DNA of 64,000 nt, taken from contig UCAG01000008.1 in assembly GCA_900470285.1 (NCBI GenBank), forward strand, positions 1 to 64,000. The letters are read 5' to 3'. A program made the position numbers and the translations under genes. The notes under the pieces are model-generated. The model ran no database searches and had not been told where the DNA came from. It worked only from the letters and a program-made list of their open reading frames with translations. This DNA is from Hyphomicrobiales bacterium. Lineage in GTDB: Bacteria; Pseudomonadota; Alphaproteobacteria; Rhizobiales; Rhizobiaceae. Below, in pieces: positions 1 to 64,000 of this stretch (position 1 is its first letter; each line of letters starts with the position of its first letter).

Positions 1-792
1 TTCTTCATAAGAAGCGTAACCGCCCTGTACCCATACGGAGAATACGTCAGTTACGTTTACATCGAGGCGAACTTTACCAGCCCACTCTTCGATTTCAGAG
101 TCGTAAGCTGCAGCAGCTGCGATCGAACCCCAAGCCTGTTCAAACTTCAGACCACCAACAACGTGTGGCATGTAGTCGTCGATTACGCCGTTGTAGGTTT
201 TAACGCCATCGGTGAATGCTGTAACCTGTTCACCCTGTTCGGCGGAGATGATTGCCGAGAAGCCGTTGCCGCCTTTGAAGGTGTAGCTGATGATGTTTGT
301 GTTGTATGCACCTGGCGATACAACGTCATCGTTGATTACATCACCGAGGTAACCAGTGAAGGTGTGGAATGCTGAATCGGTTTTACCGATGAGCAGGCCG
401 CCCAGCTGAATGTAAGCGTGCTTCAGAGTGTGGCTGCCCTGTGCGCCGTCACCGAAGTTGAAACGGTTTTCTGTGAAGGTCTTCAGAGTACCGAGTTCGG
501 TTTCAGAAGCAGTGTGTGTACGCAGAGTGAAGCGGGTGTTGGTTGACCATGTTTCGCGGTCATTGCCTTTGTAAACGTCATCGCCAGCTTTAAAATCAGC
601 GCGAACATAACCGGAAAGACGCAGGCAGGTTTCTGTGCCTGGAATGTAGAAGTAGCCAGCGCCGTAAGCGTCGCAAACGCGTACATATTCTACTGCTTCT
701 GGTTCTGGTGCAACGATGGCGTCGGCAGCCTGAGCGCCGGTTGCTGCAACGAGTGCTGCAGCGGAGCCGAGAAGAAGGCTCTTAATGGTCAT
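1..792 (-). CDS. Omp2-type porin, 5' part only (runs off left edge)
   Basis: Trimeric outer-membrane porin for general diffusion of small hydrophilic solutes; the frame is open from the ATG at 790-792 to base 1, so 264 N-terminal residues are present. A signal peptide ends at an AQAAD site, followed by an [17 protein letters not shown] segment and the [11 protein letters not shown] strand typical of Brucella Omp2a/Omp2b. It is a clear paralogue of the complete porin at 47940-49061: the signal peptide, the two-cysteine N-terminal segment and many strands match, while the external loops differ. The missing C-terminal strands lie outside the window. Family assignment is firm; which of the two is the major porin cannot be told. 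Confidence 0.93.
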
Positions 793-1570
793 TGTGTATT
801 CTCCCGCATAAGCGATTGTTTGTTGAGGCTTTCCGCTTTTAAGATTCGGAAAACCTTGCGCTTCGTTTGATATGGAAGGCGGGAGGGGTTGGAAATATGA
901 AAAATTACTGAAATATCAGATAGAATTACCCTGTATCTTTTTGGTCACAATTTAGTGAGCGGTAAAATTGTCGTGAGTAATATGTGGAATTGTTGTCTGG
1001 CCAGCTGAAAAAATGCGGCAAATAATTTTATCTGAAAGTCAGCGTTTTTTATGAAAAAATATTAATTAAATCAAATATATATACTGATATTATGTGAAGG
1101 TATACCGTTTGATTTTTCGCGGTTTTGACACATTGTTCAAATGGTGCTTTTAGGTGGTTTTCAACATTTAGAGTGTGCTCACTTTAAGTTGAATATAGTG
1201 GTTTTGCGGCCTGACGACTTTTTCACTCTCTTTCTGGTGCGTTCTGTAATATCGCCGTTCATAAAAAAAATAACGGGCAGATGTGTCGCATTTTGACATG
1301 AAATGCTCCCGATATTTTATTGATTCTTTCAGTGATCAGCGTTCGAAACAGAGCAGATTATGCGCTGGAGCATGTGCATGGATATTTGACTCGTATATAG
1401 GGGGGGCATTGGTGGTATTGCGCTATTTGTAGTAAAAATACGAAAATATTGACCAGCAACTGACCTGTCGCTATCATTATGCAGTCAAAAACAGGTTAGG
1501 TTCGGGAAGGTTGGCCCGGCCCCCGCTATGCGGGTCCTTCTGTCATAAATGTGACGGCCCATGACTATTG
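793..1570. other. AT-rich intergenic region between porin and VOC gene
   Basis: No convincing gene. The porin promoter and leader must lie at its left end. A run of seven G (1400-1406) directly follows a TATATA stretch. A short hairpin, CCCGC/GCGGG with a three-base loop, lies near 1521-1534 without a clear U-tract. Confidence 0.5.
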
Positions 1571-1595
1571 TAGTGTCCGCATGGTGCGAACACTA
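1571..1595. promoter_or_regulatory. Imperfect inverted repeat before the VOC gene (candidate operator)
   Basis: TAGTGTCCGCA and TGCGAACACTA form 11-base arms with one mismatch around a 3-base centre, ending four bases before the Shine-Dalgarno of the VOC gene. Size and position fit a dimeric repressor site; a small RNA hairpin is the alternative. No regulator gene is adjacent. Confidence 0.45.
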
Positions 1596-1613
1596 AATAG
1601 GAAGGGTATGGAT

Positions 1614-2036
1614 ATGAAGCCTCGTATTTCTGTTCTCACACTCGGTGTGGCTAATCTCGAACATTCTTTTTCATTCTATCGAGATGGGCTGGGATTGCCG
1701 TCCGAAGGTATTTTCGGGCGTGAATTCGAGCATGGCGCTGTAGCGTTTTTTGATCTCTCTGCCGGTTTGAAGCTTGCTGTCTTTGCACAGGATGATCTTG
1801 CCCATGACAGTGGCTTGCCGAAGAGTCCCGTCAGCTCTACCGCCATTAGTATCGGGCATAATGTTCTGCATCGTGAAGAAGTTGATGATATCATGCTCAA
1901 GGCTCAACATGCCGGAGCGAAAATCATTAAGGTGCCGCAAGATACTTTTTGGGGTGGTTATGCAGGCTATTTCACTGATCCTGACGGGCATTTATGGGAA
2001 ATAGTCTGGAACCCGCAAATGTTGCCGCCAGATTGA
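1614..2036 (+). CDS. VOC family (glyoxalase/bleomycin-resistance fold) protein
   Basis: A 140-residue single-domain vicinal-oxygen-chelate protein. The fold is recognised by an N-terminal ISVLTLGVANLEHSFSFYRDGLG strand-helix unit and a C-terminal GGYAGYFTDPDGHLWEIVWNP segment, which holds the conserved Glu used as a metal ligand in this superfamily. The start at 1614 is preferred over the ATG at 1608 because the AGGAAGGG Shine-Dalgarno (1599-1606) then has normal spacing. Substrate unknown; such proteins include glyoxalases, dioxygenases and antibiotic-binding proteins. It is monocistronic with its own candidate operator. Confidence 0.85.
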   Translation: MKPRISVLTLGVANLEHSFSFYRDGLGLPSEGIFGREFEHGAVAFFDLSAGLKLAVFAQDDLAHDSGLPKSPVSSTAISIGHNVLHREEVDDIMLKAQHAGAKIIKVPQDTFWGGYAGYFTDPDGHLWEIVWNPQMLPPD

Positions 2037-2140
2037 GATTTCTGAACGGTTCATATTGCAATATCTGACCGGCGTGATCCGGAACAGTTTTCAGATCGGG
2101 TGTGTTGAGCGGGGTAGTTCTCTCAGACTATGGCTGTAAA

Positions 2141-2177
2141 AAGCAAAAACCCTGCCGCATATATGTTTGCGGCAGGG
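2141..2177 (-). terminator. Intrinsic terminator of the DUF2165 gene
   Basis: A 9-bp GC-rich stem (CCCTGCCGC at 2150-2158 with GCGGCAGGG at 2169-2177) is followed on the minus strand by TTTTTGCTTTTT. Confidence 0.85.
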
Positions 2178-2191
2178 CTGAAGTTTAATAC

Positions 2192-2686
2192 TTACTCGTC
2201 GTCTTTATCTGGCTGAATCAGATAAATCAGAACCAGAATGATGGTGACGAAGAAGCGGAATGCGTCAGGTACGCCATTCCACTGTTTGGACATCCACATT
2301 CCGAACCATTCACCACCCACTGACATAAAGGCGACTTGCCATGTCAGAAAACCAAGGGTGAGACCGGCAACTGCAAGATTTTTGCTTTTATTAAAAACCT
2401 TGGCAGGCTCATTACGTGCTGCCAGCAGTTTGAAGCCGGCAACCCAGCAGATAATGGCAGTCAGTGTTTCGAGGGTTATAATTCCAATATAACCTACGTG
2501 ATGAAGCCATTCAGATTCAATGGCTCTGTATTTGATTGTTGCATCAGGAAAGATTGTATCCATGAGAAATACATGATGCACAAATGCAAAATTTGAGCCG
2601 TAATCTGTAATGTTGCCAAATGCTACCAAGGATGCAAACAGGGCAATTGCCATCACCATAAAGGTTTTTGATAGACGTATGATCAT
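2192..2686 (-). CDS. DUF2165 family small integral membrane protein
   Basis: A 164-residue protein with four predicted membrane segments, at about residues 9-25, 63-83, 103-122 and 138-157. Family-typical features are an N-terminal SKTFMVMAIALFASLVAFGN helix, a conserved loop with FVHHVFLMDTIFP, and a W(M)SKQWNG segment before the last helix. The function of DUF2165 is not known. The ATG at 2684-2686 is chosen because a GAAAG sequence lies at normal spacing upstream. An in-frame start 12 codons earlier would add a polar N-terminus. Confidence 0.85.
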   Translation of the reverse strand: MIIRLSKTFMVMAIALFASLVAFGNITDYGSNFAFVHHVFLMDTIFPDATIKYRAIESEWLHHVGYIGIITLETLTAIICWVAGFKLLAARNEPAKVFNKSKNLAVAGLTLGFLTWQVAFMSVGGEWFGMWMSKQWNGVPDAFRFFVTIILVLIYLIQPDKDDE

Positions 2687-2975
2687 ATTGTAACTTTCAT
2701 TATTTAACGGGCGCGTAAGCACTTGGATATAATAAGTGCTTATCTGCGGGAATGCTTATGTTGCTTTTAAAATTAAGACAATAATTTTAATCTGATACAT
2801 TTTTAAATACACAAAAGACTTGCATTCTTATGCAGAATTCTCTGTAAGGGCGTGTTGGTATTCTATTGTTTTTTGAAGCTGATTGATTGTGTACAGCAAC
2901 TCAGATGAATTGAGGGCTTGAAAACTTCTTCTTAATATATTTATTGCGGGTATTTGGGAACATGGAAAATCGAAG

Positions 2976-3263
2976 ATGAATATTCGAGTTCGCCTGATAG
3001 CTGCAGTTGTGGTGGCTGTTGTCGTAGGTTTCGGTTTTATGGCCTATGATAAATATACTGATGCAGAATGGGTTGTCTCACCGCAAAAAATTGAACAGGC
3101 ACGTAATGATGGTCAGACTGGTGTAGAAACACGTCCCGGTACTGTGGCTGTTCGTGCTATACGCAGCGAGGTCGCTGATCTGCTTCCTTATAAATGGGCA
3201 GTCTATGGCTTCATCGCAGGACTTTTGGTGCTTTTTTCTACCCGTCAGCGCAAAGTCGCCTGA
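2976..3263 (+). CDS. Small hypothetical membrane protein with two TM segments
   Basis: A 95-residue product with an N-terminal hydrophobic helix (about residues 6-23), a roughly 45-residue polar, presumably periplasmic segment, and a C-terminal helix (about 72-88) followed by a basic RQRKVA tail. The C-terminus then sits in the cytoplasm by the positive-inside rule. I recognise no domain. The gene stands alone between a divergent DUF2165 gene and a convergent lipoprotein gene. Codon use and the membrane design support a real gene; no function is proposed. Confidence 0.65.
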   Translation: MNIRVRLIAAVVVAVVVGFGFMAYDKYTDAEWVVSPQKIEQARNDGQTGVETRPGTVAVRAIRSEVADLLPYKWAVYGFIAGLLVLFSTRQRKVA

Positions 3264-3318
3264 TATCAGTTTTGGGTGAGTTTCGCAGTCGTGACTTTTC
3301 TACAGATGACTGCACTAC

Positions 3319-3353
3319 AAAAAATCGGGCCCCTTATTTCTGTAAGGAGCCCG
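3319..3353 (-). terminator. Intrinsic terminator downstream of the small lipoprotein gene
   Basis: An approximately 11-bp stem at 3326-3353 (CGGGCCCCTTA with TAAGGAGCCCG, one mismatch) is followed on the minus strand by ATTTTTTG. Confidence 0.85.
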
Positions 3354-3360
3354 CTTTATT

Positions 3361-3624
3361 TTAGCCTTTTATAACAGACAGCAAGTCATCATATGCCTTA
3401 CATGCCTGAGAATCGTCAGCGCCTTGGTATTTTGTGGCAAGTTCCTGAACTTTTGCCGACAATTCCTGCACCTTGGTTGGATCTTTCACAATTGCCTGTT
3501 GCAAGGCAGTATTCAGTTCCTGTGCTTTCTTGGCAATTATTTCCGGTGTGCATGGTGGCTCTTTTGAGCAGCCGGCTATAGCTGTAGCGGCAACAATAAG
3601 AGCAATACTTAAAATGCTTTTCAT
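3361..3624 (-). CDS. Small lipoprotein, paralogue of the secreted protein at 31285-31557
   Basis: An 87-residue precursor. Residues 1-18 form a signal peptide ending in the lipobox IAGC (Cys19), so the mature protein should be lipid-anchored in the periplasm. The mature part is a roughly 65-residue mostly helical domain with two more cysteines. It shares the pattern CTxEx(2)xKKAx(3)L...KDPxxxQE...KYQG...ACKAYDxL with the protein at 31285-31557, which has an ordinary signal peptide and no lipobox. I know no named domain for this pair. The conserved cysteine pair could form a disulfide. Confidence 0.8.
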   Translation of the reverse strand: MKSILSIALIVAATAIAGCSKEPPCTPEIIAKKAQELNTALQQAIVKDPTKVQELSAKVQELATKYQGADDSQACKAYDDLLSVIKG

Positions 3625-3844
3625 CGGCGTATCTCTCTGATCTGTGAATGAGATTTATTAACTGCCTGATCCTGATAAAGAGCAGGTGTCTCTTTCATTA
3701 TGAACTTTGCTTAGGAATCGGCAGCAATACCGGTTCAAACCAAAGATTATCTTGGAAAGTGATGCATTATAAATCACTACTTGCGATATTCTGATGCAAT
3801 ATGTGTATTGTCTTTAAATGCCGAAGTGATTTTAAAATATGCGT

Positions 3845-4531
3845 TTAAGTGAGTGTGCGGATAATCATGACTCCAAAGATAAAGCACAGAAGTCCGGTAA
3901 GGACATATGTTACGGAGAAAGCGAAAAGCCAGCTTTCGTTTAAATTGTAACGAAGCATATCTGTCTCTGTAACTGATTTTGTTGCCAGATATTTTTTATA
4001 TTGCGTTGATGCAAAAGCGATCAGCAACAGGAAACCAAAAATCAAAAAATAGGCGACGATCTGTAAAAACGGAAAGAAATTCCGGTGAATGCCGGGCACG
4101 CTCATAGTTGTGCGAAACAAGGCTTTCTGATGAGATAAAGGCGCGAATATCAACAATAATGATATGATTGCAAACAGATAGAGGGCCGTGCGGAACAGAT
4201 AAATACTGACCGGATTTTTCACATAAGGCACCGGCGGTACTGCTGTTCCCCAAGGCGGAATTTTTGAGTTTGGATTATTCTGTACATACCAAAAATACCG
4301 GTGTGTGCCGCGTTGCATAAGCGGCATCGTCAGCAGAACTGTGATGCCGACGGTGACATAATTCATTACATCTTCAAAAGTAATTGTCGAATCCGGATAG
4401 TATTTATTGATGAATATGAGTGTTCCGATCACGGCAAACAGAACCAATGCTGTCAATGGCATGACAATGAATATGATTTTCAGAATTTCAATAACGGTTT
4501 TGTTCGGTGTTTTTGGTGCAAAAGATGACAT
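3845..4531 (-). CDS. Hypothetical polytopic membrane protein
   Basis: A 228-residue protein with about five hydrophobic segments, near residues 15-42, 57-70, 108-128, 152-172 and 200-225. Between the second and third is a short soluble stretch with NPNSKIPPWGTAVPPVPYVKNP. No catalytic motif or named family is recognised. It is monocistronic, with its start codon at 4529-4531. The intergenic stretch downstream (3625-3844) shows no clear terminator. Confidence 0.7.
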   Translation of the reverse strand: MSSFAPKTPNKTVIEILKIIFIVMPLTALVLFAVIGTLIFINKYYPDSTITFEDVMNYVTVGITVLLTMPLMQRGTHRYFWYVQNNPNSKIPPWGTAVPPVPYVKNPVSIYLFRTALYLFAIISLLLIFAPLSHQKALFRTTMSVPGIHRNFFPFLQIVAYFLIFGFLLLIAFASTQYKKYLATKSVTETDMLRYNLNESWLFAFSVTYVLTGLLCFIFGVMIIRTLT

Positions 4532-4671
4532 AGAGAGCCGTTATTCATTGATTATATCGTGCGGGGCTACTGTGCCCGTATCTTGAAATTAAAGCAGATA
4601 TGTTTTGCCGGGAAGTGCAGGGCAGAAAGATATCTGTAAAAACGGTTATCCACACTCAGAGAACTGTCTTA

Positions 4672-4704
4672 AAGATAAAAGCGGCCATCTCTGCAGAGGC
4701 CGCT
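4672..4704 (-). terminator. Intrinsic terminator of the glycine-zipper lipoprotein gene
   Basis: AGCGGCC (4680-4686) pairs with GGCCGCT (4698-4704), and the minus strand continues TTTTATCTTT. It lies about 50 bases past the stop codon. Confidence 0.75.
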
Positions 4705-4753
4705 TTCAGGTTGTATATGCCGGTCAATTGCCGGTTAGCGCTATCTATCGCTG

Positions 4754-4999
4754 TTATTTGCAGCGTGCGGTATAAATCTGGCCGCGGCTGTTACGGTATT
4801 CACAATAACCGTTACGCAGATTGCGAACCAGAAGACCACCGAGAGCGCCTGCACCTGCGCCGATCAATGCGCCTCTGCCGCCGCCGGCAATGCCGCCGAT
4901 GACTGCGCCTGCCGCTGTACCAACGCTGAGATCTTTTTCTGTCGTTGTGCAGCCGGAAAGTGCAACAATGGCGGCCACAGCAATTATAAACATACGCAT
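4754..4999 (-). CDS. Glycine-zipper lipoprotein
   Basis: An 81-residue precursor. The signal peptide ends in the lipobox ALSGC (Cys17), giving a lipid-anchored mature protein. Residues about 27-58 are an Ala/Gly-rich double glycine-zipper hairpin (AAGAVIGGIAGGGRGALIGA and onward), as in OsmB/YMGG-like and Brucella Omp10/Omp19-neighbour small envelope proteins. The C-terminus carries two cysteines in NGYCEYRNSRGQIYTARCK. Such proteins sit in the outer membrane and are commonly stress related; the exact role here is unknown. Confidence 0.85.
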   Translation of the reverse strand: MRMFIIAVAAIVALSGCTTTEKDLSVGTAAGAVIGGIAGGGRGALIGAGAGALGGLLVRNLRNGYCEYRNSRGQIYTARCK

Positions 5000-5035
5000 G
5001 GTAAGACCCTTATTGTTTGAGACCCTGACCTGTTA

Positions 5036-5275
5036 CTATCGAAAACTTCCGGTTTTGTGGTTTCTGTTCTGCCAGTACCGGTTACGCATGCGCGGCGCCA
5101 TAAACCAGGCGATAAATGGTGTAATCAGAAAACTGCAGCCGATAACCAGAGGAATAAGATATTTGGCATTTTGTGCCAGATCAGGGATTGTGAGAACGAT
5201 GATCATCCCAATTCCGAAAAGAACTGCGTTAATCATCAGGCTGAGTAAAACGGCAATCTGAAAACGAGTGGACAT
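5036..5275 (-). CDS. Small two-TM membrane protein, copy 1 of a tandem pair
   Basis: A 79-residue protein with two membrane helices (about residues 8-31 and 38-58) and a basic, polar C-terminus (RMRNRYWQNRNHKTGSFR). It matches the next gene upstream (5492-5689) in the pattern IVLTIPDLAQ...LITPFIAWFMAPRMR, so the two are diverged tandem duplicates. The start at 5275 is chosen because the AGGGAGG upstream is correctly spaced for it; a 9-codon longer start exists. No named family is recognised. Confidence 0.75.
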   Translation of the reverse strand: MSTRFQIAVLLSLMINAVLFGIGMIIVLTIPDLAQNAKYLIPLVIGCSFLITPFIAWFMAPRMRNRYWQNRNHKTGSFR

Positions 5276-5491
5276 TTCCTTGCCTCCCTTATGCTCTGTC
5301 ATATCAACGTCACCACAAAGAAATGGTTCCGGTGATATGGTTCTCAGGGCAAGATCTGAGGAGCAATATCAGGATAAATCAAGTATTTCAGGCAAGCAGA
5401 AATTTAGCAAGTGATTGCTGTTATGCTCTCACACTCTTGATGCATATTATGCAGATGTAATATTTATGCTTCATCTGCAAATTACAGAGCC

Positions 5492-5689
5492 TTACCGTTG
5501 TATGCGGGTTGCAACATACCATCCGATAACCGGTGTGATGAGCAGCGCTGCACCGACAACCGCCAGCATCGGATAAACAGGTTTTTGCGCCAGAGAAGGC
5601 ACTGTCAGAACGACAATGAATCCTGAACCGACCAGAACAATAAATGCGATTGAGCCGATCATTGATGCCAGATGGAAATTAGTCGACAT
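5492..5689 (-). CDS. Small two-TM membrane protein, copy 2 of a tandem pair
   Basis: A 65-residue protein with two membrane segments (about residues 9-29 and 40-59) and an Arg-rich end (ATRIQR). A GGAGGG Shine-Dalgarno precedes the ATG at 5687-5689. It shares the FIVVLTVPSLAQ and LLITPVIGWYVA core with the protein at 5036-5275. About 215 bases separate the two genes, enough for separate promoters. Function unknown. Confidence 0.72.
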   Translation of the reverse strand: MSTNFHLASMIGSIAFIVLVGSGFIVVLTVPSLAQKPVYPMLAVVGAALLITPVIGWYVATRIQR

Positions 5690-5913
5690 TTGTCCCTCCG
5701 AGAATGGTTCTTAAGATTATGAACCAGAAACTCTGTGCCTTTGTCTCTGGCCGGTTTCGTGAAAAGCTGCAGGCAGGAGTGAGTTGCATACTGCTCTCTG
5801 CGCCAACGGTGATTTCCGAAGCGGCCGGTTTTTCAAAGATTACAGGGAGTTTTTATCGCGCAAACAATGATGTTGCATTGATTAGGATCAAGTAAGGCAG
5901 GTTTCAGGCAGAT

Positions 5914-6138
5914 TCAGGAGCGGAGATTTTCAATGCGGGCGATCAATCCGGCGATTTCCTTCGGGTCTTTTATTCCGCTTTCATAAATGCGGATGACGGT
6001 GCGCGCTAACTGATCTTTATTCTCGTCTGTTGTCGGGCAATAACCGAGAATCTCGCAGACCTCATTATAGGCGGTCTGAAGCGTCTTTATTTGTTCAGGT
6101 TTGTAAATTCCAAGATAATCAGTCTTTTGAAAAGGCAT
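5914..6138 (-). CDS. Small conserved cytoplasmic protein of unknown function
   Basis: A 74-residue soluble protein beginning MPFQKTDYLGIYKPEQI, with no signal or membrane segment and a predicted mostly helical fold. An AGGAGAG Shine-Dalgarno sits just before the ATG at 6136-6138, so the longer in-frame extension upstream is rejected. The TDYLGIYKPEQ start and the TVIRIYESGIKDPKEIAGLI end look like a family I have seen in rhizobial genomes without a name; that recollection is weak evidence. Confidence 0.7.
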   Translation of the reverse strand: MPFQKTDYLGIYKPEQIKTLQTAYNEVCEILGYCPTTDENKDQLARTVIRIYESGIKDPKEIAGLIARIENLRS

Positions 6139-6233
6139 GTTATCTCTCCTGTTTCTATAATTTGGTACTAAAATAAAAAGAAAATCAATGACTAAAAATT
6201 TCACTTTTTGATGAGCGGGGCAGGTTTTCATTA

Positions 6234-6265
6234 TAGAAAAAGAAAGCCCGGCATTGAGCCGGGCT
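6234..6265 (-). terminator. Intrinsic terminator of the EF-hand gene
   Basis: AGCCCGGC (6245-6252) pairs with GCCGGGCT (6258-6265), followed on the minus strand by TTCTTTTTC. Confidence 0.85.
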
Positions 6266-6272
6266 GTTAGTT

Positions 6273-6734
6273 TTATGGTTTCGGGTGTTCGCCCTGACCG
6301 TGTCTGCCATGGTGTCCGTCTTTGCCATGGCGCTTACCGGCTTTTAATTCGCTCCGGTCAAGTTTGCCGTCTTTATTCTTATCCAGTTCGGCAAACCGTT
6401 CCGCGCGTTTTTTCTCAACGGCTTCAAGCGAGATTTTTCCGTCGCCATTCACGTCAAGGCGGCGCTCCATGCGGTCTGCCGAGCGTTTCACCATCATTTT
6501 GAGAGCATGGGCTTCAATTTCATCGCGGGAGAGGATGCCGTCCTTGTCGGTGTCGGCTGCTTTTAACTCATCCATGCGGGAGAATTTCGCGAGATCAATC
6601 GGCTCACGCTCAGGCTTTTTGGAGGTCTGTTCAACAGTTTTTTCAGTATTCGTTTGCGATGCATCCTGTGCGAGAACAGGAGATGCGAGTACAGATGAAG
6701 CAACGAGTGCAAGAATTAAAGTTTTTGTATTCAT
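6273..6734 (-). CDS. Periplasmic EF-hand protein with His-rich tail
   Basis: A 153-residue precursor with a signal peptide ending near VLAQ (residue 23). Three calcium-loop candidates are visible: residues 61-72 (DTDKDGILSRDE, complete), 94-105 (DVNGDGKISLEA, with Ala instead of the usual acidic residue at loop position 12) and 118-129 (DKNKDGKLDRSE, complete). The last 20 residues are unusually rich in His, Gly and Lys, and could bind transition metals. Likely a calcium-binding or metal-buffering secreted protein; the partner is unknown. It is monocistronic with its own terminator. Confidence 0.85.
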   Translation of the reverse strand: MNTKTLILALVASSVLASPVLAQDASQTNTEKTVEQTSKKPEREPIDLAKFSRMDELKAADTDKDGILSRDEIEAHALKMMVKRSADRMERRLDVNGDGKISLEAVEKKRAERFAELDKNKDGKLDRSELKAGKRHGKDGHHGRHGQGEHPKP

Positions 6735-6927
6735 GGTAATTATAACTCCGTCACAAATTAACTTGAGCCTTTAATTGGCATGGGAGTAATATCTAGCTGT
6801 AAATGTGTACTGAATATGAACAAGCCAATTACAAATTTGTAATGTTCTGCAGTATGAATTTCAGGCTGTCATATTCTCAATCCGGCCTGTAATTTGCTAT
6901 GACCAGATAATGCCCGATAATAAATGA

Positions 6928-7875
6928 ATGTTGGTACTGATGCGTATTTCAAAAAAGACGTCTGAACTATTTTATCTCATTGCATTTCTTGGCAGTTTTT
7001 TAGCGATGCAGCTTTATGGAGTGACCCGTACAATGGCGGCAGAGCAGGGTGATCCGGTGACTTCAGTTTTTGATATGCGTGCAAACGGAATTGATTACCG
7101 GATTTTTGTTGCCGAGCCAAAAACTGCTGACAATGGCAAACCTATGCCGGTCATCTATATGATTGACGGTAATTCGACCTTTCCGATGGCTGTGGATGTG
7201 GTGAAAAAAAGGCCGCAATTGCGCGCGCTTCTTGTCGGTATTGGTTATCCGACACAATCACGCGAAGATATTGTGCGCTCCAGATATTATGATCTGACAC
7301 CGCAAACACCTGCCGAACTGATCCCTTCACGCGGAAATGATGCTGATCTGCCGCGTACCGGTGGCAATGCCGCATTCCTGAATTTCATTGAACAGCAAGT
7401 GAAGCCGGAAATAGAACGGCGCTTTGCCGTTGATAAAAACAATCAGACCCTGTTCGGCCACTCCCTCGGGGGCTTATTCACGCTGCATGCGCTTTTCAGT
7501 GAAAGAGGAAGCTTTCAGACTTATAGCGCCGCAGATCCGTCTGTCTGGTGGAATAACCGCTCAGTTCTGAACGAGAAGGATCGTTTCATTGAGCAGGCAA
7601 CAGAGACGGGCAAGCCGGTCAAAGTGCTGATCGAAACGGCAGGCAAGTCAGTGATGCGTGAGGGCGTTGACAAGGATCGTGCAGCGCAGTTGAAGGCATT
7701 GCGTGGCGGCCCGAATGGCAGGGATATTTATCAGGAGTTGGTTGCGTTGCCTGGCGTTTCAGCAAGCTTCCATCAGTTTGCCGGTGAAAGCCATGGATCA
7801 ATGCTGCCTTATGCCGTTGAAGATATGCTGCGTTTTGTACTGGAAGATGTAAAGCCGGTTCAGCCGCCGGAGTAA
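6928..7875 (+). CDS. Secreted alpha/beta hydrolase, IroE/esterase D-like
   Basis: A 315-residue serine esterase with an N-terminal hydrophobic anchor or signal (about residues 12-30). The nucleophile elbow GHSLGG places Ser179, and ESHGSM near the C-terminus supplies the probable catalytic His. The arrangement resembles the enterochelin/salmochelin esterases (IroE, Fes family, PF00756), which hydrolyse siderophores or other esters in the periplasm; no siderophore genes are nearby. ATGs at 6928 and 6940 are both possible starts. It converges with atpB, and a stem-loop (7861-7885) spans its stop codon. Confidence 0.85.
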   Translation: MLVLMRISKKTSELFYLIAFLGSFLAMQLYGVTRTMAAEQGDPVTSVFDMRANGIDYRIFVAEPKTADNGKPMPVIYMIDGNSTFPMAVDVVKKRPQLRALLVGIGYPTQSREDIVRSRYYDLTPQTPAELIPSRGNDADLPRTGGNAAFLNFIEQQVKPEIERRFAVDKNNQTLFGHSLGGLFTLHALFSERGSFQTYSAADPSVWWNNRSVLNEKDRFIEQATETGKPVKVLIETAGKSVMREGVDKDRAAQLKALRGGPNGRDIYQELVALPGVSASFHQFAGESHGSMLPYAVEDMLRFVLEDVKPVQPPE

Positions 7876-7885
7876 ACGGCGGCTG
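7861..7885. terminator. Stem-loop spanning the stop codon of the esterase gene
   Basis: CAGCCGCC (7861-7868) pairs perfectly with GGCGGCTG (7878-7885), with the TAA at 7873-7875 in the loop. No good U-tract follows on either strand, so termination is uncertain. It sits between two convergent genes. Confidence 0.45.
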
Positions 7886-7900
7886 AAGATCTCTGATATT

Positions 7901-8650
7901 TTAATGTGACGGATGCAATGCATCATTCAGATACATGCAAGTGAGCATGGTGAAGACATAAGCCTGAATCACTGCCATCAGAAATTCGAGGGCTGTGATA
8001 CCAACTGTCATTGCCAGTGGCAGAATAGCGGTGATAACGCCCAATGTGCCAAGGCCTGTCAGGGAGACAACAAATCCTGCGAAAACTTTCAGCGTAATAT
8101 GTCCTGCAAGCATAACGGCGAAGAGACGAACCGAATGGCTGACCGGTCTTGAGAGAAAAGACATAATCTCAATCGGTACAATAATCGGCGCCAGAATAAG
8201 CGGCACGCCTGACGGCATGAAAAGGCGGAAAAATTTGGTTCCGTTACGTACAAAGCCATAGATTGTCACGGTCAGGAAGACAGTCATGGCAAGACCGAAT
8301 GTTACAATAATATGCGCTGTTACAGTGAAGGCATAAGGGAACATTCCGAGCAGATTGGCCGTGAGAATGAACATGAAGAGGGAAAAGACCAGCGGAAAGA
8401 AACGTCTGCCTTCTTCACCGGTATTGTCCCGTAGTGTCGTGGACACAAATTCATATAAAATTTCGGACGAGGATTGCCAGCGGTCGGGAATCAGAGTTCT
8501 GCCTCGTGCTGATAAAAACAGATAGGCACCGGCACCGATTGTGGCAATCAGCATGAACAGAGCTGAATTGGTAAAAGCAATCTGAAAACCGCCGACTTCA
8601 CCAAATTCCGCCAGTGGTTTGATTTGAAATTGTTCAATTGGCCCGGCCAT
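7901..8650 (-). CDS. atpB: F-type ATP synthase subunit a, solitary gene
   Basis: A 249-residue membrane subunit that forms the proton half-channels of F0 against the c-ring. It has the length and hydrophobic pattern of the family, the essential arginine (Arg175 in [12 protein letters not shown]) and the conserved C-terminal [21 protein letters not shown] helix. The Asn usual in the LFANM motif is Val179 here. In Brucellaceae atpB normally lies in atpI-atpB-atpE-atpF2-atpF. Here neither side carries another atp gene: downstream is a convergent esterase and upstream a DUF465 gene. So this is either a displaced gene or a second, diverged copy. Confidence 0.93.
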
Positions 8651-8783
8651 ATGATGTACTCCCTGACAAACGAGGTCGTCCCCGTGGGTTACACCGGCGC
8701 AGGTCGTCCTGCGCTATGTGCTGGTGGCACAGTAGATCGATTCGGACGGGACTTGCCATCAATTGTCGAAATATTTGGCAGGC

Positions 8784-8824
8784 ACAAAAAAGAGCATTTT
8801 CAATATATGAGATTGAAAATGCTC
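8784..8824 (-). terminator. Intrinsic terminator of the DUF465 gene
   Basis: A 13-bp perfect stem (8792-8804 with 8812-8824, GAGCATTTTCAAT and its complement) is followed on the minus strand by TTTTTTG. Between it and atpB (8651-8783) lies the presumed atpB promoter region. Confidence 0.85.
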
Positions 8825-8858
8825 ATGAGGACTGTGTTTTCAGTCACTATGCGAGATG

Positions 8859-9101
8859 TCAGGCCTGCTGGCTGAGTGCCTGTTCAATCTCGTCTTTCAA
8901 TGCAAGACGACGCTTGCGCAGAGCTGTTTCATTGTCCTGACTGGTTGGTTCAATCTTTGTCTCTGCACGGTGAATCTGATCATTCACGTCGTCATATTCC
9001 TCAAGCACTTTGGCAAAGCGCGGATCAGCGGCTTTCAGGGCATGAATCTCATCCAGTTTGCCCGGAAATTCTTCGCCAAGTGTATGCGGTGTGTTGGACA
9101 T
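8859..9101 (-). CDS. DUF465 (YdcH-like) small helical protein
   Basis: An 80-residue cytoplasmic, highly charged protein with a coiled-coil pattern. The FPGKLDEIHALKAADPRFAKVLEEYDDVNDQIHRAE core and the EIEQAL end are characteristic of DUF465/YdcH. A GGAAGG Shine-Dalgarno precedes the ATG at 9099-9101. The molecular function of the family is not established. It has its own terminator and so is probably not cotranscribed with atpB. Confidence 0.88.
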   Translation of the reverse strand: MSNTPHTLGEEFPGKLDEIHALKAADPRFAKVLEEYDDVNDQIHRAETKIEPTSQDNETALRKRRLALKDEIEQALSQQA

Positions 9102-9177
9102 GCTGTTTCCTTCCTTGAATTATTTTGTTGAAGGATTCTTCGCATGAGTCTGAGCTTTTTACATTGATCAGGATCAA

Positions 9178-10497
9178 TCAGAATTTGACTGACCAGCGTT
9201 CAATATCATCGCTCTGGCCGATCAGCGCGAGACCAGTGGCAATGGAGTCGAACTGGTTGCTGCTGGAAACATCCGCATGTTCAAATTGCTGCGAGAACAG
9301 GGTTTTAATTGCCGGAACAAAGGATGTGCCGCCGGTGAGGAAGACGCGGTCAATATCTTTATCCTGCAAACCGGCATTCCGTACTGCGCTGTCAACGGAG
9401 GCGGAGATCGCCTGCATATCTTCGGCAATCCATTTTTCAAAATCCGAACGCTGAATTTGAGCTTCGATTTTAAAGTTCTCGGCTTTGAATTGCAGATCGG
9501 ATGTCTGGGATGAGGAGAGACTTGCTTTGACATCGGACACGACGCGGTAAAGCTCAAAGCCGTAATCGCCTTCAATCATTTCAATGAAGTGGTTGAGGGC
9601 TTGGGGATGTTCTGCCTGCGATGCAAGTTCATGAAGCTCCCGAAGTGTGGACGGGGAGTTCATCAGAAACAGGGTATTCCAGCGGGCAAAATTAGCAAAA
9701 TAGTGGTTCGGAATCTGCAGTACTTTGCCAAAAGACTTGTAATTGCTTTTCTTGCCGAGCTTGGGAGAAACCACATTATCAATGATACGGTAGTCAAATG
9801 TATCACCGGCAATGCCCAGACCAACCTGACTGAGCGGTGTTGAAGTCAGGCCGCTTGCGCCGACCTCAAAATTTACGATCGAAAAGTCGCTCGTTCCGCC
9901 GCCAAAGTCAGCAACCAGCACAGTTGATGTATCCGTCAGCTTCTGCGCATAGAAATATGCCGCTGCAACCGGCTCATAAACATAATGAATATCGGTAAAG
10001 CCGAAGGCGCGTAGCGCTTTCTCATAGCGTGCCATTGCCAGCGCTTCATCAGGATTATGGCCTGCAAAAGTAACCGGACGACCGACAATGACTTTGTTGC
10101 CGCGGGAGGGCAGTCTGTCTCCGAGGCGTTCGGCGAGTGTTTCCAGAAAAGTTTGCAGCAGATCCTCGAATTTAAAGCGTTTACCGTAGACCGGCGTATC
10201 GGTGAAGGATTTGCTCGCGGCGAAGGATTTGAAAGATTGCAGGAAACGGCAATTATGCGGATCAGCAATGAAGCGATCCATCGCCCACGGTCCGCTCTCG
10301 ACATTACGATGGCCTTTATTGCCATCCTGCCAGAAGCACAGCACGGAACGATAGGCTGAAACGATAGCATCATCTTTCGGGAAGCTCATAACTTCGGCAA
10401 TGCCATTACCGTCTGCCACGGCAATAACGGTGTTGGTGGTGCCGAAATCGAGGCCGAGGGTTATCTTCTCCGAGGGTGAGTGATTTCCCGCAGTCAT
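9178..10497 (-). CDS. Short Hsp70-like ATPase (YegD type)
   Basis: A 439-residue member of the actin-like ATPase superfamily. Visible motifs are the phosphate-1 loop GLDFGTTNTVIA (about residues 14-25), VGRPV and the connecting YEPVAAAYFYA, the phosphate-2 loop VADFGGGTSDFS, and the adenosine motif VFLTGGTSFVPAI. The nucleotide-binding domain is complete. The C-terminal substrate-binding domain and lid of DnaK are absent, as in E. coli YegD. No J-protein or GrpE gene is nearby. A chaperone-like or regulatory ATPase role is inferred; the client is unknown. Confidence 0.9.
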   Translation of the reverse strand: MTAGNHSPSEKITLGLDFGTTNTVIAVADGNGIAEVMSFPKDDAIVSAYRSVLCFWQDGNKGHRNVESGPWAMDRFIADPHNCRFLQSFKSFAASKSFTDTPVYGKRFKFEDLLQTFLETLAERLGDRLPSRGNKVIVGRPVTFAGHNPDEALAMARYEKALRAFGFTDIHYVYEPVAAAYFYAQKLTDTSTVLVADFGGGTSDFSIVNFEVGASGLTSTPLSQVGLGIAGDTFDYRIIDNVVSPKLGKKSNYKSFGKVLQIPNHYFANFARWNTLFLMNSPSTLRELHELASQAEHPQALNHFIEMIEGDYGFELYRVVSDVKASLSSSQTSDLQFKAENFKIEAQIQRSDFEKWIAEDMQAISASVDSAVRNAGLQDKDIDRVFLTGGTSFVPAIKTLFSQQFEHADVSSSNQFDSIATGLALIGQSDDIERWSVKF

Positions 10498-10626
10498 TGT
10501 TCAAATCCTTGCATCTGTGCCCGAGAGGTAAATTGGGGAGGCATCTTTAAGAAAGCCGCCTTTATAGCCGTTTGGAACGCAGGGTCAATTGAACAGAGGG
10601 CAGGATTTCAAGCGTGAAGAGACTTA

Positions 10627-11796
10627 TTACACGCCTTGTGTTCCAAGCAGGTTTTGCATGCGGCGGATGGCCAGATCCGGCTTGTCGAGCACATTGGCCT
10701 GATCTGCCAGCCGGAAAATATCGGTGTAATGCAACAGGCCGCGTGCCGATTGCATACCTGCAGGCATGGTGAAGTGATTTTGATGGCCGTTCAGCCATGC
10801 CAGAAACACGACGCCTGCCTTGTAATATTGTGTCGGTGCCTCAAAAATTTTGCGTGATAAGGGTACAGTCGGCTCAATCACCGAGCGGAATGTTGTATTG
10901 TCACCGGCGGCAAGCGCACTCAGTGCATAGGAGGCGGATGGGGCAACAGCATCGAAAATGCCGAGCAGGGCATGACTGTAGCGACTGCCGTCTCCCTCAA
11001 TGAGTTCTGCATAATTAAAGTCATCGCCGGTGAAGCACAGTACATTTTCAGGCAGGAGATTGCGCAGTGCAATCTCGCTGGCACTGTCGAGCAATGAGAT
11101 TTTAATGCCTTCAACACGGGAGCGGTTATCATTGATGATCGCCAGAACATTTGTGAGTGCATCTTCAAAGGGACTGTCTGCCTGACCCGTCCAGTAACCG
11201 CCAAGTTGGGGATCAAACATTTCACCCAGCCAGTGCAGGACAATTTTGTTCTGCGCCTGAGACAGAATACGATTATAGACAAGAGCATAGTCATCGGGGC
11301 TGCGGGCGATATGTGCCAGAGCGCGACTGGCCATCATAATGGCACGGCCGCCGTGTTTTTCCACAAATTCCAATTGGGTCTCATAGGCCCGGATCACATC
11401 ATCAAGAGATTTGGCCTCAACTGGTGCCAGCTGGTCAGTTCCAATTCCGCAAGCGAGATCTGCATCTTTGACAGTACGGGCGGTTTCCAGTGAACGGCGG
11501 ATGAGTTGCTGTGCGCCGTTCCAGTTCAGCCCCATACCGCGTTGTGATGTATCCATGGCTTCGGCGATTTTGAAGCCGAGGCTCCAGAGATGGTGACGAA
11601 ACGCCATGGTTGCGTCCCAGTCAATGGCAGGGTGGTTCCACGGATCAGTTTCACGCAGCGGATCGGAGACGATATGGGCGGCAGCATAAGCGATGCGATT
11701 GAAGTGCGGCACTGATTGCGGACGAGGCACGATGGTGCCCGTCAGATGATAGTCAGTGATGGTACCGTCTGCATTCGGAAGCCGCAACATTGCCAT
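10627..11796 (-). CDS. DUF993 dihydrodipicolinate synthase-like (TIM-barrel aldolase) protein
   Basis: A 389-residue cytoplasmic protein of the DUF993 family, which is annotated as dihydrodipicolinate-synthase-like and so predicted to be a TIM-barrel lyase or aldolase. Family-like segments include DPWNHPAIDWDATMAFRHHLWSLGF near residue 50, RAIMMASRALAHIARSPDDY near 150 and VEGIKISLLD near 230; the Lys there is a candidate Schiff-base residue by analogy. It is divergent from the LacI regulator, with a perfect palindromic operator in the 182-base gap, so it belongs to the same regulon as the operon at 11979-26880. The substrate is unknown. Confidence 0.88.
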   Translation of the reverse strand: MAMLRLPNADGTITDYHLTGTIVPRPQSVPHFNRIAYAAAHIVSDPLRETDPWNHPAIDWDATMAFRHHLWSLGFKIAEAMDTSQRGMGLNWNGAQQLIRRSLETARTVKDADLACGIGTDQLAPVEAKSLDDVIRAYETQLEFVEKHGGRAIMMASRALAHIARSPDDYALVYNRILSQAQNKIVLHWLGEMFDPQLGGYWTGQADSPFEDALTNVLAIINDNRSRVEGIKISLLDSASEIALRNLLPENVLCFTGDDFNYAELIEGDGSRYSHALLGIFDAVAPSASYALSALAAGDNTTFRSVIEPTVPLSRKIFEAPTQYYKAGVVFLAWLNGHQNHFTMPAGMQSARGLLHYTDIFRLADQANVLDKPDLAIRRMQNLLGTQGV

Positions 11797-11840
11797 AGTG
11801 CTGTAATCTCCGGAAATAGCCTGTCATTAATTGGATTTTT

Positions 11841-11856
11841 ATTGGAACGTTCCAAT
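11841..11856. promoter_or_regulatory. LacI-type operator O1 (perfect 16-bp palindrome)
   Basis: ATTGGAACGTTCCAAT is perfectly self-complementary with a central CG, the form of LacI/GalR-family operators. It lies 45 bases upstream of the DUF993 start and about 120 upstream of the lacI-type gene. Confidence 0.85.
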
Positions 11857-11928
11857 TTTACAAAGAGTAATTCAAAAATTCTCAGATGCAATAGGCAATT
11901 TATAACGAGTTTTGCCTTTAATTTGCTC

Positions 11929-11956
11929 TTGACAAATTTGGAACGATCCAATTTCA
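11929..11956 (+). promoter_or_regulatory. Promoter element with LacI-type operator O2 for the regulator operon
   Basis: TTGACA (11929-11934) is a consensus -35 box. TTGGAACGATCCAA (11938-11951), a near copy of O1 with a perfect 14-base outline except at the centre, occupies the spacer just after it. The -10 box around 11949-11957 is weak. Repressor bound here would block the promoter, which suggests autoregulation. Confidence 0.7.
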
Positions 11957-11978
11957 TGAGGGGGATAAGGAGAATGCC

Positions 11979-14035
<2,057 letters not shown>

Positions 14036-14039
14036 TAAT

Positions 14040-15665
14040 ATGAGTAAGCATATTACTCCCGCACAGGCCGCGGCTCTGATCCCCGATCATGCTGTGGTTA
14101 CCGTTTCCTCATCAAGCGGACTTGGTTGCCCTGATCTGATGCTCAGAGCTATCGGTGAGCACTTTGAGGCAACGGGGCATCCGCGCAATCTCACGACGCT
14201 GCATCCGATTGCGGCTGGAGATATGAGCGGTATCAAAGGCATCGATCATATTGCCAAAAAAGGTCTGCTGGCGAAAATTATCGGCGGCTCTTATCCGTCC
14301 GGCCCGTCATCGGCAGAACCGCCGCTGATCTGGCAGATGATCGGTGCGAATGAAATTCCTGCCTATAATGTGCCTTCCGGCATTCTGTTTGATATGCATC
14401 GTGAGGCTGCTGCCAAACGACCTGGTGTGATAACTAAAATCGGACTGGACACTTTTGTCGATCCTGACCGGCAAGGCTGCGCCATGAACGAGGCAGCACA
14501 GCGGGAGCCGGTTGTGCGCAAGATTGAATTTGCGGATGAAGAATGGCTCTATTTTCCCAATATCATACCGCAGGTTGCCATCGTTCGGGCAACAACGGCT
14601 GATGAACACGGCAATCTCACTTATGAGCATGAGGGAGCCTATCTCGGCGGGCTGGATCAGGCATTGGCCGCCCGTAACAATGGCGGCATTGTTATCGCGC
14701 AGGTGAAGCGCATTACCAAACAGGGCTCGCTGAAACCGCATGATGTGCGTGTTCCGGGTATGCTGGTCGATTATATTATCGTTGATCCGGAACAGAAACA
14801 GACAACGCAGACAGTTTATGACCCGGCGATTTCCGGCGAGATTTTCAGACCGCTGGAGAGTTTCCGCGTGCCGGAATTCAATGTGCAGAAGGTCATTGCA
14901 CGCCGTGTTGCGCAGGAGCTTGAAGCGGGAAGCTGCGTTAATCTCGGTTTTGGTATTTCAGCCAATGTGCCGCGTATTTTGATGGAAGAAGGGCTGCACG
15001 GCTCAGTCACATGGGTGATTGAGCAGGGCGCTGTCGGCGGTGTACCACTATTGGATTTTGCATTCGGCTGTGCCTCCAATGCTGATGCCTATATGCCTTC
15101 GCCCTATCAGTTTACTTATTTTCAGGGCGGCGGCTTTGATGCCTCACTCCTGTCCTTTCTTGAGATCGGGCGTGACGGCTCCGTCAATGTATCGCGATTG
15201 TCTTTCCGCCCGCATGTGACCGCGGGCGCCGGTGGTTTTGTCGATATTACTGCGCGGGCAAAGAAGATTGTTTTTTCCGGCATGTTTAATGCGGGGGCAA
15301 AGCTCGGCATTGAGGGCGGCAGACTGGTCATTGAAAAAGAAGGCAAGCTGAAGAAACTGGTCAATGAAACGGAGCATGTCACATTTTCCGGTAGCCGTGC
15401 CGTCGCGCAAGGACAGGATATTACCTATGTGACTGAACGCTGCGTGATGAAGCTGACACCACAGGGCATCATGCTCACGGAAATTGCACCGGGTGTGGAT
15501 TTGCAGGCGCATATTCTGGAGCAGTCGGAATTTCCGCTCATCATTTCGCCGGAACTGAAACTGATGGATGCCGCTTTATTCAGGGAGGAGATTCTTGGTC
15601 TGACTTTGCCGGAAAAGCCGCAACTTATCTTACAAGAGCAGATCGCAGGGGCAGATCATGACTGA
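14040..15665 (+). CDS. Fused acyl-CoA:acetate/3-ketoacid CoA-transferase (family I)
   Basis: A 541-residue single-chain CoA-transferase with alpha and beta halves fused, like YdiF or propionate CoA-transferase. The beta half contains the catalytic glutamate in VIEQGAVGG (Glu328), and the alpha half has the family DHAVVTVSSSSGLG and SSAEPPLI segments. It transfers CoA from an acyl-CoA donor to a carboxylate. The start at 14040 follows a GGGAG sequence and the stop of the preceding gene. It overlaps the enoyl-CoA hydratase gene by eight bases. Here it would activate a carboxylic acid derived from the transported substrate. Confidence 0.9.
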   Translation: MSKHITPAQAAALIPDHAVVTVSSSSGLGCPDLMLRAIGEHFEATGHPRNLTTLHPIAAGDMSGIKGIDHIAKKGLLAKIIGGSYPSGPSSAEPPLIWQMIGANEIPAYNVPSGILFDMHREAAAKRPGVITKIGLDTFVDPDRQGCAMNEAAQREPVVRKIEFADEEWLYFPNIIPQVAIVRATTADEHGNLTYEHEGAYLGGLDQALAARNNGGIVIAQVKRITKQGSLKPHDVRVPGMLVDYIIVDPEQKQTTQTVYDPAISGEIFRPLESFRVPEFNVQKVIARRVAQELEAGSCVNLGFGISANVPRILMEEGLHGSVTWVIEQGAVGGVPLLDFAFGCASNADAYMPSPYQFTYFQGGGFDASLLSFLEIGRDGSVNVSRLSFRPHVTAGAGGFVDITARAKKIVFSGMFNAGAKLGIEGGRLVIEKEGKLKKLVNETEHVTFSGSRAVAQGQDITYVTERCVMKLTPQGIMLTEIAPGVDLQAHILEQSEFPLIISPELKLMDAALFREEILGLTLPEKPQLILQEQIAGADHD

Positions 15666-16437
15666 GCCGCGTATTATAACTTCCCGTGATGGCGCCATTG
15701 CCACGATCACTGTCACACGGCCAGATAAGCTCAATGCATTTGATATTGAAATGCTGAAGGAATTATCAGCAGCCTGTGATGCGGTTGAGGCGGATAGTGC
15801 TGTGCGGGTTGTTATTCTCACGGGTGCGGGCAAAGCTTTTTCCGCCGGCGGTGATATCAAAGCATGGGGCGCGATGCAGGCCAATGAATTCGGCCATCAG
15901 TGGGTGCGTTTAGGACATCGGGTTTTTGAGCGGTTGGCAACTTTAAGAATGCCGCTGATCGCGGCGATAAACGGTCATGCACTTGGCGGCGGGCTGGAAC
16001 TTGCCGGAGCGGCAGATATCCGCATTGCGGAAAAACATATAACAATCGGTCTGCCGGAAACATCACTCGGCATGGTTCCCGGCTGGTCCGGTACGCAGCG
16101 TCTGGTACGGCGGTTTGGTGCGCAGCTTGTCCGGCGTATGGTACTGGGCGGCGAGATGTTCGGTGCTGAAGATGCCTGCAAACTGGGGCTGGTGGATCAG
16201 GTTGTTGAAAGCGGTGCAGGTTTGGAGGCTGCCAAGGCCTATGCAACACGTATTGTGACACGCGGGCCTGCGGCGCTTGAAATATCCAAGCTGATGATCG
16301 GTGTTGCCAATAATGAGGATAATGGCGCAGCAGTTGAAACACTCGGTTCCATGCTGGCCGCCAAAACCGGTGATCTCAAAGAAGGGGTTGCGGCTTTCAG
16401 CGGCAAACGTCCGGCAAATTTCAAAGGAGAATGGTAA
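15658..16437 (+). CDS. Enoyl-CoA hydratase/isomerase family protein
   Basis: A 259-residue crotonase-fold enzyme. The oxyanion-hole segments AFSAGGDIKAW (around residue 62) and INGHALGGGLELAGAADIRIA (around 104), and the acidic catalytic region GLPETSLGMVPGWSGTQRL, are all present, with one conserved Glu. Crotonases hydrate, isomerise or cleave acyl-CoA thioesters. Its place directly after a CoA-transferase, with overlapping reading frames, suggests that it acts on the thioester made by that enzyme. Hydratase, dehydratase and retro-aldol (vanillin-type) chemistry cannot be distinguished. Confidence 0.92.
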   Translation: MTEPRIITSRDGAIATITVTRPDKLNAFDIEMLKELSAACDAVEADSAVRVVILTGAGKAFSAGGDIKAWGAMQANEFGHQWVRLGHRVFERLATLRMPLIAAINGHALGGGLELAGAADIRIAEKHITIGLPETSLGMVPGWSGTQRLVRRFGAQLVRRMVLGGEMFGAEDACKLGLVDQVVESGAGLEAAKAYATRIVTRGPAALEISKLMIGVANNEDNGAAVETLGSMLAAKTGDLKEGVAAFSGKRPANFKGEW

Positions 16438-17963
16438 TGGCAGTTCTGATTGCGCCTAAGCCTTCGGCAGATATCATTGTTCGTGATTTTAAAATGCTGA
16501 TTGCTGGCGAATGGGTGGCCGCAGCATCCGGCAGGATGCTGGAACGCATTGCACCGGGGCATGGAGTGCCGGTGAGCCGTTATCCTGAAGGCAGTAATAT
16601 TGATGCAGAACACGCGATTGCAGCTGCAAAACAGAGCTTTGATACAGGAATATGGAACAGCAAAACCGGTGCCGAACGCTCCAATATCCTGCTGAAAATC
16701 GCGGATATGATTGAGAAGCGCGCAGAAGAACTGAGTTTCTGGGATGCTGTCGAGGCTGGAAAGCCGATCAGTCAGGTGCGGGGCGAGATTGCCGGTGCTG
16801 TTGATATCTGGCGTTATGCGGCGGCACTTGCCCGTGATTTGCACGGTGAGAGTTATAATACGCTCGGTGACGGCACGCTGGGCGTTGTGCTGCGCGAGGC
16901 AATCGGCGTTGTGTCGATGATTACGCCGTGGAATTTCCCGTTTCTGATTATCAGCCAGAAGCTGCCTTTTGCTCTCGCTGCCGGATGTTCCTGTGTTGTC
17001 AAACCTTCGGAGATGACATCAGGCTCCACGCTGATCTTGGGTGAAATTCTGACCGAAGCGGGTGTTCCTGCCGGTGTTGTGAATATTATCACCGGTACGG
17101 GTGCCGGTGCGGGTGCGCTGCTGAGCACGCATGCCGATGTGGATATGGTGTCTTTCACAGGTTCAACCGGTGTCGGTCGTCTGATTATGGCGAATGCAGC
17201 GCAGACACTGAAAAAAGTATCGCTGGAGCTTGGCGGTAAGAACCCGCAAATCGTCTTTCCTGATGCTGATCTGGATGCATTTATCGATGCTGCGGTATTC
17301 GGAGCTTATTTCAATGCCGGTGAATGTTGCAATGCGGGTTCACGTCTGATTCTGCATAAAGATATCGCGGATGATGTGATCTCCCGCATTATTGATCTTA
17401 CAAAAAAGGTGAAGCTGGGGGATCCGCTTGATCCGCAAACGCAGGTCGGTGCAATTATCAGTCAGCAGCATCTGGAGAAAATCAAAACCTATATATCCGG
17501 TGCTAAAGCGGATGGTGCTGCACTGAGTGCCGGCGGCGGAACCGTGGATTTTGACAGCGGTCAATATATGGAGCTGACTTTGCTATCGGGAGTTACGCCG
17601 GATATGGCCGTGGCGCGTGAGGAAGTGTTCGGCCCTGTCTTGTCTGTACTGACATTTGAAACTGCGGAAGAGGCAATTCATATTGCAAATTCCATAGATT
17701 ACGGCCTGTCTGCCAGTGTCTGGAGTCGTGATTTCGATACATGTCTGACTGTGGGGCGCAAGGTGCGTTCCGGTACAATCTGGATGAACACTTTCATGGA
17801 TGGCGCATCGGAATTACCGTTTGGCGGCTATAAACAATCCGGACAGGGCAGGGAGCTTGGCCGTCATGCCGTTGAAGATTACACGGAAACAAAAACTCTG
17901 AATATGCATATCGGCTCACGAAAAACGCATTGGGTGCGTGGCGGGAGCGCGGCTGAAGAATAA
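16437..17963 (+). CDS. NAD(P)-dependent aldehyde dehydrogenase
   Basis: A 508-residue ALDH superfamily enzyme that oxidises an aldehyde to a carboxylate. Visible are ITPWNFPFLI, FTGSTGVGR, the general base in LELGGKNPQ (Glu264), and the nucleophile in FNAGECCNAGSR (Cys298, the second of two adjacent cysteines). The start at 16437 is chosen because AGGAG is seven bases upstream; it overlaps the stop of the hydratase gene by one base (TAATG). Its product acid is a plausible substrate of the CoA-transferase encoded just upstream. A 200-base gap follows before the transporter genes. Confidence 0.92.
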   Translation: MAVLIAPKPSADIIVRDFKMLIAGEWVAAASGRMLERIAPGHGVPVSRYPEGSNIDAEHAIAAAKQSFDTGIWNSKTGAERSNILLKIADMIEKRAEELSFWDAVEAGKPISQVRGEIAGAVDIWRYAAALARDLHGESYNTLGDGTLGVVLREAIGVVSMITPWNFPFLIISQKLPFALAAGCSCVVKPSEMTSGSTLILGEILTEAGVPAGVVNIITGTGAGAGALLSTHADVDMVSFTGSTGVGRLIMANAAQTLKKVSLELGGKNPQIVFPDADLDAFIDAAVFGAYFNAGECCNAGSRLILHKDIADDVISRIIDLTKKVKLGDPLDPQTQVGAIISQQHLEKIKTYISGAKADGAALSAGGGTVDFDSGQYMELTLLSGVTPDMAVAREEVFGPVLSVLTFETAEEAIHIANSIDYGLSASVWSRDFDTCLTVGRKVRSGTIWMNTFMDGASELPFGGYKQSGQGRELGRHAVEDYTETKTLNMHIGSRKTHWVRGGSAAEE

Positions 17964-18011
17964 TATTTTAATCGATTTGAATTTTGCAGAACACTGCTTG
18001 ACGAACGGAGA

Positions 18012-18027
18012 ATTGTAACGTCCTATT
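18012..18027. promoter_or_regulatory. Weak third operator-like sequence before the transporter genes
   Basis: ATTGTAACGTCCTATT matches operator O1 at 12 of 16 positions. It lies in the 199-base gap between the aldehyde dehydrogenase and the solute-binding protein, where an internal promoter would be expected. The symmetry is poor, so the call is tentative. Confidence 0.25.
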
Positions 18028-18162
18028 TCGCCTGACGGTTGGTCGTAAAAGAATAGCCCGATCAATCTTGCGAGCCGAAAATTTATGCTGTTCGGGAGGA
18101 CAGCAGGTAATGACCAAGCGGGAGGATTCCGCTGCTGACAACTTGCAAACGGGAGGAATACG

Positions 18163-19404
18163 ATGCGCAAGTTTATGACAACAACAGCAATGGCTTTAGG
18201 TTTTATGGCAGGTGCAGCGCAGGCTGCGGAGAATGTAGAGGTGCTGCACTGGTGGACAGCCGGCGGCGAGGCGGCAGCTCTGGATGTATTGAAGAAAGAT
18301 CTCGAAGGTAAAGGGATCGGCTGGACGGATATGCCGGTTGCCGGTGGCGGCGGTACAGAAGCGATGACCGTTCTGCGTGCCCGTGTTACAGCGGGAAATC
18401 CGCCGACTGCCGTACAGATGCTTGGTTTTGATATTCGTGACTGGGCAAAAGAAGGCGCGCTCGGCAATCTGGATGAAATTGCTGGGAAAGAAGGCTGGGA
18501 AAAGGTTATTCCGGCACCGTTGCAGGAATTTGCCAAATATGACGGTCACTGGATTGCCGCTCCGGTGAATGTTCACACCACCAACTGGATGTGGATCAAC
18601 AAAGCAGCGCTCGACAAGGCGGGCGGTAAAGAACCGGCCAATTGGGATGAGCTGATTGCACTGCTGGACAAGTTCAAGGAGCAGGGCATTACACCTGTTG
18701 CCCATGGCGGTCAGCCATGGCAGGACGGCACGATTTTTGATGCTGTTGTGCTGTCATTCGGTACAGATTTTTACAAAAAAGCCTTTATTGATCTCGATCC
18801 GGAAGCCCTTGGCAGTGATACGATGAAACAGGCTTTTGATCGTATGACCAAGCTGCGCTCCTATGTGGACGATAATTTCTCCGGTCGTGACTGGAATCTG
18901 GCATCAGCGATGGTGATTGAGGGGAAAGCCGGTCTGCAATTTATGGGCGACTGGGCAAAGGGCGAATTTGTCAAAGCCGGTAAGAAACCGGGTGAGGATT
19001 TCGTCTGTATGCGTTATCCGGGGACACAGGGCGCTGTAACTTTCAACTCCGATATGTTTGCGATGTTCAAAGTTGCGGAAGACAAAGTTCCGGCGCAGCT
19101 GCAAATGGCTTCCGCGATTGAAAGCCCGACATTCCAGTCCGCTTTCAATGTCGTTAAAGGTTCGGCACCGGCACGTACCGATGTACCGGATACCGCCTTT
19201 GATGCCTGCGGTAAAAAAGCAATCGCTGATGTGAAGGAAGCCAGTGAGAAGGGCACAATGCTCGGTTCCATGGCGCATGGCTATGCCAATCCTGCCGCTG
19301 TTAAAAATGCGATTTACGATGTTGTAACCCGCGAATTTAACGGTGAACTGACTTCGGAAGAAGCTGTGAAAGAGCTTGTGGCAGCCGTTGCCGCCGCTCA
19401 GTAA
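18163..19404 (+). CDS. Carbohydrate ABC transporter solute-binding protein (CUT1)
   Basis: A 413-residue periplasmic binding protein with a 21-residue signal peptide ending AAQAAEN. The mature start [21 protein letters not shown] is typical of family 1 sugar-binding proteins, close to the glucose/mannose-type GtsA group. An MGDWAKGEF segment and a Trp-rich binding region ([13 protein letters not shown]) are present; aromatic residues stack on sugars in this family. A GGGAGGAATA Shine-Dalgarno precedes the start. It is the first gene of the import module at 18163-22437. Confidence 0.93.
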
Positions 19405-19420
19405 ACTGATTGCAAAACCG

Positions 19421-19442
19421 GAGGCTGCCTTTGCGCAGCCTC
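19421..19442 (+). promoter_or_regulatory. Stem-loop between binding-protein and permease genes
   Basis: GAGGCTGC (19421-19428) pairs with GCAGCCTC (19435-19442), without a U-tract. Stem-loops here in ABC operons typically stabilise the upstream mRNA, so that the binding protein is made in excess. Confidence 0.6.
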
Positions 19443-19555
19443 TGTGATCCGGCACCGATTGTGACCGGTCATTTATTGACAGCATTTGAAATTGAATTTT
19501 TTTAAGCGCCTGTCCGGTTGTCTGGCCGGATATGTGCCAAGTGTGGTGATTGACC

Positions 19556-20434
19556 ATGAATAGCCGCAGCTGGTTGCAGGAGCTGTTGCCAAAACTTGTC
19601 TTGGCTCCGAGCTTTTTTATTATCCTGATTTTTGTGTATGGCTTCATTGCCTATACGGGGCTTCTGTCGCTGACAGACAGTAAGATGTTGCCATCCTATA
19701 ATTTCGTAGGATTGGAGAATTATTCCAAGCTCTGGGCGCTGCCGCACTGGTGGCGGGCAATTTCCAATCTGGCGATTTTTGCGTCACTTTATATCATTAT
19801 CTGCTCGGTAATCGGGCTGTTTCTGGCGATTATGCTGGATCAGAAGATACGCGGCGAAGGGTTTCTGCGCCCGATTTATCTTTATCCGATGGCGCTGTCC
19901 TTCATTGTAACCGGCACGGCATGGAAGTGGTTTCTCGATCCGGGTATCGGACTTGAACATACGATGCAGGTCTGGGGCTGGGAAAGCTTTCAGTTCAACT
20001 GGATTAAAGACCGTAATTACGCGATTTACTGTGTGGTGATTGCAGCTGTCTGGCAGTCATCCGGTTTTATTATGGCGATGTTTCTGGCCGGACTTCGCGG
20101 CGTGGATAATGAAATCATCAAGGCCGCGCAGATTGACGGTGCATCGACATTCACGACCTATCGCCGGATTATTATCCCGATGATGCGGCCGGTCTTCCTG
20201 TCGGCTTTTGTGGTGCTCGCGCATCTGGCGATCAAGGCCTATGATCTTGTTGTTGCCCTGACCGGCGGCGGCCCCGGACAGGCAACTGAAGTGCCGGCAA
20301 CTTTTATGTATTCCTATACATTTACCCGCAATCAGATGGGGATCGGTGCTTCATCGGCGATTATTATGCTGGCGATGATTTTCTCGATTATCATCCCGTA
20401 TCTTTATGCGGAAATTCGCGGAGGGAAGCGCTGA
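19556..20434 (+). CDS. Sugar ABC transporter permease (MalF/UgpA type)
   Basis: A 292-residue inner-membrane protein with six predicted transmembrane helices. The EAA loop that docks the ATPase reads EIIKAAQIDGASTFTTYRRIIIPMMRP, and the Gly is in place. ATG at 19556 is taken as the start; an in-frame TTG two codons earlier is possible, and the Shine-Dalgarno is weak for both. Its stop overlaps the start of the second permease by one base. It pairs with that permease to form the channel. Confidence 0.92.
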   Translation: MNSRSWLQELLPKLVLAPSFFIILIFVYGFIAYTGLLSLTDSKMLPSYNFVGLENYSKLWALPHWWRAISNLAIFASLYIIICSVIGLFLAIMLDQKIRGEGFLRPIYLYPMALSFIVTGTAWKWFLDPGIGLEHTMQVWGWESFQFNWIKDRNYAIYCVVIAAVWQSSGFIMAMFLAGLRGVDNEIIKAAQIDGASTFTTYRRIIIPMMRPVFLSAFVVLAHLAIKAYDLVVALTGGGPGQATEVPATFMYSYTFTRNQMGIGASSAIIMLAMIFSIIIPYLYAEIRGGKR

Positions 20435-21318
20435 TGAGTGGTTCTGAGAATCCGCAAAATGCAATCTCGCATAAAAGGCTGACGCGGGCGCTGATCTATA
20501 CGCTGTTGCTGATCTTCGCCGTTTATTATCTGCTGCCGCTTTATGTGATGGTGGTTAATTCTTTCAAGCCGCTTGAGGAGATCCGGCAGGGCGGCATGCT
20601 CAATCTGCCGCAAAGCTGGACGATCGAGCCGTGGCTGTCTGCATGGTCTACAGCGCAGATCGGTGTGCAGCCAACCGGTGTGAAGCCGTTCTTCATCAAC
20701 TCGATTTTGATGGTGGTGCCTGCTGTTGCGATTTCCACCATTGTCGGTGCGCTCAACGGTTATGTACTGACCAAATGGAGTTTTCGCGGTTCGAATATTT
20801 TCTTCGGATTGCTGCTTTTGTCCTGCTTCATTCCGTTTCAGATTGTGCTGATCCCGATGGCGCGCATTCTCGGAATGCTGGGACTTTCCGGTTCAATCTG
20901 GGGGCTTATCATGGTGCATGTCATCTATGGTCTTGGCTTCACAACTCTGTATTTCCGGAATTATTACGAGGCATTTCCGACGGAGCTGGTGCGTGCCGCT
21001 CAGATCGACGGGGCAAGTTTCATGCAGATTTTCCGGCGTATTCTGTTGCCGTCTTCAGGGCCGATTATCGTGGTTTCGGTCATCTGGCAGTTCACGAATA
21101 TCTGGAATGACTTTCTGTTCGGTGCGTCATTTTCCGGTGCGTCATCCACGCCGATGACGGTAGCGCTGAATAATCTCGTCTCATCCTCAACGGGGGTGAA
21201 GGAATATAATGTTCATTTTGCAGCGGCGATCCTCGCCGCGCTGCCAACGCTGATCGTTTACATCGTTTCCGGCCGCTATTTTGTACGTGGTCTGATGTCT
21301 GGTGCTGTGAAGGGATAA
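20434..21318 (+). CDS. Sugar ABC transporter permease (MalG/UgpE type)
   Basis: A 294-residue protein with six predicted membrane helices and an EAA motif ELVRAAQIDGASFMQIFRRILLPSSGP. The N-terminal YYLLPLYVMVVNSFKPLEEIR segment is standard for the second CUT1 permease. It is translationally coupled to the first permease by a TGATG overlap and followed three bases later by the ATPase gene. Confidence 0.93.
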   Translation: MSGSENPQNAISHKRLTRALIYTLLLIFAVYYLLPLYVMVVNSFKPLEEIRQGGMLNLPQSWTIEPWLSAWSTAQIGVQPTGVKPFFINSILMVVPAVAISTIVGALNGYVLTKWSFRGSNIFFGLLLLSCFIPFQIVLIPMARILGMLGLSGSIWGLIMVHVIYGLGFTTLYFRNYYEAFPTELVRAAQIDGASFMQIFRRILLPSSGPIIVVSVIWQFTNIWNDFLFGASFSGASSTPMTVALNNLVSSSTGVKEYNVHFAAAILAALPTLIVYIVSGRYFVRGLMSGAVKG

Positions 21319-21321
21319 AGC

Positions 21322-22437
21322 ATGTCATTTCTTAAAATCACAAACCTTCGCAAGTCATACGGCGCAGTAGAAATTCTCAAGGATATCAGTCTTGAGGTTG
21401 AGGAGGGCGGTTTTCTGGTGCTTGTCGGGCCGTCCGGCTGCGGAAAATCCACTTTGCTCAACACGATTGCCGGACTGGAGCCGATCAGCTCCGGTGATAT
21501 TGCCATTAATGGTCAAGCGGTAGCTGATCTGCCACCGTCCAAGCGTGATATTGCCATGGTATTTCAGTCCTATGCGCTTTACCCGAATATGACGGTTGCC
21601 GGAAATATCGCATTCGGCATGGAAGTGCGCGGCGTTCCGAAAGACGAACGTGAAAAGGCCATTCGCGACGTTTCGGAAATGTTGCAGATCGGGCATTTGC
21701 TGAATCGCAAACCCAGCCAGCTTTCCGGCGGTCAGCGCCAGCGTGTGGCGATGGGGCGGGCACTGGTGCGTAATCCGCAGGTGTTTTTGTTTGATGAGCC
21801 GCTGTCCAATCTTGATGCCAAACTGCGTGTGGATATGCGCACCGAGATCAAACGTCTGCATCAGCGCATGAAAACCACAATCGTTTATGTGACCCATGAC
21901 CAGATTGAAGCGATGACACTGGCAACAAAAATTGCCGTTCTCAAAGATGGAATTTTGCAGCAATTCGGCACACCGGCAGAAATTTATAACAGTCCGGTCA
22001 ATATGTTCGTAGCGGATTTTATGGGCTCACCAGCCATGAATTTGTTGACAGGAACTGTAGAAAACAGTGCGCAGGGGCTGCAGATTTCACTTGAGCGGCC
22101 AGATAGCGATCCGCTGAAACTACCGGTGCCTGCGGGGCAGCGGGAACTGGGTAGCTATGCCGGTAAACAAGTGGTCTTCGGTATCCGTCCTGAGGCGCTG
22201 ACTGATCCTGACGGCACAGACCGTAATGCGGGCACTATCGCGGAAGGTGACTGCCACATTGAGGTTGTGGAACCGGCAGGATCGGACACTTTTGCGGTGA
22301 CCAAGCTCGGCGGTAAGGAAGTGGTGGCGCGTTTGCGGGCAGATGCGCATATCCATGCAGGGCAAACCGCGCGGCTGGCCTTTAATCTGGATAAAGCCGT
22401 GTTTTTTGATCCGCAAACACAACAGCGTATTGCGTGA
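21322..22437 (+). CDS. Sugar ABC transporter ATPase (UgpC/MsmK type)
   Basis: A 371-residue nucleotide-binding subunit. Walker A is GPSGCGKST (about residues 38-46), the Q-loop is in VFQSYALYPN, the signature is LSGGQRQRVAMGRAL, Walker B is VFLFDEPLSN, and the switch His is in YVTHDQIEAM. The C-terminal 130 residues form the TOBE/MalK-type regulatory domain (VFGIRPEALTD). The D-loop SNLDAKLR is intact. It powers the permease pair encoded directly upstream. Confidence 0.95.
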   Translation: MSFLKITNLRKSYGAVEILKDISLEVEEGGFLVLVGPSGCGKSTLLNTIAGLEPISSGDIAINGQAVADLPPSKRDIAMVFQSYALYPNMTVAGNIAFGMEVRGVPKDEREKAIRDVSEMLQIGHLLNRKPSQLSGGQRQRVAMGRALVRNPQVFLFDEPLSNLDAKLRVDMRTEIKRLHQRMKTTIVYVTHDQIEAMTLATKIAVLKDGILQQFGTPAEIYNSPVNMFVADFMGSPAMNLLTGTVENSAQGLQISLERPDSDPLKLPVPAGQRELGSYAGKQVVFGIRPEALTDPDGTDRNAGTIAEGDCHIEVVEPAGSDTFAVTKLGGKEVVARLRADAHIHAGQTARLAFNLDKAVFFDPQTQQRIA

Positions 22438-22446
22438 GATGAGCGC

Positions 22447-23982
22447 ATGAGTGTTTCTTCATCAAAGCAACCGGATATTGTCATTATCGGTTCAGGTATC
22501 GGCGGGGCAACAGTCGCTTCAGGGCTGGCGGCGAGCGGCGCTGATATTCTGATCCTTGAGGCTGGCGGGCACTTGCCGGACAGACCGGAAAATCGTGATC
22601 AGGCGGCAATCTTTCAGCACGGCTTTTTCCGGCCAGATGAGTTTTGGTATGAGAAAAGCAGCCGTGCAGGCGGATATACAGCTTTTAATCCCGGTAATTA
22701 TTACAATGTCGGCGGCAATTCAAAATTCTATGGCGCGGTGCTGTTGCGTTACCGCGCCGAGGATTTTGAAGAGATGCACCACAGGGAGGGCGTGTCTCCT
22801 GCATGGCCGTTCGCCTATGAAGAGCTTGAGCCGTGGTATTCTGAGGCCGAGCAGCTTTATCAGGTGCGGGGGGCTGCGGGTGAAGATCCGACCGAGCCGT
22901 TTCATTCACAAGCCTATGCCTTTCCGTCTGTACCTGAGGAGCCTGCGATTGCTAAGGTAAGGGCACGGTTGAAGGCTAATGGCTTGCAGCCTTTTTCACT
23001 GCCGCTGGGTGTGGATGTGGAGCGTTGGTTGCGCAAGGCCAAAACGCCGTGGGATGCGCATCCCAATTGCGATGACGGTAAAATGGATGCTGAAACGACT
23101 GCGCTGGCCAAAGCCTTGCAGCACTCCAATATCCGCTTGCAAACCGGTTCACGGGTTACAAAACTGAATACAGTTGCTGACGGCAGGCATATTGAAAGTG
23201 TCTGTTATGTGAAAGACGGCACTGAATATCGTTTGACGCCGAAACTGGTGATCCTGTCTGCGGGAGCGGTGCAATCTGCCGCTCTGCTGCTGCGCTCAGC
23301 CAATGCGCAGCACGTTCAGGGATTGGCCAATTCCTCAGGGCAGGTTGGCCGTAACTTCATGAACCATAATGCGAGTGCGGTTCTGGCCGTATCGCCATGG
23401 TATAAAAATACGTCCGTTTATCAAAAGACTTTCGGCCTCAATGATTTCTATCTTTCCGATGGCGAGGGTGGCGCACCTTTAGGGAATGTGCAGCTTCTGG
23501 GACGTGTTTCCGGACAGATTCTCAAAGCCAGCCTGCCGCAAGTACCGCTATGGATGCTGAACAAACTCTCCTCTCATGCCATCGATTTCTACGCGATGAG
23601 CGAGGATCTTCCGCATCCGGACAGCCGGATTATGGTGGATGGCGAGCGTATCATCATGCAGTGGCAACGCACCAATTGGCAGGCGCATCTTGATCTGGTG
23701 AAAAAGTTGAAGACAGTGCTGAAGGCCGCTGGCTTTCCACTCGTTTTGTCCCGTGTTTTTGACAAGCGCACGCCGTCACATCAATGCGGAACGGTGCGGA
23801 TGGGGAATGATCCGGCACAGGCACCGCTGGATGTTTTTTGCCGTGCCTATGACCATCCCAATCTGTTTGTGGTTGATGCATCTTTTCTGCCGACGTCTGC
23901 GGCGGTTAATCCTGCACTCACAATTGCTGCGCAGGCGTTGCGTGTGGCCGCACATATTTCTGCAAAGGATTTGCAGTCATGA
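22447..23982 (+). CDS. GMC family FAD oxidoreductase, first copy
   Basis: A 511-residue flavoprotein of the glucose-methanol-choline superfamily. The FAD-binding Rossmann motif is IIGSGIGGATVASGLAASGAD (residues 12-32), ending at the acidic ILEAGG. The C-terminal GMC signature SHQCGTVRMG and SAAVNPALTIAAQALR supply the His/Asn active-site pair. There is no signal peptide, so it is cytoplasmic or membrane associated. It is only distantly like the second GMC enzyme at 24795-26450, so they are not a recent duplication. It overlaps the SDR gene by four bases. Substrate is probably a sugar or polyol hydroxyl. Confidence 0.9.
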   Translation: MSVSSSKQPDIVIIGSGIGGATVASGLAASGADILILEAGGHLPDRPENRDQAAIFQHGFFRPDEFWYEKSSRAGGYTAFNPGNYYNVGGNSKFYGAVLLRYRAEDFEEMHHREGVSPAWPFAYEELEPWYSEAEQLYQVRGAAGEDPTEPFHSQAYAFPSVPEEPAIAKVRARLKANGLQPFSLPLGVDVERWLRKAKTPWDAHPNCDDGKMDAETTALAKALQHSNIRLQTGSRVTKLNTVADGRHIESVCYVKDGTEYRLTPKLVILSAGAVQSAALLLRSANAQHVQGLANSSGQVGRNFMNHNASAVLAVSPWYKNTSVYQKTFGLNDFYLSDGEGGAPLGNVQLLGRVSGQILKASLPQVPLWMLNKLSSHAIDFYAMSEDLPHPDSRIMVDGERIIMQWQRTNWQAHLDLVKKLKTVLKAAGFPLVLSRVFDKRTPSHQCGTVRMGNDPAQAPLDVFCRAYDHPNLFVVDASFLPTSAAVNPALTIAAQALRVAAHISAKDLQS

Positions 23983-24755
23983 CAGTTGCACAACGTCCTG
24001 TTGCTCTGATTACCGGCGGCCGTCGCGGTATTGGCTTCGCGACTGCCAAAGCACTTGCGCAGTCGGGATTTGATATTGCGGTCACCGGAATAGAGGCCGC
24101 TCAGACTGACGATCCTGTACTCGCGGAACTCGGTGCGCTGGGTGCCGATGCGCATTACTGGCAGTCGGATTTGTCTGATACCGGTCAGCATCAAACAACT
24201 GTTGATGCTATATTTCAGCACTTTGGCACAATTGACTGCCTTGTGAATAATGCGGGTATCGGCTCTGTTATACGCGGGGATTTTCTGGAGTTGCGGCCGG
24301 AAAACTTTGACACGGTCATGAATGTTAATCTGCGGGGCACGATCTTTTTTACGCAGGCTGTTGTCCGCACAATGCTGGCGGTGAAGCATAGCCAGAAAGC
24401 CCGTACAATCATTAATATTACCTCGGTTTCCGCATCTGCCAGTTCACCCGAGCGGCTGGACTATTGTGTCAGCAAGGCAGGTCTGTCGGCTTTCAGTCAG
24501 GGACTGGCATTACGGCTTGCTAAGAGTGGTATTGCGGTTTTTGAAGTTCGTCCCGGCATTATCCGCACAGATATGACTGCAAAAGTCTCAGAAAAATATG
24601 ATGCGCTGATTGCTGAAGGGCTGGTGCCTGCCGGTCGTTGGGGAGAGGCGGTGGATATCGGAGCGATTTGTGCCGGTCTTGCTTCCGGTGCCATGCATTT
24701 CGCCACGGGAACAGTGATTGCTGCGGATGGCGGCCTGTCAATTGCGCGCTTCTGA
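23979..24755 (+). CDS. Short-chain dehydrogenase/reductase (3-oxoacyl-reductase-like)
   Basis: A 258-residue classical SDR. The cofactor motif is TGGRRGIGFATAKAL (TGxxxGxG; the Arg residues hint at NADP(H)), then NNAG, the catalytic ITSVSASASSPERLDYCVSK (Ser and the YxxxK pair), and the C-terminal TGTVIAADGGLSI. It is coupled by ATGA to the GMC gene upstream. In this operon it could reduce the keto product of a GMC enzyme or oxidise an alcohol intermediate; direction and substrate are not evident. Confidence 0.92.
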   Translation: MTVAQRPVALITGGRRGIGFATAKALAQSGFDIAVTGIEAAQTDDPVLAELGALGADAHYWQSDLSDTGQHQTTVDAIFQHFGTIDCLVNNAGIGSVIRGDFLELRPENFDTVMNVNLRGTIFFTQAVVRTMLAVKHSQKARTIINITSVSASASSPERLDYCVSKAGLSAFSQGLALRLAKSGIAVFEVRPGIIRTDMTAKVSEKYDALIAEGLVPAGRWGEAVDIGAICAGLASGAMHFATGTVIAADGGLSIARF

Positions 24756-24794
24756 CGTGCATTTCTGAAATGACCTGATTTAAGGATCAGAACT

Positions 24795-26450
24795 ATGCGT
24801 TATGATTATATTATCACCGGTGCGGGGCCTGCCGGTTGTGTTCTGGCAAACCGCTTGTCAGAAGACCCTGATGTGAAGGTTTTGCTGTTAGAAGCCGGTG
24901 GCAATGATCGCAATCCGTTGTTTCATATGCCTGCAGGCTTTGCCAAGATGACCAAAGGTGTTGCCAGCTGGGGCTGGGAGACTGTTCCGCAAAAACATAT
25001 GAAGGGGCGGGTGCTGCGCTATACGCAGGCAAAGGTTATCGGTGGCGGCTCGACGATTAATGCCCAGCTTTATACGCGGGGCAATGCCGCGGATTATGAT
25101 CTCTGGGCTGAGGAAGACGGTTGCAAAGGCTGGAGCTATCGCGAGGTTCTGCCATATTTTAAGCGTGCTGAGGATAATCAGCGTTTTACAGATGATTATC
25201 ATTCGTATGGTGGTCCGCTTGGCGTGTCGATGCCGGTTTCTGCCTTGCCGATTTGCGATGCTTATATCCGCGCGGGGCAAGAACTGGGTATTCCCTACAA
25301 TCATGATTTTAACGGTAAAACACAGGCCGGTGTCGGGTTCTATCAGCTGACACAACGCAATCGCCGCCGCTCTTCTGCTGCTCTTGCTTATCTTGAGCCG
25401 GTGAAAAACCGCAAGAACCTGACAATCCGGCTCGGCGCAGCTGTAACGCGTATTGTGCTGGAGGGATCACAGGCAGTTGGTGTGGAGATTGCCACAGCAA
25501 AAGGCACAGAGATTATCCGTGCCGAGCGCGAAGTGCTGGTGTGCTCCGGCGCTATCGGTTCGCCGAAATTATTGCTGCAATCGGGTATTGGTCCTGCGGA
25601 TCATCTGAAATCTGCCGGTGTTGCGGTTCAGCATGATCTGGCCGGTGTGGGGTCCAATATGCAGGATCACCTTGACCTGTTTGTGATTTCGGAATGCACA
25701 GGCGATCATACCTATGACAATGTTGCCAAGCTGCATCGCACATTGTGGGCAGGGCTGGAATATGTGTTGTTCCGCTCAGGGCCTGTCGCCTCGAGCCTGT
25801 TCGAGACCGGTGGTTTCTGGTATGCGGACCCACAGGCACGTTCACCGGATATTCAGTTTCATCTTGGCCTTGGTTCCGGTATCGAAGCCGGTGTTGCAAA
25901 ACTTAAAAATGCCGGTGTCACGCTTAATTCCGCCTATTTGCATCCACGTTCGCGCGGCACCGTCCGGTTGCGGTCGGCTGACCCTGCTGCTGCGCCGCTG
26001 ATCGACCCGAATTACTGGTCTGATCCCCATGATGTTAAAATGTCGATTGAGGGATTGAAAATCGCACGTGAAATTTTCGATCAGGCAGCTTTGAAGCCTT
26101 TTATTCTGGCGGAAAAACTACCGGGTAAACAGATAATGAGTGATCAGGATTTGTTTGATTATGGTTGTGCCAATGCGAAAACCGATCATCATCCCGTAGG
26201 CACCTGCAAAATGGGAACGGGTGAGGATGCCGTTGTCGGCCTTGACCTTAAAGTTCATGGCCTGGAGGGACTGCGTGTCTGCGACAGTTCGGTGATGCCG
26301 CGTGTGCCGTCCTGCAATACCAATGCGCCAACCATTATGGTGGGGGAAAAAGCGGCGGATATTATCCGTGGTTTACCGCCATTGCCTGCCGCGATTTTTG
26401 CAGATGAGCGCAATGATTTCCGTCCGCGTGCACGGACACAAATTCACTAG
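24795..26450 (+). CDS. GMC family FAD oxidoreductase, choline-dehydrogenase-like
   Basis: A 551-residue GMC oxidoreductase of the BetA/alcohol dehydrogenase branch. It begins with the dinucleotide motif YIITGAGPAGCVLANRLSEDPD and LLLEAGG. The family signature GGGSTINAQLYTRGNAADYDLWA and the C-terminal KTDHHPVGTCKMG and RVCDSSVMPRVPSCNTNAPTIMVGEKAADII follow. It would oxidise a primary alcohol to an aldehyde, matching the aldehyde dehydrogenase in the operon. The TAG stop (26448-26450) lies inside the CTAGAGC end of an intergenic mosaic repeat. Confidence 0.93.
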   Translation: MRYDYIITGAGPAGCVLANRLSEDPDVKVLLLEAGGNDRNPLFHMPAGFAKMTKGVASWGWETVPQKHMKGRVLRYTQAKVIGGGSTINAQLYTRGNAADYDLWAEEDGCKGWSYREVLPYFKRAEDNQRFTDDYHSYGGPLGVSMPVSALPICDAYIRAGQELGIPYNHDFNGKTQAGVGFYQLTQRNRRRSSAALAYLEPVKNRKNLTIRLGAAVTRIVLEGSQAVGVEIATAKGTEIIRAEREVLVCSGAIGSPKLLLQSGIGPADHLKSAGVAVQHDLAGVGSNMQDHLDLFVISECTGDHTYDNVAKLHRTLWAGLEYVLFRSGPVASSLFETGGFWYADPQARSPDIQFHLGLGSGIEAGVAKLKNAGVTLNSAYLHPRSRGTVRLRSADPAAAPLIDPNYWSDPHDVKMSIEGLKIAREIFDQAALKPFILAEKLPGKQIMSDQDLFDYGCANAKTDHHPVGTCKMGTGEDAVVGLDLKVHGLEGLRVCDSSVMPRVPSCNTNAPTIMVGEKAADIIRGLPPLPAAIFADERNDFRPRARTQIH

Positions 26451-26551
26451 AGCATTTCTGGTTTATTTTGAATCATAGAAATGCTCTGTCTTTTTGTTTT
26501 TACGCGTATCTTATCCGAAAACCGCTTCACACTTTTCGGGATACGCTCTAG
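26447..26551. repeat. Mosaic palindromic repeat, copy A
   Basis: It has two modules. 26449-26487 is a palindrome with AGAGCATTTCT/AGAAATGCTCT arms. 26489-26550 is the TTTTTACGC...ACTTTTCGGG...GCTCTA module, related to copies at 46229-46289, 52995-53101 and (inverted) 59636-59690. The left end supplies the stop codon of the GMC gene. The right end runs into the Shine-Dalgarno of the Dabb gene. Confidence 0.8.
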
Positions 26552-26559
26552 GAGCCCTT

Positions 26560-26880
26560 ATGATCCGTCACTGTGTCTTCATTCACTTTAAATCATCGGT
26601 TTCACAGGCTGAGAAGGATGTGATTTTTGCAGAAATCACTGCGTTAAAATCTCGTTTAAAAGGGCTTCTCGCCGTGCATATTGGCAAGAATGTCAGCCCT
26701 GAAACCGGTATGGATAAAGGTTATTCGGAAGGTTTTATTGTGGATTTTGCTGATGCTGAATCCCGTGATACCTATCTTGCTGATCCTGAGCATCAGAAAA
26801 CCGGCACGAAAATTGTGGCAGCGGCGCAGGGCGGTACAGATGGAGTGCTGGTCTATGATCTGGAAATAAAAGCGATTTGA
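26560..26880 (+). CDS. Dabb family (stress-responsive A/B-barrel) protein
   Basis: A 106-residue protein beginning MIRHCVFIHFKSSVSQAEKD, the hallmark of Dabb domain dimeric alpha-beta barrels. The GMDKGYSEGFIVDFADAESRDTYLADPEHQ segment with a conserved His follows. AGGAG (26550-26554) precedes the ATG at 26560; longer in-frame starts lie within the repeat and are rejected. Dabb proteins are small enzymes or stress proteins, some acting on sugar or polyketide intermediates. It is likely the last gene of the catabolic island, despite the repeat in between. Confidence 0.88.
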   Translation: MIRHCVFIHFKSSVSQAEKDVIFAEITALKSRLKGLLAVHIGKNVSPETGMDKGYSEGFIVDFADAESRDTYLADPEHQKTGTKIVAAAQGGTDGVLVYDLEIKAI

Positions 26881-27052
26881 ACATTGTTATTTTTCGCAGC
26901 TGTTTTTGATCTGCTTGCACAATTTATTTTTGCTTTATCATGGTATTTATTAAAAATGCCCGCTGAATACTTCGTACGGAAGTTGACCGCCTGCCATAAT
27001 CATCTATTTTCTCAATAGATTCTTAATTTATCGGCAAGGGGCATGCCAGCTT

Positions 27053-27859
27053 ATGCGTAATATTGCACTTCTCACCACTACAGCACTCTCCGGTTTGGCT
27101 ATGATGTGCAATGCAATGGCTGCAGATGTGACGCAGCCTCAATATATTGCCGAAGATGGCTGGAAGATTATCGTCAGCCCTTATGTTTGGGGTGCTTCGC
27201 TCAAAGGTAAATCCGCGCTGGCCGGTATTCATACGGATGTAAATATCCCGTTTTCAGAGATTTTTGATAATCTTGATATGGCTGTGATGGGTAATGTTGA
27301 GATTGTTAAAGGCCCGCTGGGTTTTTATATTGACGGTCAATATGTTTCCACGACACAGGACGAAAACCTGTTTGCCAATGAGCTGGCTCTGAATGTGAAG
27401 ACAACCTCGATCGCCGGTGGTGCATTCTATCGCGTTTACGAGCAGGAGCTGGGTGGCGTAACCGTTTTCAACGACCCGCAACGTTTTACAGTTGAGCCGA
27501 CAGTGGGGGTGCGCTGGACAAAAATCAAAGCCGATCTTGCCGTCGGAAGATTCAGCGTTACCAAAAAAGCAGAATGGACCGATCCGTTTATCGGTGTGCG
27601 TTTGAAAACTGACCTGAACGAGCGCTGGAATCTGTCCGGTGAGGCTGATATCGGCGGTTTTGGCGTTGGTTCCAAACTCAGCGTGAATGCGCAGGCCTAT
27701 CTCGGCTACCGGACTTTCCTGTTTGATCGCCCGACCAATCTGCGCATTGGCTACCGCGTTCTGTCGCAGGATTATCAGGGTGATGATTTTACCGGACACA
27801 CTTTTAAATGGGATGTCGTGCAGCACGGGCCGGTTCTCGGTCTGTCCATGCGGTTCTGA
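27053..27859 (+). CDS. Outer-membrane beta-barrel protein
   Basis: A 268-residue precursor with a signal peptide (cleavage near CNAMAAD, residue 24). The mature part alternates hydrophobic and polar residues through SPYVWGASLKGKSAL, VEPTVGVRWTKI, WTDPFIGVRLKTDL and GYRTFLF, and ends in a terminal aromatic strand (GPVLGLSMRF, C-terminal Phe). That end is the signal read by the BAM complex. The specific family is not recognised. Next comes the choloylglycine hydrolase gene after 28 bases, so the two are probably cotranscribed. Confidence 0.82.
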   Translation: MRNIALLTTTALSGLAMMCNAMAADVTQPQYIAEDGWKIIVSPYVWGASLKGKSALAGIHTDVNIPFSEIFDNLDMAVMGNVEIVKGPLGFYIDGQYVSTTQDENLFANELALNVKTTSIAGGAFYRVYEQELGGVTVFNDPQRFTVEPTVGVRWTKIKADLAVGRFSVTKKAEWTDPFIGVRLKTDLNERWNLSGEADIGGFGVGSKLSVNAQAYLGYRTFLFDRPTNLRIGYRVLSQDYQGDDFTGHTFKWDVVQHGPVLGLSMRF

Positions 27860-27887
27860 TCTTATTAAAAAAAAGCGGGGTTTTCTG

Positions 27888-28961
27888 ATGTTTCTGCACC
27901 GTAAAGCGGTTCGTTCCGCGCTTGTGGCTAAAACAGTTGCATTGTCCTTATTCGCTTCGCCGCTGATCGCGGAAGCCTGCACCCGTGTCGTCTATCAGGG
28001 TGCAAATGATGATGTGATCACGGCACGTTCCATGGACTGGAAAGTGGATGTTGCGACCAATCTCTGGCTGTTTCCGAAGGGCATGAAGCGGAATGGCGAG
28101 GCCGGTGAAAATTCTGTCGAATGGACATCCAAATATGGCAGCATCATTGCTTCGGGCTACGATATTGCAACCACAGACGGTATGAATGAAGTCGGGCTTT
28201 CTGCCAGCGTTTTGTGGCTGGTGGAATCCGAATATCCGGAATTCACAAAAGACAAACCCGGCCTGACAATTGCGGCATGGGCGCAATATGTACTTGATAA
28301 TTACGCAACGGTGGAAGAAGCTGTCGCCGCGCTGAAGACTGAGCCCTATACGATTGTTACCGATAAGGTTCCGGGGGAAAGCAGACTGGCAACGCTGCAT
28401 CTGGCCATTTCTGATGCGAGCGGCGACAGCGCAATTATTGAATATATCGACGGTAAGCAGGTTATTCATCACAACCGTAAATATCAGGTCATGACAAACT
28501 CCCCGACTTTTGACCAGCAGCTGGCACTGAACAGCTATTGGCAGCAGATCGGCGGCACAGTCATGCTGCCCGGTACCAATCGTGCCGCAGACCGTTTTGC
28601 CCGCGCATCATTCTATATTAATGCCATTCCGAAGAGCGAAAATCCGGATGTGGCACTGGCAAGCGTGTTTGGCGTTATTCGCAATGTGTCGGTGCCATAT
28701 GGTATTACCACGCCGGATCAGCCGAATATCTCTTCCACACGCTGGAGAACTGTGGCCGATCAGAAGCGTAAACTCTATTTCTTCGAGTCTGCACTGACAC
28801 CCAATACATTCTGGGTTGACCTGAAAGGCATGGATTTTTCCGCTGAAACCGGCAAGGTCAAAAAGCTCGATCTGGGCGAAAATCAGACCAATGTCTTTGC
28901 CGGCAATGTGAATGAGCAATTTAAAGAAGCAGAGCCGTTTCAGTTTCTCGGGCTTGAATAG
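27888..28961 (+). CDS. Choloylglycine hydrolase / penicillin V acylase family (Ntn hydrolase)
   Basis: A 357-residue exported N-terminal-nucleophile amidase. A signal peptide ends at AEA (residue 30), exposing Cys31 as the mature N-terminus and catalytic nucleophile (CTRVVYQG). Further signatures are ITARSMDW, ATTDGMNEVGLSASVLWL, GDSAIIEYIDGKQVIHHN and MTNSPTFDQQL. It closely resembles Brucella Cgh, a bile-salt hydrolase linked to intestinal survival; bile-acid or other amide specificity cannot be decided here. The ATG at 27888 gives a proper signal peptide, and earlier in-frame starts run into the preceding gene. A strong terminator follows. Confidence 0.92.
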   Translation: MFLHRKAVRSALVAKTVALSLFASPLIAEACTRVVYQGANDDVITARSMDWKVDVATNLWLFPKGMKRNGEAGENSVEWTSKYGSIIASGYDIATTDGMNEVGLSASVLWLVESEYPEFTKDKPGLTIAAWAQYVLDNYATVEEAVAALKTEPYTIVTDKVPGESRLATLHLAISDASGDSAIIEYIDGKQVIHHNRKYQVMTNSPTFDQQLALNSYWQQIGGTVMLPGTNRAADRFARASFYINAIPKSENPDVALASVFGVIRNVSVPYGITTPDQPNISSTRWRTVADQKRKLYFFESALTPNTFWVDLKGMDFSAETGKVKKLDLGENQTNVFAGNVNEQFKEAEPFQFLGLE

Positions 28962-28988
28962 GCGCTTTCATTAGCACTGAAACGAAAA

Positions 28989-29024
28989 AGGCCGTTCTGC
29001 AGACATTGCGAACGGTCTTTTTTT
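28989..29024 (+). terminator. Intrinsic terminator after choloylglycine hydrolase (works on both strands)
   Basis: GGCCGTTC (28990-28997) pairs with GAACGGTC (29010-29017), followed by seven T. The minus strand has TTTTTC after the stem, so it may also serve the convergent GGDEF gene. Confidence 0.88.
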
Positions 29025-29057
29025 GCGGGCTAATATGCCCATACGAAAGCAATCGGC

Positions 29058-29813
29058 TTAGCCGGTGGTGTTGCGGTTTTGGCCGAGGCTTTGCTGGTTG
29101 AGCACCACCTGATTGCGGCCGTTGGCTTTTGCCTGATAAAGGCTTTGATCCGCCATGCGGATGAGCTGCGCAGTGGTCAAAAGGCCTGAAGAAAGGGCGA
29201 TGCCGATGCTGATTGTCAGCGGATAAGGCTGATCCGGCAAAGGCATGAAATTGATTGCCTCAACATTTTTGCGCAATTGTTCGGCAATATCTTGCGCCTC
29301 AGCCATTTCAGTATTGCTGAGGAATACAGCAAATTCTTCACCGCCGATACGACCGATAAGATCGTTTGTCCGTAATGAAAACTGCAGAGCACTGACAATT
29401 GCTATCAGGGCTTTGTCACCGGCATGATGCCCATAAAGGTCATTGATGTTTTTAAAATTATCGGCGTCTATCACCAGCAATGCTGCTTGTGCGCAATTTT
29501 TGTTGACGTGTTTGACCTGTTCAAGAAAAGCATTTCTGTTCAGAAGGCCGGTCATGCTGTCAGTGTCAGCGCGTATCTGTAACAGCCGGTTTGCTTCATA
29601 CAGCTCGTCTGTCGTCTTTTTCAGTTTTGCATTTTGTATAAAAATATACATGCTGATCGGAAAGCCGGTTAGCACAGGCAGTATTGAATTCATCAAAAAG
29701 ACAAAAGCTGTGAAGGGCTGACCGGATGCATAACGGATGCTGAATGAAAATATCTGACTTAGCGCGACCACTAAAGCAGTCACGAATGTTGCTCTTAAGA
29801 GAATTTGATACAC
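29058..29813 (-). CDS. Membrane-bound diguanylate cyclase (GGDEF)
   Basis: A 251-residue protein that makes cyclic di-GMP from GTP. Two N-terminal hydrophobic helices (about residues 8-28 and 36-60) form the membrane anchor, and a short helix leads to the GGDEF domain (about 82-245). The active site reads GGEEF (157-161), a functional variant, and RTND (148-151) five residues before it matches the RxxD product-inhibition site. MTGLLNRNAF and DADNFKNINDLYGHHAGD are intact. No EAL domain is present, so it is a synthase. It may respond to a membrane signal. Confidence 0.93.
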   Translation of the reverse strand: MYQILLRATFVTALVVALSQIFSFSIRYASGQPFTAFVFLMNSILPVLTGFPISMYIFIQNAKLKKTTDELYEANRLLQIRADTDSMTGLLNRNAFLEQVKHVNKNCAQAALLVIDADNFKNINDLYGHHAGDKALIAIVSALQFSLRTNDLIGRIGGEEFAVFLSNTEMAEAQDIAEQLRKNVEAINFMPLPDQPYPLTISIGIALSSGLLTTAQLIRMADQSLYQAKANGRNQVVLNQQSLGQNRNTTG

Positions 29814-30055
29814 ATCAGCCCCCGAACCATTGTTCAGATTGCTCTTAAGCAGCTTCCCGAATTATGACCAGTAAGTTTGCCTGATTATGAAGGCAAGTTT
29901 TTTAAAGTGCTTTTTTATTTTGAGAGCATATTGGTTCTGTTTTAAATTAGATAATTCAAATATTTAGTGATTTTTTTAAAGGTAGTAATTTATGCTATTT
30001 ACAGCAGGAGTATATTCAAAATAATTTATGCTGATTTTGATTTTTGTGAGAGCTA

Positions 30056-30586
30056 ATGACTATGGCTGGCTTCGAAATTAAACCTCTGTCTTATGATAAT
30101 TCGTACATCACACAGCTGTGCGATCTTCTGATCGAAACAGTCGCCAGTGGCGGTTCAGTCAGTTTCATGCATCCTCTTGAGCCGGAAACGGCAGAGGCAT
30201 TCTGGCAGGGGGCGATGAGTTCTGCGCAGAACGGTGAGCGAATTATTCTCGGTGCTTTTGATGGCGAAAAACTTGCCGGTACAGTCAGTCTGGTTCTGGT
30301 GCAGACGGCTAACCAGCCGCATCGTGCGGAAATCAGCAAGCTGATGACATCTGTTTCCAGTCGCGGGCGCGGTGTGGCGACATTGCTGATGCAGACAGCC
30401 GAAGCTCTGGCATTACAGCATGGCCGCACACATCTGATGCTTGATACGGCAAGTGACAGTCTTGCTGTATCGGTTTATGAGCGGCTGGGATTTAAACGGG
30501 TTGGTGAAGTGCCGGATTTTGCACTGGATCCTTTCGGCACTTTGACCGGCACGATCTATTTCTGGAAAGACCTGAAATCTGTTTAG
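30056..30586 (+). CDS. GNAT family N-acetyltransferase
   Basis: A 176-residue acetyl-CoA-dependent acetyltransferase. Motif A is RAEISKLMTSVSSRGRGVATLLMQTAEALA, with the pyrophosphate-binding (Q/R)xxGxG/A pattern in RGRGVA, followed by LMLDTASDSLAVSVYERLGFKRVG. The substrate is unknown. Starts at 30056 and 30062 are equally possible. The TAG stop at 30584-30586 is part of the AGAG end of an intergenic mosaic repeat, as for several other genes in the window. Confidence 0.88.
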   Translation: MTMAGFEIKPLSYDNSYITQLCDLLIETVASGGSVSFMHPLEPETAEAFWQGAMSSAQNGERIILGAFDGEKLAGTVSLVLVQTANQPHRAEISKLMTSVSSRGRGVATLLMQTAEALALQHGRTHLMLDTASDSLAVSVYERLGFKRVGEVPDFALDPFGTLTGTIYFWKDLKSV

Positions 30587-30730
30587 AGTGAGTTTTGTGC
30601 GCCTGATCTGGTGCAGGGCGCTCTAAAACATGTCGCGGAAAAACAGGTACCGTTTTTTCCGGTAATGACATGCGCAAAAACAAGAATCCAGAGCAAACGC
30701 AGTGGATGCAATTAAACGCACGCGCTCTAG
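30585..30730. repeat. Mosaic palindromic repeat, copy B
   Basis: It has an AGAGT...GTGCGCC...GGCGCTCT palindrome (30585-30625), then a CATGTCGCGGAAAAA...GACATGCGCAAAAACAA module (30630-30683) nearly identical to 35137-35190, then an AGAGC...GCTCTAG end. The copy supplies the TAG stop codons of both flanking convergent genes (30584-30586 plus, 30727-30729 minus). Confidence 0.8.
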
Positions 30731-31095
30731 TCCTGCTCGACAGTGACTTCGACATATTCCGGATGAATGTCTACGCGTATCAGCGGTGTGCCATTCTCAA
30801 TAATCGCACGGTCGCGGTCAGAGAGAGAGCCTTTGGTGAGCATTTTCTCCAGTCTTGCACGGTTTGCCTTGTCATTAAAAAACACGTCGGATTCATCTTC
30901 CGGATCCATTTTTCCGAAAATATAAAAATTGGCGCGATCCTGACGGATAATCGTGGCTGCGGAGTTCAGAGCTACGCCCGATGAGTTGTAATGGTCCTGT
31001 TTGCTGAGGCGGGCCTTGTATGTATCAATGGGCTGCGCCCAGACATTCGTAGTCATACCCAGTGCCGCAACAGACAAAAACACCATTCGCAACAT
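30727..31095 (-). CDS. Hypothetical secreted protein
   Basis: A 122-residue precursor with a signal peptide ending near VWAQ (residue 21). The mature domain starts with DTYKARLSKQDHYNSSGVALNSAATIIRQDRANFYIFG and ends with the acidic VDIHPEYVEVTVEQD. I recognise no named domain; the pattern suggests a small periplasmic protein. Its TAG stop comes from the end of repeat copy B. It is monocistronic. Export is well supported, but function is not. Confidence 0.78.
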   Translation of the reverse strand: MLRMVFLSVAALGMTTNVWAQPIDTYKARLSKQDHYNSSGVALNSAATIIRQDRANFYIFGKMDPEDESDVFFNDKANRARLEKMLTKGSLSDRDRAIIENGTPLIRVDIHPEYVEVTVEQD

Positions 31096-31284
31096 ATTGC
31101 TCCCCCATAGTTCTGTTGTTTTCTATAATCCATTTTCGGGAGGAATGGAAATATTGCTGCTGTCAGTTCGTTTTTGTTTTAAAGAAAAATAATTTGTTAT
31201 TTTGAAAGATAAAAACACCAACATAAGCTGCCGGTGCATAAAATATTGCTCGTTTATCGACAGATCATAAAGAGAGATACTTCT

Positions 31285-31557
31285 ATGAAATTCAAAACAC
31301 TGGTTGCTGCATCCTTTTCTGCATTGCTTATCTCTGCTGCTGCAAGTTCCGCAGCATCTGCCTGCACTCAGGAAGAACTGACCAAAAAAGCAACAGATTT
31401 AACTGCAGCGATTCAGGAAGTGTTGACGAAAGATCCGAGCCGCGCTCAGGAGATCATGACAAAGTCACAGGAAATGCAGACGAAGTATCAGGGTACCACT
31501 GATATGAATGAAGCCTGCAAGGCTTATGACGAGCTGATGGAAACAATCAAGAAATAA
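31285..31557 (+). CDS. Small secreted helical protein, paralogue of the lipoprotein at 3361-3624
   Basis: A 90-residue precursor. The signal peptide ends in ASSAASAC near residue 27, without a good lipobox, so the mature protein should be soluble in the periplasm. The mature domain begins CTQEELTKKATDLTAAIQEVL and ends NEACKAYDELMETIKK, with the same cysteine pair as in the paralogue. The ATG at 31285 follows AGAGAG; an upstream in-frame ATG lacks a ribosome site and would bury the signal peptide. Function unknown. Confidence 0.8.
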   Translation: MKFKTLVAASFSALLISAAASSAASACTQEELTKKATDLTAAIQEVLTKDPSRAQEIMTKSQEMQTKYQGTTDMNEACKAYDELMETIKK

Positions 31558-31654
31558 AATCCGGTCTTTATTCCGGAGTAGGCGGCGGTTCCCGTTATTG
31601 CTTTTCCGGCGATTAGGTCCCGACGGAAAAGTATGCTCCGGAATAATGATTGAG

Positions 31655-31697
31655 ATAAAAAAACGGGGAAGGCCGGAAGGCCTTCCCCGTTGCTTTT
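31655..31697. terminator. Bidirectional terminator between the small secreted protein and the MFS gene
   Basis: ACGGGGAAGG (31663-31672) pairs with CCTTCCCCGT (31681-31690). The plus strand continues TGCTTTTTT and the minus strand TTTTTTTATC, so it can end both convergent genes. Confidence 0.88.
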
Positions 31698-31708
31698 TTA
31701 TAGGCTGA

Positions 31709-32914
31709 TTATGCGGCCATTTTTTTCGGCAGGCGCGGCAGCAATATTGTCAGCACGCCGAGAAGTGGCAGGAATGAACACAGCCAGTAGACATATTCAA
31801 TACCGTGGCTGTCGGCAAAATCGCCGAGCAATGCAGCTCCGATACCGCCTGCACCGAATGCGAAGCCGAAGAATACGCCGGCGATCATGCCAACACGTCC
31901 CGGCACCAGCTCCTGAGCAAAGACCACAATTGCGGAGAATGCCGAGGAGAAAATAATGCCGATGACAACAGCCAGAACGCAGGTCCAGAACAGGTTGGCA
32001 TAAGGCATCATCAGGGCGAAAGGAATAACGCCGAGAATCGAGAACCAGATGACGAAGCGGGCACCCATTTTGTCACCGATCGGGCCACCGATGAAAACAC
32101 CGGCTGCCGATGCACCGAGGAACAGGAACAGCATCAGCTGAGCATTCTGCACCGTGACTTCGAATTTCTCGATGACAAAGAAGGTAAAATAGCTGGAAAT
32201 ACTGGCCATATATACATTCTTGGTCGTGGTGAGCAGGACCAGAACGAGAATGGCGAACATCACGCGCCCCTGCGGCAGCGGCAGAGTGCGGTCCGCAGCG
32301 GGTTTGTTTTTGCTCTGGCGCTGCTTTTCAGCATACCAGCGGCTGACACGGGTCAGCGCGATGAAACCGAAAACCGCAATGATTGCCAGCCAGGCGACGC
32401 TCGACTGACCATTTGGCAGGATGATGAAAGCGGCAAGCAGGGGGCCGAGTGCGGAGCCGAAATTGCCGCCAACCTGAAACAGGGACTGGGCAAAGCCGTG
32501 GCGGCCGCCGGAAGCGATACGTGCCACACGCGAAGCTTCCGGATGGAAGATAGCTGATCCCAGACCAATCAGGCTGGAACCGATCAGCAGCACCGTATAG
32601 CTGTCAGCATTGGCGAGCAGCAAAAGACCGGTAAACGTGCTGACACTGGACAATGGCAGGGAGTAAGGCATCGGCCAGCGATCGGTGATAATACCAATGA
32701 CCGGTTGCAGCAGAGAGGCCGTGATCTGGAAGGTCATGGTCAGGAAACCGATCTGACGGAAATCCAGATTATAATTGGTTTTAATCAACGGGTAGATCGC
32801 TGACAGCAGCGATTGCATAATATCGTTGAACATGTGGCAGAAGCTGACAACCACAATCAGTGAAACGGTTGTGGCTTCAGTTATTTTTGGTGACTGGCTG
32901 GTCACGGTCGTCAT
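31709..32914 (-). CDS. MFS transporter, fosmidomycin-resistance (Fsr) type
   Basis: A 401-residue 12-TM drug:proton antiporter-type transporter. Marks are CHMFNDIMQSLLSAIYPLIK in helix 1, the loop GIITDRWPMPYSLPLS (position of MFS motif A), GSAIFHPEASRVARIASGG, and RHGFAQSLFQVGGNFGSALGPL in helix 5. These are characteristic of the Fsr family. It is divergent from an AraC-type regulator (33170-33979) that is the probable local activator. The real substrate may be something other than fosmidomycin. Confidence 0.9.
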   Translation of the reverse strand: MTTVTSQSPKITEATTVSLIVVVSFCHMFNDIMQSLLSAIYPLIKTNYNLDFRQIGFLTMTFQITASLLQPVIGIITDRWPMPYSLPLSSVSTFTGLLLLANADSYTVLLIGSSLIGLGSAIFHPEASRVARIASGGRHGFAQSLFQVGGNFGSALGPLLAAFIILPNGQSSVAWLAIIAVFGFIALTRVSRWYAEKQRQSKNKPAADRTLPLPQGRVMFAILVLVLLTTTKNVYMASISSYFTFFVIEKFEVTVQNAQLMLFLFLGASAAGVFIGGPIGDKMGARFVIWFSILGVIPFALMMPYANLFWTCVLAVVIGIIFSSAFSAIVVFAQELVPGRVGMIAGVFFGFAFGAGGIGAALLGDFADSHGIEYVYWLCSFLPLLGVLTILLPRLPKKMAA

Positions 32915-33037
32915 TGCAAGTGCTCCGGATATGTTATGCCTTTTTGAAATTATGCTCTGTCCGGCACCCGCCGGAAATATGCATTTTTCTGTAAGTCAGA
33001 GGTCAATATTTCATACCGCGATCAGCGCCGGATAAAG

Positions 33038-33139
33038 ATGATGCTTTATACCTGTCTGACCGGATATCTCTTTTTGATTTCTCTACTGACTGGCAGCATT
33101 CTGCTTAGTCCGCTTTTCTCTGGCCTGCTTTTGTGCTAA
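33038..33139 (+). CDS. Possible 33-residue single-TM peptide
   Basis: A short frame beginning with two Met codons encodes 33 residues, almost all hydrophobic (Leu, Ile, Phe, Thr, Ser) and ending in Leu-Leu-Cys. GGATAAAG lies directly before the ATG, but the spacing is tight. It ends 30 bases before the AraC gene, in the divergent MFS/AraC gap, and could be a small membrane peptide or a leader affecting that gene. It could equally be chance. Confidence 0.25.
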   Translation: MMLYTCLTGYLFLISLLTGSILLSPLFSGLLLC

Positions 33140-33169
33140 GGACGTAAAGTTTTTCAACTGGGCCAAATC

Positions 33170-33979
33170 ATGCATTTAAATAGTCCTGATGATATAAATA
33201 CACTGATTGCGCAGGGTTTTCATCTGATCGAACATGCGGCTGATCCGGTTGTTGCTCTTGCCAGACAATATCCGGGTGGTTTGCTGATCCCGATGCACCG
33301 CCATTCCAGAACGCAGTTTCTTTATGCACGCTCTGGCGTTGCACTGGTTGTGACCGAGCGCGGGCGCTGGATGATCCCGCCGGATCATGCTCTGCTTATT
33401 CCGCGCGGTATCGAGCATCGGGTTGAAATGTTCTCCGGTGTTGAAATGCAATCGGTCTATATGCGCGATTATGACCATTGCGATCATCCTTGTGTGCTGT
33501 CGGTAAACGAGCTGACGCGCAGCCTGCTGGCAGAGGTGGTGAAGCTGCAAAAACCTGATGTTGCTGATGAGCGCAGTGGTTTGCTTTTTGATCTGCTGCT
33601 TCATGAGATTAAGCGCCTGCCGGTACGTGAACTGGGGCTGCCGTTTCCGGAAAAACCGGCACTGGCCGCATTGTGTAAAGCATTCTTAAAAGCGCCGGAT
33701 CCGGCTGCGGATATTGACAGCTGGGCAGAGAAAATGGGGATGAGCCGCCGTTCTTTTACAAGGCTGTTCCGTGCGCAGACCGGTGTGAGTTTTGTGACAT
33801 GGCGGCAGCAGGCTTGTATTTTCGCATCTCTGCCTAAGCTTGCTTCCGGTGAAGCAATTACATCTGTTGCCTTCGACACCGGCTATGAAAGTGCGGCTGC
33901 CTATACCACGATGTTCAAGCGTATGCTCGGTAGTTCTCCGCGGGATTATATGCGCCAGCAGGCCAGTTATGCCGGATAA
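33170..33979 (+). CDS. AraC family transcriptional regulator with N-terminal cupin
   Basis: A 269-residue regulator. The N-terminal half is a cupin sensor (IPMHRHSRTQFLYARSGVALV with metal-type His residues, then IPPDHALLIPRGIEHRVEMFSG). The C-terminal 100 residues hold two helix-turn-helix motifs: WAEKMGMSRRSFTRLFRAQTG, and ITSVAFDTGYESAAAYTTMFKRMLGSSPRDY, the AraC signature. It is divergent from the Fsr-type exporter gene and probably regulates it. Confidence 0.92.
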   Translation: MHLNSPDDINTLIAQGFHLIEHAADPVVALARQYPGGLLIPMHRHSRTQFLYARSGVALVVTERGRWMIPPDHALLIPRGIEHRVEMFSGVEMQSVYMRDYDHCDHPCVLSVNELTRSLLAEVVKLQKPDVADERSGLLFDLLLHEIKRLPVRELGLPFPEKPALAALCKAFLKAPDPAADIDSWAEKMGMSRRSFTRLFRAQTGVSFVTWRQQACIFASLPKLASGEAITSVAFDTGYESAAAYTTMFKRMLGSSPRDYMRQQASYAG

Positions 33980-34334
33980 AACAACAGATGTTTGCCAGAA
34001 CGCTAAGTCTGGCTATGTGGCTTAGAACATGTCGCCTTTAATCGTATCCGCTGCGTCCGCTCAATAGTTTATTTTACGTCTGTCTTGATCTCAAACCAGT
34101 ACATGCTTTGGGGAGACATGCTCTGGCATTGAACTGTTATTTAATGTGCGGCAATATATTGTATAAACAGCGAAAAGCACTCTGAACTTTTTGCAAGATA
34201 GAGCATAATTTTTTAAACTTGAATCAGTTTAAATTGAAATTATGCTCTGATTTTAATGTGTTAGAGCTACCTTTGTGCGCCCAGTGGGGCGCACGGCGCT
34301 CTGGTTTGCGCGTTATTTGCTCGGAGGGGGCAGA
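33980..34334. repeat. Intergenic region with mosaic palindromic repeats, copy C
   Basis: From about 34024 it has an inverted CATGTCGC...GTATCCGCTGCGTCCGCTC module related to 35198-35231, then unrelated sequence. 34200-34248 is a palindrome with AGAGCATAATTT/AAATTATGCTCT arms and 34263-34302 an AGAGC...GTGCGCCC...GGGCGCAC...GCTCT palindrome. The last two recur in the same order at 38536-38641. No gene is seen. Confidence 0.75.
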
Positions 34335-35132
34335 ATGCAACATTTGTTCGGTATATCTCCAGCATTAATGTTTTTGCTGTTTTGTATTTGCGGCGTCATT
34401 TTTTATGTAATCGGACTGGTGTTTCTGCGCATTTTTGCAAGACAGGCATCCAAGGATATTCTGACGCTTCCGATTGCAGCATTTGTCGGCACGATTGCAA
34501 CGGCATGGGCTTTGGCGCTGGGATTTGTTGCTGCCGATATCTGGACGGTCAATGGCCGTGCAGATCAGGCGGCAAGCGAAGAACGCTCATCTATCACCCG
34601 CCTGATCGGTATGGCACGGCCGGAAGCTCTGAATGATCCGGTCCTGCTCAAGGCGCTCACTGTTTACCGCGTGACAGTGATTTCTGAGGAATGGCATAAG
34701 GGTTACAATACCCAGCCTGCCCGCGCCGTTGAGGAAGCGTTGCAAAATATCCGTGTCTCGATGATCAGCCTCGCACGCGGGGATATACCGGGTGCTTTGA
34801 TGTCACAGATGGTGCGGGATTTTGATGAAATGCAGGATGCCCGTAATGCGCGACTTGCGTTGGGATCAAGTTCTGTCAATCATTACAAGTGGTATCTGGT
34901 TTTCTTTCTGACCGTTTTGACTCTGGTCGTTATTGCGTCTGTTCATGCGGACAGGCCGAAAGCAGGGCGCAAAGCACTCGCCATTTATATTGTGACAGCG
35001 TCGATGAGTATGTGGATTCTGGCAATCCATACCAGTCCTTATCGCGGTGTCGGCCGTATTGATCCGACTGTGCTGTTTACAAGCCAGAAAAACGCGATGA
35101 GTTTACCGGAAGCCTTCTATAAAAAAGGATAG
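34335..35132 (+). CDS. DUF4239 family membrane protein (bestrophin-like)
   Basis: A 265-residue protein with four predicted membrane helices: about residues 11-33, 46-67, then 182-202 and 212-232. They flank a soluble helical region with GRADQAASEERSSITRLIGMARPEALNDPVLLKALTVYRVTVISEEW. This layout matches DUF4239, which is distantly related to bestrophin channels. The start at 34335 follows GGAGGGGG; the longer frame reads through the repeat. The TAG stop (35130-35132) lies at the left end of another mosaic repeat. Transport function is unproven. Confidence 0.78.
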   Translation: MQHLFGISPALMFLLFCICGVIFYVIGLVFLRIFARQASKDILTLPIAAFVGTIATAWALALGFVAADIWTVNGRADQAASEERSSITRLIGMARPEALNDPVLLKALTVYRVTVISEEWHKGYNTQPARAVEEALQNIRVSMISLARGDIPGALMSQMVRDFDEMQDARNARLALGSSSVNHYKWYLVFFLTVLTLVVIASVHADRPKAGRKALAIYIVTASMSMWILAIHTSPYRGVGRIDPTVLFTSQKNAMSLPEAFYKKG

Positions 35133-35235
35133 AGTGTGTCGCGGAAAAGCGGGTACCGGTTTTCCGACAACGACATGCGTAAAAACAAACTGTTAGAGCG
35201 GACGCAGCGGATACGGCTTAATGTGACATGCTCCG
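35130..35235. repeat. Mosaic palindromic repeat, copy D
   Basis: 35137-35190 (GTGTCGCGGAAAAG...GACATGCGTAAAAACAA) matches repeat copy B. 35193-35231 (AGAGCGGACGCAGCGGATAC...) matches the inverted module near 34024-34062. It begins at the TAG stop of the DUF4239 gene. Confidence 0.78.
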
Positions 35236-35308
35236 GCGCGCTTATTATCTGATGCCGGTTATACCGGCATCACATCAAATCTCCTCCAGCATAGTAACGC
35301 CTGCTCTG

Positions 35309-35881
35309 TCAGGTCCGGTGAGCCGGTTTTCCTGTATAGGAGCCTGTGTTTTTTTGACTGCGCAGTTGCTGGACACGGTCACGGAACTGGTCAACGGTCA
35401 ACGCCCCCTGAACATCCATAATCTGACTGGCCTGCGTTTCGGTGAGATTTCCTGCATCGGCTTTCACCCGCAAACTGACAATCGTATTGCCCAGTTTGGA
35501 GGCTTCAATGCACAAGCGGGCATCTTCCTTGCTAATGCCATGTGAGGCAAAGGAGCTGATAACACTACCGATAATACCGCCTATGGCAGCACCGATAAGC
35601 ATGCCGATTGAAGCAGCAACCAGCCAGCCGGCTGTTAAAGCCGCAGAGCCGACGACCGGCACCGCGATCAGGCCGAAACCTGCAATCAGGCCGGCAATAC
35701 CGCCAACCACAGTGCCGATACCGGCATAGTTGACGATCTCATCGCACATGGTTGTGTCTTCTTCCGCAAATTTGCGGCTGACAATGACAATGTCAGAGTG
35801 AGGAAAGCCTGCAGCCTCAAGATTATGCACGACCTGTTTTGCAGAGCCGTAATGATCGTAAATTCTAGAAATAAGTTTCAT
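35309..35881 (-). CDS. Glycine-zipper stress protein (YflT/general-stress-17M-like)
   Basis: A 190-residue protein. The N-terminal domain (ISRIYDHYGSAKQVVHNLEAAGFPHSDIVIVSRK) matches the YflT-like fold of heat-induced stress proteins. A long Gly/Ala/Ile hydrophobic centre (about residues 52-115, IGTVVGGIAGLIAGFGLIAV and on) forms membrane-active glycine zippers. The end (ARLCIEASKLGNTIVSLRVKAD) resembles the second half of the domain. GGAGAAATAAA precedes the ATG at 35879-35881. It is divergent from a universal stress protein gene, in line with a stress role. Confidence 0.82.
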   Translation of the reverse strand: MKLISRIYDHYGSAKQVVHNLEAAGFPHSDIVIVSRKFAEEDTTMCDEIVNYAGIGTVVGGIAGLIAGFGLIAVPVVGSAALTAGWLVAASIGMLIGAAIGGIIGSVISSFASHGISKEDARLCIEASKLGNTIVSLRVKADAGNLTETQASQIMDVQGALTVDQFRDRVQQLRSQKNTGSYTGKPAHRT

Positions 35882-36202
35882 TTTATTTCTCCTGCAGCGT
35901 TTGAGTACCTTTCCGGAATAAAATATGCTTTCTTCAAAGTTATTATCTTTGAAGTAACATGATAATTTTACCATGTTACTGAAATGATGGTATCACAATA
36001 TTTTATTATTTTAAGTTGTAATTTCAGGTAATTCTTGGATTGATGCTGTTTTGCGCTATTTTGTTGATTACAATGTGCGGAATTCGACTTCACACATGGT
36101 ATTATGCGTTTTAAGATAAAATCTGCTTCAGCGTGAGGTTTACGAATGCTTTGGCTCCGGCTTCACTGAAGACAGGTCATTTAACGGAGCAGGGACAGCA
36201 TA
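35882..36202. other. AT-rich divergent promoter region
   Basis: 321 bases between two divergent stress genes (glycine-zipper protein and UspA). It is strongly AT-rich in its left half, with no gene or repeat module seen. Shared promoters are likely, but no clear -35/-10 pair can be assigned. Confidence 0.4.
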
Positions 36203-36652
36203 ATGTATAAGCATATCTTGATTGCTACGGACGGATCTGAGCTGGCTCAAAAAGGTCTGGAACAGGGGCTGCAACTGGCTTCAAAACTTGGAAGCAAAGT
36301 TACTATTCTGACTGTAACAGAGCCGTTTCCGATGATGGCAACCGCCAGCAGTGCAGGCTGGATTGCCAGCCCGAAAGATATCGAAATTTATAATGACAAT
36401 CAGGCACGTCAGGCGCAGGATATTCTCAAAGCGGCCGGTGAGGCAGCCACGAAAGCTGGTGTTTCTGCCGTGCTGAAACATATTGATGAGCGCTGGCCTG
36501 CCGAGGCGATTATCGATTTCAGCCAGCAGAGCGATGTCGATCTGATTGTTATGACATCCCATGGCCGTCGCGGTATTGGCCGTCTGCTGCTGGGTAGTCA
36601 GACCAGTGAAGTGCTGACACATACCAAAACGGCAATTCTGGTTGTGCGCTAA
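36203..36652 (+). CDS. Universal stress protein (UspA family)
   Basis: A 149-residue single Usp domain. The N-terminal YKHILIATDGSELAQKGLEQ strand-loop-helix and the C-terminal ATP-binding motif SHGRRGIGRLLLGSQTSEVL (G-2x-G-9x-G-S) indicate the ATP-binding subgroup. The DERWPAEAIIDFSQQSDVDLIVM segment is also typical. It probably protects cells under starvation, oxidative or metabolic stress. It stands alone with a strong terminator downstream. Confidence 0.93.
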   Translation: MYKHILIATDGSELAQKGLEQGLQLASKLGSKVTILTVTEPFPMMATASSAGWIASPKDIEIYNDNQARQAQDILKAAGEAATKAGVSAVLKHIDERWPAEAIIDFSQQSDVDLIVMTSHGRRGIGRLLLGSQTSEVLTHTKTAILVVR

Positions 36653-36680
36653 AAAGGGTGGCTTTTTAGTCGTAGGATAT

Positions 36681-36716
36681 GAAAAGCGGCCGCAGACTTA
36701 TGTCTGCGGCCGTTTC
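36681..36716. terminator. Bidirectional terminator between UspA and the peptide-binding protein gene
   Basis: CGGCCGCAGAC (36687-36697) and GTCTGCGGCCG (36702-36712) form an 11-bp perfect stem, with short T-runs on both strands. Confidence 0.85.
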
Positions 36717-36722
36717 TATCGG

Positions 36723-38375
36723 TTATTCTTTCGAAGCTTTCAGCACATAGTTGGTATCCGGTGAAATAATGAAATCTTTCACCTTGTTGGAGACAACTGC
36801 TACTTCATTCAGCTGATAGATCATGGTGAACGGGCTGGTATCGCGGAACTCTTTCTGAAGATCCAGATATTGCTGCGCGCGTTTGTCAGCGTCTTTTTCC
36901 ATGACAGCGGCCAGTGTTTTCTGCGTCAATTCAGGAATTTCCCACGAATTGCGCCATGCACTGGTTTTTGAAACCGCATTATCGGAATTGTCGAGATTGG
37001 TCACGAATGTATCGGCATTGGTATGCGGATCCCAGTAATCAATGCCCCACTGGCCGATGTAAATATCATGCTTGCGCGCACGATATTTGGTGAGGGTCTG
37101 CTTGCCGTCGCCCGGAATGATTTCCAGTTTGATATTGGCTTTGGCAAAAGTCTGCTGGATAGATTCCGCAATGCCGGTGACCGGCTGTGTGTTGCGCACA
37201 TCCATTGTAATGGTGAAGCCGTCTTTCAGACCGGCTTTTTCCAGCAATTCCTTGGCTTTTTCAACATTGAGGCTGAACGGGTTTTCGTCTGTGGCACCAA
37301 GCATACCGGCGGGCAGGAAATTCTGGTGGATCGTGCCGATACCCTTAATCAGCGTAGACTGAATGGCGCTGTAATCGACCAGATATTTTACAGCCTGACG
37401 AACCTCCGGTTTGGACAATGTCTCATGCTGTTGGTTGAGGCTGAAATAATAGATGGTGCCTTTCGGTGCGCTGGCTGTATGGAAGCGCTCATCTTTGGAA
37501 ATGGCTTCAAGATCACCAGGCTCGAGATTACGGGCAATGTCGATATCACCGGCATCCAGCATAATACGCTGCGAGGCACTTTCCTTCACATAGCGATAAA
37601 TAATGCGCTTGAGCGGTGGTTTTTCACCATCATAGCTCTCGTTGCGCTCCATCATAATAATTTCATTCGGGCGCCAGTCTTTAATCGTAAAAGCGCCGGA
37701 ACCGGCATAATTACGCTTCAGCCATTCATGGCCGAAATCATTATCCGCTTTGGAGTCTGCAGTTGGTGTGACCGGCTTGGCGTGTTCCTTGAGCAGTTTA
37801 CTGTCAACAACAGAGCCGACTGTGGCGGTCAGACAGTTATAGACAAAGCTTGGTGCAAAGGCTTTTTCCGATGTGAAAACCAGCGTGTCATCATCTTTGG
37901 CAAAGACTTTTTCATCCACATTGTCTTTGGTAAGGCCAAACTGGCTGAGAATGAAAACAGGACTCTGATCGAGTTTCACCGCACGCTGCAGCGAAAAAGC
38001 AGCATCATGCGCGGTAATCGGATTGCCGGAGGCAAATTTCTGGCCCTTGCGGATTTTAAAGGTAAAAGTTTTACCGTCTTCAGCGACTTCCCAGCTTTCG
38101 GCAATATCTGCAACCAGTTTGGACGGGTCTTTATAGTCTGTGCGCAGCAGGCGGCCATAGCTGTTGGCCAGAATTTCTGCAGTGGTAATTTCAAAGGATT
38201 CCGCCGGATCCAGCGAAATCACATCATCGGTCGCCATGGCGATCACCAACGTATCCGCCGGTGTGGCAGCATTGGCTGCGCCCATCAGCATTGAGCCTGT
38301 TAAAGCTGTGCTGAAGGCCAGCGCCAGTGCGAGCTTGTTCAGCTTGTGTTTTTTGACTGTTGTCATCAGTGTCAT
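36723..38375 (-). CDS. Peptide ABC transporter solute-binding protein (family 5), solitary
   Basis: A 550-residue exported protein of the DppA/OppA family. The signal peptide ends at GAANAATP near residue 36. The mature part shows DTLVIAMATDDVISLDPAESFEITTAEILANSYGRLL, FKIRKGQKFASGNPITAHDAAFSLQR and the IGQWGIDYWDPH region expected for family 5. The start at 38375 follows GAGGGGAA. No permease or ATPase gene is adjacent on either side, so it must serve a transporter encoded elsewhere or act alone, for instance as a chemoreceptor partner. Confidence 0.92.
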   Translation of the reverse strand: MTLMTTVKKHKLNKLALALAFSTALTGSMLMGAANAATPADTLVIAMATDDVISLDPAESFEITTAEILANSYGRLLRTDYKDPSKLVADIAESWEVAEDGKTFTFKIRKGQKFASGNPITAHDAAFSLQRAVKLDQSPVFILSQFGLTKDNVDEKVFAKDDDTLVFTSEKAFAPSFVYNCLTATVGSVVDSKLLKEHAKPVTPTADSKADNDFGHEWLKRNYAGSGAFTIKDWRPNEIIMMERNESYDGEKPPLKRIIYRYVKESASQRIMLDAGDIDIARNLEPGDLEAISKDERFHTASAPKGTIYYFSLNQQHETLSKPEVRQAVKYLVDYSAIQSTLIKGIGTIHQNFLPAGMLGATDENPFSLNVEKAKELLEKAGLKDGFTITMDVRNTQPVTGIAESIQQTFAKANIKLEIIPGDGKQTLTKYRARKHDIYIGQWGIDYWDPHTNADTFVTNLDNSDNAVSKTSAWRNSWEIPELTQKTLAAVMEKDADKRAQQYLDLQKEFRDTSPFTMIYQLNEVAVVSNKVKDFIISPDTNYVLKASKE

Positions 38376-38491
38376 GCTGTAGTTCCCCTCATTCACACGG
38401 CCGTGTTTTTGTTTTTGGCCGGCTCGGTCAGGAGCGTAACGCAACAATCTGAAAGATCAAACGAATTCTGAATAATTTTATTACTTAAGTT

Positions 38492-38527
38492 GTAAAATAA
38501 ACCCCGCCGGTGTGGTCACCGGCGGGG
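38492..38527 (-). terminator. Terminator beyond the aldehyde dehydrogenase gene and its repeat
   Basis: CCCCGCCGGTG (38502-38512) with CACCGGCGGGG (38517-38527) gives an 11-bp stem, followed on the minus strand by TTTATTTTAC. It lies about 130 bases past the stop of the gene at 38659-40110, and the mosaic repeat lies in between. Confidence 0.8.
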
Positions 38528-38535
38528 CGTAGCAG

Positions 38536-38641
38536 CTAGAGCATAATTCCTTAAACTTGGATCAGTTTAAGGTAAAATTATGCTCTAATTTTAAAGTGTT
38601 AGAGCGGCCTTTGTGTGCCAAGCCTGGCACACGACGCTCTA
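38536..38641. repeat. Mosaic palindromic repeat, copy E (double palindrome)
   Basis: It has an AGAGCATAATT...AATTATGCTCT palindrome (38538-38586), then an AGAGC...GTGTGCC...GGCACAC...GCTCT palindrome (38601-38639). It is the same pair in the same order as 34200-34302, and the second unit recurs at 58058-58095. Confidence 0.82.
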
Positions 38642-38658
38642 ATGGCTGACAGAAGATA

Positions 38659-40110
38659 TCAGATCACCAGATGGGTCACAAATTTCGTGGTCAGATAGGC
38701 ATTGATAGCTTCTGAACCGCCCTCGGTGCCATAGCCGGAATCCTTGATGCCGCCGAAAGGCACTTCCGGCAGTGCGAGGCCGAGATGGTTGATTGTTGTC
38801 ATACCTGCCTCAATACGCATACCCAGTTCGCGTGCATTTTCAGCGGAACGGGTAAAGGCATAGGATGCCAGGCCGAATGGCAGGCGGTTGGCCTCATCAA
38901 TCACTTCATCCAGCGTCTTGAAGGATGAGAACACAGCCACAGGGCCGAATGGCTCTTCATTCATGATGCGTGCGGTTTTCGGCGCATCGGCGAGGACGGT
39001 CGGTTCAAAGAAGTTGCCGACATTGCCGATACGACGACCACCGGTCATCAGGCGCGCGCCATTGTCTACGGCATCCTGAATCAGGGTTTCGAGGGCAGGG
39101 ATACGGCGTTCATTCGCCAGCGGACCCATCTGCACACCTTCGTCAAAACCATTGCCGACTTTGATGGCTTTGGCTTTTTCCGTGAATGACTGCACAACCT
39201 GCTCATAGACATTTTCCTGCACGAGGAAGCGTGTCGGTGAAACGCAAACCTGTCCGGCATTGCGGAATTTGGACATAGCCAGTGTTTTAACGGCGCCTTC
39301 CACATCCGCATCATCAAAGATGATAGCCGGTGCATGGCCGCCGAGTTCCATGGTCGACAGTTTCATATGCTGGCTGGCAAGGCCGGCCAGCATTTTGCCG
39401 ATTGGTGTGGAGCCGGTGAACGAGATTTTACGGATCACCGGATGCGGGATCAGATATTCGGAGATTTCTGACGGTATGCCATAAACCAGATTGACCACGC
39501 CGGCCGGAATACCGGCATCAACAAAAACGCGGATCAGCTCGGCAGGTGAGGCCGGTGTTTCTTCCGGTGCTTTGACGATGATCGAGCAACCGGCAGCAAT
39601 GGCAGCGGAGAGTTTGCGCACAACCTGATTGATCGGGAAGTTCCAAGGTGTGAAAGCGGCTACAGGCCCGACCGGCAGTTTGAATGCCATCTGCGATACA
39701 CCGGCGGCTCGCGCTGGGATGATCTGACCATAGGTGCGGCGTGCCTCTTCTGCAAACCAGTCGATAATGTCCGCACCGGCAAGGATTTCTCCTTTGGCTT
39801 CAGCCAGCGGCTTGCCCTGCTCAAGGGTCAGGATCGGCGCAATGGCGTCTGCCCGCTCACGCAGCAAATCTGCCGCACGGCGCATGAATTTGGAACGGTC
39901 GAATGGCGAGCTTGCGCTCCAGATTTTAAAGCCGTTGGCAGCGGCATCCAGTGCAGCGTCGAGATCAATCTTCTCAGCATGGGCAACCTTGCCGATCACT
40001 TCGCCGGTGGCCGGATTGAACACATCAATTGTGCGCCCGCTTTGCGCATTGCGCCATTCGCCGTTGATCAAAAGCTGGGTATCTGGATAGCGCGGTGCAG
40101 TCTGAGACAT
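38659..40110 (-). CDS. NAD(P)-dependent succinate-semialdehyde-type dehydrogenase
   Basis: An ALDH superfamily enzyme of 483 residues. Key features are [32 protein letters not shown], the general base in MELGGHAP (Glu255) and the nucleophile in [13 protein letters not shown] (Cys289). Overall it resembles GabD-like and alpha-ketoglutarate semialdehyde dehydrogenases; the specific substrate is not certain. GGAGGAACT precedes the ATG at 40108-40110. No gabT or other pathway gene is nearby, so it is a single-gene unit. Confidence 0.9.
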
Positions 40111-40261
40111 AGTTCCTCCGGTATATATGCTTGAGAGCAGCAAATGACATGCCGCAATGTAATTCTGTAGAACTCACTATAAAAGGTTCGACCTGTGGTT
40201 TGGCAAGCGCAGAATTTAGTTTCTGACAGGCTGAGACGCTTTGTCAGGGGAGTCAGAAAAT

Positions 40262-40287
40262 AAAAAAGGCGGGAAAAATCCCGCCTT
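40262..40287 (-). terminator. Intrinsic terminator of the giant coiled-coil protein gene
   Basis: AAGGCGGGA (40266-40274) pairs with TCCCGCCTT (40279-40287), followed on the minus strand by a T-run. Confidence 0.88.
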
Positions 40288-40305
40288 TCTGAATGTGGTA
40301 TCCGG

Positions 40306-43300
40306 TTAACGCAGACGACCCGATGCGTGTGCCAGCATGGTGTAGACCTTGCCGGTGTCTGATGTGAGATAGGTCTGAGTGACCATGTTATCACGATCGT
40401 TACGGGCAACATCTTCCAGCAGGCGCTGGAAATCATCCATATAGCGGTCTACCGCACGGCGGAAATCACCATCCATCTGGTATTTGCGTTTGATCTCTTC
40501 AAAAGTCTGCTGACCTTTCAGAGTGTAGAGACGGCGGGTGAAGACATTGCGTTCACCGCGACGGTAGCGATCCCAAAGCTCTACCGATGCTTCATGATCA
40601 ATCGCACGGGCAATATCAACCGACAGGGAGTTCAGGCTGTCGACCACATGGGCAGCGGAACGCTGCGGTGTTACATTGCTCTGGTTGCGCGGTGCAGAAG
40701 CTGTTTCCTCATCGGCGGAAGCACGTGCCAGCAGATTGGAAACCCAGCCGCCGCGGGCGCTTTCCTGCGGTGTCGGGACAGGTGCTGCGGAAACTGTATA
40801 GCTCTGAGGCTGCTGTACCGGAGCGGCAGTCTGCGTGACCACTGGTGCGACATAGGCCGGAGCAGGCTGCGCTGCGGCTGTCTGTTTTGCAATAGTGCGG
40901 TCTGCACGGCTGTCGCCCACATCGACCAGACGGCCGGATTTGTTGACGATGGATGCCAGTTCTTTCAGAGCATTGATCTGCTCGGAAACTGCCTTGCGCA
41001 TTGCTGTGGTGGATTCCTTGGCTTCCGCTGGCATATCCAATACGCCGCGCTTCAGCTCGCCACGGGTTGCATCCAGTTCACCGCGGATTTCAGCGGCCGA
41101 ACGGCGGATTTCATCCGTTGCTGTTGCAAACTTCTGGCTGGCCTGTTCCACAACTTCGGAAATGGCAGCGCGCAGCTGTTCTGTCGAATTGCGTGTGCGG
41201 CCTTCGGTGCGTTCCAGAGCGGAAGTAACAAGGGTTTCAAAGCCCTGCATCACTTTCTCAATGTTCTCAGATTTGGCAAGCAGACCGGTAGACAGACGTT
41301 CCAGAGCATCCTGACGGTCGGACAATGTGTCAGTCAGGCCATTCTGAGCAGTGTTGATCAGGTCAGATGCACGGGACAGAACCGCACTGTGATCTTCAAA
41401 ACGCTTGGCGATATCCGCAATCTGCGAGAGCGTATTGCCGGAAAGTGAGCGCAGGGCGCCGATATTATTATCGATCACAACGCTGGAGCTGGAGAAGATC
41501 TGCGCAGCCTTGTTGGTGCTGTCAGCAAAGTTCGATGTTGTTTCAACCAGACGTGTATCAATATCGTTGAGGTTGAGTGTGGCTTTGTCGATCAGCTGAC
41601 CAAGTTCCGCATTGGAGCTTGCCAGACGATCAATCAGGCCGCCAACACCATCGGACAGGTTGGACTTGGCTTCCTGAACTGCAGAGATGGTTTCAGCCGT
41701 ACGGCTGGCCAGTGCGTTGACCAGTGCTGCATTTTCCGAACGCAGGCGGTCGGTTGCTGCATGGGTTGCTTCTTCCAGCTGGCTTGCAAGACCCTGACCG
41801 CTATCGGCAAGGCGCTGTACCAGAGGTTCTGCGGTATCGGCCAGAATACGGGTGATTTCCTGCGAGCGGGCTGCGAGAACCGAGTTCAGCTCACGGGTGC
41901 GTTCTTCCAGTGTGGAAGAGGTGTTCTGCGTCGCATCAGAAATACGGGCTTCGATCACACCGAGTTCACCGGTAATGCGCGAGCCGATTTCACCAAGACC
42001 CATGGCAATCGCATCAGCGCGTTCAGTCAGGCGTGCTTCGGTACCGGAAAGATTTTCCAGAACACGGGCGCTGAAAGCTTCACTATGGGAACCGAGAACA
42101 TCGCTGGCGCGGGAAGCGGTTTCCGCAATTCGTGTTTCAATGCCGCTGAGATCACCGGTCAGACGGTTGCTTACATCATTGATGCCGGAAGCAATGGCTT
42201 CCGCACGTTCAGTGAGGCGGGCTTCAGTGCCGGACAGGTTTTCCAGAACACGGGCGCTGAAAGCTTCACTGTGGGAGCCGAGCACGTCACTGGTACGCGA
42301 TGCGGTTTCCGCAATGCGCGATTCAATGCCGCTGAGTTCGCCGGTGAGGCGGGTTTCAATCGCTTCCAGACCGGATGCAATCTGGCTGGCACGTTCGCCG
42401 AGGCGGGCTTCTGTACCGGCCAGATTTTCAATCAGACGGTCATTGAAGTTCTCACCAAAACCATGCAATGCATCACCGGCCTTGGCTGCTTCTGCAGTAA
42501 GCGAACCGGCAGCTTCTGTGATTTTCTCACGCAGCGTTCCGGCAACCACCGAAGCGCTCTGCTCCAGCGATTTACGAACATTGTCCACACCGATGCTCAG
42601 AGCACGTTCCATGGTGGAGGTGCGTTCTTCAATAATACCGGTCTGATTGTCAAAAGAGCTTTGCAATACGCCGGTTGCATTGGCAACAGCATCCTGCAGG
42701 GCAACAGTACGCTGCACCAGCGTATCACTGTGCTGACGCAGATTGGCATCAAGGCTTTCAGAACCGCTCAGCATTGCTGCCTGCAATTGCGAGGCGCGAT
42801 CACCGACTGTATTGATATGTTCATTCAGCAGCGAACTGACAGCAGTACTGTTATTCTGCAGGCTGTCAGAGAATTGCTGATTACGCTCATCCAGTGCCCG
42901 CGCATATTCCGCATGCTGCTGGTCGAGCGAGTTCTTAAGGGCTGAAGTACGGCCTTCGAAACGGCCTTCCTCTTCCGCGAAAATATCGTTGAGCTTGGCA
43001 TTATGGGCAGCCATTGCTTCACGCATATCATTGGTGCGCTGCTCCAGAATAGCGGCATGCTGGCTTGCAGTCTGGTCGAGATTGGCTGCATTGCCTGCAA
43101 TGGCACGTTCAATATCGGCGCCACGCTCTGTAATCGTCTGGCTGTGCTGCTGCATTGCAGCTGCAATGCGGTCGGCTTCACCGGAGAGTGTCGATGACAG
43201 GGATTCACGGCTGTCAGCAATCTGAGCGATGAAGTGACCGGCGCGGTCATTGAGCAGACCGGCAACAGAATCTGTAATGCCGGACAATTCGCCGTTGAGT

Positions 43301-45051
43301 TTGTCTTTGGTTTCGTCAACCACAGTGCTGATCGACGAACGCACACCGGAGAAGGTTTCTGCGATCTCACGGGTACGGGCAATCAGATTTTCATTGATCT
43401 GACGCGAACGGACTTCCAGAGCCGCATTGAGTTTCTCAGTGCTGCTGTCAATTGCCTGTGCGCGGCCTTCAAATTCATTGAGCAGCGAATGGCCGCGTTC
43501 GGCCAGTGTGGCGTTCAGATTGGCCAGACGCTGATCGAATTCGGTGACCATATTCATGGTTGCATCACCGAGCAGCGATGCGATGTTGGATGTACGTGCA
43601 TCCAGCGCTTCGGTCAGGGTCTCGGTGAGACCGCGTGAACGTTCTTCCAATGTGGCGATACGTGTATCAAGGATTTCAACAAAATCACCGCCCGAAGAGC
43701 TGATGCGTGTTGAAATATCTGTGCTGCGGGTATCAATCGCTTCGGAAATGGCCGCGCCGCTTTCATTCAGGCGGCTGATCATTGTTTCACCTGCATGGGA
43801 CAGGGAAGAGGTCAGCTCGCTGGAAACGGTGAGAACATTGTCACGGATGATATCGCTGGCCGAAGACAGTTCAGTCTTGAGGTGCTCATGCGCACCGGAG
43901 ATCGAGGAGCGTACGCGTTCTGCATGGCTGATAACCGCCTCACGCTCATTGCCAAGTTCGGCAATCAATGCGCGGATACGTACTTCATTATCGCTGTAAG
44001 CGCGTTCAAGCTGATGCACTTCGGTCTGAACCAGAGTTTCCAGTTCAACGGCACGGGCGAGTGTGCGCTCGATACCTTCATTCATCGCTGCTACTTCACG
44101 GCGTACGGCCTGACCGAGCGTGGAAACGCGGTCACCGGCTGCGGCTTCAGGCGAAGCGAGGCGCATGGCGGCGGCAGTCATCTGACGGGCAGCGGATTGC
44201 AGTTCCTGCGCACGGCGTACCATCTGGGCAAAGCCCCAGAACATCACAACCGGCACGGCAATACCGGCTGCAACACCGATACCAGCCGGAGTGCCGAAGA
44301 AATCTTTGATTGCTGAGAATGAGGTAAGACCTTGCGGGCTCAGCGCATGGGCAAGGGTAAGACCGCCTGCAGTCCAGAGGGCGCTGATGGCTGTGGTTGT
44401 CCAGAATACATTCGCATTGCGGCCATTGGTGCGACGCAGCAACAAATTATCATTGCGCAGATCGTCATTGGCCGGTGTGAACGGGGAGGCTGCGGCAGCC
44501 GGTGCTGACTGAGCGGCTGCAGGGCGTGCAATTACAGGATCTGCCAGCACAGTTTCAGGCTGCATTTCTGCATCGCTGCGTGCGGATATTGTTTCGGATT
44601 TGGCACTGTGAACAGGGGCTGTGGCTTCCGGCTGGTTTGCGGCCTGTAAAACAGTCACGCTGCCCGGGGTATTGGCAGAGGCTGTAACAACAGGTGGCGC
44701 GGCCGGTGTGACCGGTGCGGCAGGCAGAACGGTTTTTTCTGCTTTTTTCTCTTTAACAGGCTTTTCCGGCTCTGACTGTGCCAGCGCCTCAGCTTTGCCT
44801 TTCACGGCGGCAGCGGCAACGGCAGTGCCTGCAGCAGCGGCGGCTATTGTTGAAGCGCCGTTCTGTTCCAGTGCCAATTCTTCTGCTGCGCGTGAAATCT
44901 GGCTTTCCAGATCATCAAGCGAGAACTCTGCTTCAGGAGCGTCAAAATTCAAATCCAGCTCAAAGTCGTCGCTGAAATCCAGATCCAGCCCGTCAGAGAG
45001 GGCTTGTTCCATATCAAGCTCAAGCTTTTGCGCTTTTGTATTTTGTGCCAT
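40306..45051 (-). CDS. Giant membrane-anchored coiled-coil protein, Growth Pole Ring (GPR)-like
   Basis: A 1581-residue protein. It has an acidic N-terminal region with DLDFSDDFELDLNF, then an Ala/Pro-rich linker, two hydrophobic helices (about residues 218-240 and 255-277), and roughly 1,100 residues of apolipoprotein-like helical repeats rich in Glu, Arg, Ala and Ser. The conserved C-terminal domain (about 1490-1581) reads TRRLYTLKGQQTFEEIKRKYQ and NDRDNMVTQTYLTSDTGKVY. The plan matches Agrobacterium GPR, a roughly 2,100-residue organiser of polar growth, but is shorter. Three 62-residue tandem units (41908-42465) are nearly identical. Single-gene unit with its own terminator. Confidence 0.87.
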   Translation of the reverse strand: MAQNTKAQKLELDMEQALSDGLDLDFSDDFELDLNFDAPEAEFSLDDLESQISRAAEELALEQNGASTIAAAAAGTAVAAAAVKGKAEALAQSEPEKPVKEKKAEKTVLPAAPVTPAAPPVVTASANTPGSVTVLQAANQPEATAPVHSAKSETISARSDAEMQPETVLADPVIARPAAAQSAPAAAASPFTPANDDLRNDNLLLRRTNGRNANVFWTTTAISALWTAGGLTLAHALSPQGLTSFSAIKDFFGTPAGIGVAAGIAVPVVMFWGFAQMVRRAQELQSAARQMTAAAMRLASPEAAAGDRVSTLGQAVRREVAAMNEGIERTLARAVELETLVQTEVHQLERAYSDNEVRIRALIAELGNEREAVISHAERVRSSISGAHEHLKTELSSASDIIRDNVLTVSSELTSSLSHAGETMISRLNESGAAISEAIDTRSTDISTRISSSGGDFVEILDTRIATLEERSRGLTETLTEALDARTSNIASLLGDATMNMVTEFDQRLANLNATLAERGHSLLNEFEGRAQAIDSSTEKLNAALEVRSRQINENLIARTREIAETFSGVRSSISTVVDETKDKLNGELSGITDSVAGLLNDRAGHFIAQIADSRESLSSTLSGEADRIAAAMQQHSQTITERGADIERAIAGNAANLDQTASQHAAILEQRTNDMREAMAAHNAKLNDIFAEEEGRFEGRTSALKNSLDQQHAEYARALDERNQQFSDSLQNNSTAVSSLLNEHINTVGDRASQLQAAMLSGSESLDANLRQHSDTLVQRTVALQDAVANATGVLQSSFDNQTGIIEERTSTMERALSIGVDNVRKSLEQSASVVAGTLREKITEAAGSLTAEAAKAGDALHGFGENFNDRLIENLAGTEARLGERASQIASGLEAIETRLTGELSGIESRIAETASRTSDVLGSHSEAFSARVLENLSGTEARLTERAEAIASGINDVSNRLTGDLSGIETRIAETASRASDVLGSHSEAFSARVLENLSGTEARLTERADAIAMGLGEIGSRITGELGVIEARISDATQNTSSTLEERTRELNSVLAARSQEITRILADTAEPLVQRLADSGQGLASQLEEATHAATDRLRSENAALVNALASRTAETISAVQEAKSNLSDGVGGLIDRLASSNAELGQLIDKATLNLNDIDTRLVETTSNFADSTNKAAQIFSSSSVVIDNNIGALRSLSGNTLSQIADIAKRFEDHSAVLSRASDLINTAQNGLTDTLSDRQDALERLSTGLLAKSENIEKVMQGFETLVTSALERTEGRTRNSTEQLRAAISEVVEQASQKFATATDEIRRSAAEIRGELDATRGELKRGVLDMPAEAKESTTAMRKAVSEQINALKELASIVNKSGRLVDVGDSRADRTIAKQTAAAQPAPAYVAPVVTQTAAPVQQPQSYTVSAAPVPTPQESARGGWVSNLLARASADEETASAPRNQSNVTPQRSAAHVVDSLNSLSVDIARAIDHEASVELWDRYRRGERNVFTRRLYTLKGQQTFEEIKRKYQMDGDFRRAVDRYMDDFQRLLEDVARNDRDNMVTQTYLTSDTGKVYTMLAHASGRLR
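41908..42465 (-). repeat. Three tandem 186-bp coding repeats inside the GPR-like gene
   Basis: Units at 42465-42280, 42279-42094 and 42093-41908 each encode 62 residues with the pattern ENL(S/A)GTEARL(T/G)ERA...RLTG(E/D)LSGIE(S/T)RIAETASR. Units two and three share long exact stretches such as those starting at 42055 and 42241, offset by 186. The DNA similarity points to recent duplication, or to continuing length change by recombination. Confidence 0.85.
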
Positions 45052-45175
45052 AGCCGTTTTACCCCGTACTCATACATATACGCAAAAACCATGTTCTGAG
45101 TTGCTGCCGCTCAATTCTTAACGGCAGATACAAAGACATGTTGCGCAGTCTATAGGTTAAAACTTCCGGAGCCAT

Positions 45176-45286
45176 ATGGGAACTACGGAAATTGCGGTTG
45201 ATGAAATGTTTAAAGATAAGGTTAACGCGCTCCTCGAAGGGGCATTGAAAACAAAGCAAATGCGGGCTTTTTTAAGCGTTATCTAA
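45176..45286 (+). CDS. Possible 36-residue small protein divergent from the GPR-like gene
   Basis: An ATG at 45176 with GGAG four bases earlier opens a 36-codon frame. It encodes a charged amphipathic sequence that begins MGTTEIAVDEMFKDKVNALL and ends AFLSVI. It lies 125 bases from the divergent giant gene, in a gap with no other feature. No homologue is known to me. Composition and ribosome site make it worth testing; chance is not excluded. Confidence 0.33.
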   Translation: MGTTEIAVDEMFKDKVNALLEGALKTKQMRAFLSVI

Positions 45287-45414
45287 TTGTGGAAATCTTT
45301 AAGCAGACATCAGATATGAATATAATATGCCCTGAATTGTGGCATATTTTGCCATAGTCCGGCAAGAAATTAGTGCTTTTGCACCGGTAAAATATCGCTA
45401 AATCAGACGGAAAT

Positions 45415-45500
45415 GATTAACGGTTATATTAATGAAAGGCTCTGCCTTTTTATTGTGTCGCATATCTTATCCGTTCGCCGGTTCACAGTTTACGGAATGT
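45415..45500. repeat. Degraded mosaic repeat module, copy F
   Basis: TTTTTATTGTGTCGCATATCTTATCCG...GGTTCACAGTTTACGGA resembles the second module of repeat copy A (TTTTTACGCGTATCTTATCCG...CACACTTTTCGGGA) but lacks intact ends. The region 45287-45672 holds nothing else recognisable except the ferredoxin leader. Confidence 0.55.
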
Positions 45501-45672
45501 GCCTGAGTGATCGAATTGACGCAGACGGGCAGGGAGGTGCTGTTTACAGCTTGAACTCCTTGGCTGCAGCACGTATCTGCCCTGCAACGAACATTTTTAC
45601 AGAGTGTCAGCTTTATCGGCTGCGGTTTGCACTGCACTGGATGATTTTGCCGGCATTTTACAGGATGACTAC

Positions 45673-45996
45673 ATGACCAAGATCACATTTGTTTCTGCTG
45701 ACGGCGCGATGCGGAATGAAGTTGAAGCTGAAAACGGCTCCACTGTTATGGAAAATGCCATTCGCAACGGTATTCCGGGTATTGATGCGGAATGCGGCGG
45801 TGCCTGCGCCTGCGCAACCTGCCATGTTTATGTCGATGAAGACTGGACAGATGTGGTTGGCGGTCCTGAGCCGATGGAAGAAGATATGCTGGACTTTGCC
45901 TATGATGTGCGCGGCAATTCGCGCCTGTCCTGCCAGATTATCGTGCGCGACGAGCTGGAAGGTCTGGTTGTTCAGGTGCCTGAGCGCCAGAGCTGA
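45673..45996 (+). CDS. 2Fe-2S ferredoxin, adrenodoxin/FdVI type
   Basis: A 107-residue soluble electron carrier. The cluster ligands are in [16 protein letters not shown] (Cys spacing C-x5-C-x2-C), with the fourth Cys in SRLSCQIIV. The acidic [21 protein letters not shown] region matches putidaredoxin and Rhodobacter FdVI. ATG at 45673 follows AGGATG; a longer in-frame start adds an unlikely N-terminus. A ferredoxin-NADP reductase gene lies 566 bases downstream on the same strand, but a terminator and a repeat lie between, so they are separate units. Likely partners are P450, biosynthetic oxygenases or Fe-S assembly. Confidence 0.94.
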
Positions 45997-46023
45997 CCTG
46001 TCCGGACAATTCGTTACGGTTTC

Positions 46024-46062
46024 AAAAGCGGTCTGCATAAAAGGCAGGCCGCTTTTTATTTA
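46024..46062 (+). terminator. Intrinsic terminator of the ferredoxin gene
   Basis: AGCGGTCTGC (46027-46036) pairs with GCAGGCCGCT (46044-46053) with one G-T pair, followed by TTTTATTTATTTG. Confidence 0.85.
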
Positions 46063-46192
46063 TTTGTTTTGGCGCAATATCATTCCGCATTCAGTGGTTT
46101 AAACACAGTTTTGTGTCTGTATCTCTGTTTTTTTGTCAGGCATTAGAATGAGTGCCGTAACATGCCTGTAAAAAGAACAGGTATTAGAGCGG

Positions 46193-46289
46193 TCCCAGTC
46201 ATGATGAAACGGTGGAACCGCTCTAATTCTTTGCTTTTACGCATTGTTCTACGCAAAACCGGTTTCCACTTTTGCTGAAAATGCTTTTA
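46193..46289. repeat. Mosaic palindromic repeat, copy G
   Basis: It has a short palindrome with AGAGCGGT...ACCGCTCT arms (46195-46224), then a CTTTTACGCATTGTTCTACGCAAAACCGG...CTTTTGCTGAAAATGCTTT module (46233-46289). The second part matches 52995-53101 and, inverted, 59636-59690. Confidence 0.8.
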
Positions 46290-46360
46290 ATGAAATCAAT
46301 TTCGGCAAAAACTATAGGCATTTGAATTAAACTTGACTATAGAACTCGTGTTGAATTTTG

Positions 46361-46460
46361 TCCGGTGCTGTTTCATCTGATTTTTCAGATGCATTGCACC
46401 GGATCGCCGGAGATCAGCGGGTTTCCGGTATTGATGTTGCCCCACTCTCCCGCGGGCAAC
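46361..46460 (+). ncRNA. Structured leader or small RNA upstream of the ferredoxin-NADP reductase
   Basis: There are two strong hairpins in series. 46361-46403 has TCCGGTGC/GCACCGGA outer and ATCTGA/TCAGAT inner stems; 46436-46460 has GTTGCCC/GGGCAAC around the C-rich loop CACTCTCCCGC. A weaker ACAGA/TCTGT hairpin follows near 46465-46480. They lie 100-200 bases before the FNR start. No U-tract follows, which favours a 5' leader over a terminated small RNA. The C-rich loop could pair with a Shine-Dalgarno. Confidence 0.4.
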
Positions 46461-46543
46461 ACTTACAGAGCATGTTCTGTGTGACAGCTGGCAGAGCATA
46501 AGATTAATGTGACAGATCGTAATGGCTGGCGCAGCTGTTATGA

Positions 46544-47587
<1,044 letters not shown>

Positions 47588-47656
47588 AAAGCGCTATGCT
47601 GGTCTGTTAATGGCCGTCGCTTTTTATATTCGCCGTCGAAGATTGCGGAAACAAAA

Positions 47657-47684
47657 AACCTGCATTTCGGATGCAGGTTTTTTT
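47657..47684 (+). terminator. Intrinsic terminator of the ferredoxin-NADP reductase gene
   Basis: AACCTGCAT (47657-47665) pairs with ATGCAGGTT (47671-47679), followed by TTTTT. Confidence 0.9.
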
Positions 47685-47785
47685 GATCTGTGTTTCCGTG
47701 TGTTTTTATTTCTGCTTCTGTGGTGTGCTGTGCATCAAAAGCAGGGGGTAATACCAAACCAGCTGGAAGATGCGGGTAATGGCTT

Positions 47786-47828
47786 GAAACAAAAGACACG
47801 GCGAAAAGTTTCCTTTTCACCGTGTCTT
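47786..47828 (-). terminator. Intrinsic terminator of the full-length porin gene
   Basis: A 16-base arm AAGACACGGCGAAAAG (47793-47808) pairs with 47813-47828, with one mismatch. The minus strand continues TTTTGTTT. It lies about 110 bases past the porin stop; the rest of 47588-47939 holds nothing recognisable. Confidence 0.8.
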
Positions 47829-47939
47829 CCGAACGGGACTGTTATTATCAGTTGTTCAAAGACTGGAGGTCAGAATAACTATTGAACAGCCACGCTTGTT
47901 AAGGAAACCCTTTCGAAAAGCTCTCCTTAATATCATTCA

Positions 47940-49061
47940 TCAGAAAGAGCGCTGGAAGCGGATAACCCCGGCCACAGCATCTTTTTCACCACTGAAAATA
48001 CGAACCGGATGGTCTTTCGTCCATGTGGTGTAGTTGACTTCAGGCGTGATGGTGAAGCCGGGAACCAGCTGATAAGCTATGTTTGCAGCAAGAGCGGTCT
48101 TTCCCCAGTCTTCATATGCAGCTTGTAAATTGAAAGCTGCATTGTCCGTTGCTTTGAACTTCGCTCCGCCCCAGACAGCCCAATCGCCGCCCCAGTTGCC
48201 GTACATACCGATGTTTTCTTCATAAGAAGCGTAACCGCCTTGTACCCATATGGAGAAAGCGTCCGTTATGTTTACATCAAGGCGAATCTTACCTGCCCAT
48301 TCTTCCAGATTGGAGTCATAAGCGACACTGCCTGCAATCCCACCCCATCCCTGTTCGAGTTTCAAACCACCGACAATATGAGGCATATAACTGTCGATAC
48401 GGTTGTTGAAGTCGCGTTGCAGCCAGAGACCGGAAGCATCATTGTAATAATTGCTTTGTCCTTTATCTCCGCCCTGTTCGAAGGAGATGATCGCTGAGAA
48501 ACCATTGCCTCCGGCAAAGGTGTAGCTGATCAGATTAGTACGGTAATAACCGGCGGCAACCACGTCATCATTGATGATATCACCGAGATAGCCGGTGAAA
48601 GTATGAAATGCAGATTCATCTAACCCCAGACGCAGACCGCCAAGCTGCATGTAAGCATAATTAAGGGTGTGACTGCCTTGTGAACCATTTGCAAAATTGA
48701 AACGGTTTTCCGTAAACGTTTTCAGGGTACCCAGCTCAGTTTCCGACACAGTATATGTTTGCAGAGTGAAGCGGGCCAGCTTATCCCATGTATCTCTTTG
48801 CTGACCGTCGGAGTCTTTATAACCCAGTTTACTGCCAGTATAGGGATCATCACCGGCGATCGCCTGATAGCGGACATAGCCACCGATGCGTAAACATGTT
48901 TCAGTTCCCGGAATGTAGAAATAGCCGGCACCGTAAGCATCACAGATGCGTACATATTCAACAGCTTCCGGTTCCGGTGCGATGATCGTATCAGCAGCCT
49001 GAGCGCCGGATATTGCGACGAGAGTTGCTGCGGAGCTAAGTAAAAGGCTCTTAAGGGTCAT
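47940..49061 (-). CDS. Omp2-type porin, complete
   Basis: A 373-residue precursor of a 16-strand general porin. The signal peptide ends at GAQAAD (residue 23), then [39 protein letters not shown], identical in pattern to Brucella Omp2a/b. The C-terminal strand [11 protein letters not shown] ends in Phe, as needed for outer-membrane insertion. It is closely related to the partial porin at the left edge on the same strand. The C-terminal half around 48200-48330 is almost the same DNA as bases 1-130. Loop regions differ, which suggests distinct pore or surface properties. A terminator lies downstream. Confidence 0.94.
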
Positions 49062-49413
49062 GGGGGTCTCTCGCTTGGATTTTTGATTGTAATATTGTTG
49101 TAGAATATAAAATTATGTAGAAAATCAGAGAATTACTCTGTTTAAATTTATTTATTAAATAATTATTAATGTATACTGTTATTGTTTTTTAATATTATTT
49201 ATTGATAATCAAATGTATGTTATCTGATGCGTTTTTATTTGTTTTTGTTATTACAGGATATGCTTCCCAAAATACGAGTTATAAACCTTTTTTCTACTGT
49301 AGAATATTGCAGGATTGATGCCATCTCCCACAGTGTTTTTGTAATGCGTTGGGCTGAACAGCTTGTCTGAGGCATGAATGTTGGAAATGTTATGCAAAAC
49401 TCTATTTTGAAAA
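49062..49413. other. AT-rich upstream region of the porin gene
   Basis: It is very AT-rich, especially 49081-49260, with no convincing gene. It should hold the porin promoter and regulator sites. It is not obviously similar to the region upstream of the other porin (793-1570), so the two are probably regulated differently. Confidence 0.45.
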
Positions 49414-49447
49414 TAAAAAAGCCCTGCAGTTTGAATGCAGGGCTTTT
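49414..49447 (-). terminator. Intrinsic terminator of the DUF922 gene
   Basis: AAAAGCCCTGCA (49417-49428) and TGCAGGGCTTTT (49436-49447) form a 12-bp perfect stem, with a T-run on the minus strand. Confidence 0.88.
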
Positions 49448-49466
49448 GGTCTTGCGGGCAGTGATA

Positions 49467-50111
49467 TCAGGATTTTTTCTTTTTCTGTTGTTGCTGCCAG
49501 CGTTTTTCGAGGTTTTGGGTCAGAAGCCGCTCAAAGCGGGTTTCAAAATTGATCGTTTCGACTCGGTCAAAATATTGCTGTGCTTTGTCGTGCCTGGCAA
49601 AAATCCTGTCAGTGATTTTGTCGACATTGGCGCGCAATTTTGCGCAGTCACGCTCATTACGCATGGAGCGGATCTGCCGCTCAAGCTCCGAGGCATGAGA
49701 GCGGGCGATGATAATATGGCTTTCTTCGTGCCTGCGGATATCTTTCACCAGAACATCCCAGACCATTTTTGTGTCGGCACTGGCACGGCGACGGCTCTGC
49801 CAGCTTGGCAGTGAGATTGTGGCCGTCACATTGGCGCGGACATCGGAGACGCGGCAATATTTGCCGTCGGAGCGATATTTTACACGGGCATCAAAAGCGA
49901 TTTTTGTCGCGCCCGGATGGCTTTCACCACCATTATTGAGTTTCGGGCCGTTCTTAGCCAGAGATTTATCCAGTTGCTCTGCTGTCGTGCCATAAACCGG
50001 AAAGTAGCGATATTTTCGTATCACTGAAGCCGCATCTGCAGTTGTTGAGGCGAGTGTGCCGGATAACAGAACCAGACCGGTGAGGGTAAGCGCGAGAAAT
50101 TTTCCGGACAT
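49467..50111 (-). CDS. DUF922 family secreted protein (putative zinc protease)
   Basis: A 214-residue precursor with a signal peptide ending near TADAAS (residue 28). The domain carries YFPVYGTTAEQLDKSLAKNGP at its start, a WQSRR strand, and RRHEESHIIIARSHASELERQI with the metalloprotease-like HExxH motif (HEESH). This matches DUF922, predicted to be Zn-dependent proteases. The C-terminus is a basic, Gln/Lys-rich tail (RWQQQQKKKKS). Protease activity has not been shown for the family as far as I know. Its terminator lies directly downstream. Confidence 0.88.
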   Translation of the reverse strand: MSGKFLALTLTGLVLLSGTLASTTADAASVIRKYRYFPVYGTTAEQLDKSLAKNGPKLNNGGESHPGATKIAFDARVKYRSDGKYCRVSDVRANVTATISLPSWQSRRRASADTKMVWDVLVKDIRRHEESHIIIARSHASELERQIRSMRNERDCAKLRANVDKITDRIFARHDKAQQYFDRVETINFETRFERLLTQNLEKRWQQQQKKKKS

Positions 50112-50304
50112 TGTCTGTTCCTTTATTGCGGGTGCTTATGGGACGAGCACTCAGAAATTACCGGTTGTAGCACAAATTACGGCAGAATTGTCTTCTGCCG
50201 CATTATGCTGTTATCAGCCATTGGCTTTTATCAGTCCATGAAATGTGTAAAGAACTTATGGCTGGTTTGGAAAGCAAAGCAATTTTAAAAGGTTAATTCC
50301 GAAT

Positions 50305-51171
50305 ATGATTAAGAGTTTCCCTATAAAGAGAGAATGGCGGCTGGCACACGGACGCGTTCTTGAAACGGGTGTCCAGTCGGTAATTATGGGGATTCTCAAT
50401 ATTACTCCGGATTCCTTTTCAGACGGCGGTCGTTACCGGACGCTTGATGCAGCGGTGCGTTCTGCCCGCGCAATGCTGGATGCCGGTGCGGTGATTATTG
50501 ATGTGGGGGGAGAATCGACCCGTCCTGATGCGGCAACTGTGAGTGCGCAGGAAGAACAGGATCGTGTGCTGCCGGTGATTGAAGTGCTGGCGCGGGAAAC
50601 CGGATGCCTGATCTCGGTGGACACCTATCGGGCGCAGACTGCAAAATTGGCTGTCGCGGCGGGCGCACATATAGTGAATGATGTGTGGGGACTACAGAAA
50701 GAGCCGGACATTGCCAATCTTGCCGCTGAAACCGGTGCCGGACTGGTAATTATGCATACCGGACGGGACAGGGATGTGGCCGTTGATGTGATTGAAGATC
50801 AGCATGTGTTTTTAGAGCGCTCTCTGGAGATTGCGTCAGCAGCCGGTGTTGATCAGCGGCAGATCATGCTTGATCCGGGCTTCGGTTTTGCTAAGGACAC
50901 GCAGCAGAATGTGGAGCTGATGGCACGATTTGAGCAGTTGCAGAGTTTTGACCTGCCATGGCTGGTCGGCACCTCCCGCAAGCGTTTCACCGGTGCCGTT
51001 AGTGGTCGTGAAATTGCCGCGGAAAGAGATGCGGCAACGGCAGCAACCAGTGTTATGCTGCGCCTCAGCGGTGCTGATATTTTTCGCGTGCATAATATTG
51101 CGCTGAACCGCGATGCGCTGATGATGGCGGATGCGGTTTTAAATGCCGCAGCTCAGCTGAAAAAAGCGTGA
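50305..51171 (+). CDS. folP: Dihydropteroate synthase
   Basis: A 288-residue TIM-barrel enzyme that joins 6-hydroxymethyl-dihydropterin pyrophosphate to p-aminobenzoate in folate synthesis; it is the sulfonamide target. Signatures are IMGILNITPDSFSDGGRY near residue 30, VIIDVGGESTRPDA near 65, DPGFGFAKDTQQNVELM, and LVGTSRKRFTG with the catalytic Lys-Arg pair. The Shine-Dalgarno AAAGG is weak. It is first in a folP-folB-folK cluster; 112 bases separate it from folB. Confidence 0.96.
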   Translation: MIKSFPIKREWRLAHGRVLETGVQSVIMGILNITPDSFSDGGRYRTLDAAVRSARAMLDAGAVIIDVGGESTRPDAATVSAQEEQDRVLPVIEVLARETGCLISVDTYRAQTAKLAVAAGAHIVNDVWGLQKEPDIANLAAETGAGLVIMHTGRDRDVAVDVIEDQHVFLERSLEIASAAGVDQRQIMLDPGFGFAKDTQQNVELMARFEQLQSFDLPWLVGTSRKRFTGAVSGREIAAERDAATAATSVMLRLSGADIFRVHNIALNRDALMMADAVLNAAAQLKKA

Positions 51172-51283
51172 ACCGGTTTTTCAGAATTGCAGTATAGTCT
51201 GCTGACAAATGAGTGGCAGACGATTATGAACTTTGGTTGTGAACAGCTGTTTCATAACGAAAAAGTAAAGAAATGAGGGCTTT

Positions 51284-51646
51284 TTGTACACGATCCGTAT
51301 GAAAAATTGCGCATTTTTCGCGCATCACGGCGTTTTTGAAGAAGAAGAAAAGCTCGGCCAGCGTTTCTATGTGGATGTCGTGCTGACGGTCGATCCGGGC
51401 GACTCGCTGGATAATGATGATATAGATAAAACAGTGCATTACGGTATTGTCTTCTCCATGATCGAGAAGATTATTACGGGAACCCGCCGCTATCTGATTG
51501 AAGCTTTAGCGCTGGATGTTGCCAAGGCACTGTGTAATGCATTTCCGCAAATTCAGCATGCAGAGATTACCGTTCGCAAGCCGAATGCGCCGGTCGCCGG
51601 TGTACTGGATTATGTTGAGGTGACGGTCGGGTGGCCGCATAGATGA
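51284..51646 (+). CDS. folB: Dihydroneopterin aldolase
   Basis: A 120-residue enzyme that cleaves 7,8-dihydroneopterin to 6-hydroxymethyl-dihydropterin and glycolaldehyde. FAHHGVFEEEEKLGQRFYVDVVL carries the substrate-binding Glu, and VRKPNAPV the catalytic Lys. TTG at 51284 is the likely start, since GAGGG is well spaced before it and MYTIRMKNC gives the usual N-terminal strand; the alternative ATG at 51299 would cut that strand. It overlaps folK by four bases (ATGA). Confidence 0.94.
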   Translation: MYTIRMKNCAFFAHHGVFEEEEKLGQRFYVDVVLTVDPGDSLDNDDIDKTVHYGIVFSMIEKIITGTRRYLIEALALDVAKALCNAFPQIQHAEITVRKPNAPVAGVLDYVEVTVGWPHR

Positions 51647-52170
51647 AAGCACGCGAGGTTCACAAAGCCTGGCTGTGTCTGGGCGGTAATATCGGAAATG
51701 TTGTGCAGACAATGGCACAGGCGCTGCAACTGCTGGATGAACGGCAGGATGTCAGGGTCATAACCGTTTCGCCGGTTTTCCGTACGCCGCCTTGGGGAAA
51801 TACTGATCAGGACTGGTTTTACAATGCCTGTGCTGAAATCTCGACAATATTGACCCCGCCGGAATTGCTGGAAGTGACCCAGACGATTGAGCGGCGTCTG
51901 AAGCGTGTTCGCAGTGAACACTGGGGGCCGCGCACGATTGATATTGATATGCTGGCTTATGAAAGCGTTTTTGCGCTGGAAATGCCGGATCTGATTTTAC
52001 CGCATCCGCGCATTGAACAGCGCGCTTTTGTGCTGGTTCCGCTGGCAACAATTGCCCCCGAGTTGAAAATTCGTGGTGAGATTGTCTCTGACCTTCTGCA
52101 AAAAGTTGATAGCAGTGAGATACAGCGCCTGAGCTATGGCCATCGCTGGTGGCAGGATACGGGGCTGTAA
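51643..52170 (+). CDS. folK: 6-hydroxymethyl-7,8-dihydropterin pyrophosphokinase
   Basis: A 175-residue HPPK that transfers pyrophosphate from ATP to the pterin, making the FolP substrate. Signatures are CLGGNIGNVVQTMAQAL, FRTPPWGNTDQDWFYNACAEI, the HPPK signature WGPRTIDIDMLAY (metal-binding Asp pair), LPHPRIEQRAFVLVPLATIAPEL. It is translationally coupled to folB. Together folP, folB and folK cover three successive folate steps. Confidence 0.96.
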   Translation: MKAREVHKAWLCLGGNIGNVVQTMAQALQLLDERQDVRVITVSPVFRTPPWGNTDQDWFYNACAEISTILTPPELLEVTQTIERRLKRVRSEHWGPRTIDIDMLAYESVFALEMPDLILPHPRIEQRAFVLVPLATIAPELKIRGEIVSDLLQKVDSSEIQRLSYGHRWWQDTGL

Positions 52171-52238
52171 AATCCCGTTGCTGTCATTCTGCTGTCTTTC
52201 CGGCATGGTACCAATCGGCTCAAAATTCAGGAGGGATT

Positions 52239-52904
52239 ATGTACCAGTCAGAAGACCAGTGGAAACAGGTTGACGCCTATATGGCTGAGAAGCTGATTGC
52301 GGAGGATCCGGTTATGGATGCCGTGTTGCAGCGCAATGCGGATGCAGGGCTGCCGAACCATGATGTTGCGGTCAATCAGGGCAAGCTGCTTAATCTGTTC
52401 GTGCAAATGTGCGGTGCCAGACATGTGCTGGAGATCGGCACTCTCGGCGGCTACAGCACAATCTGGCTGGCGAGGGCACTGCCTGAGGGCGGCAAGGTTG
52501 TGACGCTTGAATATTCCGCAAGACATGCGGAAGTGGCCGCACAGAATATTCAGGCCGCCGGTGTTGCGGAAAAGATAGAAATTCTGATTGGTGCTGCAGC
52601 GGAAACCTTACCGCAATTGCAGGATCGTGCGCCGTTTGATTTGATTTTTATTGACGCCGACAAGCCGAATAATCCGGTCTATCTGGAATGGGCACTGAAG
52701 CTTTCCCGCAAAGGAACGGTCATTATCGGCGATAATGTCGTGCGCAACGGTGCTGTGACTGATCCGCAATCAGAGGATGCCAATGTTATCGGTGTCCGGC
52801 GGTTTTTTGATATGATGACAGCCGAGCCGCGCCTTGAGGCGACAGCTTTGCAAACCGTAGGAGCCAAAGGCTGGGACGGTTTTACGCTGGCGATTGTGAA
52901 GTGA
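52239..52904 (+). CDS. Class I SAM-dependent O-methyltransferase (family 3)
   Basis: A 221-residue catechol-O-methyltransferase-like enzyme. The SAM-binding motif I is HVLEIGTLGGYSTIWLARAL, followed by VVTLEYSARHAEVAAQNI. FDLIFIDADKPNNPVYLEWAL supplies the metal-binding Asp residues, and GTVIIGDNVVRNGAV a further ligand. The ATG at 52239 follows CAGGAGGG. The natural acceptor is unknown. It stands just after folK but has its own ribosome site and terminator. Confidence 0.93.
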   Translation: MYQSEDQWKQVDAYMAEKLIAEDPVMDAVLQRNADAGLPNHDVAVNQGKLLNLFVQMCGARHVLEIGTLGGYSTIWLARALPEGGKVVTLEYSARHAEVAAQNIQAAGVAEKIEILIGAAAETLPQLQDRAPFDLIFIDADKPNNPVYLEWALKLSRKGTVIIGDNVVRNGAVTDPQSEDANVIGVRRFFDMMTAEPRLEATALQTVGAKGWDGFTLAIVK

Positions 52905-52921
52905 TTGTCTGATATAAAAAT

Positions 52922-52951
52922 GCCCCGAGAGTGAGACTGTCGGGGCTGTTT
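52922..52951 (+). terminator. Intrinsic terminator of the O-methyltransferase gene
   Basis: GCCCCGA (52922-52928) pairs with TCGGGGC (52940-52946), followed by TGTTTTTC. Confidence 0.85.
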
Positions 52952-52952
52952 T

Positions 52953-53101
52953 TCAGAGCGTTCCAGTTATCACTGAATTGTAGGAACTGCTATGTCTTTT
53001 TTGTTTTTACGCATTATCCTACGCATCGAAGCAGGAAAAAAATAGTCCGGCGAACTGATTTCCCTGCGTAGGCGCTTCGCACTTTTGCTGGAAATGCTTT
53101 A
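52953..53101. repeat. Mosaic palindromic repeat, copy H
   Basis: It starts with AGAGCGTTCCAG, then a TTTTTACGCATTATCCTACGC module with an insertion of about 35 bases, then CTTCGCACTTTTGCTGGAAATGCTTTAA. The terminal TTA (53099-53101) is the stop codon of the next gene read on the minus strand. Confidence 0.75.
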
Positions 53102-53635
53102 ATTTCGTGCAATGCTGCTGACGGTGCCGCCGTCAACGCGCTTCAGGCTCATGCCGACAACCGGCACCATTGTATCTTCAACTTTGACAGATACGGTAAC
53201 ATTCATGGTGTTCTGATCGGTGACGCGTGCCAGCATCGCGCCGTTGAGCTGCTTGCGTGCCAGTGACAGCACTACGCGGTTGCCATTGACCGAACCGGAA
53301 GTCACATTCAGGCCTTTGCCTTCTGCACCGTCATTGAAGGTGCCGCTATAGCTTTTGCCGGTGCGCACGACAGTCGCTTTCATCGGTTGTGAAAATACGC
53401 CAACGCGGCAGGTGCCGTCGAGCGTCATACCGATGCTGCCATCCGGTGTGGTGCCGGAGAGATTGCAGACAAATTTTGTGCCTTTGTATTTGCCGGCGAC
53501 AACTTCACCGGGGCCGCTCCACTGACCTTCGACATTACGGAAGAACGCTTCATCCTTATCCGATGCGTGCGCAGAAACAGTGCTGACCGCAGAAGCGAAT
53601 AAAATAAGGCAGGCGGCAGTGGCACGTGTAATCAT
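53099..53635 (-). CDS. Hypothetical exported protein
   Basis: A 178-residue precursor with a signal peptide ending near SAHASD (residue 24). The mature domain reads GQWSGPGEVVAGKYKGTKFVCNLSG...MTLDGTCRVGVFSQPMKATVVRTGKSYSGTF. It has two cysteines and alternating beta strands, compatible with a small beta-barrel or lipocalin-like fold; the family is not recognised. The start at 53635 gives a clean signal peptide, and the longer frame does not. The TAA stop is supplied by repeat copy H. Confidence 0.78.
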   Translation of the reverse strand: MITRATAACLILFASAVSTVSAHASDKDEAFFRNVEGQWSGPGEVVAGKYKGTKFVCNLSGTTPDGSIGMTLDGTCRVGVFSQPMKATVVRTGKSYSGTFNDGAEGKGLNVTSGSVNGNRVVLSLARKQLNGAMLARVTDQNTMNVTVSVKVEDTMVPVVGMSLKRVDGGTVSSIARN

Positions 53636-53811
53636 GACAGAACTCTGTTCCGGATAGTTTGAGGGCGGCTTTTCAGTTCTTGCAGAACCTGCATCATCAC
53701 TTTTCAGGGCGCGAAATGCTGTCAAACAAGATACCAAAACCAGCCCTTATAATCGGCCGGAATGGTTAACAGCTGGTTTCTAACATAATTAAAACGAGGG
53801 ATAAACCGGCC

Positions 53812-54888
53812 TCAGACCGGTTTTTTCTGCGTTGTGGCTTTTACGATATCGCTGACAAAGTCACTGATATTTGGTCGTTTTTCCGCGTCAAACGGCAGCG
53901 GGCGCACAATATCCATGGCGGAAATGCCGATACGTGCGGTCATCATGCCGTTTATCACACCTTCACCGAGTTTGGCAGAGAGGCGCGAGGCCAGCCCCTG
54001 ACCCAGCAATTGCTGAACCACGCTGTCGCCCATGGCGATGGTGCCGGTGATGGCCAGATGGGCAATCACACTGCGGGCAAGGCGCAAAAAGCCTAAAGAA
54101 CCAGGGCGGCAGCCATAAAGCTCAGAGAGTCGGCGGATCAGCCGTGATGATTCGAAGATGACATAAGCAATATCCACCAACGCTCGCGGGCTGACGGCTG
54201 TGACGATAGAGACGCGCTTTGCAGCGTTGAGGATCAGCATCCGCGCTTCACGATCCAGCGGATGCAGAATTTCCCGCTCGGTAATGCGGATAATATCACG
54301 GCCGTCGATAATATCACCGCGCAGTGCTTCTAATGTTGTGCGTCCGCGTGCGGTCTGTGGCAGGCTGGCCGCCACTTCCAGCAACCTGTCTGTTACTTTA
54401 CGGGCTTTCTCCGCATCATTGCGCTCGGTGGCCTCTGCTGCTGCAAAACGCAGTTCCTGTACTGCGGAGAGGCGGCGTAATGCCAGTCCTTCGCGCACGA
54501 CCAGTGCAATCAGAGAAGCAAGGGCGATGAGTGCAACGCCGAGTGTGAGCCAGCCGAGCCAGTCAGCGCGGCTGAACATGGCGCGGATCAGATCCTCAGT
54601 CCAGATGCCGACGGCAAAGCTGATTAACAGACCCAGTGCGGTGAAAAACACGCTGCGCAAGGTAAAGCGCCGCTTGAGGAGACTTGCAGGTGGCGGGGTC
54701 AGTTGCGCACCGGCATCAATCGCCTCCTGCTCGAATATATCTACCGGTTCTGCCGTGACCGCAGACAGGTCGCGGATGGCGACCGGTTTGCGTGGTGTCT
54801 GCGGCTGGCTGTCCCCTGTCTGTTGCTGGCTGATGCCGGCCTGCGACTCAACGCTAAAGCTCGTGGGTTTTCTTGGCTTATCCGACAT
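53812..54888 (-). CDS. YcjF family (DUF697/TIGR01620) inner-membrane protein
   Basis: A 358-residue protein. A polar N-terminal region of about 75 residues precedes two hydrophobic helices (about 76-96 and 102-124), then a DUF697-type domain with GRDIIRITEREILHPLDREARMLILNAAKRVSIVTAVSPRALVD and the C-terminal ARIGISAMDIVRPLPF. In bacteria it is found beside YcjX, as here, nine bases downstream of that gene. The pair belongs to phage-shock/stress-linked genes in enterobacteria; the molecular task is not known. Confidence 0.88.
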   Translation of the reverse strand: MSDKPRKPTSFSVESQAGISQQQTGDSQPQTPRKPVAIRDLSAVTAEPVDIFEQEAIDAGAQLTPPPASLLKRRFTLRSVFFTALGLLISFAVGIWTEDLIRAMFSRADWLGWLTLGVALIALASLIALVVREGLALRRLSAVQELRFAAAEATERNDAEKARKVTDRLLEVAASLPQTARGRTTLEALRGDIIDGRDIIRITEREILHPLDREARMLILNAAKRVSIVTAVSPRALVDIAYVIFESSRLIRRLSELYGCRPGSLGFLRLARSVIAHLAITGTIAMGDSVVQQLLGQGLASRLSAKLGEGVINGMMTARIGISAMDIVRPLPFDAEKRPNISDFVSDIVKATTQKKPV

Positions 54889-54897
54889 GACTGCTCC

Positions 54898-56373
54898 TTA
54901 TGCCAGCCGGTCGCCGAGCAAAAACTGCATGGCGCGGTCAAGGCGGATATGCGGAAGCGAGAGATGAATACCATCCAGATCCGCTTTGATCGCCGGTGGT
55001 CTGAAGCGGACGAAGCGGATCGGTGCTTCATGCGCACGGTCATGCGGCGACAATTCCGGCTGGTCAAAAATTGCCTGCACATTGTGCGGCAGATCACCCG
55101 GAAAAATCGCTGTTTCTGTTTCACCGTCAAAGACCTCACCGTCGATCACTTCGCCCTTCAGCGGGGTGCCGACGATGACCGGTAATGTATCACCATTCTG
55201 GTTGACTGTCGCTTCGCGGGTGGCACGCACTGCGGCCATGGCCAGAACATCAATCTCCGCACCGGACATGTCCGCATTCCTGGCAGCGCGGTCAACCAGT
55301 CTGCGCACGATGGCTTCAAGCCGGTTATGGCTTTCATGGTGCAGATGATCGGCTTTGGTCGCCGCAATAAGAATACGGCCGATGCGTTTCTGGATCAGGC
55401 CGGTGAAAATATTGGAGCGCCCTGCGCGGAAACAGGCGAGGATTTCGGTGAGTGCGCGCTCCAGATCGCGTACAGCAGCGCCGCCGGCATTAATCGCCTG
55501 CATTGCATCAACCAGCACAATCTGACGGTCAAGACGGGCAATATGCTCGCGGAAGAATGGTTTCACCACATGGGTTTTGTAGGATTCATAACGCCGTTCC
55601 ATCATCGCGGCCAGCGAGCCGGTTTTGAAACTGCCTTCAGGCAGGTCGGGCAAGGGCGCAAAGGTGAGAGCCGGAGAGCCTTCCAGATCACCGGGCATCA
55701 GAAAACGCCCCGGTGGTAGGGTAGATAATGCCTGTTCATCGGATTTACCTGCACGCAAATAATCGGTGAAACTGCGTGCGAGACGTTGCGCCGTCATTTC
55801 ATCAGCAGGAGCCAGCGCATCAGCAGTTGCAGCTTCCCGCAACCAGTCTCCGGCAAAGCCGAGATGTGCTGTCTCATTGGCGAGCGCAAAGGAATCGCGG
55901 GAAAATTCAGCGTAGCTTTTGCCGAGCAAGGGCAGATCCAGCAGCCATTCCCCCGGATAATCGACAATATCAATCGACAGTTTGCCCGCAGAGAGCATAC
56001 GCCCCCATGAAGAGGCCGACTGATATTCAATTGTCAGGCGTAATTCGGAAATCGCACGGGTGGAATCCGGCCAGATACGGTCTTTTACCAATGCTGCCAG
56101 ATGATCTTCATATTGGAAACGCGGGACGGCATCATCCGGTTGTGGCTGGAGATAGGCGCGGGCGATACGGCCGGATGCATAGGCATCAAACAAGGGCAGG
56201 CGTCCGCCCTGTATCAGATTGTGTACCAGTGAGGTGATGAAAACGGTTTTACCGGCACGGGAAAGACCTGTAACACCAAGACGCAGTGACGGTGTTACTA
56301 AGCTGCCGGTGCGCTCCATCAATGTATCAAAAGCAATTTTGGCTTCATCCGTTAAAGTGGTCAGTCTGGCCAA
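54898..56373 (-). CDS. YcjX family (DUF463) P-loop GTPase-like stress protein
   Basis: A 491-residue protein. The P-loop is GVTGLSRAGKTVFITSLVHNL (about residues 33-53). Other conserved segments are SIDIVDYPGEWLLDLPLLGKSYAEFS, where DxPG resembles the G3 motif, VLVDAMQAINAGGAAV, and ILIAATKADHLHHESH, where TKAD is the G4-like guanine motif. It is cotranscribed with YcjF. It resembles Shewanella and E. coli YcjX, a GTPase with a partner in the inner membrane. Confidence 0.92.
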   Translation of the reverse strand: MARLTTLTDEAKIAFDTLMERTGSLVTPSLRLGVTGLSRAGKTVFITSLVHNLIQGGRLPLFDAYASGRIARAYLQPQPDDAVPRFQYEDHLAALVKDRIWPDSTRAISELRLTIEYQSASSWGRMLSAGKLSIDIVDYPGEWLLDLPLLGKSYAEFSRDSFALANETAHLGFAGDWLREAATADALAPADEMTAQRLARSFTDYLRAGKSDEQALSTLPPGRFLMPGDLEGSPALTFAPLPDLPEGSFKTGSLAAMMERRYESYKTHVVKPFFREHIARLDRQIVLVDAMQAINAGGAAVRDLERALTEILACFRAGRSNIFTGLIQKRIGRILIAATKADHLHHESHNRLEAIVRRLVDRAARNADMSGAEIDVLAMAAVRATREATVNQNGDTLPVIVGTPLKGEVIDGEVFDGETETAIFPGDLPHNVQAIFDQPELSPHDRAHEAPIRFVRFRPPAIKADLDGIHLSLPHIRLDRAMQFLLGDRLA

Positions 56374-56545
56374 ATATGCCCCCGTAAAGACTGTTGATAT
56401 TCGCTAAGCGCGATATGCTCTGATGTTTAACGCAGTTCCCTGAATATAGGATGTGAAATCCGTAATTGCAGGGTGTTAAATTATTATGCTGATTTATATC
56501 CGCATTATCACAGGTATTTATGTTTTATAAACAGACGGTAAGATC

Positions 56546-57070
56546 TTAATCTTCATGCGGAAGATAAAGAGCTGTCAGTTGTGCATTTTCAGGGGAAAAG
56601 GCTGAAAATTCTGCCTGTGTTTTAATTTCGGCCAGTCCGGCAGTAGGGAAACCATAGCCGATCCGCTGTTCAAACTGATGGCTGCTACGCGCAAAGAGTA
56701 ATGCGCAATCTTCAATACTCGGATTGTGCCCGACAATCAGTGCGCATCGGGATGTATCCGGCACCTGTGTGCGGATTTCCTGAATGTAACCGGCGGCATT
56801 GGCACGATAGAGCGAAGGGGCTTCCTGCAATGTGACCGGATGTGCGGGGAGTGTATTTGCGAGAGCAGTTTTGAAAATATCTGCCGTCTGTCTCGTGCGT
56901 GATGCCGGAGAACAGAGGATAAAGTCTGGCAGAATACCTGCATTTATCAGGCGTTTTGCCTGATTTTCAGCATCGGTCTCACCGGCCGAATTCAGGCGCC
57001 GGTCAAAATCTTTTCCGCTGCTATCAGGCAGGACGGCTTGGGCGTGGCGAAGGAATAAGATTGTGCGCAT
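56546..57070 (-). CDS. SixA-like histidine phosphatase
   Basis: A 174-residue member of the phosphoglycerate-mutase-like phosphatases. The catalytic LRHAQ (His9) replaces the more usual RHG. DFDRRLNSAGETDAENQAKRL, LCSPASRTRQTADI with the phosphate-binding Arg, and VGHNPSIEDCALLFA with the second catalytic His are in order. This matches SixA, which removes phosphate from His on HPt domains or PTS proteins. Candidate targets in this genome include phosphorelay proteins. Confidence 0.88.
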   Translation of the reverse strand: MRTILFLRHAQAVLPDSSGKDFDRRLNSAGETDAENQAKRLINAGILPDFILCSPASRTRQTADIFKTALANTLPAHPVTLQEAPSLYRANAAGYIQEIRTQVPDTSRCALIVGHNPSIEDCALLFARSSHQFEQRIGYGFPTAGLAEIKTQAEFSAFSPENAQLTALYLPHED

Positions 57071-57544
57071 ATTGGCAATTTTGCAGGTTTTGCACTGAAA
57101 AGATAGTGTGCTGAACAGACTGAAAATAAGGGCAGAAAGCGGATTTCAGATAACTTGTTTGTTACGTCAGTAGCGTATTATTTTTGATATTACTGCCGGA
57201 TCGAGAGGAAAATATATCAAAATGGAAATTTATCCGGTGTTTGCGATAACGAAAATTCTGTAAGTCAGGATATAATATTGAGTAATTATATCGTTAATTT
57301 TTATGATTTTATTTTTATACATTGATATTTTAAAATAGTTTCATGTGAAGATTTTGTTTTACTTAAGTTGATAGATTATCTTCGTTTTTAAAATTTGCAG
57401 ATATCTGCTTATATGACTTTAGGATAGGGTCGTTCTTTTTTCAGGTTCAGGTTGAAAATACTTGAGGTGTCATTTTTTCAGGTTGTATCGTGTTGCTTAT
57501 AGACCTATAAGGCGCTTCGTCTCCTAGGTGTGGGGTGATTCAAA
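57071..57544. other. AT-rich leader and promoter region of dksA
   Basis: 474 bases without a gene, very AT-rich from 57180 to 57420. Close to dksA, ACCTA (57503-57507) and TAGGT (57525-57529) enclose GGCG-CTT-CGTC (57511-57521), giving a bulged hairpin 15 bases before the GGGG ribosome site. It may tune translation. TTGTAT/TATAAG promoter-like words occur nearby but no pair is convincing. Confidence 0.4.
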
Positions 57545-57961
57545 ATGAGTGAATTAATCGACCTTAACTACAAGCCCACGGATGACGAACCGTTCATGAA
57601 TGAACGGCAGAAGTCATATTTCCGTGCCAAGCTAATCGCTTGGAAGAATGACATTTTGCGTGAAGCACGCGAAACGCTGGAAGCATTGCAGCGTGAAAAT
57701 GCTAATCATCCTGATCTGGCTGACAGGGCCTCATCAGAAACGGATCGGTCTATCGAGCTGCGTGCCCGTGACCGCCAGCGTAAGCTAATCTCCAAAATTG
57801 ATGCGGCTTTGCTTCGTATTGATGAAGGAACCTATGGTTTTTGTGAGGAAACCGGCGACCCGATCAACCTTAAGCGACTGGATGCCCGTCCGATTGCTAC
57901 TTTGTCGATCGAAGCGCAGGAACGTCACGAGCGTCGTGAAAAAGTTTATCGCGACGACTAA
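57545..57961 (+). CDS. dksA: DksA/TraR family RNA polymerase-binding regulator
   Basis: A 138-residue protein that binds in the secondary channel of RNA polymerase and, with ppGpp, adjusts rRNA and amino-acid promoters. The coiled-coil tip motif DLADRA (residues 57-62, DxxDxA) and the globular EGTYGFCEETGDPINLKRLDARPIATLSIEAQERHERREKVY are present. Only Cys100 remains of the four zinc ligands, so the finger is probably metal-free, as in other rhizobial DksA proteins. GGGG lies before the ATG at 57545. A terminator follows. Confidence 0.95.
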   Translation: MSELIDLNYKPTDDEPFMNERQKSYFRAKLIAWKNDILREARETLEALQRENANHPDLADRASSETDRSIELRARDRQRKLISKIDAALLRIDEGTYGFCEETGDPINLKRLDARPIATLSIEAQERHERREKVYRDD

Positions 57962-58005
57962 ATTATAGGGTTTTTTGCTTCGCACATATTCGCGAGAAAT
58001 TAAAA

Positions 58006-58038
58006 AACGCAGTGCTGGAGGGCGCTGCGTTTTTTTTG
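58006..58038 (+). terminator. Intrinsic terminator of dksA
   Basis: AACGCAGTGC (58006-58015) with GCGCTGCGTT (58022-58031) forms a 10-bp stem with one G-T pair, followed by TTTTTT. Confidence 0.9.
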
Positions 58039-58040
58039 AG

Positions 58041-58200
58041 CATAATTTAAAAGTATTAGAGCACCGTGTGACAAGTCTGGCACACGGTGCTCTAGAGCAT
58101 TTCACAGTCAAGTTGGATCAACCTGACGCCAGTGATAATGCGACCAAATAAAGAATCTAGAGCGAGCGCTATGAATTCAGTCTGGACGTAAACCGCTCTG
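58041..58200. repeat. Mosaic palindromic repeat, copy I
   Basis: It has the remains of GAGCATAATTT, an AGAGCACCGTGTG...CACACGGTGCTCT palindrome (58058-58095) matching the second unit at 34263-34302 and 38601-38639, then TAGAGCATTTCAC... and a terminal TAGAGCG...CCGCTCT unit (58159-58198). No gene is seen. Confidence 0.78.
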
Positions 58201-58225
58201 GTATCTGCTTTTCGCTTTTCAGAGC

Positions 58226-59365
58226 TTATTTGCGCGGGGAAATATCCAGCATACCAGATTGCGGCTTTTCTGCAGGTTCCGTTTTCTCTGTGCCTGCGAA
58301 ATGTTGTTCCATTTCAGACGAGAGCAAATCTTCAAAGGAAATTTCATTGTCGGATGACAAATCCTTGTCCGACAGGGCATCTGCGACCGCGCTTTCAAGA
58401 TCAAGCTCAAAATTCGGCTGCGCTGCAGGCTGGGCCGCCGGAGCAGGCGCGGCGCTGAAGGATGGTTCCTGCTGTGCAGGACGTGCGATTTGCGGGGTTG
58501 CCCGTTGCAAGACCAGAGGCGTGCCTTCTGCCGTTTTTGCATCAGGACCCGGACGCACATCATCTAGTGAAGGTGAGGTACTGCGATTATCGCGCTTGGC
58601 AGCGGCAATCAGTTCCTGCTGGGCTGCATTGCTGGCAGCGGCCAGACCGGATGTTGCTGCAACCACGCCACGCGAAACCTGTCCCAGCGGATAAACCGGA
58701 TGCAGCTTGGGGGCTGTTTCTGCCGGACGCGGAGCCGGAGCTTGACGCTGCTGTTGCTGGCGGGCAGCGGCCGCTACCTGCTGGGCATGTGTCTGCAATG
58801 GCTGGCTTGGCGCAGCCGCAGGTGTCTGTGTAGCAATGGTCGCCGCAGGACGCGGCGGCTGTGCAGGTGCAGATTCTGTTTCCGGTTTATAGGCGGGTAC
58901 AGCAGAAATAATATCAGCAGGAGCAATATTGAGCTCCGGCGTCGCAATCTCCGCAGATATTTGTGAGATAGCAGGAGCAGTTACGATTGCTGCAGCAACC
59001 GGAGCGGTCGGTGTCAGCTCATCCCGCGGACGGGCGCGGGGCGCTGCCTGTTCAGGCTGAGTGCGCTGATGACGGATAATATTTTGCTCAATCACAATAT
59101 CGGATGGTCCGCCGATCAGGATCAGATGTTCCACATCATCGCGGCGCACCAGTACCAGACGGCGCTGGCCGTCAACGGCGGCGGCATCTGTTACGGTCAG
59201 GCGCGGAGCTGCGTCATGGTGTTTGGTAACATAGGTTCCGGCTGTCACGCGCTTGATAGCAGCAAAAACAACAAAAACACCTGCCAGAAACAGCGCAAAA
59301 AGCCCGATAAAGCTGATTATATGAGCTGTATTCTCGCCCACCAGCCCGCTCAGCCAATCCATCAT
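58226..59365 (-). CDS. FliO-domain membrane protein with long low-complexity tail
   Basis: A 379-residue protein. One membrane helix (about residues 15-38) is followed by a FliO-like cytoplasmic domain, RLTVTDAAAVDGQRRLVLVRRDDVEHLILIGGPSDIVIEQNI (about 55-96). The rest (about 100-379) is disordered, rich in Ala, Pro, Gln and Ser, ending with an acidic DLSSDNEISFEDLLSSEMEQHF stretch. FliO assists flagellar export-gate assembly, but no flagellar genes are near; in this setting, divergent from cckA, it may have another envelope role. The start may be either of two adjacent Met codons. Confidence 0.8.
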   Translation of the reverse strand: MMDWLSGLVGENTAHIISFIGLFALFLAGVFVVFAAIKRVTAGTYVTKHHDAAPRLTVTDAAAVDGQRRLVLVRRDDVEHLILIGGPSDIVIEQNIIRHQRTQPEQAAPRARPRDELTPTAPVAAAIVTAPAISQISAEIATPELNIAPADIISAVPAYKPETESAPAQPPRPAATIATQTPAAAPSQPLQTHAQQVAAAARQQQQRQAPAPRPAETAPKLHPVYPLGQVSRGVVAATSGLAAASNAAQQELIAAAKRDNRSTSPSLDDVRPGPDAKTAEGTPLVLQRATPQIARPAQQEPSFSAAPAPAAQPAAQPNFELDLESAVADALSDKDLSSDNEISFEDLLSSEMEQHFAGTEKTEPAEKPQSGMLDISPRK

Positions 59366-60010
59366 ATTTAATCGTCCTTATAAGAATCATGCAATTTCTG
59401 CAGCGTTTCATAAACGCATAATCAGACAAATTGCATAATCGGCTTGTTTTTCAACACGGTTTTCAGACCGTAACGGGTGCTTGAAACCGGTATCCTGTAA
59501 AAAAATCGGAACATAATCTGCATTTGTAAAAACGCATATTGCCCGGAAAGTAAATCTTTAAGCTGAATGAAACTTTAAAACATATTTATCGGCTTGAAAA
59601 TGCCCGTGACTGATGCCTGTCATAATTAGCAATTAAAGCATTGCCAGCAAAAGTGGGAACCGGTTTTGCGGCAGGGAATGCGTCAAGCTAAAAGATAGAG
59701 CATTTTCTCTGTTTCAATCAAAACCGGAAATGCTCTATGTCTGTAAATTGCGCAGTTTAACAAGAAAACAGTCCGGAATTAATGGCTTGTGAAGACTGTG
59801 CAGGCAATAATGGCATTATGAGATAATTCCATTTGACTGTGAAATACTCTAAAGCATAATTCTGAAAAACCTCATAAGGCTACGCTTTATCAGAATTGTT
59901 CAGGCCTGATATCACAAGCCTGATCCGATAGGCCGATGCCCGAAATTGCGGACGACGCATCAGCGACGGATCTGCTGAACCGCCGATGTTACGGCGCAAG
60001 AAAAGGGATA
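59366..60010. other. Intergenic region between the FliO-like and cckA genes
   Basis: 645 bases, AT-rich, containing the divergent promoters and mosaic repeat copy J (59636-59738). A frame running from an ATG at 59936 into cckA is a possible longer start but has no ribosome site. Nothing else is recognised. Confidence 0.45.
59636..59738. repeat. Mosaic palindromic repeat, copy J (inverted)
   Basis: AAAGCATTGCCAGCAAAAGTGGGAACCGGTTTTGCGG is the reverse complement of the right-hand module of copies G and H. It is followed by an AGAGCATTTTC...GGAAATGCTCT palindrome (59698-59737) like the first module of copy A. Confidence 0.8.
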
Positions 60011-62641
60011 ATGGGGCTTATGTCTCAGCCATCACGGACACATTCTTTTCCGAAAACCACCGCTCCTGCCAAGAAAAACCCCGCTGCACTCAGATTGCTG
60101 ACATTGGGTATTCTGCTGATTGCCGTAGCGGGATTATATTTTGTGTTCCGTGAACAATTGGGCGATGCTTTTTTGCTGATCCTGCTCGGCCTGCTGTCGA
60201 TAATGGGGGTTTTCTGCCTGATCGGCTGGGCAACCGGCCTGATCCAGTTCAGTCCGCGTGAAGATCATGATGATGTGGTTGATACGCTGCTGGATTCCAT
60301 GCCTGAAGGTACGGTTATCACCGATGCTAAAGGGCATATTGTTTATGCTAATCAGGCCTATGCGCAGATGATGGGTGCGGATAATGCGGCAGAATTGCCG
60401 ACGCTTGATGCCGTGCTGGCCGGTGAGCCTTCGGCGCTTGAAGCGGTTTATCGCCTGAATAATGCTGTGCGTGACGGTCTGGCGGCACAGGAAGAAATCC
60501 GCCTCACCGGCGCCTCGCCGAAGGGGATGGAAGCTGCGGCATGGTATCGTGTGAAAGCACGGCCGGTGATTGCACCGCAGACCAACCCGCTCAGCGAGAC
60601 CGCAGGACCTTTGTTTGCGTGGCAGATTACCGATATTTCGGAAGAGCGTGCTGAGCAGGAGCGGTTTTTTCAGGATTTGCAGGAAGCAATCGACCATCTG
60701 GATCACGCGCCTGCCGGATTTTTCTCAGCTGATGCGCAAGGCCGCATCATTTATATCAATGCCACACTGGCTGAATGGCTGGGGATTGATCTCACCAAAT
60801 TCACGGCCGGTTCGCTGACCTTGCAGGATATTGTTGCCGGTAACGGCATGTCGCTGATTAATGCGGTTCGTGCCGATCCGGGTTCCAGCCGCAATACGGT
60901 GATTGATCTTGATTTGACAAAAAGCAACGGCCAGAGCCTTGCTGTGCGCTTTTATCACCGTGTGCAGCAGCCGCGTGACGGTTCGCGCGGCACCAGCCGC
61001 ACCATTGTGCTGAATCGCGCCGAGGGTAATGATTCCTCCGCTGCACAGCGTTCCGCCGAAGTACGTTTTACCCGTTTCTTCAATTCCGCACCGATGGCGA
61101 TTGCTTCGGTGGATGTGAATGGCCGTATCCTTTCGACCAATGCGCGTTTTTTGGATATTTTCGGCTCTGATGTGGATCGCGATACGCTGGACAAACAGAT
61201 TTCTCTGGAAAGCGTGGTGCATCCGCGTGACCGTGAGACGATTTCCCGTGCGCTGGCATCTGCCTTTGCGGGGCAGGCGACGATTTCGCCGATTGATACG
61301 GTTTTGCCTGGCAATGATGAACGTCATATCCGTTTCTATGTCAGTCCGGTGTCAGACATCGGCGGCGAGGCGATAGAAGAAGCAGCGATTGTTTCTGCGG
61401 TGGAAACCACAGAACAAAAGGCGCTGGAAGGCCAGATGGCGCAGAGCCAGAAAATGCAGGCTGTCGGCCAGCTTGCAGGCGGTATTGCCCATGACTTCAA
61501 TAACGTGCTGACAGCCATTATCATGTCGTCGGATCTGCTGCTGAGCAATCACCGTGCGTCTGATCCGTCATTTCCTGATATTATGAATATCAAGCAGAAT
61601 GCCAACCGTGCTGCCTCGCTGGTGCGCCAGTTGCTGGCTTTCTCACGCCGTCAGACTTTGCGCCCTGAAGTGCTTGATCTCACCGATGTTCTGGCTGACC
61701 TGCGTATGTTGCTGGCGCGCCTTGTCGGTACGGATATTGCCCTGAAAATTGAACATGGCCGTGATCTGTGGCCGGTGAAAGCTGATCTTGGTCAGTTTGA
61801 GCAGGTTGCCGTGAATCTCGTGGTCAATGCCCGTGATGCGATGCCGGATGGCGGTACGATTACAATCCGCACCCGCAATGTTGAAGAAGCCGAGACCGTT
61901 GCGTTTGGCTATCGCGAATTGCCGCAGGCAGATTATGTGCTCTATGAAGTTGAAGATTCGGGCACCGGTATTCCGTCGGATATTCTTGCCAAGATTTTCG
62001 AGCCGTTCTTTACGACTAAAGAAGTAGGCAAGGGTACAGGTCTTGGCCTGTCGATGGTCTATGGCATTATCAAACAGACCGGCGGTTTCATCTTCTGTGA
62101 CTCCACACTGGGTAAAGGCACGGTCTTCCGTATCTATCTGCCACGTTTCATCGAAGAAAAAGCACCGGTTATACTGGATGCCAATGGCATGCCTGAGGAG
62201 CAGGCCATTGTGACCAAAAAGCCTGCCGCTGTTGAAAAGAAAGCAGAAAAACAGGCTGATCTGTCCGGTTCCGCAACCGTCTTGCTGGTTGAGGATGAGG
62301 ATGCGGTGCGCATGGGCGGTGTCCGCGCATTGCAGACCAGAGGTTACACAGTTCACGAGGCATCGTCCGGCGTTGAAGCGCTGGAAGTGCTGGAAGAGCT
62401 GGAAGGCAAGGTCGATATTATCGTTTCCGATGTGGTTATGCCGGAAATGGATGGTCCTACGCTGTTAAGAGAGTTGCGCAAATCCTATCCAAACATTAAG
62501 TTTATTTTCGTTTCAGGCTATGCTGAAGATGCTTTTGCAAAGAATCTGCCTGAAGACGCTCAATTCGGGTTCCTTCCGAAGCCATTCTCCCTGAAGCAGC
62601 TGGCAACCGCTGTGAAGGAGATGCTGGAAAAGGAAGACTGA
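60011..62641 (+). CDS. cckA: Hybrid sensor histidine kinase CckA
   Basis: An 876-residue cell-cycle kinase that feeds phosphate through ChpT to CtrA. Two N-terminal membrane helices (about residues 28-46 and 52-72) are followed by PAS-type regions ([26 protein letters not shown] and two more). The DHp domain has [14 protein letters not shown] with phospho-His494. The ATPase domain has [14 protein letters not shown] and [15 protein letters not shown], and the receiver domain has [11 protein letters not shown], the phosphoacceptor in [13 protein letters not shown], and the K of FLPKPF. AAAGGGA precedes the ATG at 60011; an earlier start and one at 60020 are possible. Confidence 0.94.
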
Positions 62642-62758
62642 GTGTCTGACCAGTTATTGGGACAGGCGGGGGGCGAGGTTGAACCGGTGCGCAACATTGA
62701 TGCGCATACGGGGCTTATGTTTTAACTGTTCCGTAGCGGGACTGTATTGGAGGAAGAA

Positions 62759-63862
62759 ATGCGTCTGTCTTTATTATCCGGAGTAGCCTTTGCTGCAACA
62801 CTTGCGTTTGCTTCCCAGGCTCAGGCTGATATCACCATTGGTTTGATCGCACCGGTTACCGGCAGCGTGGCTGCCTATGGTATTCAGGTGAAAAACGGTG
62901 CCGAAACCGCTGTAGAAAATATCAATAAAAACGGCGGTATTCTTGGTGAGAAAGTTGTTCTGAAGCTTGTTGATGATGCGGCAGATCCGAAACAGGGTGT
63001 TTCCGGCGCCAACCAGCTGATCGGTGACGGCGTTAAATTTGTTGTTGGTCCTGTGACCTCCGGTTCGGCAATGGCCGTTTCCGATGCGCTGGCTGAAGCC
63101 GGTGTGGTTATGGTAACACCGACAGCAACTTCACCTAACCTGACAAATCGCGGTCTGGAAAATGTTTTCCGTACATGCGGCCGTGATGACCAGCAGGCTG
63201 TTGTTGCTGCTGAATATGTGGCAAAAAATCTGGCTGACAAAAAAGTCGGCGTGCTGCACGATAAAGCCCCTTATGGTCAGGGTCTTGCAGACAGCTTCAA
63301 AGACAGCCTGAACAAAGCTGGTGTGAAAGAGGTTCTGTATGAATCCCTGACACCGGGTGAAAAAGATCTCAGCGCACTGGTGAGCAAGATCAAAAATAGC
63401 GGCGTGGAAGTGCTGTATTTCGGTGGTTATCATCCGGAAGCCGGTCTTCTGTCCCGTCAGCTTTCAGATCAGGGCGTGAAATTGCTGCTGATCGGTGGTG
63501 AAGGCCTGTCCAACACTGAATATTGGGCGATTGCTGGTGAAACCGGTGCAGGCACACTCTTCACCAATGCTGTTGATGTGACGCAGAATCCGGCTGCTGC
63601 TGAAGCTGTTGATGCGCTGAAGGCCAAGAATATTGCGCCGGAAGTGTTCACACTGAACGGTTATGCTGCTGTTCAGGTTCTCAAAGCCGGTATCGAAAAA
63701 GTCGGTAAAGCTGATGATGCCGCTGCCGTTGCCAAGGCACTGCATGATGGTCTGGAATCGAAAACCATTATCGGTGATCTGACCTATGACAAAAACGGCG
63801 ATCTGACTTCCCCGACCTTTGTGGTTTATAAATGGGAAGACGGTAAAATCGTTGCTAATTGA
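62759..63862 (+). CDS. Branched-chain amino-acid ABC transporter binding protein (LivK-like)
   Basis: A 367-residue periplasmic protein. The signal peptide ends near SQAQAD (residue 22). The mature part begins [42 protein letters not shown], the classic type-1 fold of Leu/Ile/Val-binding proteins. [22 protein letters not shown] with a conserved Cys, and [19 protein letters not shown], follow. GGAGGAAG precedes the ATG at 62759. No permease or ATPase gene is next to it in the window. A very strong terminator follows. Confidence 0.94.
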
Positions 63863-63882
63863 TTTTTCAGATCTGTAAAAAG

Positions 63883-63920
63883 GAAAGCCGGCAGAGCGTT
63901 CGCTCTGCCGGCTTTCTTAT
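63883..63920 (+). terminator. Strong intrinsic terminator of the binding-protein gene (both strands)
   Basis: A 16-base arm (63883-63898, GAAAGCCGGCAGAGCG) is followed by its exact complement (63901-63916), then TTAT. The minus strand continues CTTTTTAC, so it can also end the partial gene to the right. Confidence 0.85.
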
Positions 63921-63938
63921 TGGTAATAATTTATGGTC

Positions 63939-64000
63939 TCAGGTACCGCTGCGGCGTGCATCCCACAGGGCAATTGCCCAGATGATCAGACCGCCCAGCG
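63939..64000 (-). CDS. C-terminal end of an unidentified membrane protein (partial)
   Basis: The minus-strand frame ends at TGA (63939-63941). It reads a hydrophobic LGGLIIWAIALWDARRSGT-type end: one membrane segment followed by a basic tail. Only about 20 codons are in the window, so the family cannot be given. It is supported by the position of the bidirectional terminator just downstream. Confidence 0.5.
   Translation of the reverse strand, partial: LGGLIIWAIALWDARRSGT

Follow-up and report, generated by a model that had tools for sequence, protein, structure and literature searches.

A paralogous ATP-synthase a-subunit gene with a Guanidine-II riboswitch and an altered arginine site in Hyphomicrobiales

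Why would a bacterium keep a gene for the a subunit of its ATP synthase apart from the other F0 genes, and with a substitution close to the essential arginine? The question is raised by a 64,000-nucleotide stretch of DNA (hereafter, the window) from a Hyphomicrobiales bacterium, a Pseudochrobactrum close to P. saccharolyticum, contig UCAG01000008.1, in which one gene, here named atpB2, encodes a protein 100% identical to one of Pseudochrobactrum saccharolyticum CCUG 33852. A preliminary description, made from the sequence alone, had reported a full-length AtpB that retains Arg175, has Val instead of Asn four residues further on, and is flanked by an esterase and a DUF465 gene with no adjoining F0 gene. 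All of this held. AtpB2 matches PF00119 at 214.9 bits (cut-off 33.9) and also exceeds the cut-offs of the NCBIfam models NF004482 (365 against 225) and TIGR01131 (222.5 against 102.6); Arg175 is kept, Val179 follows it, and no F0 genes adjoin atpB2 in the window (Table 1).

Table 1. Features at and around atpB2 in the window, and the ChaA-like gene of the same genome
Feature	Position	Strand	Basis or remark
atpB2, paralogous F1Fo ATP-synthase a subunit	7901..8650	minus	ATG start, 249 aa ORF
Shine-Dalgarno-like AGGGAG of atpB2	8659..8664	minus	read from sequence
Guanidine-II (mini-ykkC) riboswitch, RF01068	8671..8713	minus	35.6 bits, gathering score 32
Terminator-like hairpin and T run after the DUF465 gene	8792..8824	minus	consensus match only
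Putative esterase (PF00756)	6928..7875	plus	flanking, outside the system
DUF465 gene (PF04325)	8859..9101	minus	flanking, outside the system
ChaA-like gene, contig C9 of the same genome	L210 3741-4997		riboswitch at L210 5057-5098; NCBIfam match below equivalog cut-off

The preliminary description left two readings side by side, either an extra a subunit that differs in its proton or ion path, or an F0 operon split in this lineage, and only the first of these stood. Another atpB was found in the same genome (C19:93017-93649), in a gene order that, as read from the translations, runs atpI-like gene, atpB, atpE and two b-type subunit genes, followed by a ribonuclease-HII-like gene on the opposite strand. 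AtpB2 is 60% identical to this operon AtpB, and the c subunit (PF00137) occurs once in the genome, on another contig than the window and inside the operon. The split-operon alternative is refuted because the operon is complete, and the operon atpB likewise rules out that atpB2 is the sole copy in its normal neighbourhood, the case that the description itself had named as contrary to its proposal. A simple synteny break would account for the position of atpB2 outside the operon, yet the operon has its own atpB and AtpB2 forms a separate clade (see below), and we give this explanation next to no credence. The other reading, in which atpB2 encodes an additional a subunit whose ion path is changed, gains support from the atpB in a normal operon together with the changed residue beside the arginine. 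Both atpB copies are present in six of the seven genomes of the genus Pseudochrobactrum, those at least 90% complete; the seventh, 61% complete, has neither.

Two features had escaped the preliminary description: a fixed histidine, His172, three residues before the arginine, and a Guanidine-II riboswitch, in whose light the atpB2 gene takes on another meaning. The riboswitch was the one RNA that Rfam detected at gathering scores over the window; it consists of two hairpins with ACGA loops and lies 20 bases from the atpB2 start codon. In the predicted ligand-free fold of the leader, the GGG of the Shine-Dalgarno sequence pairs with the linker between the hairpins (z -2.1; 7 of 200 shuffles fold as well), and the consensus fold of 27 leaders contains the two hairpins only, with no common anti-Shine-Dalgarno helix. 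Given the terminator-like hairpin after the DUF465 gene, the riboswitch and atpB2 would form a unit of their own; three such terminator-like sites were found in the region, against 1.1 expected.

We then asked how tightly the riboswitch is tied to atpB2 elsewhere. Among 49 whole genomes, one of them the window's and 48 traced from the loci described below, each carries exactly two PF00119 genes; RF01068 (matches with E up to 1e-3) preceded just one of the two PF00119 domains, at a distance of up to 600 bases, in 47 cases, neither in two and both in none. Rfam alone, run on 33 loci (31 outside the 49-genome set, plus L126 and L097), placed RF01068 upstream of atpB2 in 29 and detected no element there in L056, L058, L097 and L127. 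A model of our own, built from an alignment of 35 elements in which 92.3% of cells are paired, 9 of 13 pairs are changed on both sides and the loops read ACGR, found the element upstream of atpB2 in the window and in 76 of 80 loci, L127 included; 21 of these 76 elements were in the model's training set. The same model found it at 0 of 92 canonical atpB loci, where two weak matches (E 0.16 and 0.68) stayed below 16 bits. No locus was chosen by its RNA, and four loci outside the 80 (L221, L223, L225 and L226, the last a Phyllobacterium plasmid) all carry the element. Guanidine control of atpB2, as predicted from these leaders, is thus a proposal strongly supported by comparative genomics. The Guanidine-II class is described as guanidine-specific (PMC7266159; this and the other papers cited here by accession are represented by excerpts).

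The association has its exceptions. No intact hairpin pair was seen in the leaders of three Pseudochrobactrum-type records (L056, L057 and L058) and of Shinella daejeonensis (L097), all of which have an intact atpB2 despite the missing riboswitch. The three Pseudochrobactrum-type records seem to have lost it while atpB2 is under purifying selection, so control would have changed there. One of the three, L058 (JAHREI010000002.1), is labelled Bacillus subtilis SK6B4, carries Pseudochrobactrum-like DNA and looks mislabelled or contaminated. In many loci, namely all but the Pseudochrobactrum/Brucella-type ones, a longer stretch of leader, up to ~270 bases, separates element from start codon, so switching may differ in those loci.

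The loci come from a scan for relatives over the contigs of 84,980 species, which found 201, and of which the best 80 (L054-L133) were examined. These best 80 of 201 belong mostly to Brucellaceae, Rhizobiaceae and Phyllobacteriaceae (Hyphomicrobiales), with others in Kaistia, Bosea, Afipia, Tardiphaga and one Reyranella; one atpB2 copy, in Phyllobacterium sp. T1293, is plasmid-borne. A motif search, its motif being one without a positive control, detected no atpE near atpB2 in the 80 loci, and a different motif detected an atpE-like frame downstream of 87 of 89 canonical copies, the exceptions being L009 and L194, the latter of which ends near a contig edge. The canonical set comprises 91 loci that gave 89 proteins (L024 and L204 were dropped, with no motif match), to which L003 was added to make 90. 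Brucella thiophenivorans (L100) was kept in the locus counts and left out of the protein counts; its atpB2 is frame-shifted, by real loss or sequencing error, with the riboswitch and the sugE-like gene apparently intact.

In a tree of 170 proteins, AtpB2 (79 proteins and that of the window) and the 90 canonical copies split on one branch with an SH-aLRT of 98, and the AtpB2 clade persisted when the 19 signature columns described below were removed; both trees were quick ones, built without bootstrap. The Pseudochrobactrum operon copies cluster with the operon copies of Brucella genomes, and therefore the operon atpB looks like the vertical copy. AtpB2 is under purifying selection, with dN/dS of 0.01-0.08 in six usable pairs, values that are rough for the three pairs with dS of about 1 or more (a further pair, L059/L062, was dropped for a frame offset). 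A strict DNA pattern of the signature matched six genomes of the order, the window's among them, out of 397, and in a class-wide sample of 385 the window's genome only; both figures rest on one pattern and are lower bounds. Of the five other order-wide matches, L222 and L224 are not counted as independent of L107 and L119. With so few matches, the distribution of AtpB2 is patchy, as judged from this pattern. Genomes of three other genera of the family (G027, G031 and G033) hold a second, shorter PF00119 match of ~150 bits, which is probably of the N-ATPase type and not AtpB2.

What, then, distinguishes AtpB2 from the operon copy? Residues are also given in E. coli a-subunit numbering, on a reference sequence whose letters agree with the residues named in PMC8754430. 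The arginine itself (E. coli R210, Arg175 in the window) is identical in 79/79 intact AtpB2 and 90/90 canonical proteins, as are the equivalents of E196, S199, S206, E219 (His), H245 (Glu) and Q252. AtpB2 is thereby like the F-type a subunit in this arginine, the residues E196, S199 and S206, the His/Glu pair and Gln252, as it is in family and length. It is unlike AtpB in lying outside the atp operon, behind a riboswitch and in a clade of its own, and in having Val for Asn214, His for Leu207 and Met for Ile248. All mapped polar half-channel residues are kept except N214, which is Val (Val179) in all 79; among the 90 canonical copies this position is Asn in 84, as the preliminary description had expected, and Ser in six. 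The six with Ser are the Pseudochrobactrum operon copies only (L003 4907-5677 and L039-L043), which read RLFASM in 6/6. His172 (L207) is likewise found in 79/79 AtpB2, against Leu in 83 and His in seven canonical copies, and Met225 (I248) in 79/79, against Val in 87 and Ile in three; Ile228 (L251) is found in 75/79, against Leu in 90/90. In total 19 positions passed the signature filter. The conservation of Val179 and His172 in 79/79 intact proteins and the low dN/dS rule out a pseudogene or a chance motif, and AtpB2 is confirmed as a second ATP-synthase a subunit encoded by a real gene.

N214 and Q252 are neighbours of R210, where the proton input channel ends (PMC8754430). As shown by the alignment, the Asn to Val change takes away a hydrogen-bonding side chain and the Leu to His change brings in a basic one. 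A spare subunit behind a guanidine switch, combined with a change beside the key arginine, suggests that the cell can refit its motor as guanidine builds up. We thus arrived at the hypothesis, to which we assign a probability of roughly 0.5, that the product of atpB2 is an alternative a (stator) subunit, induced by guanidine, that tolerates guanidinium and replaces AtpB in the existing motor.

According to this hypothesis, rising guanidinium would bind the Guanidine-II riboswitch of the leader and free the ribosome-binding site, as expected from the riboswitch class, in which guanidinium switches translation on (PMC12186494). AtpB2 would then be made and, with only one c-subunit gene in the window's genome, stand in for AtpB at the normal c-ring. 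It would still move protons, because the arginine is kept along with every mapped half-channel residue but one, and the pocket around the arginine is rebuilt by the two substitutions. The most likely purpose would be keeping guanidinium, the smallest mimic of an arginine side chain, out of the a/c site, so that ATP synthesis would continue while SugE/Gdx and other pumps clear the guanidine. Both the inhibition of Fo by guanidinium and the entry of AtpB2 into Fo are inferred from sequence. The resistance step in particular draws on where the fixed changes lie and what they do chemically, on the neighbouring genes and on PMC8873251. In that paper amiloride and one derivative act as inhibitors of ATP synthesis in vesicles from mycobacteria and as competitors of DCCD at the c-ring, and acylguanidine is treated as an arginine mimic. 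The full chain, in which guanidinium directly poisons Fo and cells swap in a subunit whose arginine pocket ignores it, is one that we advance tentatively, at somewhat less than even odds.

Several observations count against the hypothesis. The intact but riboswitch-less atpB2 noted above occurs in three more Pseudochrobactrum records and in Shinella daejeonensis, and in the window atpB2 stands alone, with no adjacent sugE/gdx, while the single SMR gene of its genome lies at neither of that genome's two riboswitch matches. Several of the 19 signature positions lie away from the arginine, and hydrophobic residues occur at position 214 elsewhere, in Toxoplasma and Thermus (PMC8754430). Finally, the main acylguanidine is described as weak on the ATP synthase, and sterics are argued to admit certain guanidine mimics only (PMC8873251).

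Since the altered position is part of the proton path too, a retuned proton flow fits as well. In this main rival, AtpB2 is guanidine-induced but its altered input channel gives FoF1 another pH dependence, rate or reversibility, which lets the cell keep proton motive force and internal pH in balance while Gdx brings protons in; Gdx imports two protons per guanidinium exported (PMC12186494), and E. coli N214L shifts pKa values upward (PMC8754430). The genes that share the riboswitch speak for it too: a ChaA-like cation/proton antiporter gene lies upstream in 10/80 loci and a divergent MrpF gene in 5/80, each with its own element as judged by position (10/10 and 5/5). The window's genome has a second Guanidine-II element (31.1 bits, below the gathering score) before the ChaA-like gene of Table 1. 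The ChaA-like and MrpF genes share guanidine clusters in Agrobacterium-type loci. Retuning by itself leaves the Leu207 to His change and the duplication of a whole subunit unexplained, and it shares all comparative evidence with the shielding of the arginine site; we regard it as possible, though unlikely.

The E. coli mutants bear on a further alternative, in which AtpB2 conducts protons poorly and acts under guanidine stress as a brake or decoy that reduces their flow through Fo. Substitutions of N214 cut ATP-coupled proton conductance, and N214L breaks the proton chain in simulation (PMC11121307), as a brake would have it. The N214V, L, Q and E strains, however, lose pumping and yet grow on succinate (PMC11121307), and AtpB2 keeps all other mapped path residues in 79/79, which makes a brake improbable.

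Among the neighbours of atpB2 are genes for proteins like SugE/Gdx, a guanidinium-exporter family: in 30 of the 80 loci, Pseudochrobactrum not among them, a SugE/Gdx-like gene comes next after atpB2 on the same strand. Between the two genes, 23 of the 30 loci have a riboswitch element at E up to 0.02, and two others have one at E 0.3-0.6. Three of these SugE/Gdx-like proteins were scanned, one of which scored above the NCBIfam SugE cut-off (129.2 against 126) and two just below it (116.3 and 121.2). Organotin or quaternary-ammonium resistance, an idea raised by SugE, was set aside upon the finding of the riboswitch. Nine extra riboswitch sites were also recorded, two before PACE-like genes, three before SMR genes (one of these profile-scanned) and two before ChaA-like genes (L210 and L211), with no gene named behind L212 and L218. 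The PACE-like genes, of the chlorhexidine efflux type, lie behind Guanidine-II elements at L213 (G070:C6:7906-7954) and L216 (G096:C1:68050-68099); the L213 protein, the single one of the two scanned, matches PF05232.

These PACE-type sites, like the action of acylguanidines on mycobacterial Fo (PMC8873251), would suit a reading in which the real threat is a larger guanidine-bearing Fo inhibitor (an alkylguanidine, a biguanide or a natural product), sensed by the riboswitch or arriving with guanidine, and AtpB2 is the insensitive target. The Guanidine-II class tolerates some analogues. We consider this reading doubtful, given a riboswitch class described as guanidine-specific (PMC7266159) and an exporter family, SugE/Gdx, that exports guanidinium. 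The riboswitch and exporter context, together with an a-subunit change at the ion site, could also be taken to mean that AtpB2 turns FoF1 into an ATP-driven guanidinium pump. The lost polar ligand and the gained basic residue should disfavour a cation, though, and the single c subunit of the window's genome is unaltered, so that we hold a pump to be very improbable.

How does a guanidine-induced stator subunit compare with known systems? Like the N-ATPase, an alternate F1Fo, AtpB2 is a second a subunit beside the standard one in the same genome; unlike it, AtpB2 comes without companion subunits and scores 74.7 bits against TIGR03306, under the cut-off of 302.1, and N-ATPase identity was rejected. 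The N-ATPase comes as a whole operon. With the pairing of a Guanidine-II riboswitch and a SugE/Gdx exporter, atpB2 shares the aptamer class RF01068 and, in the loci counted above, the sugE-like gene that follows; the gene under control differs, being a motor subunit and not an exporter or degradation enzyme. The nearest likeness in arrangement is to Na+-I riboswitches (PMC9971707), also cation-sensing and placed before ATP-synthase genes, but there the genes encode ATP synthase complexes that use the sensed ion, whereas here a single spare subunit is controlled and the ligand is guanidinium. No earlier description was found in the open-licence literature as excerpted, though a prior listing in primary gene lists is possible, and the excerpts of PMC12186494, PMC9971707, PMC12342949, PMC7266159 and PMC7736828 mention no guanidine-controlled atpB. 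A review on guanidine, likewise excerpted, names chaotropic damage and export.

Guanidine riboswitches are widespread, and a conserved stator subunit controlled by guanidine directs attention to one specific, directly testable target, the a/c interface of Fo. If the hypothesis is true, guanidine would have in Fo a main physiological target, and cells would respond to it by target replacement as well as by export and degradation. AtpB2 is also an experiment of nature in the residues that can change next to the essential arginine while the motor stays under selection.

Elsewhere in the window, two adjoining genes on the minus strand (5036-5302 and 5492-5689) encode small membrane proteins, with no Pfam match for either, that are paralogues with 44% identity over 64 aa.
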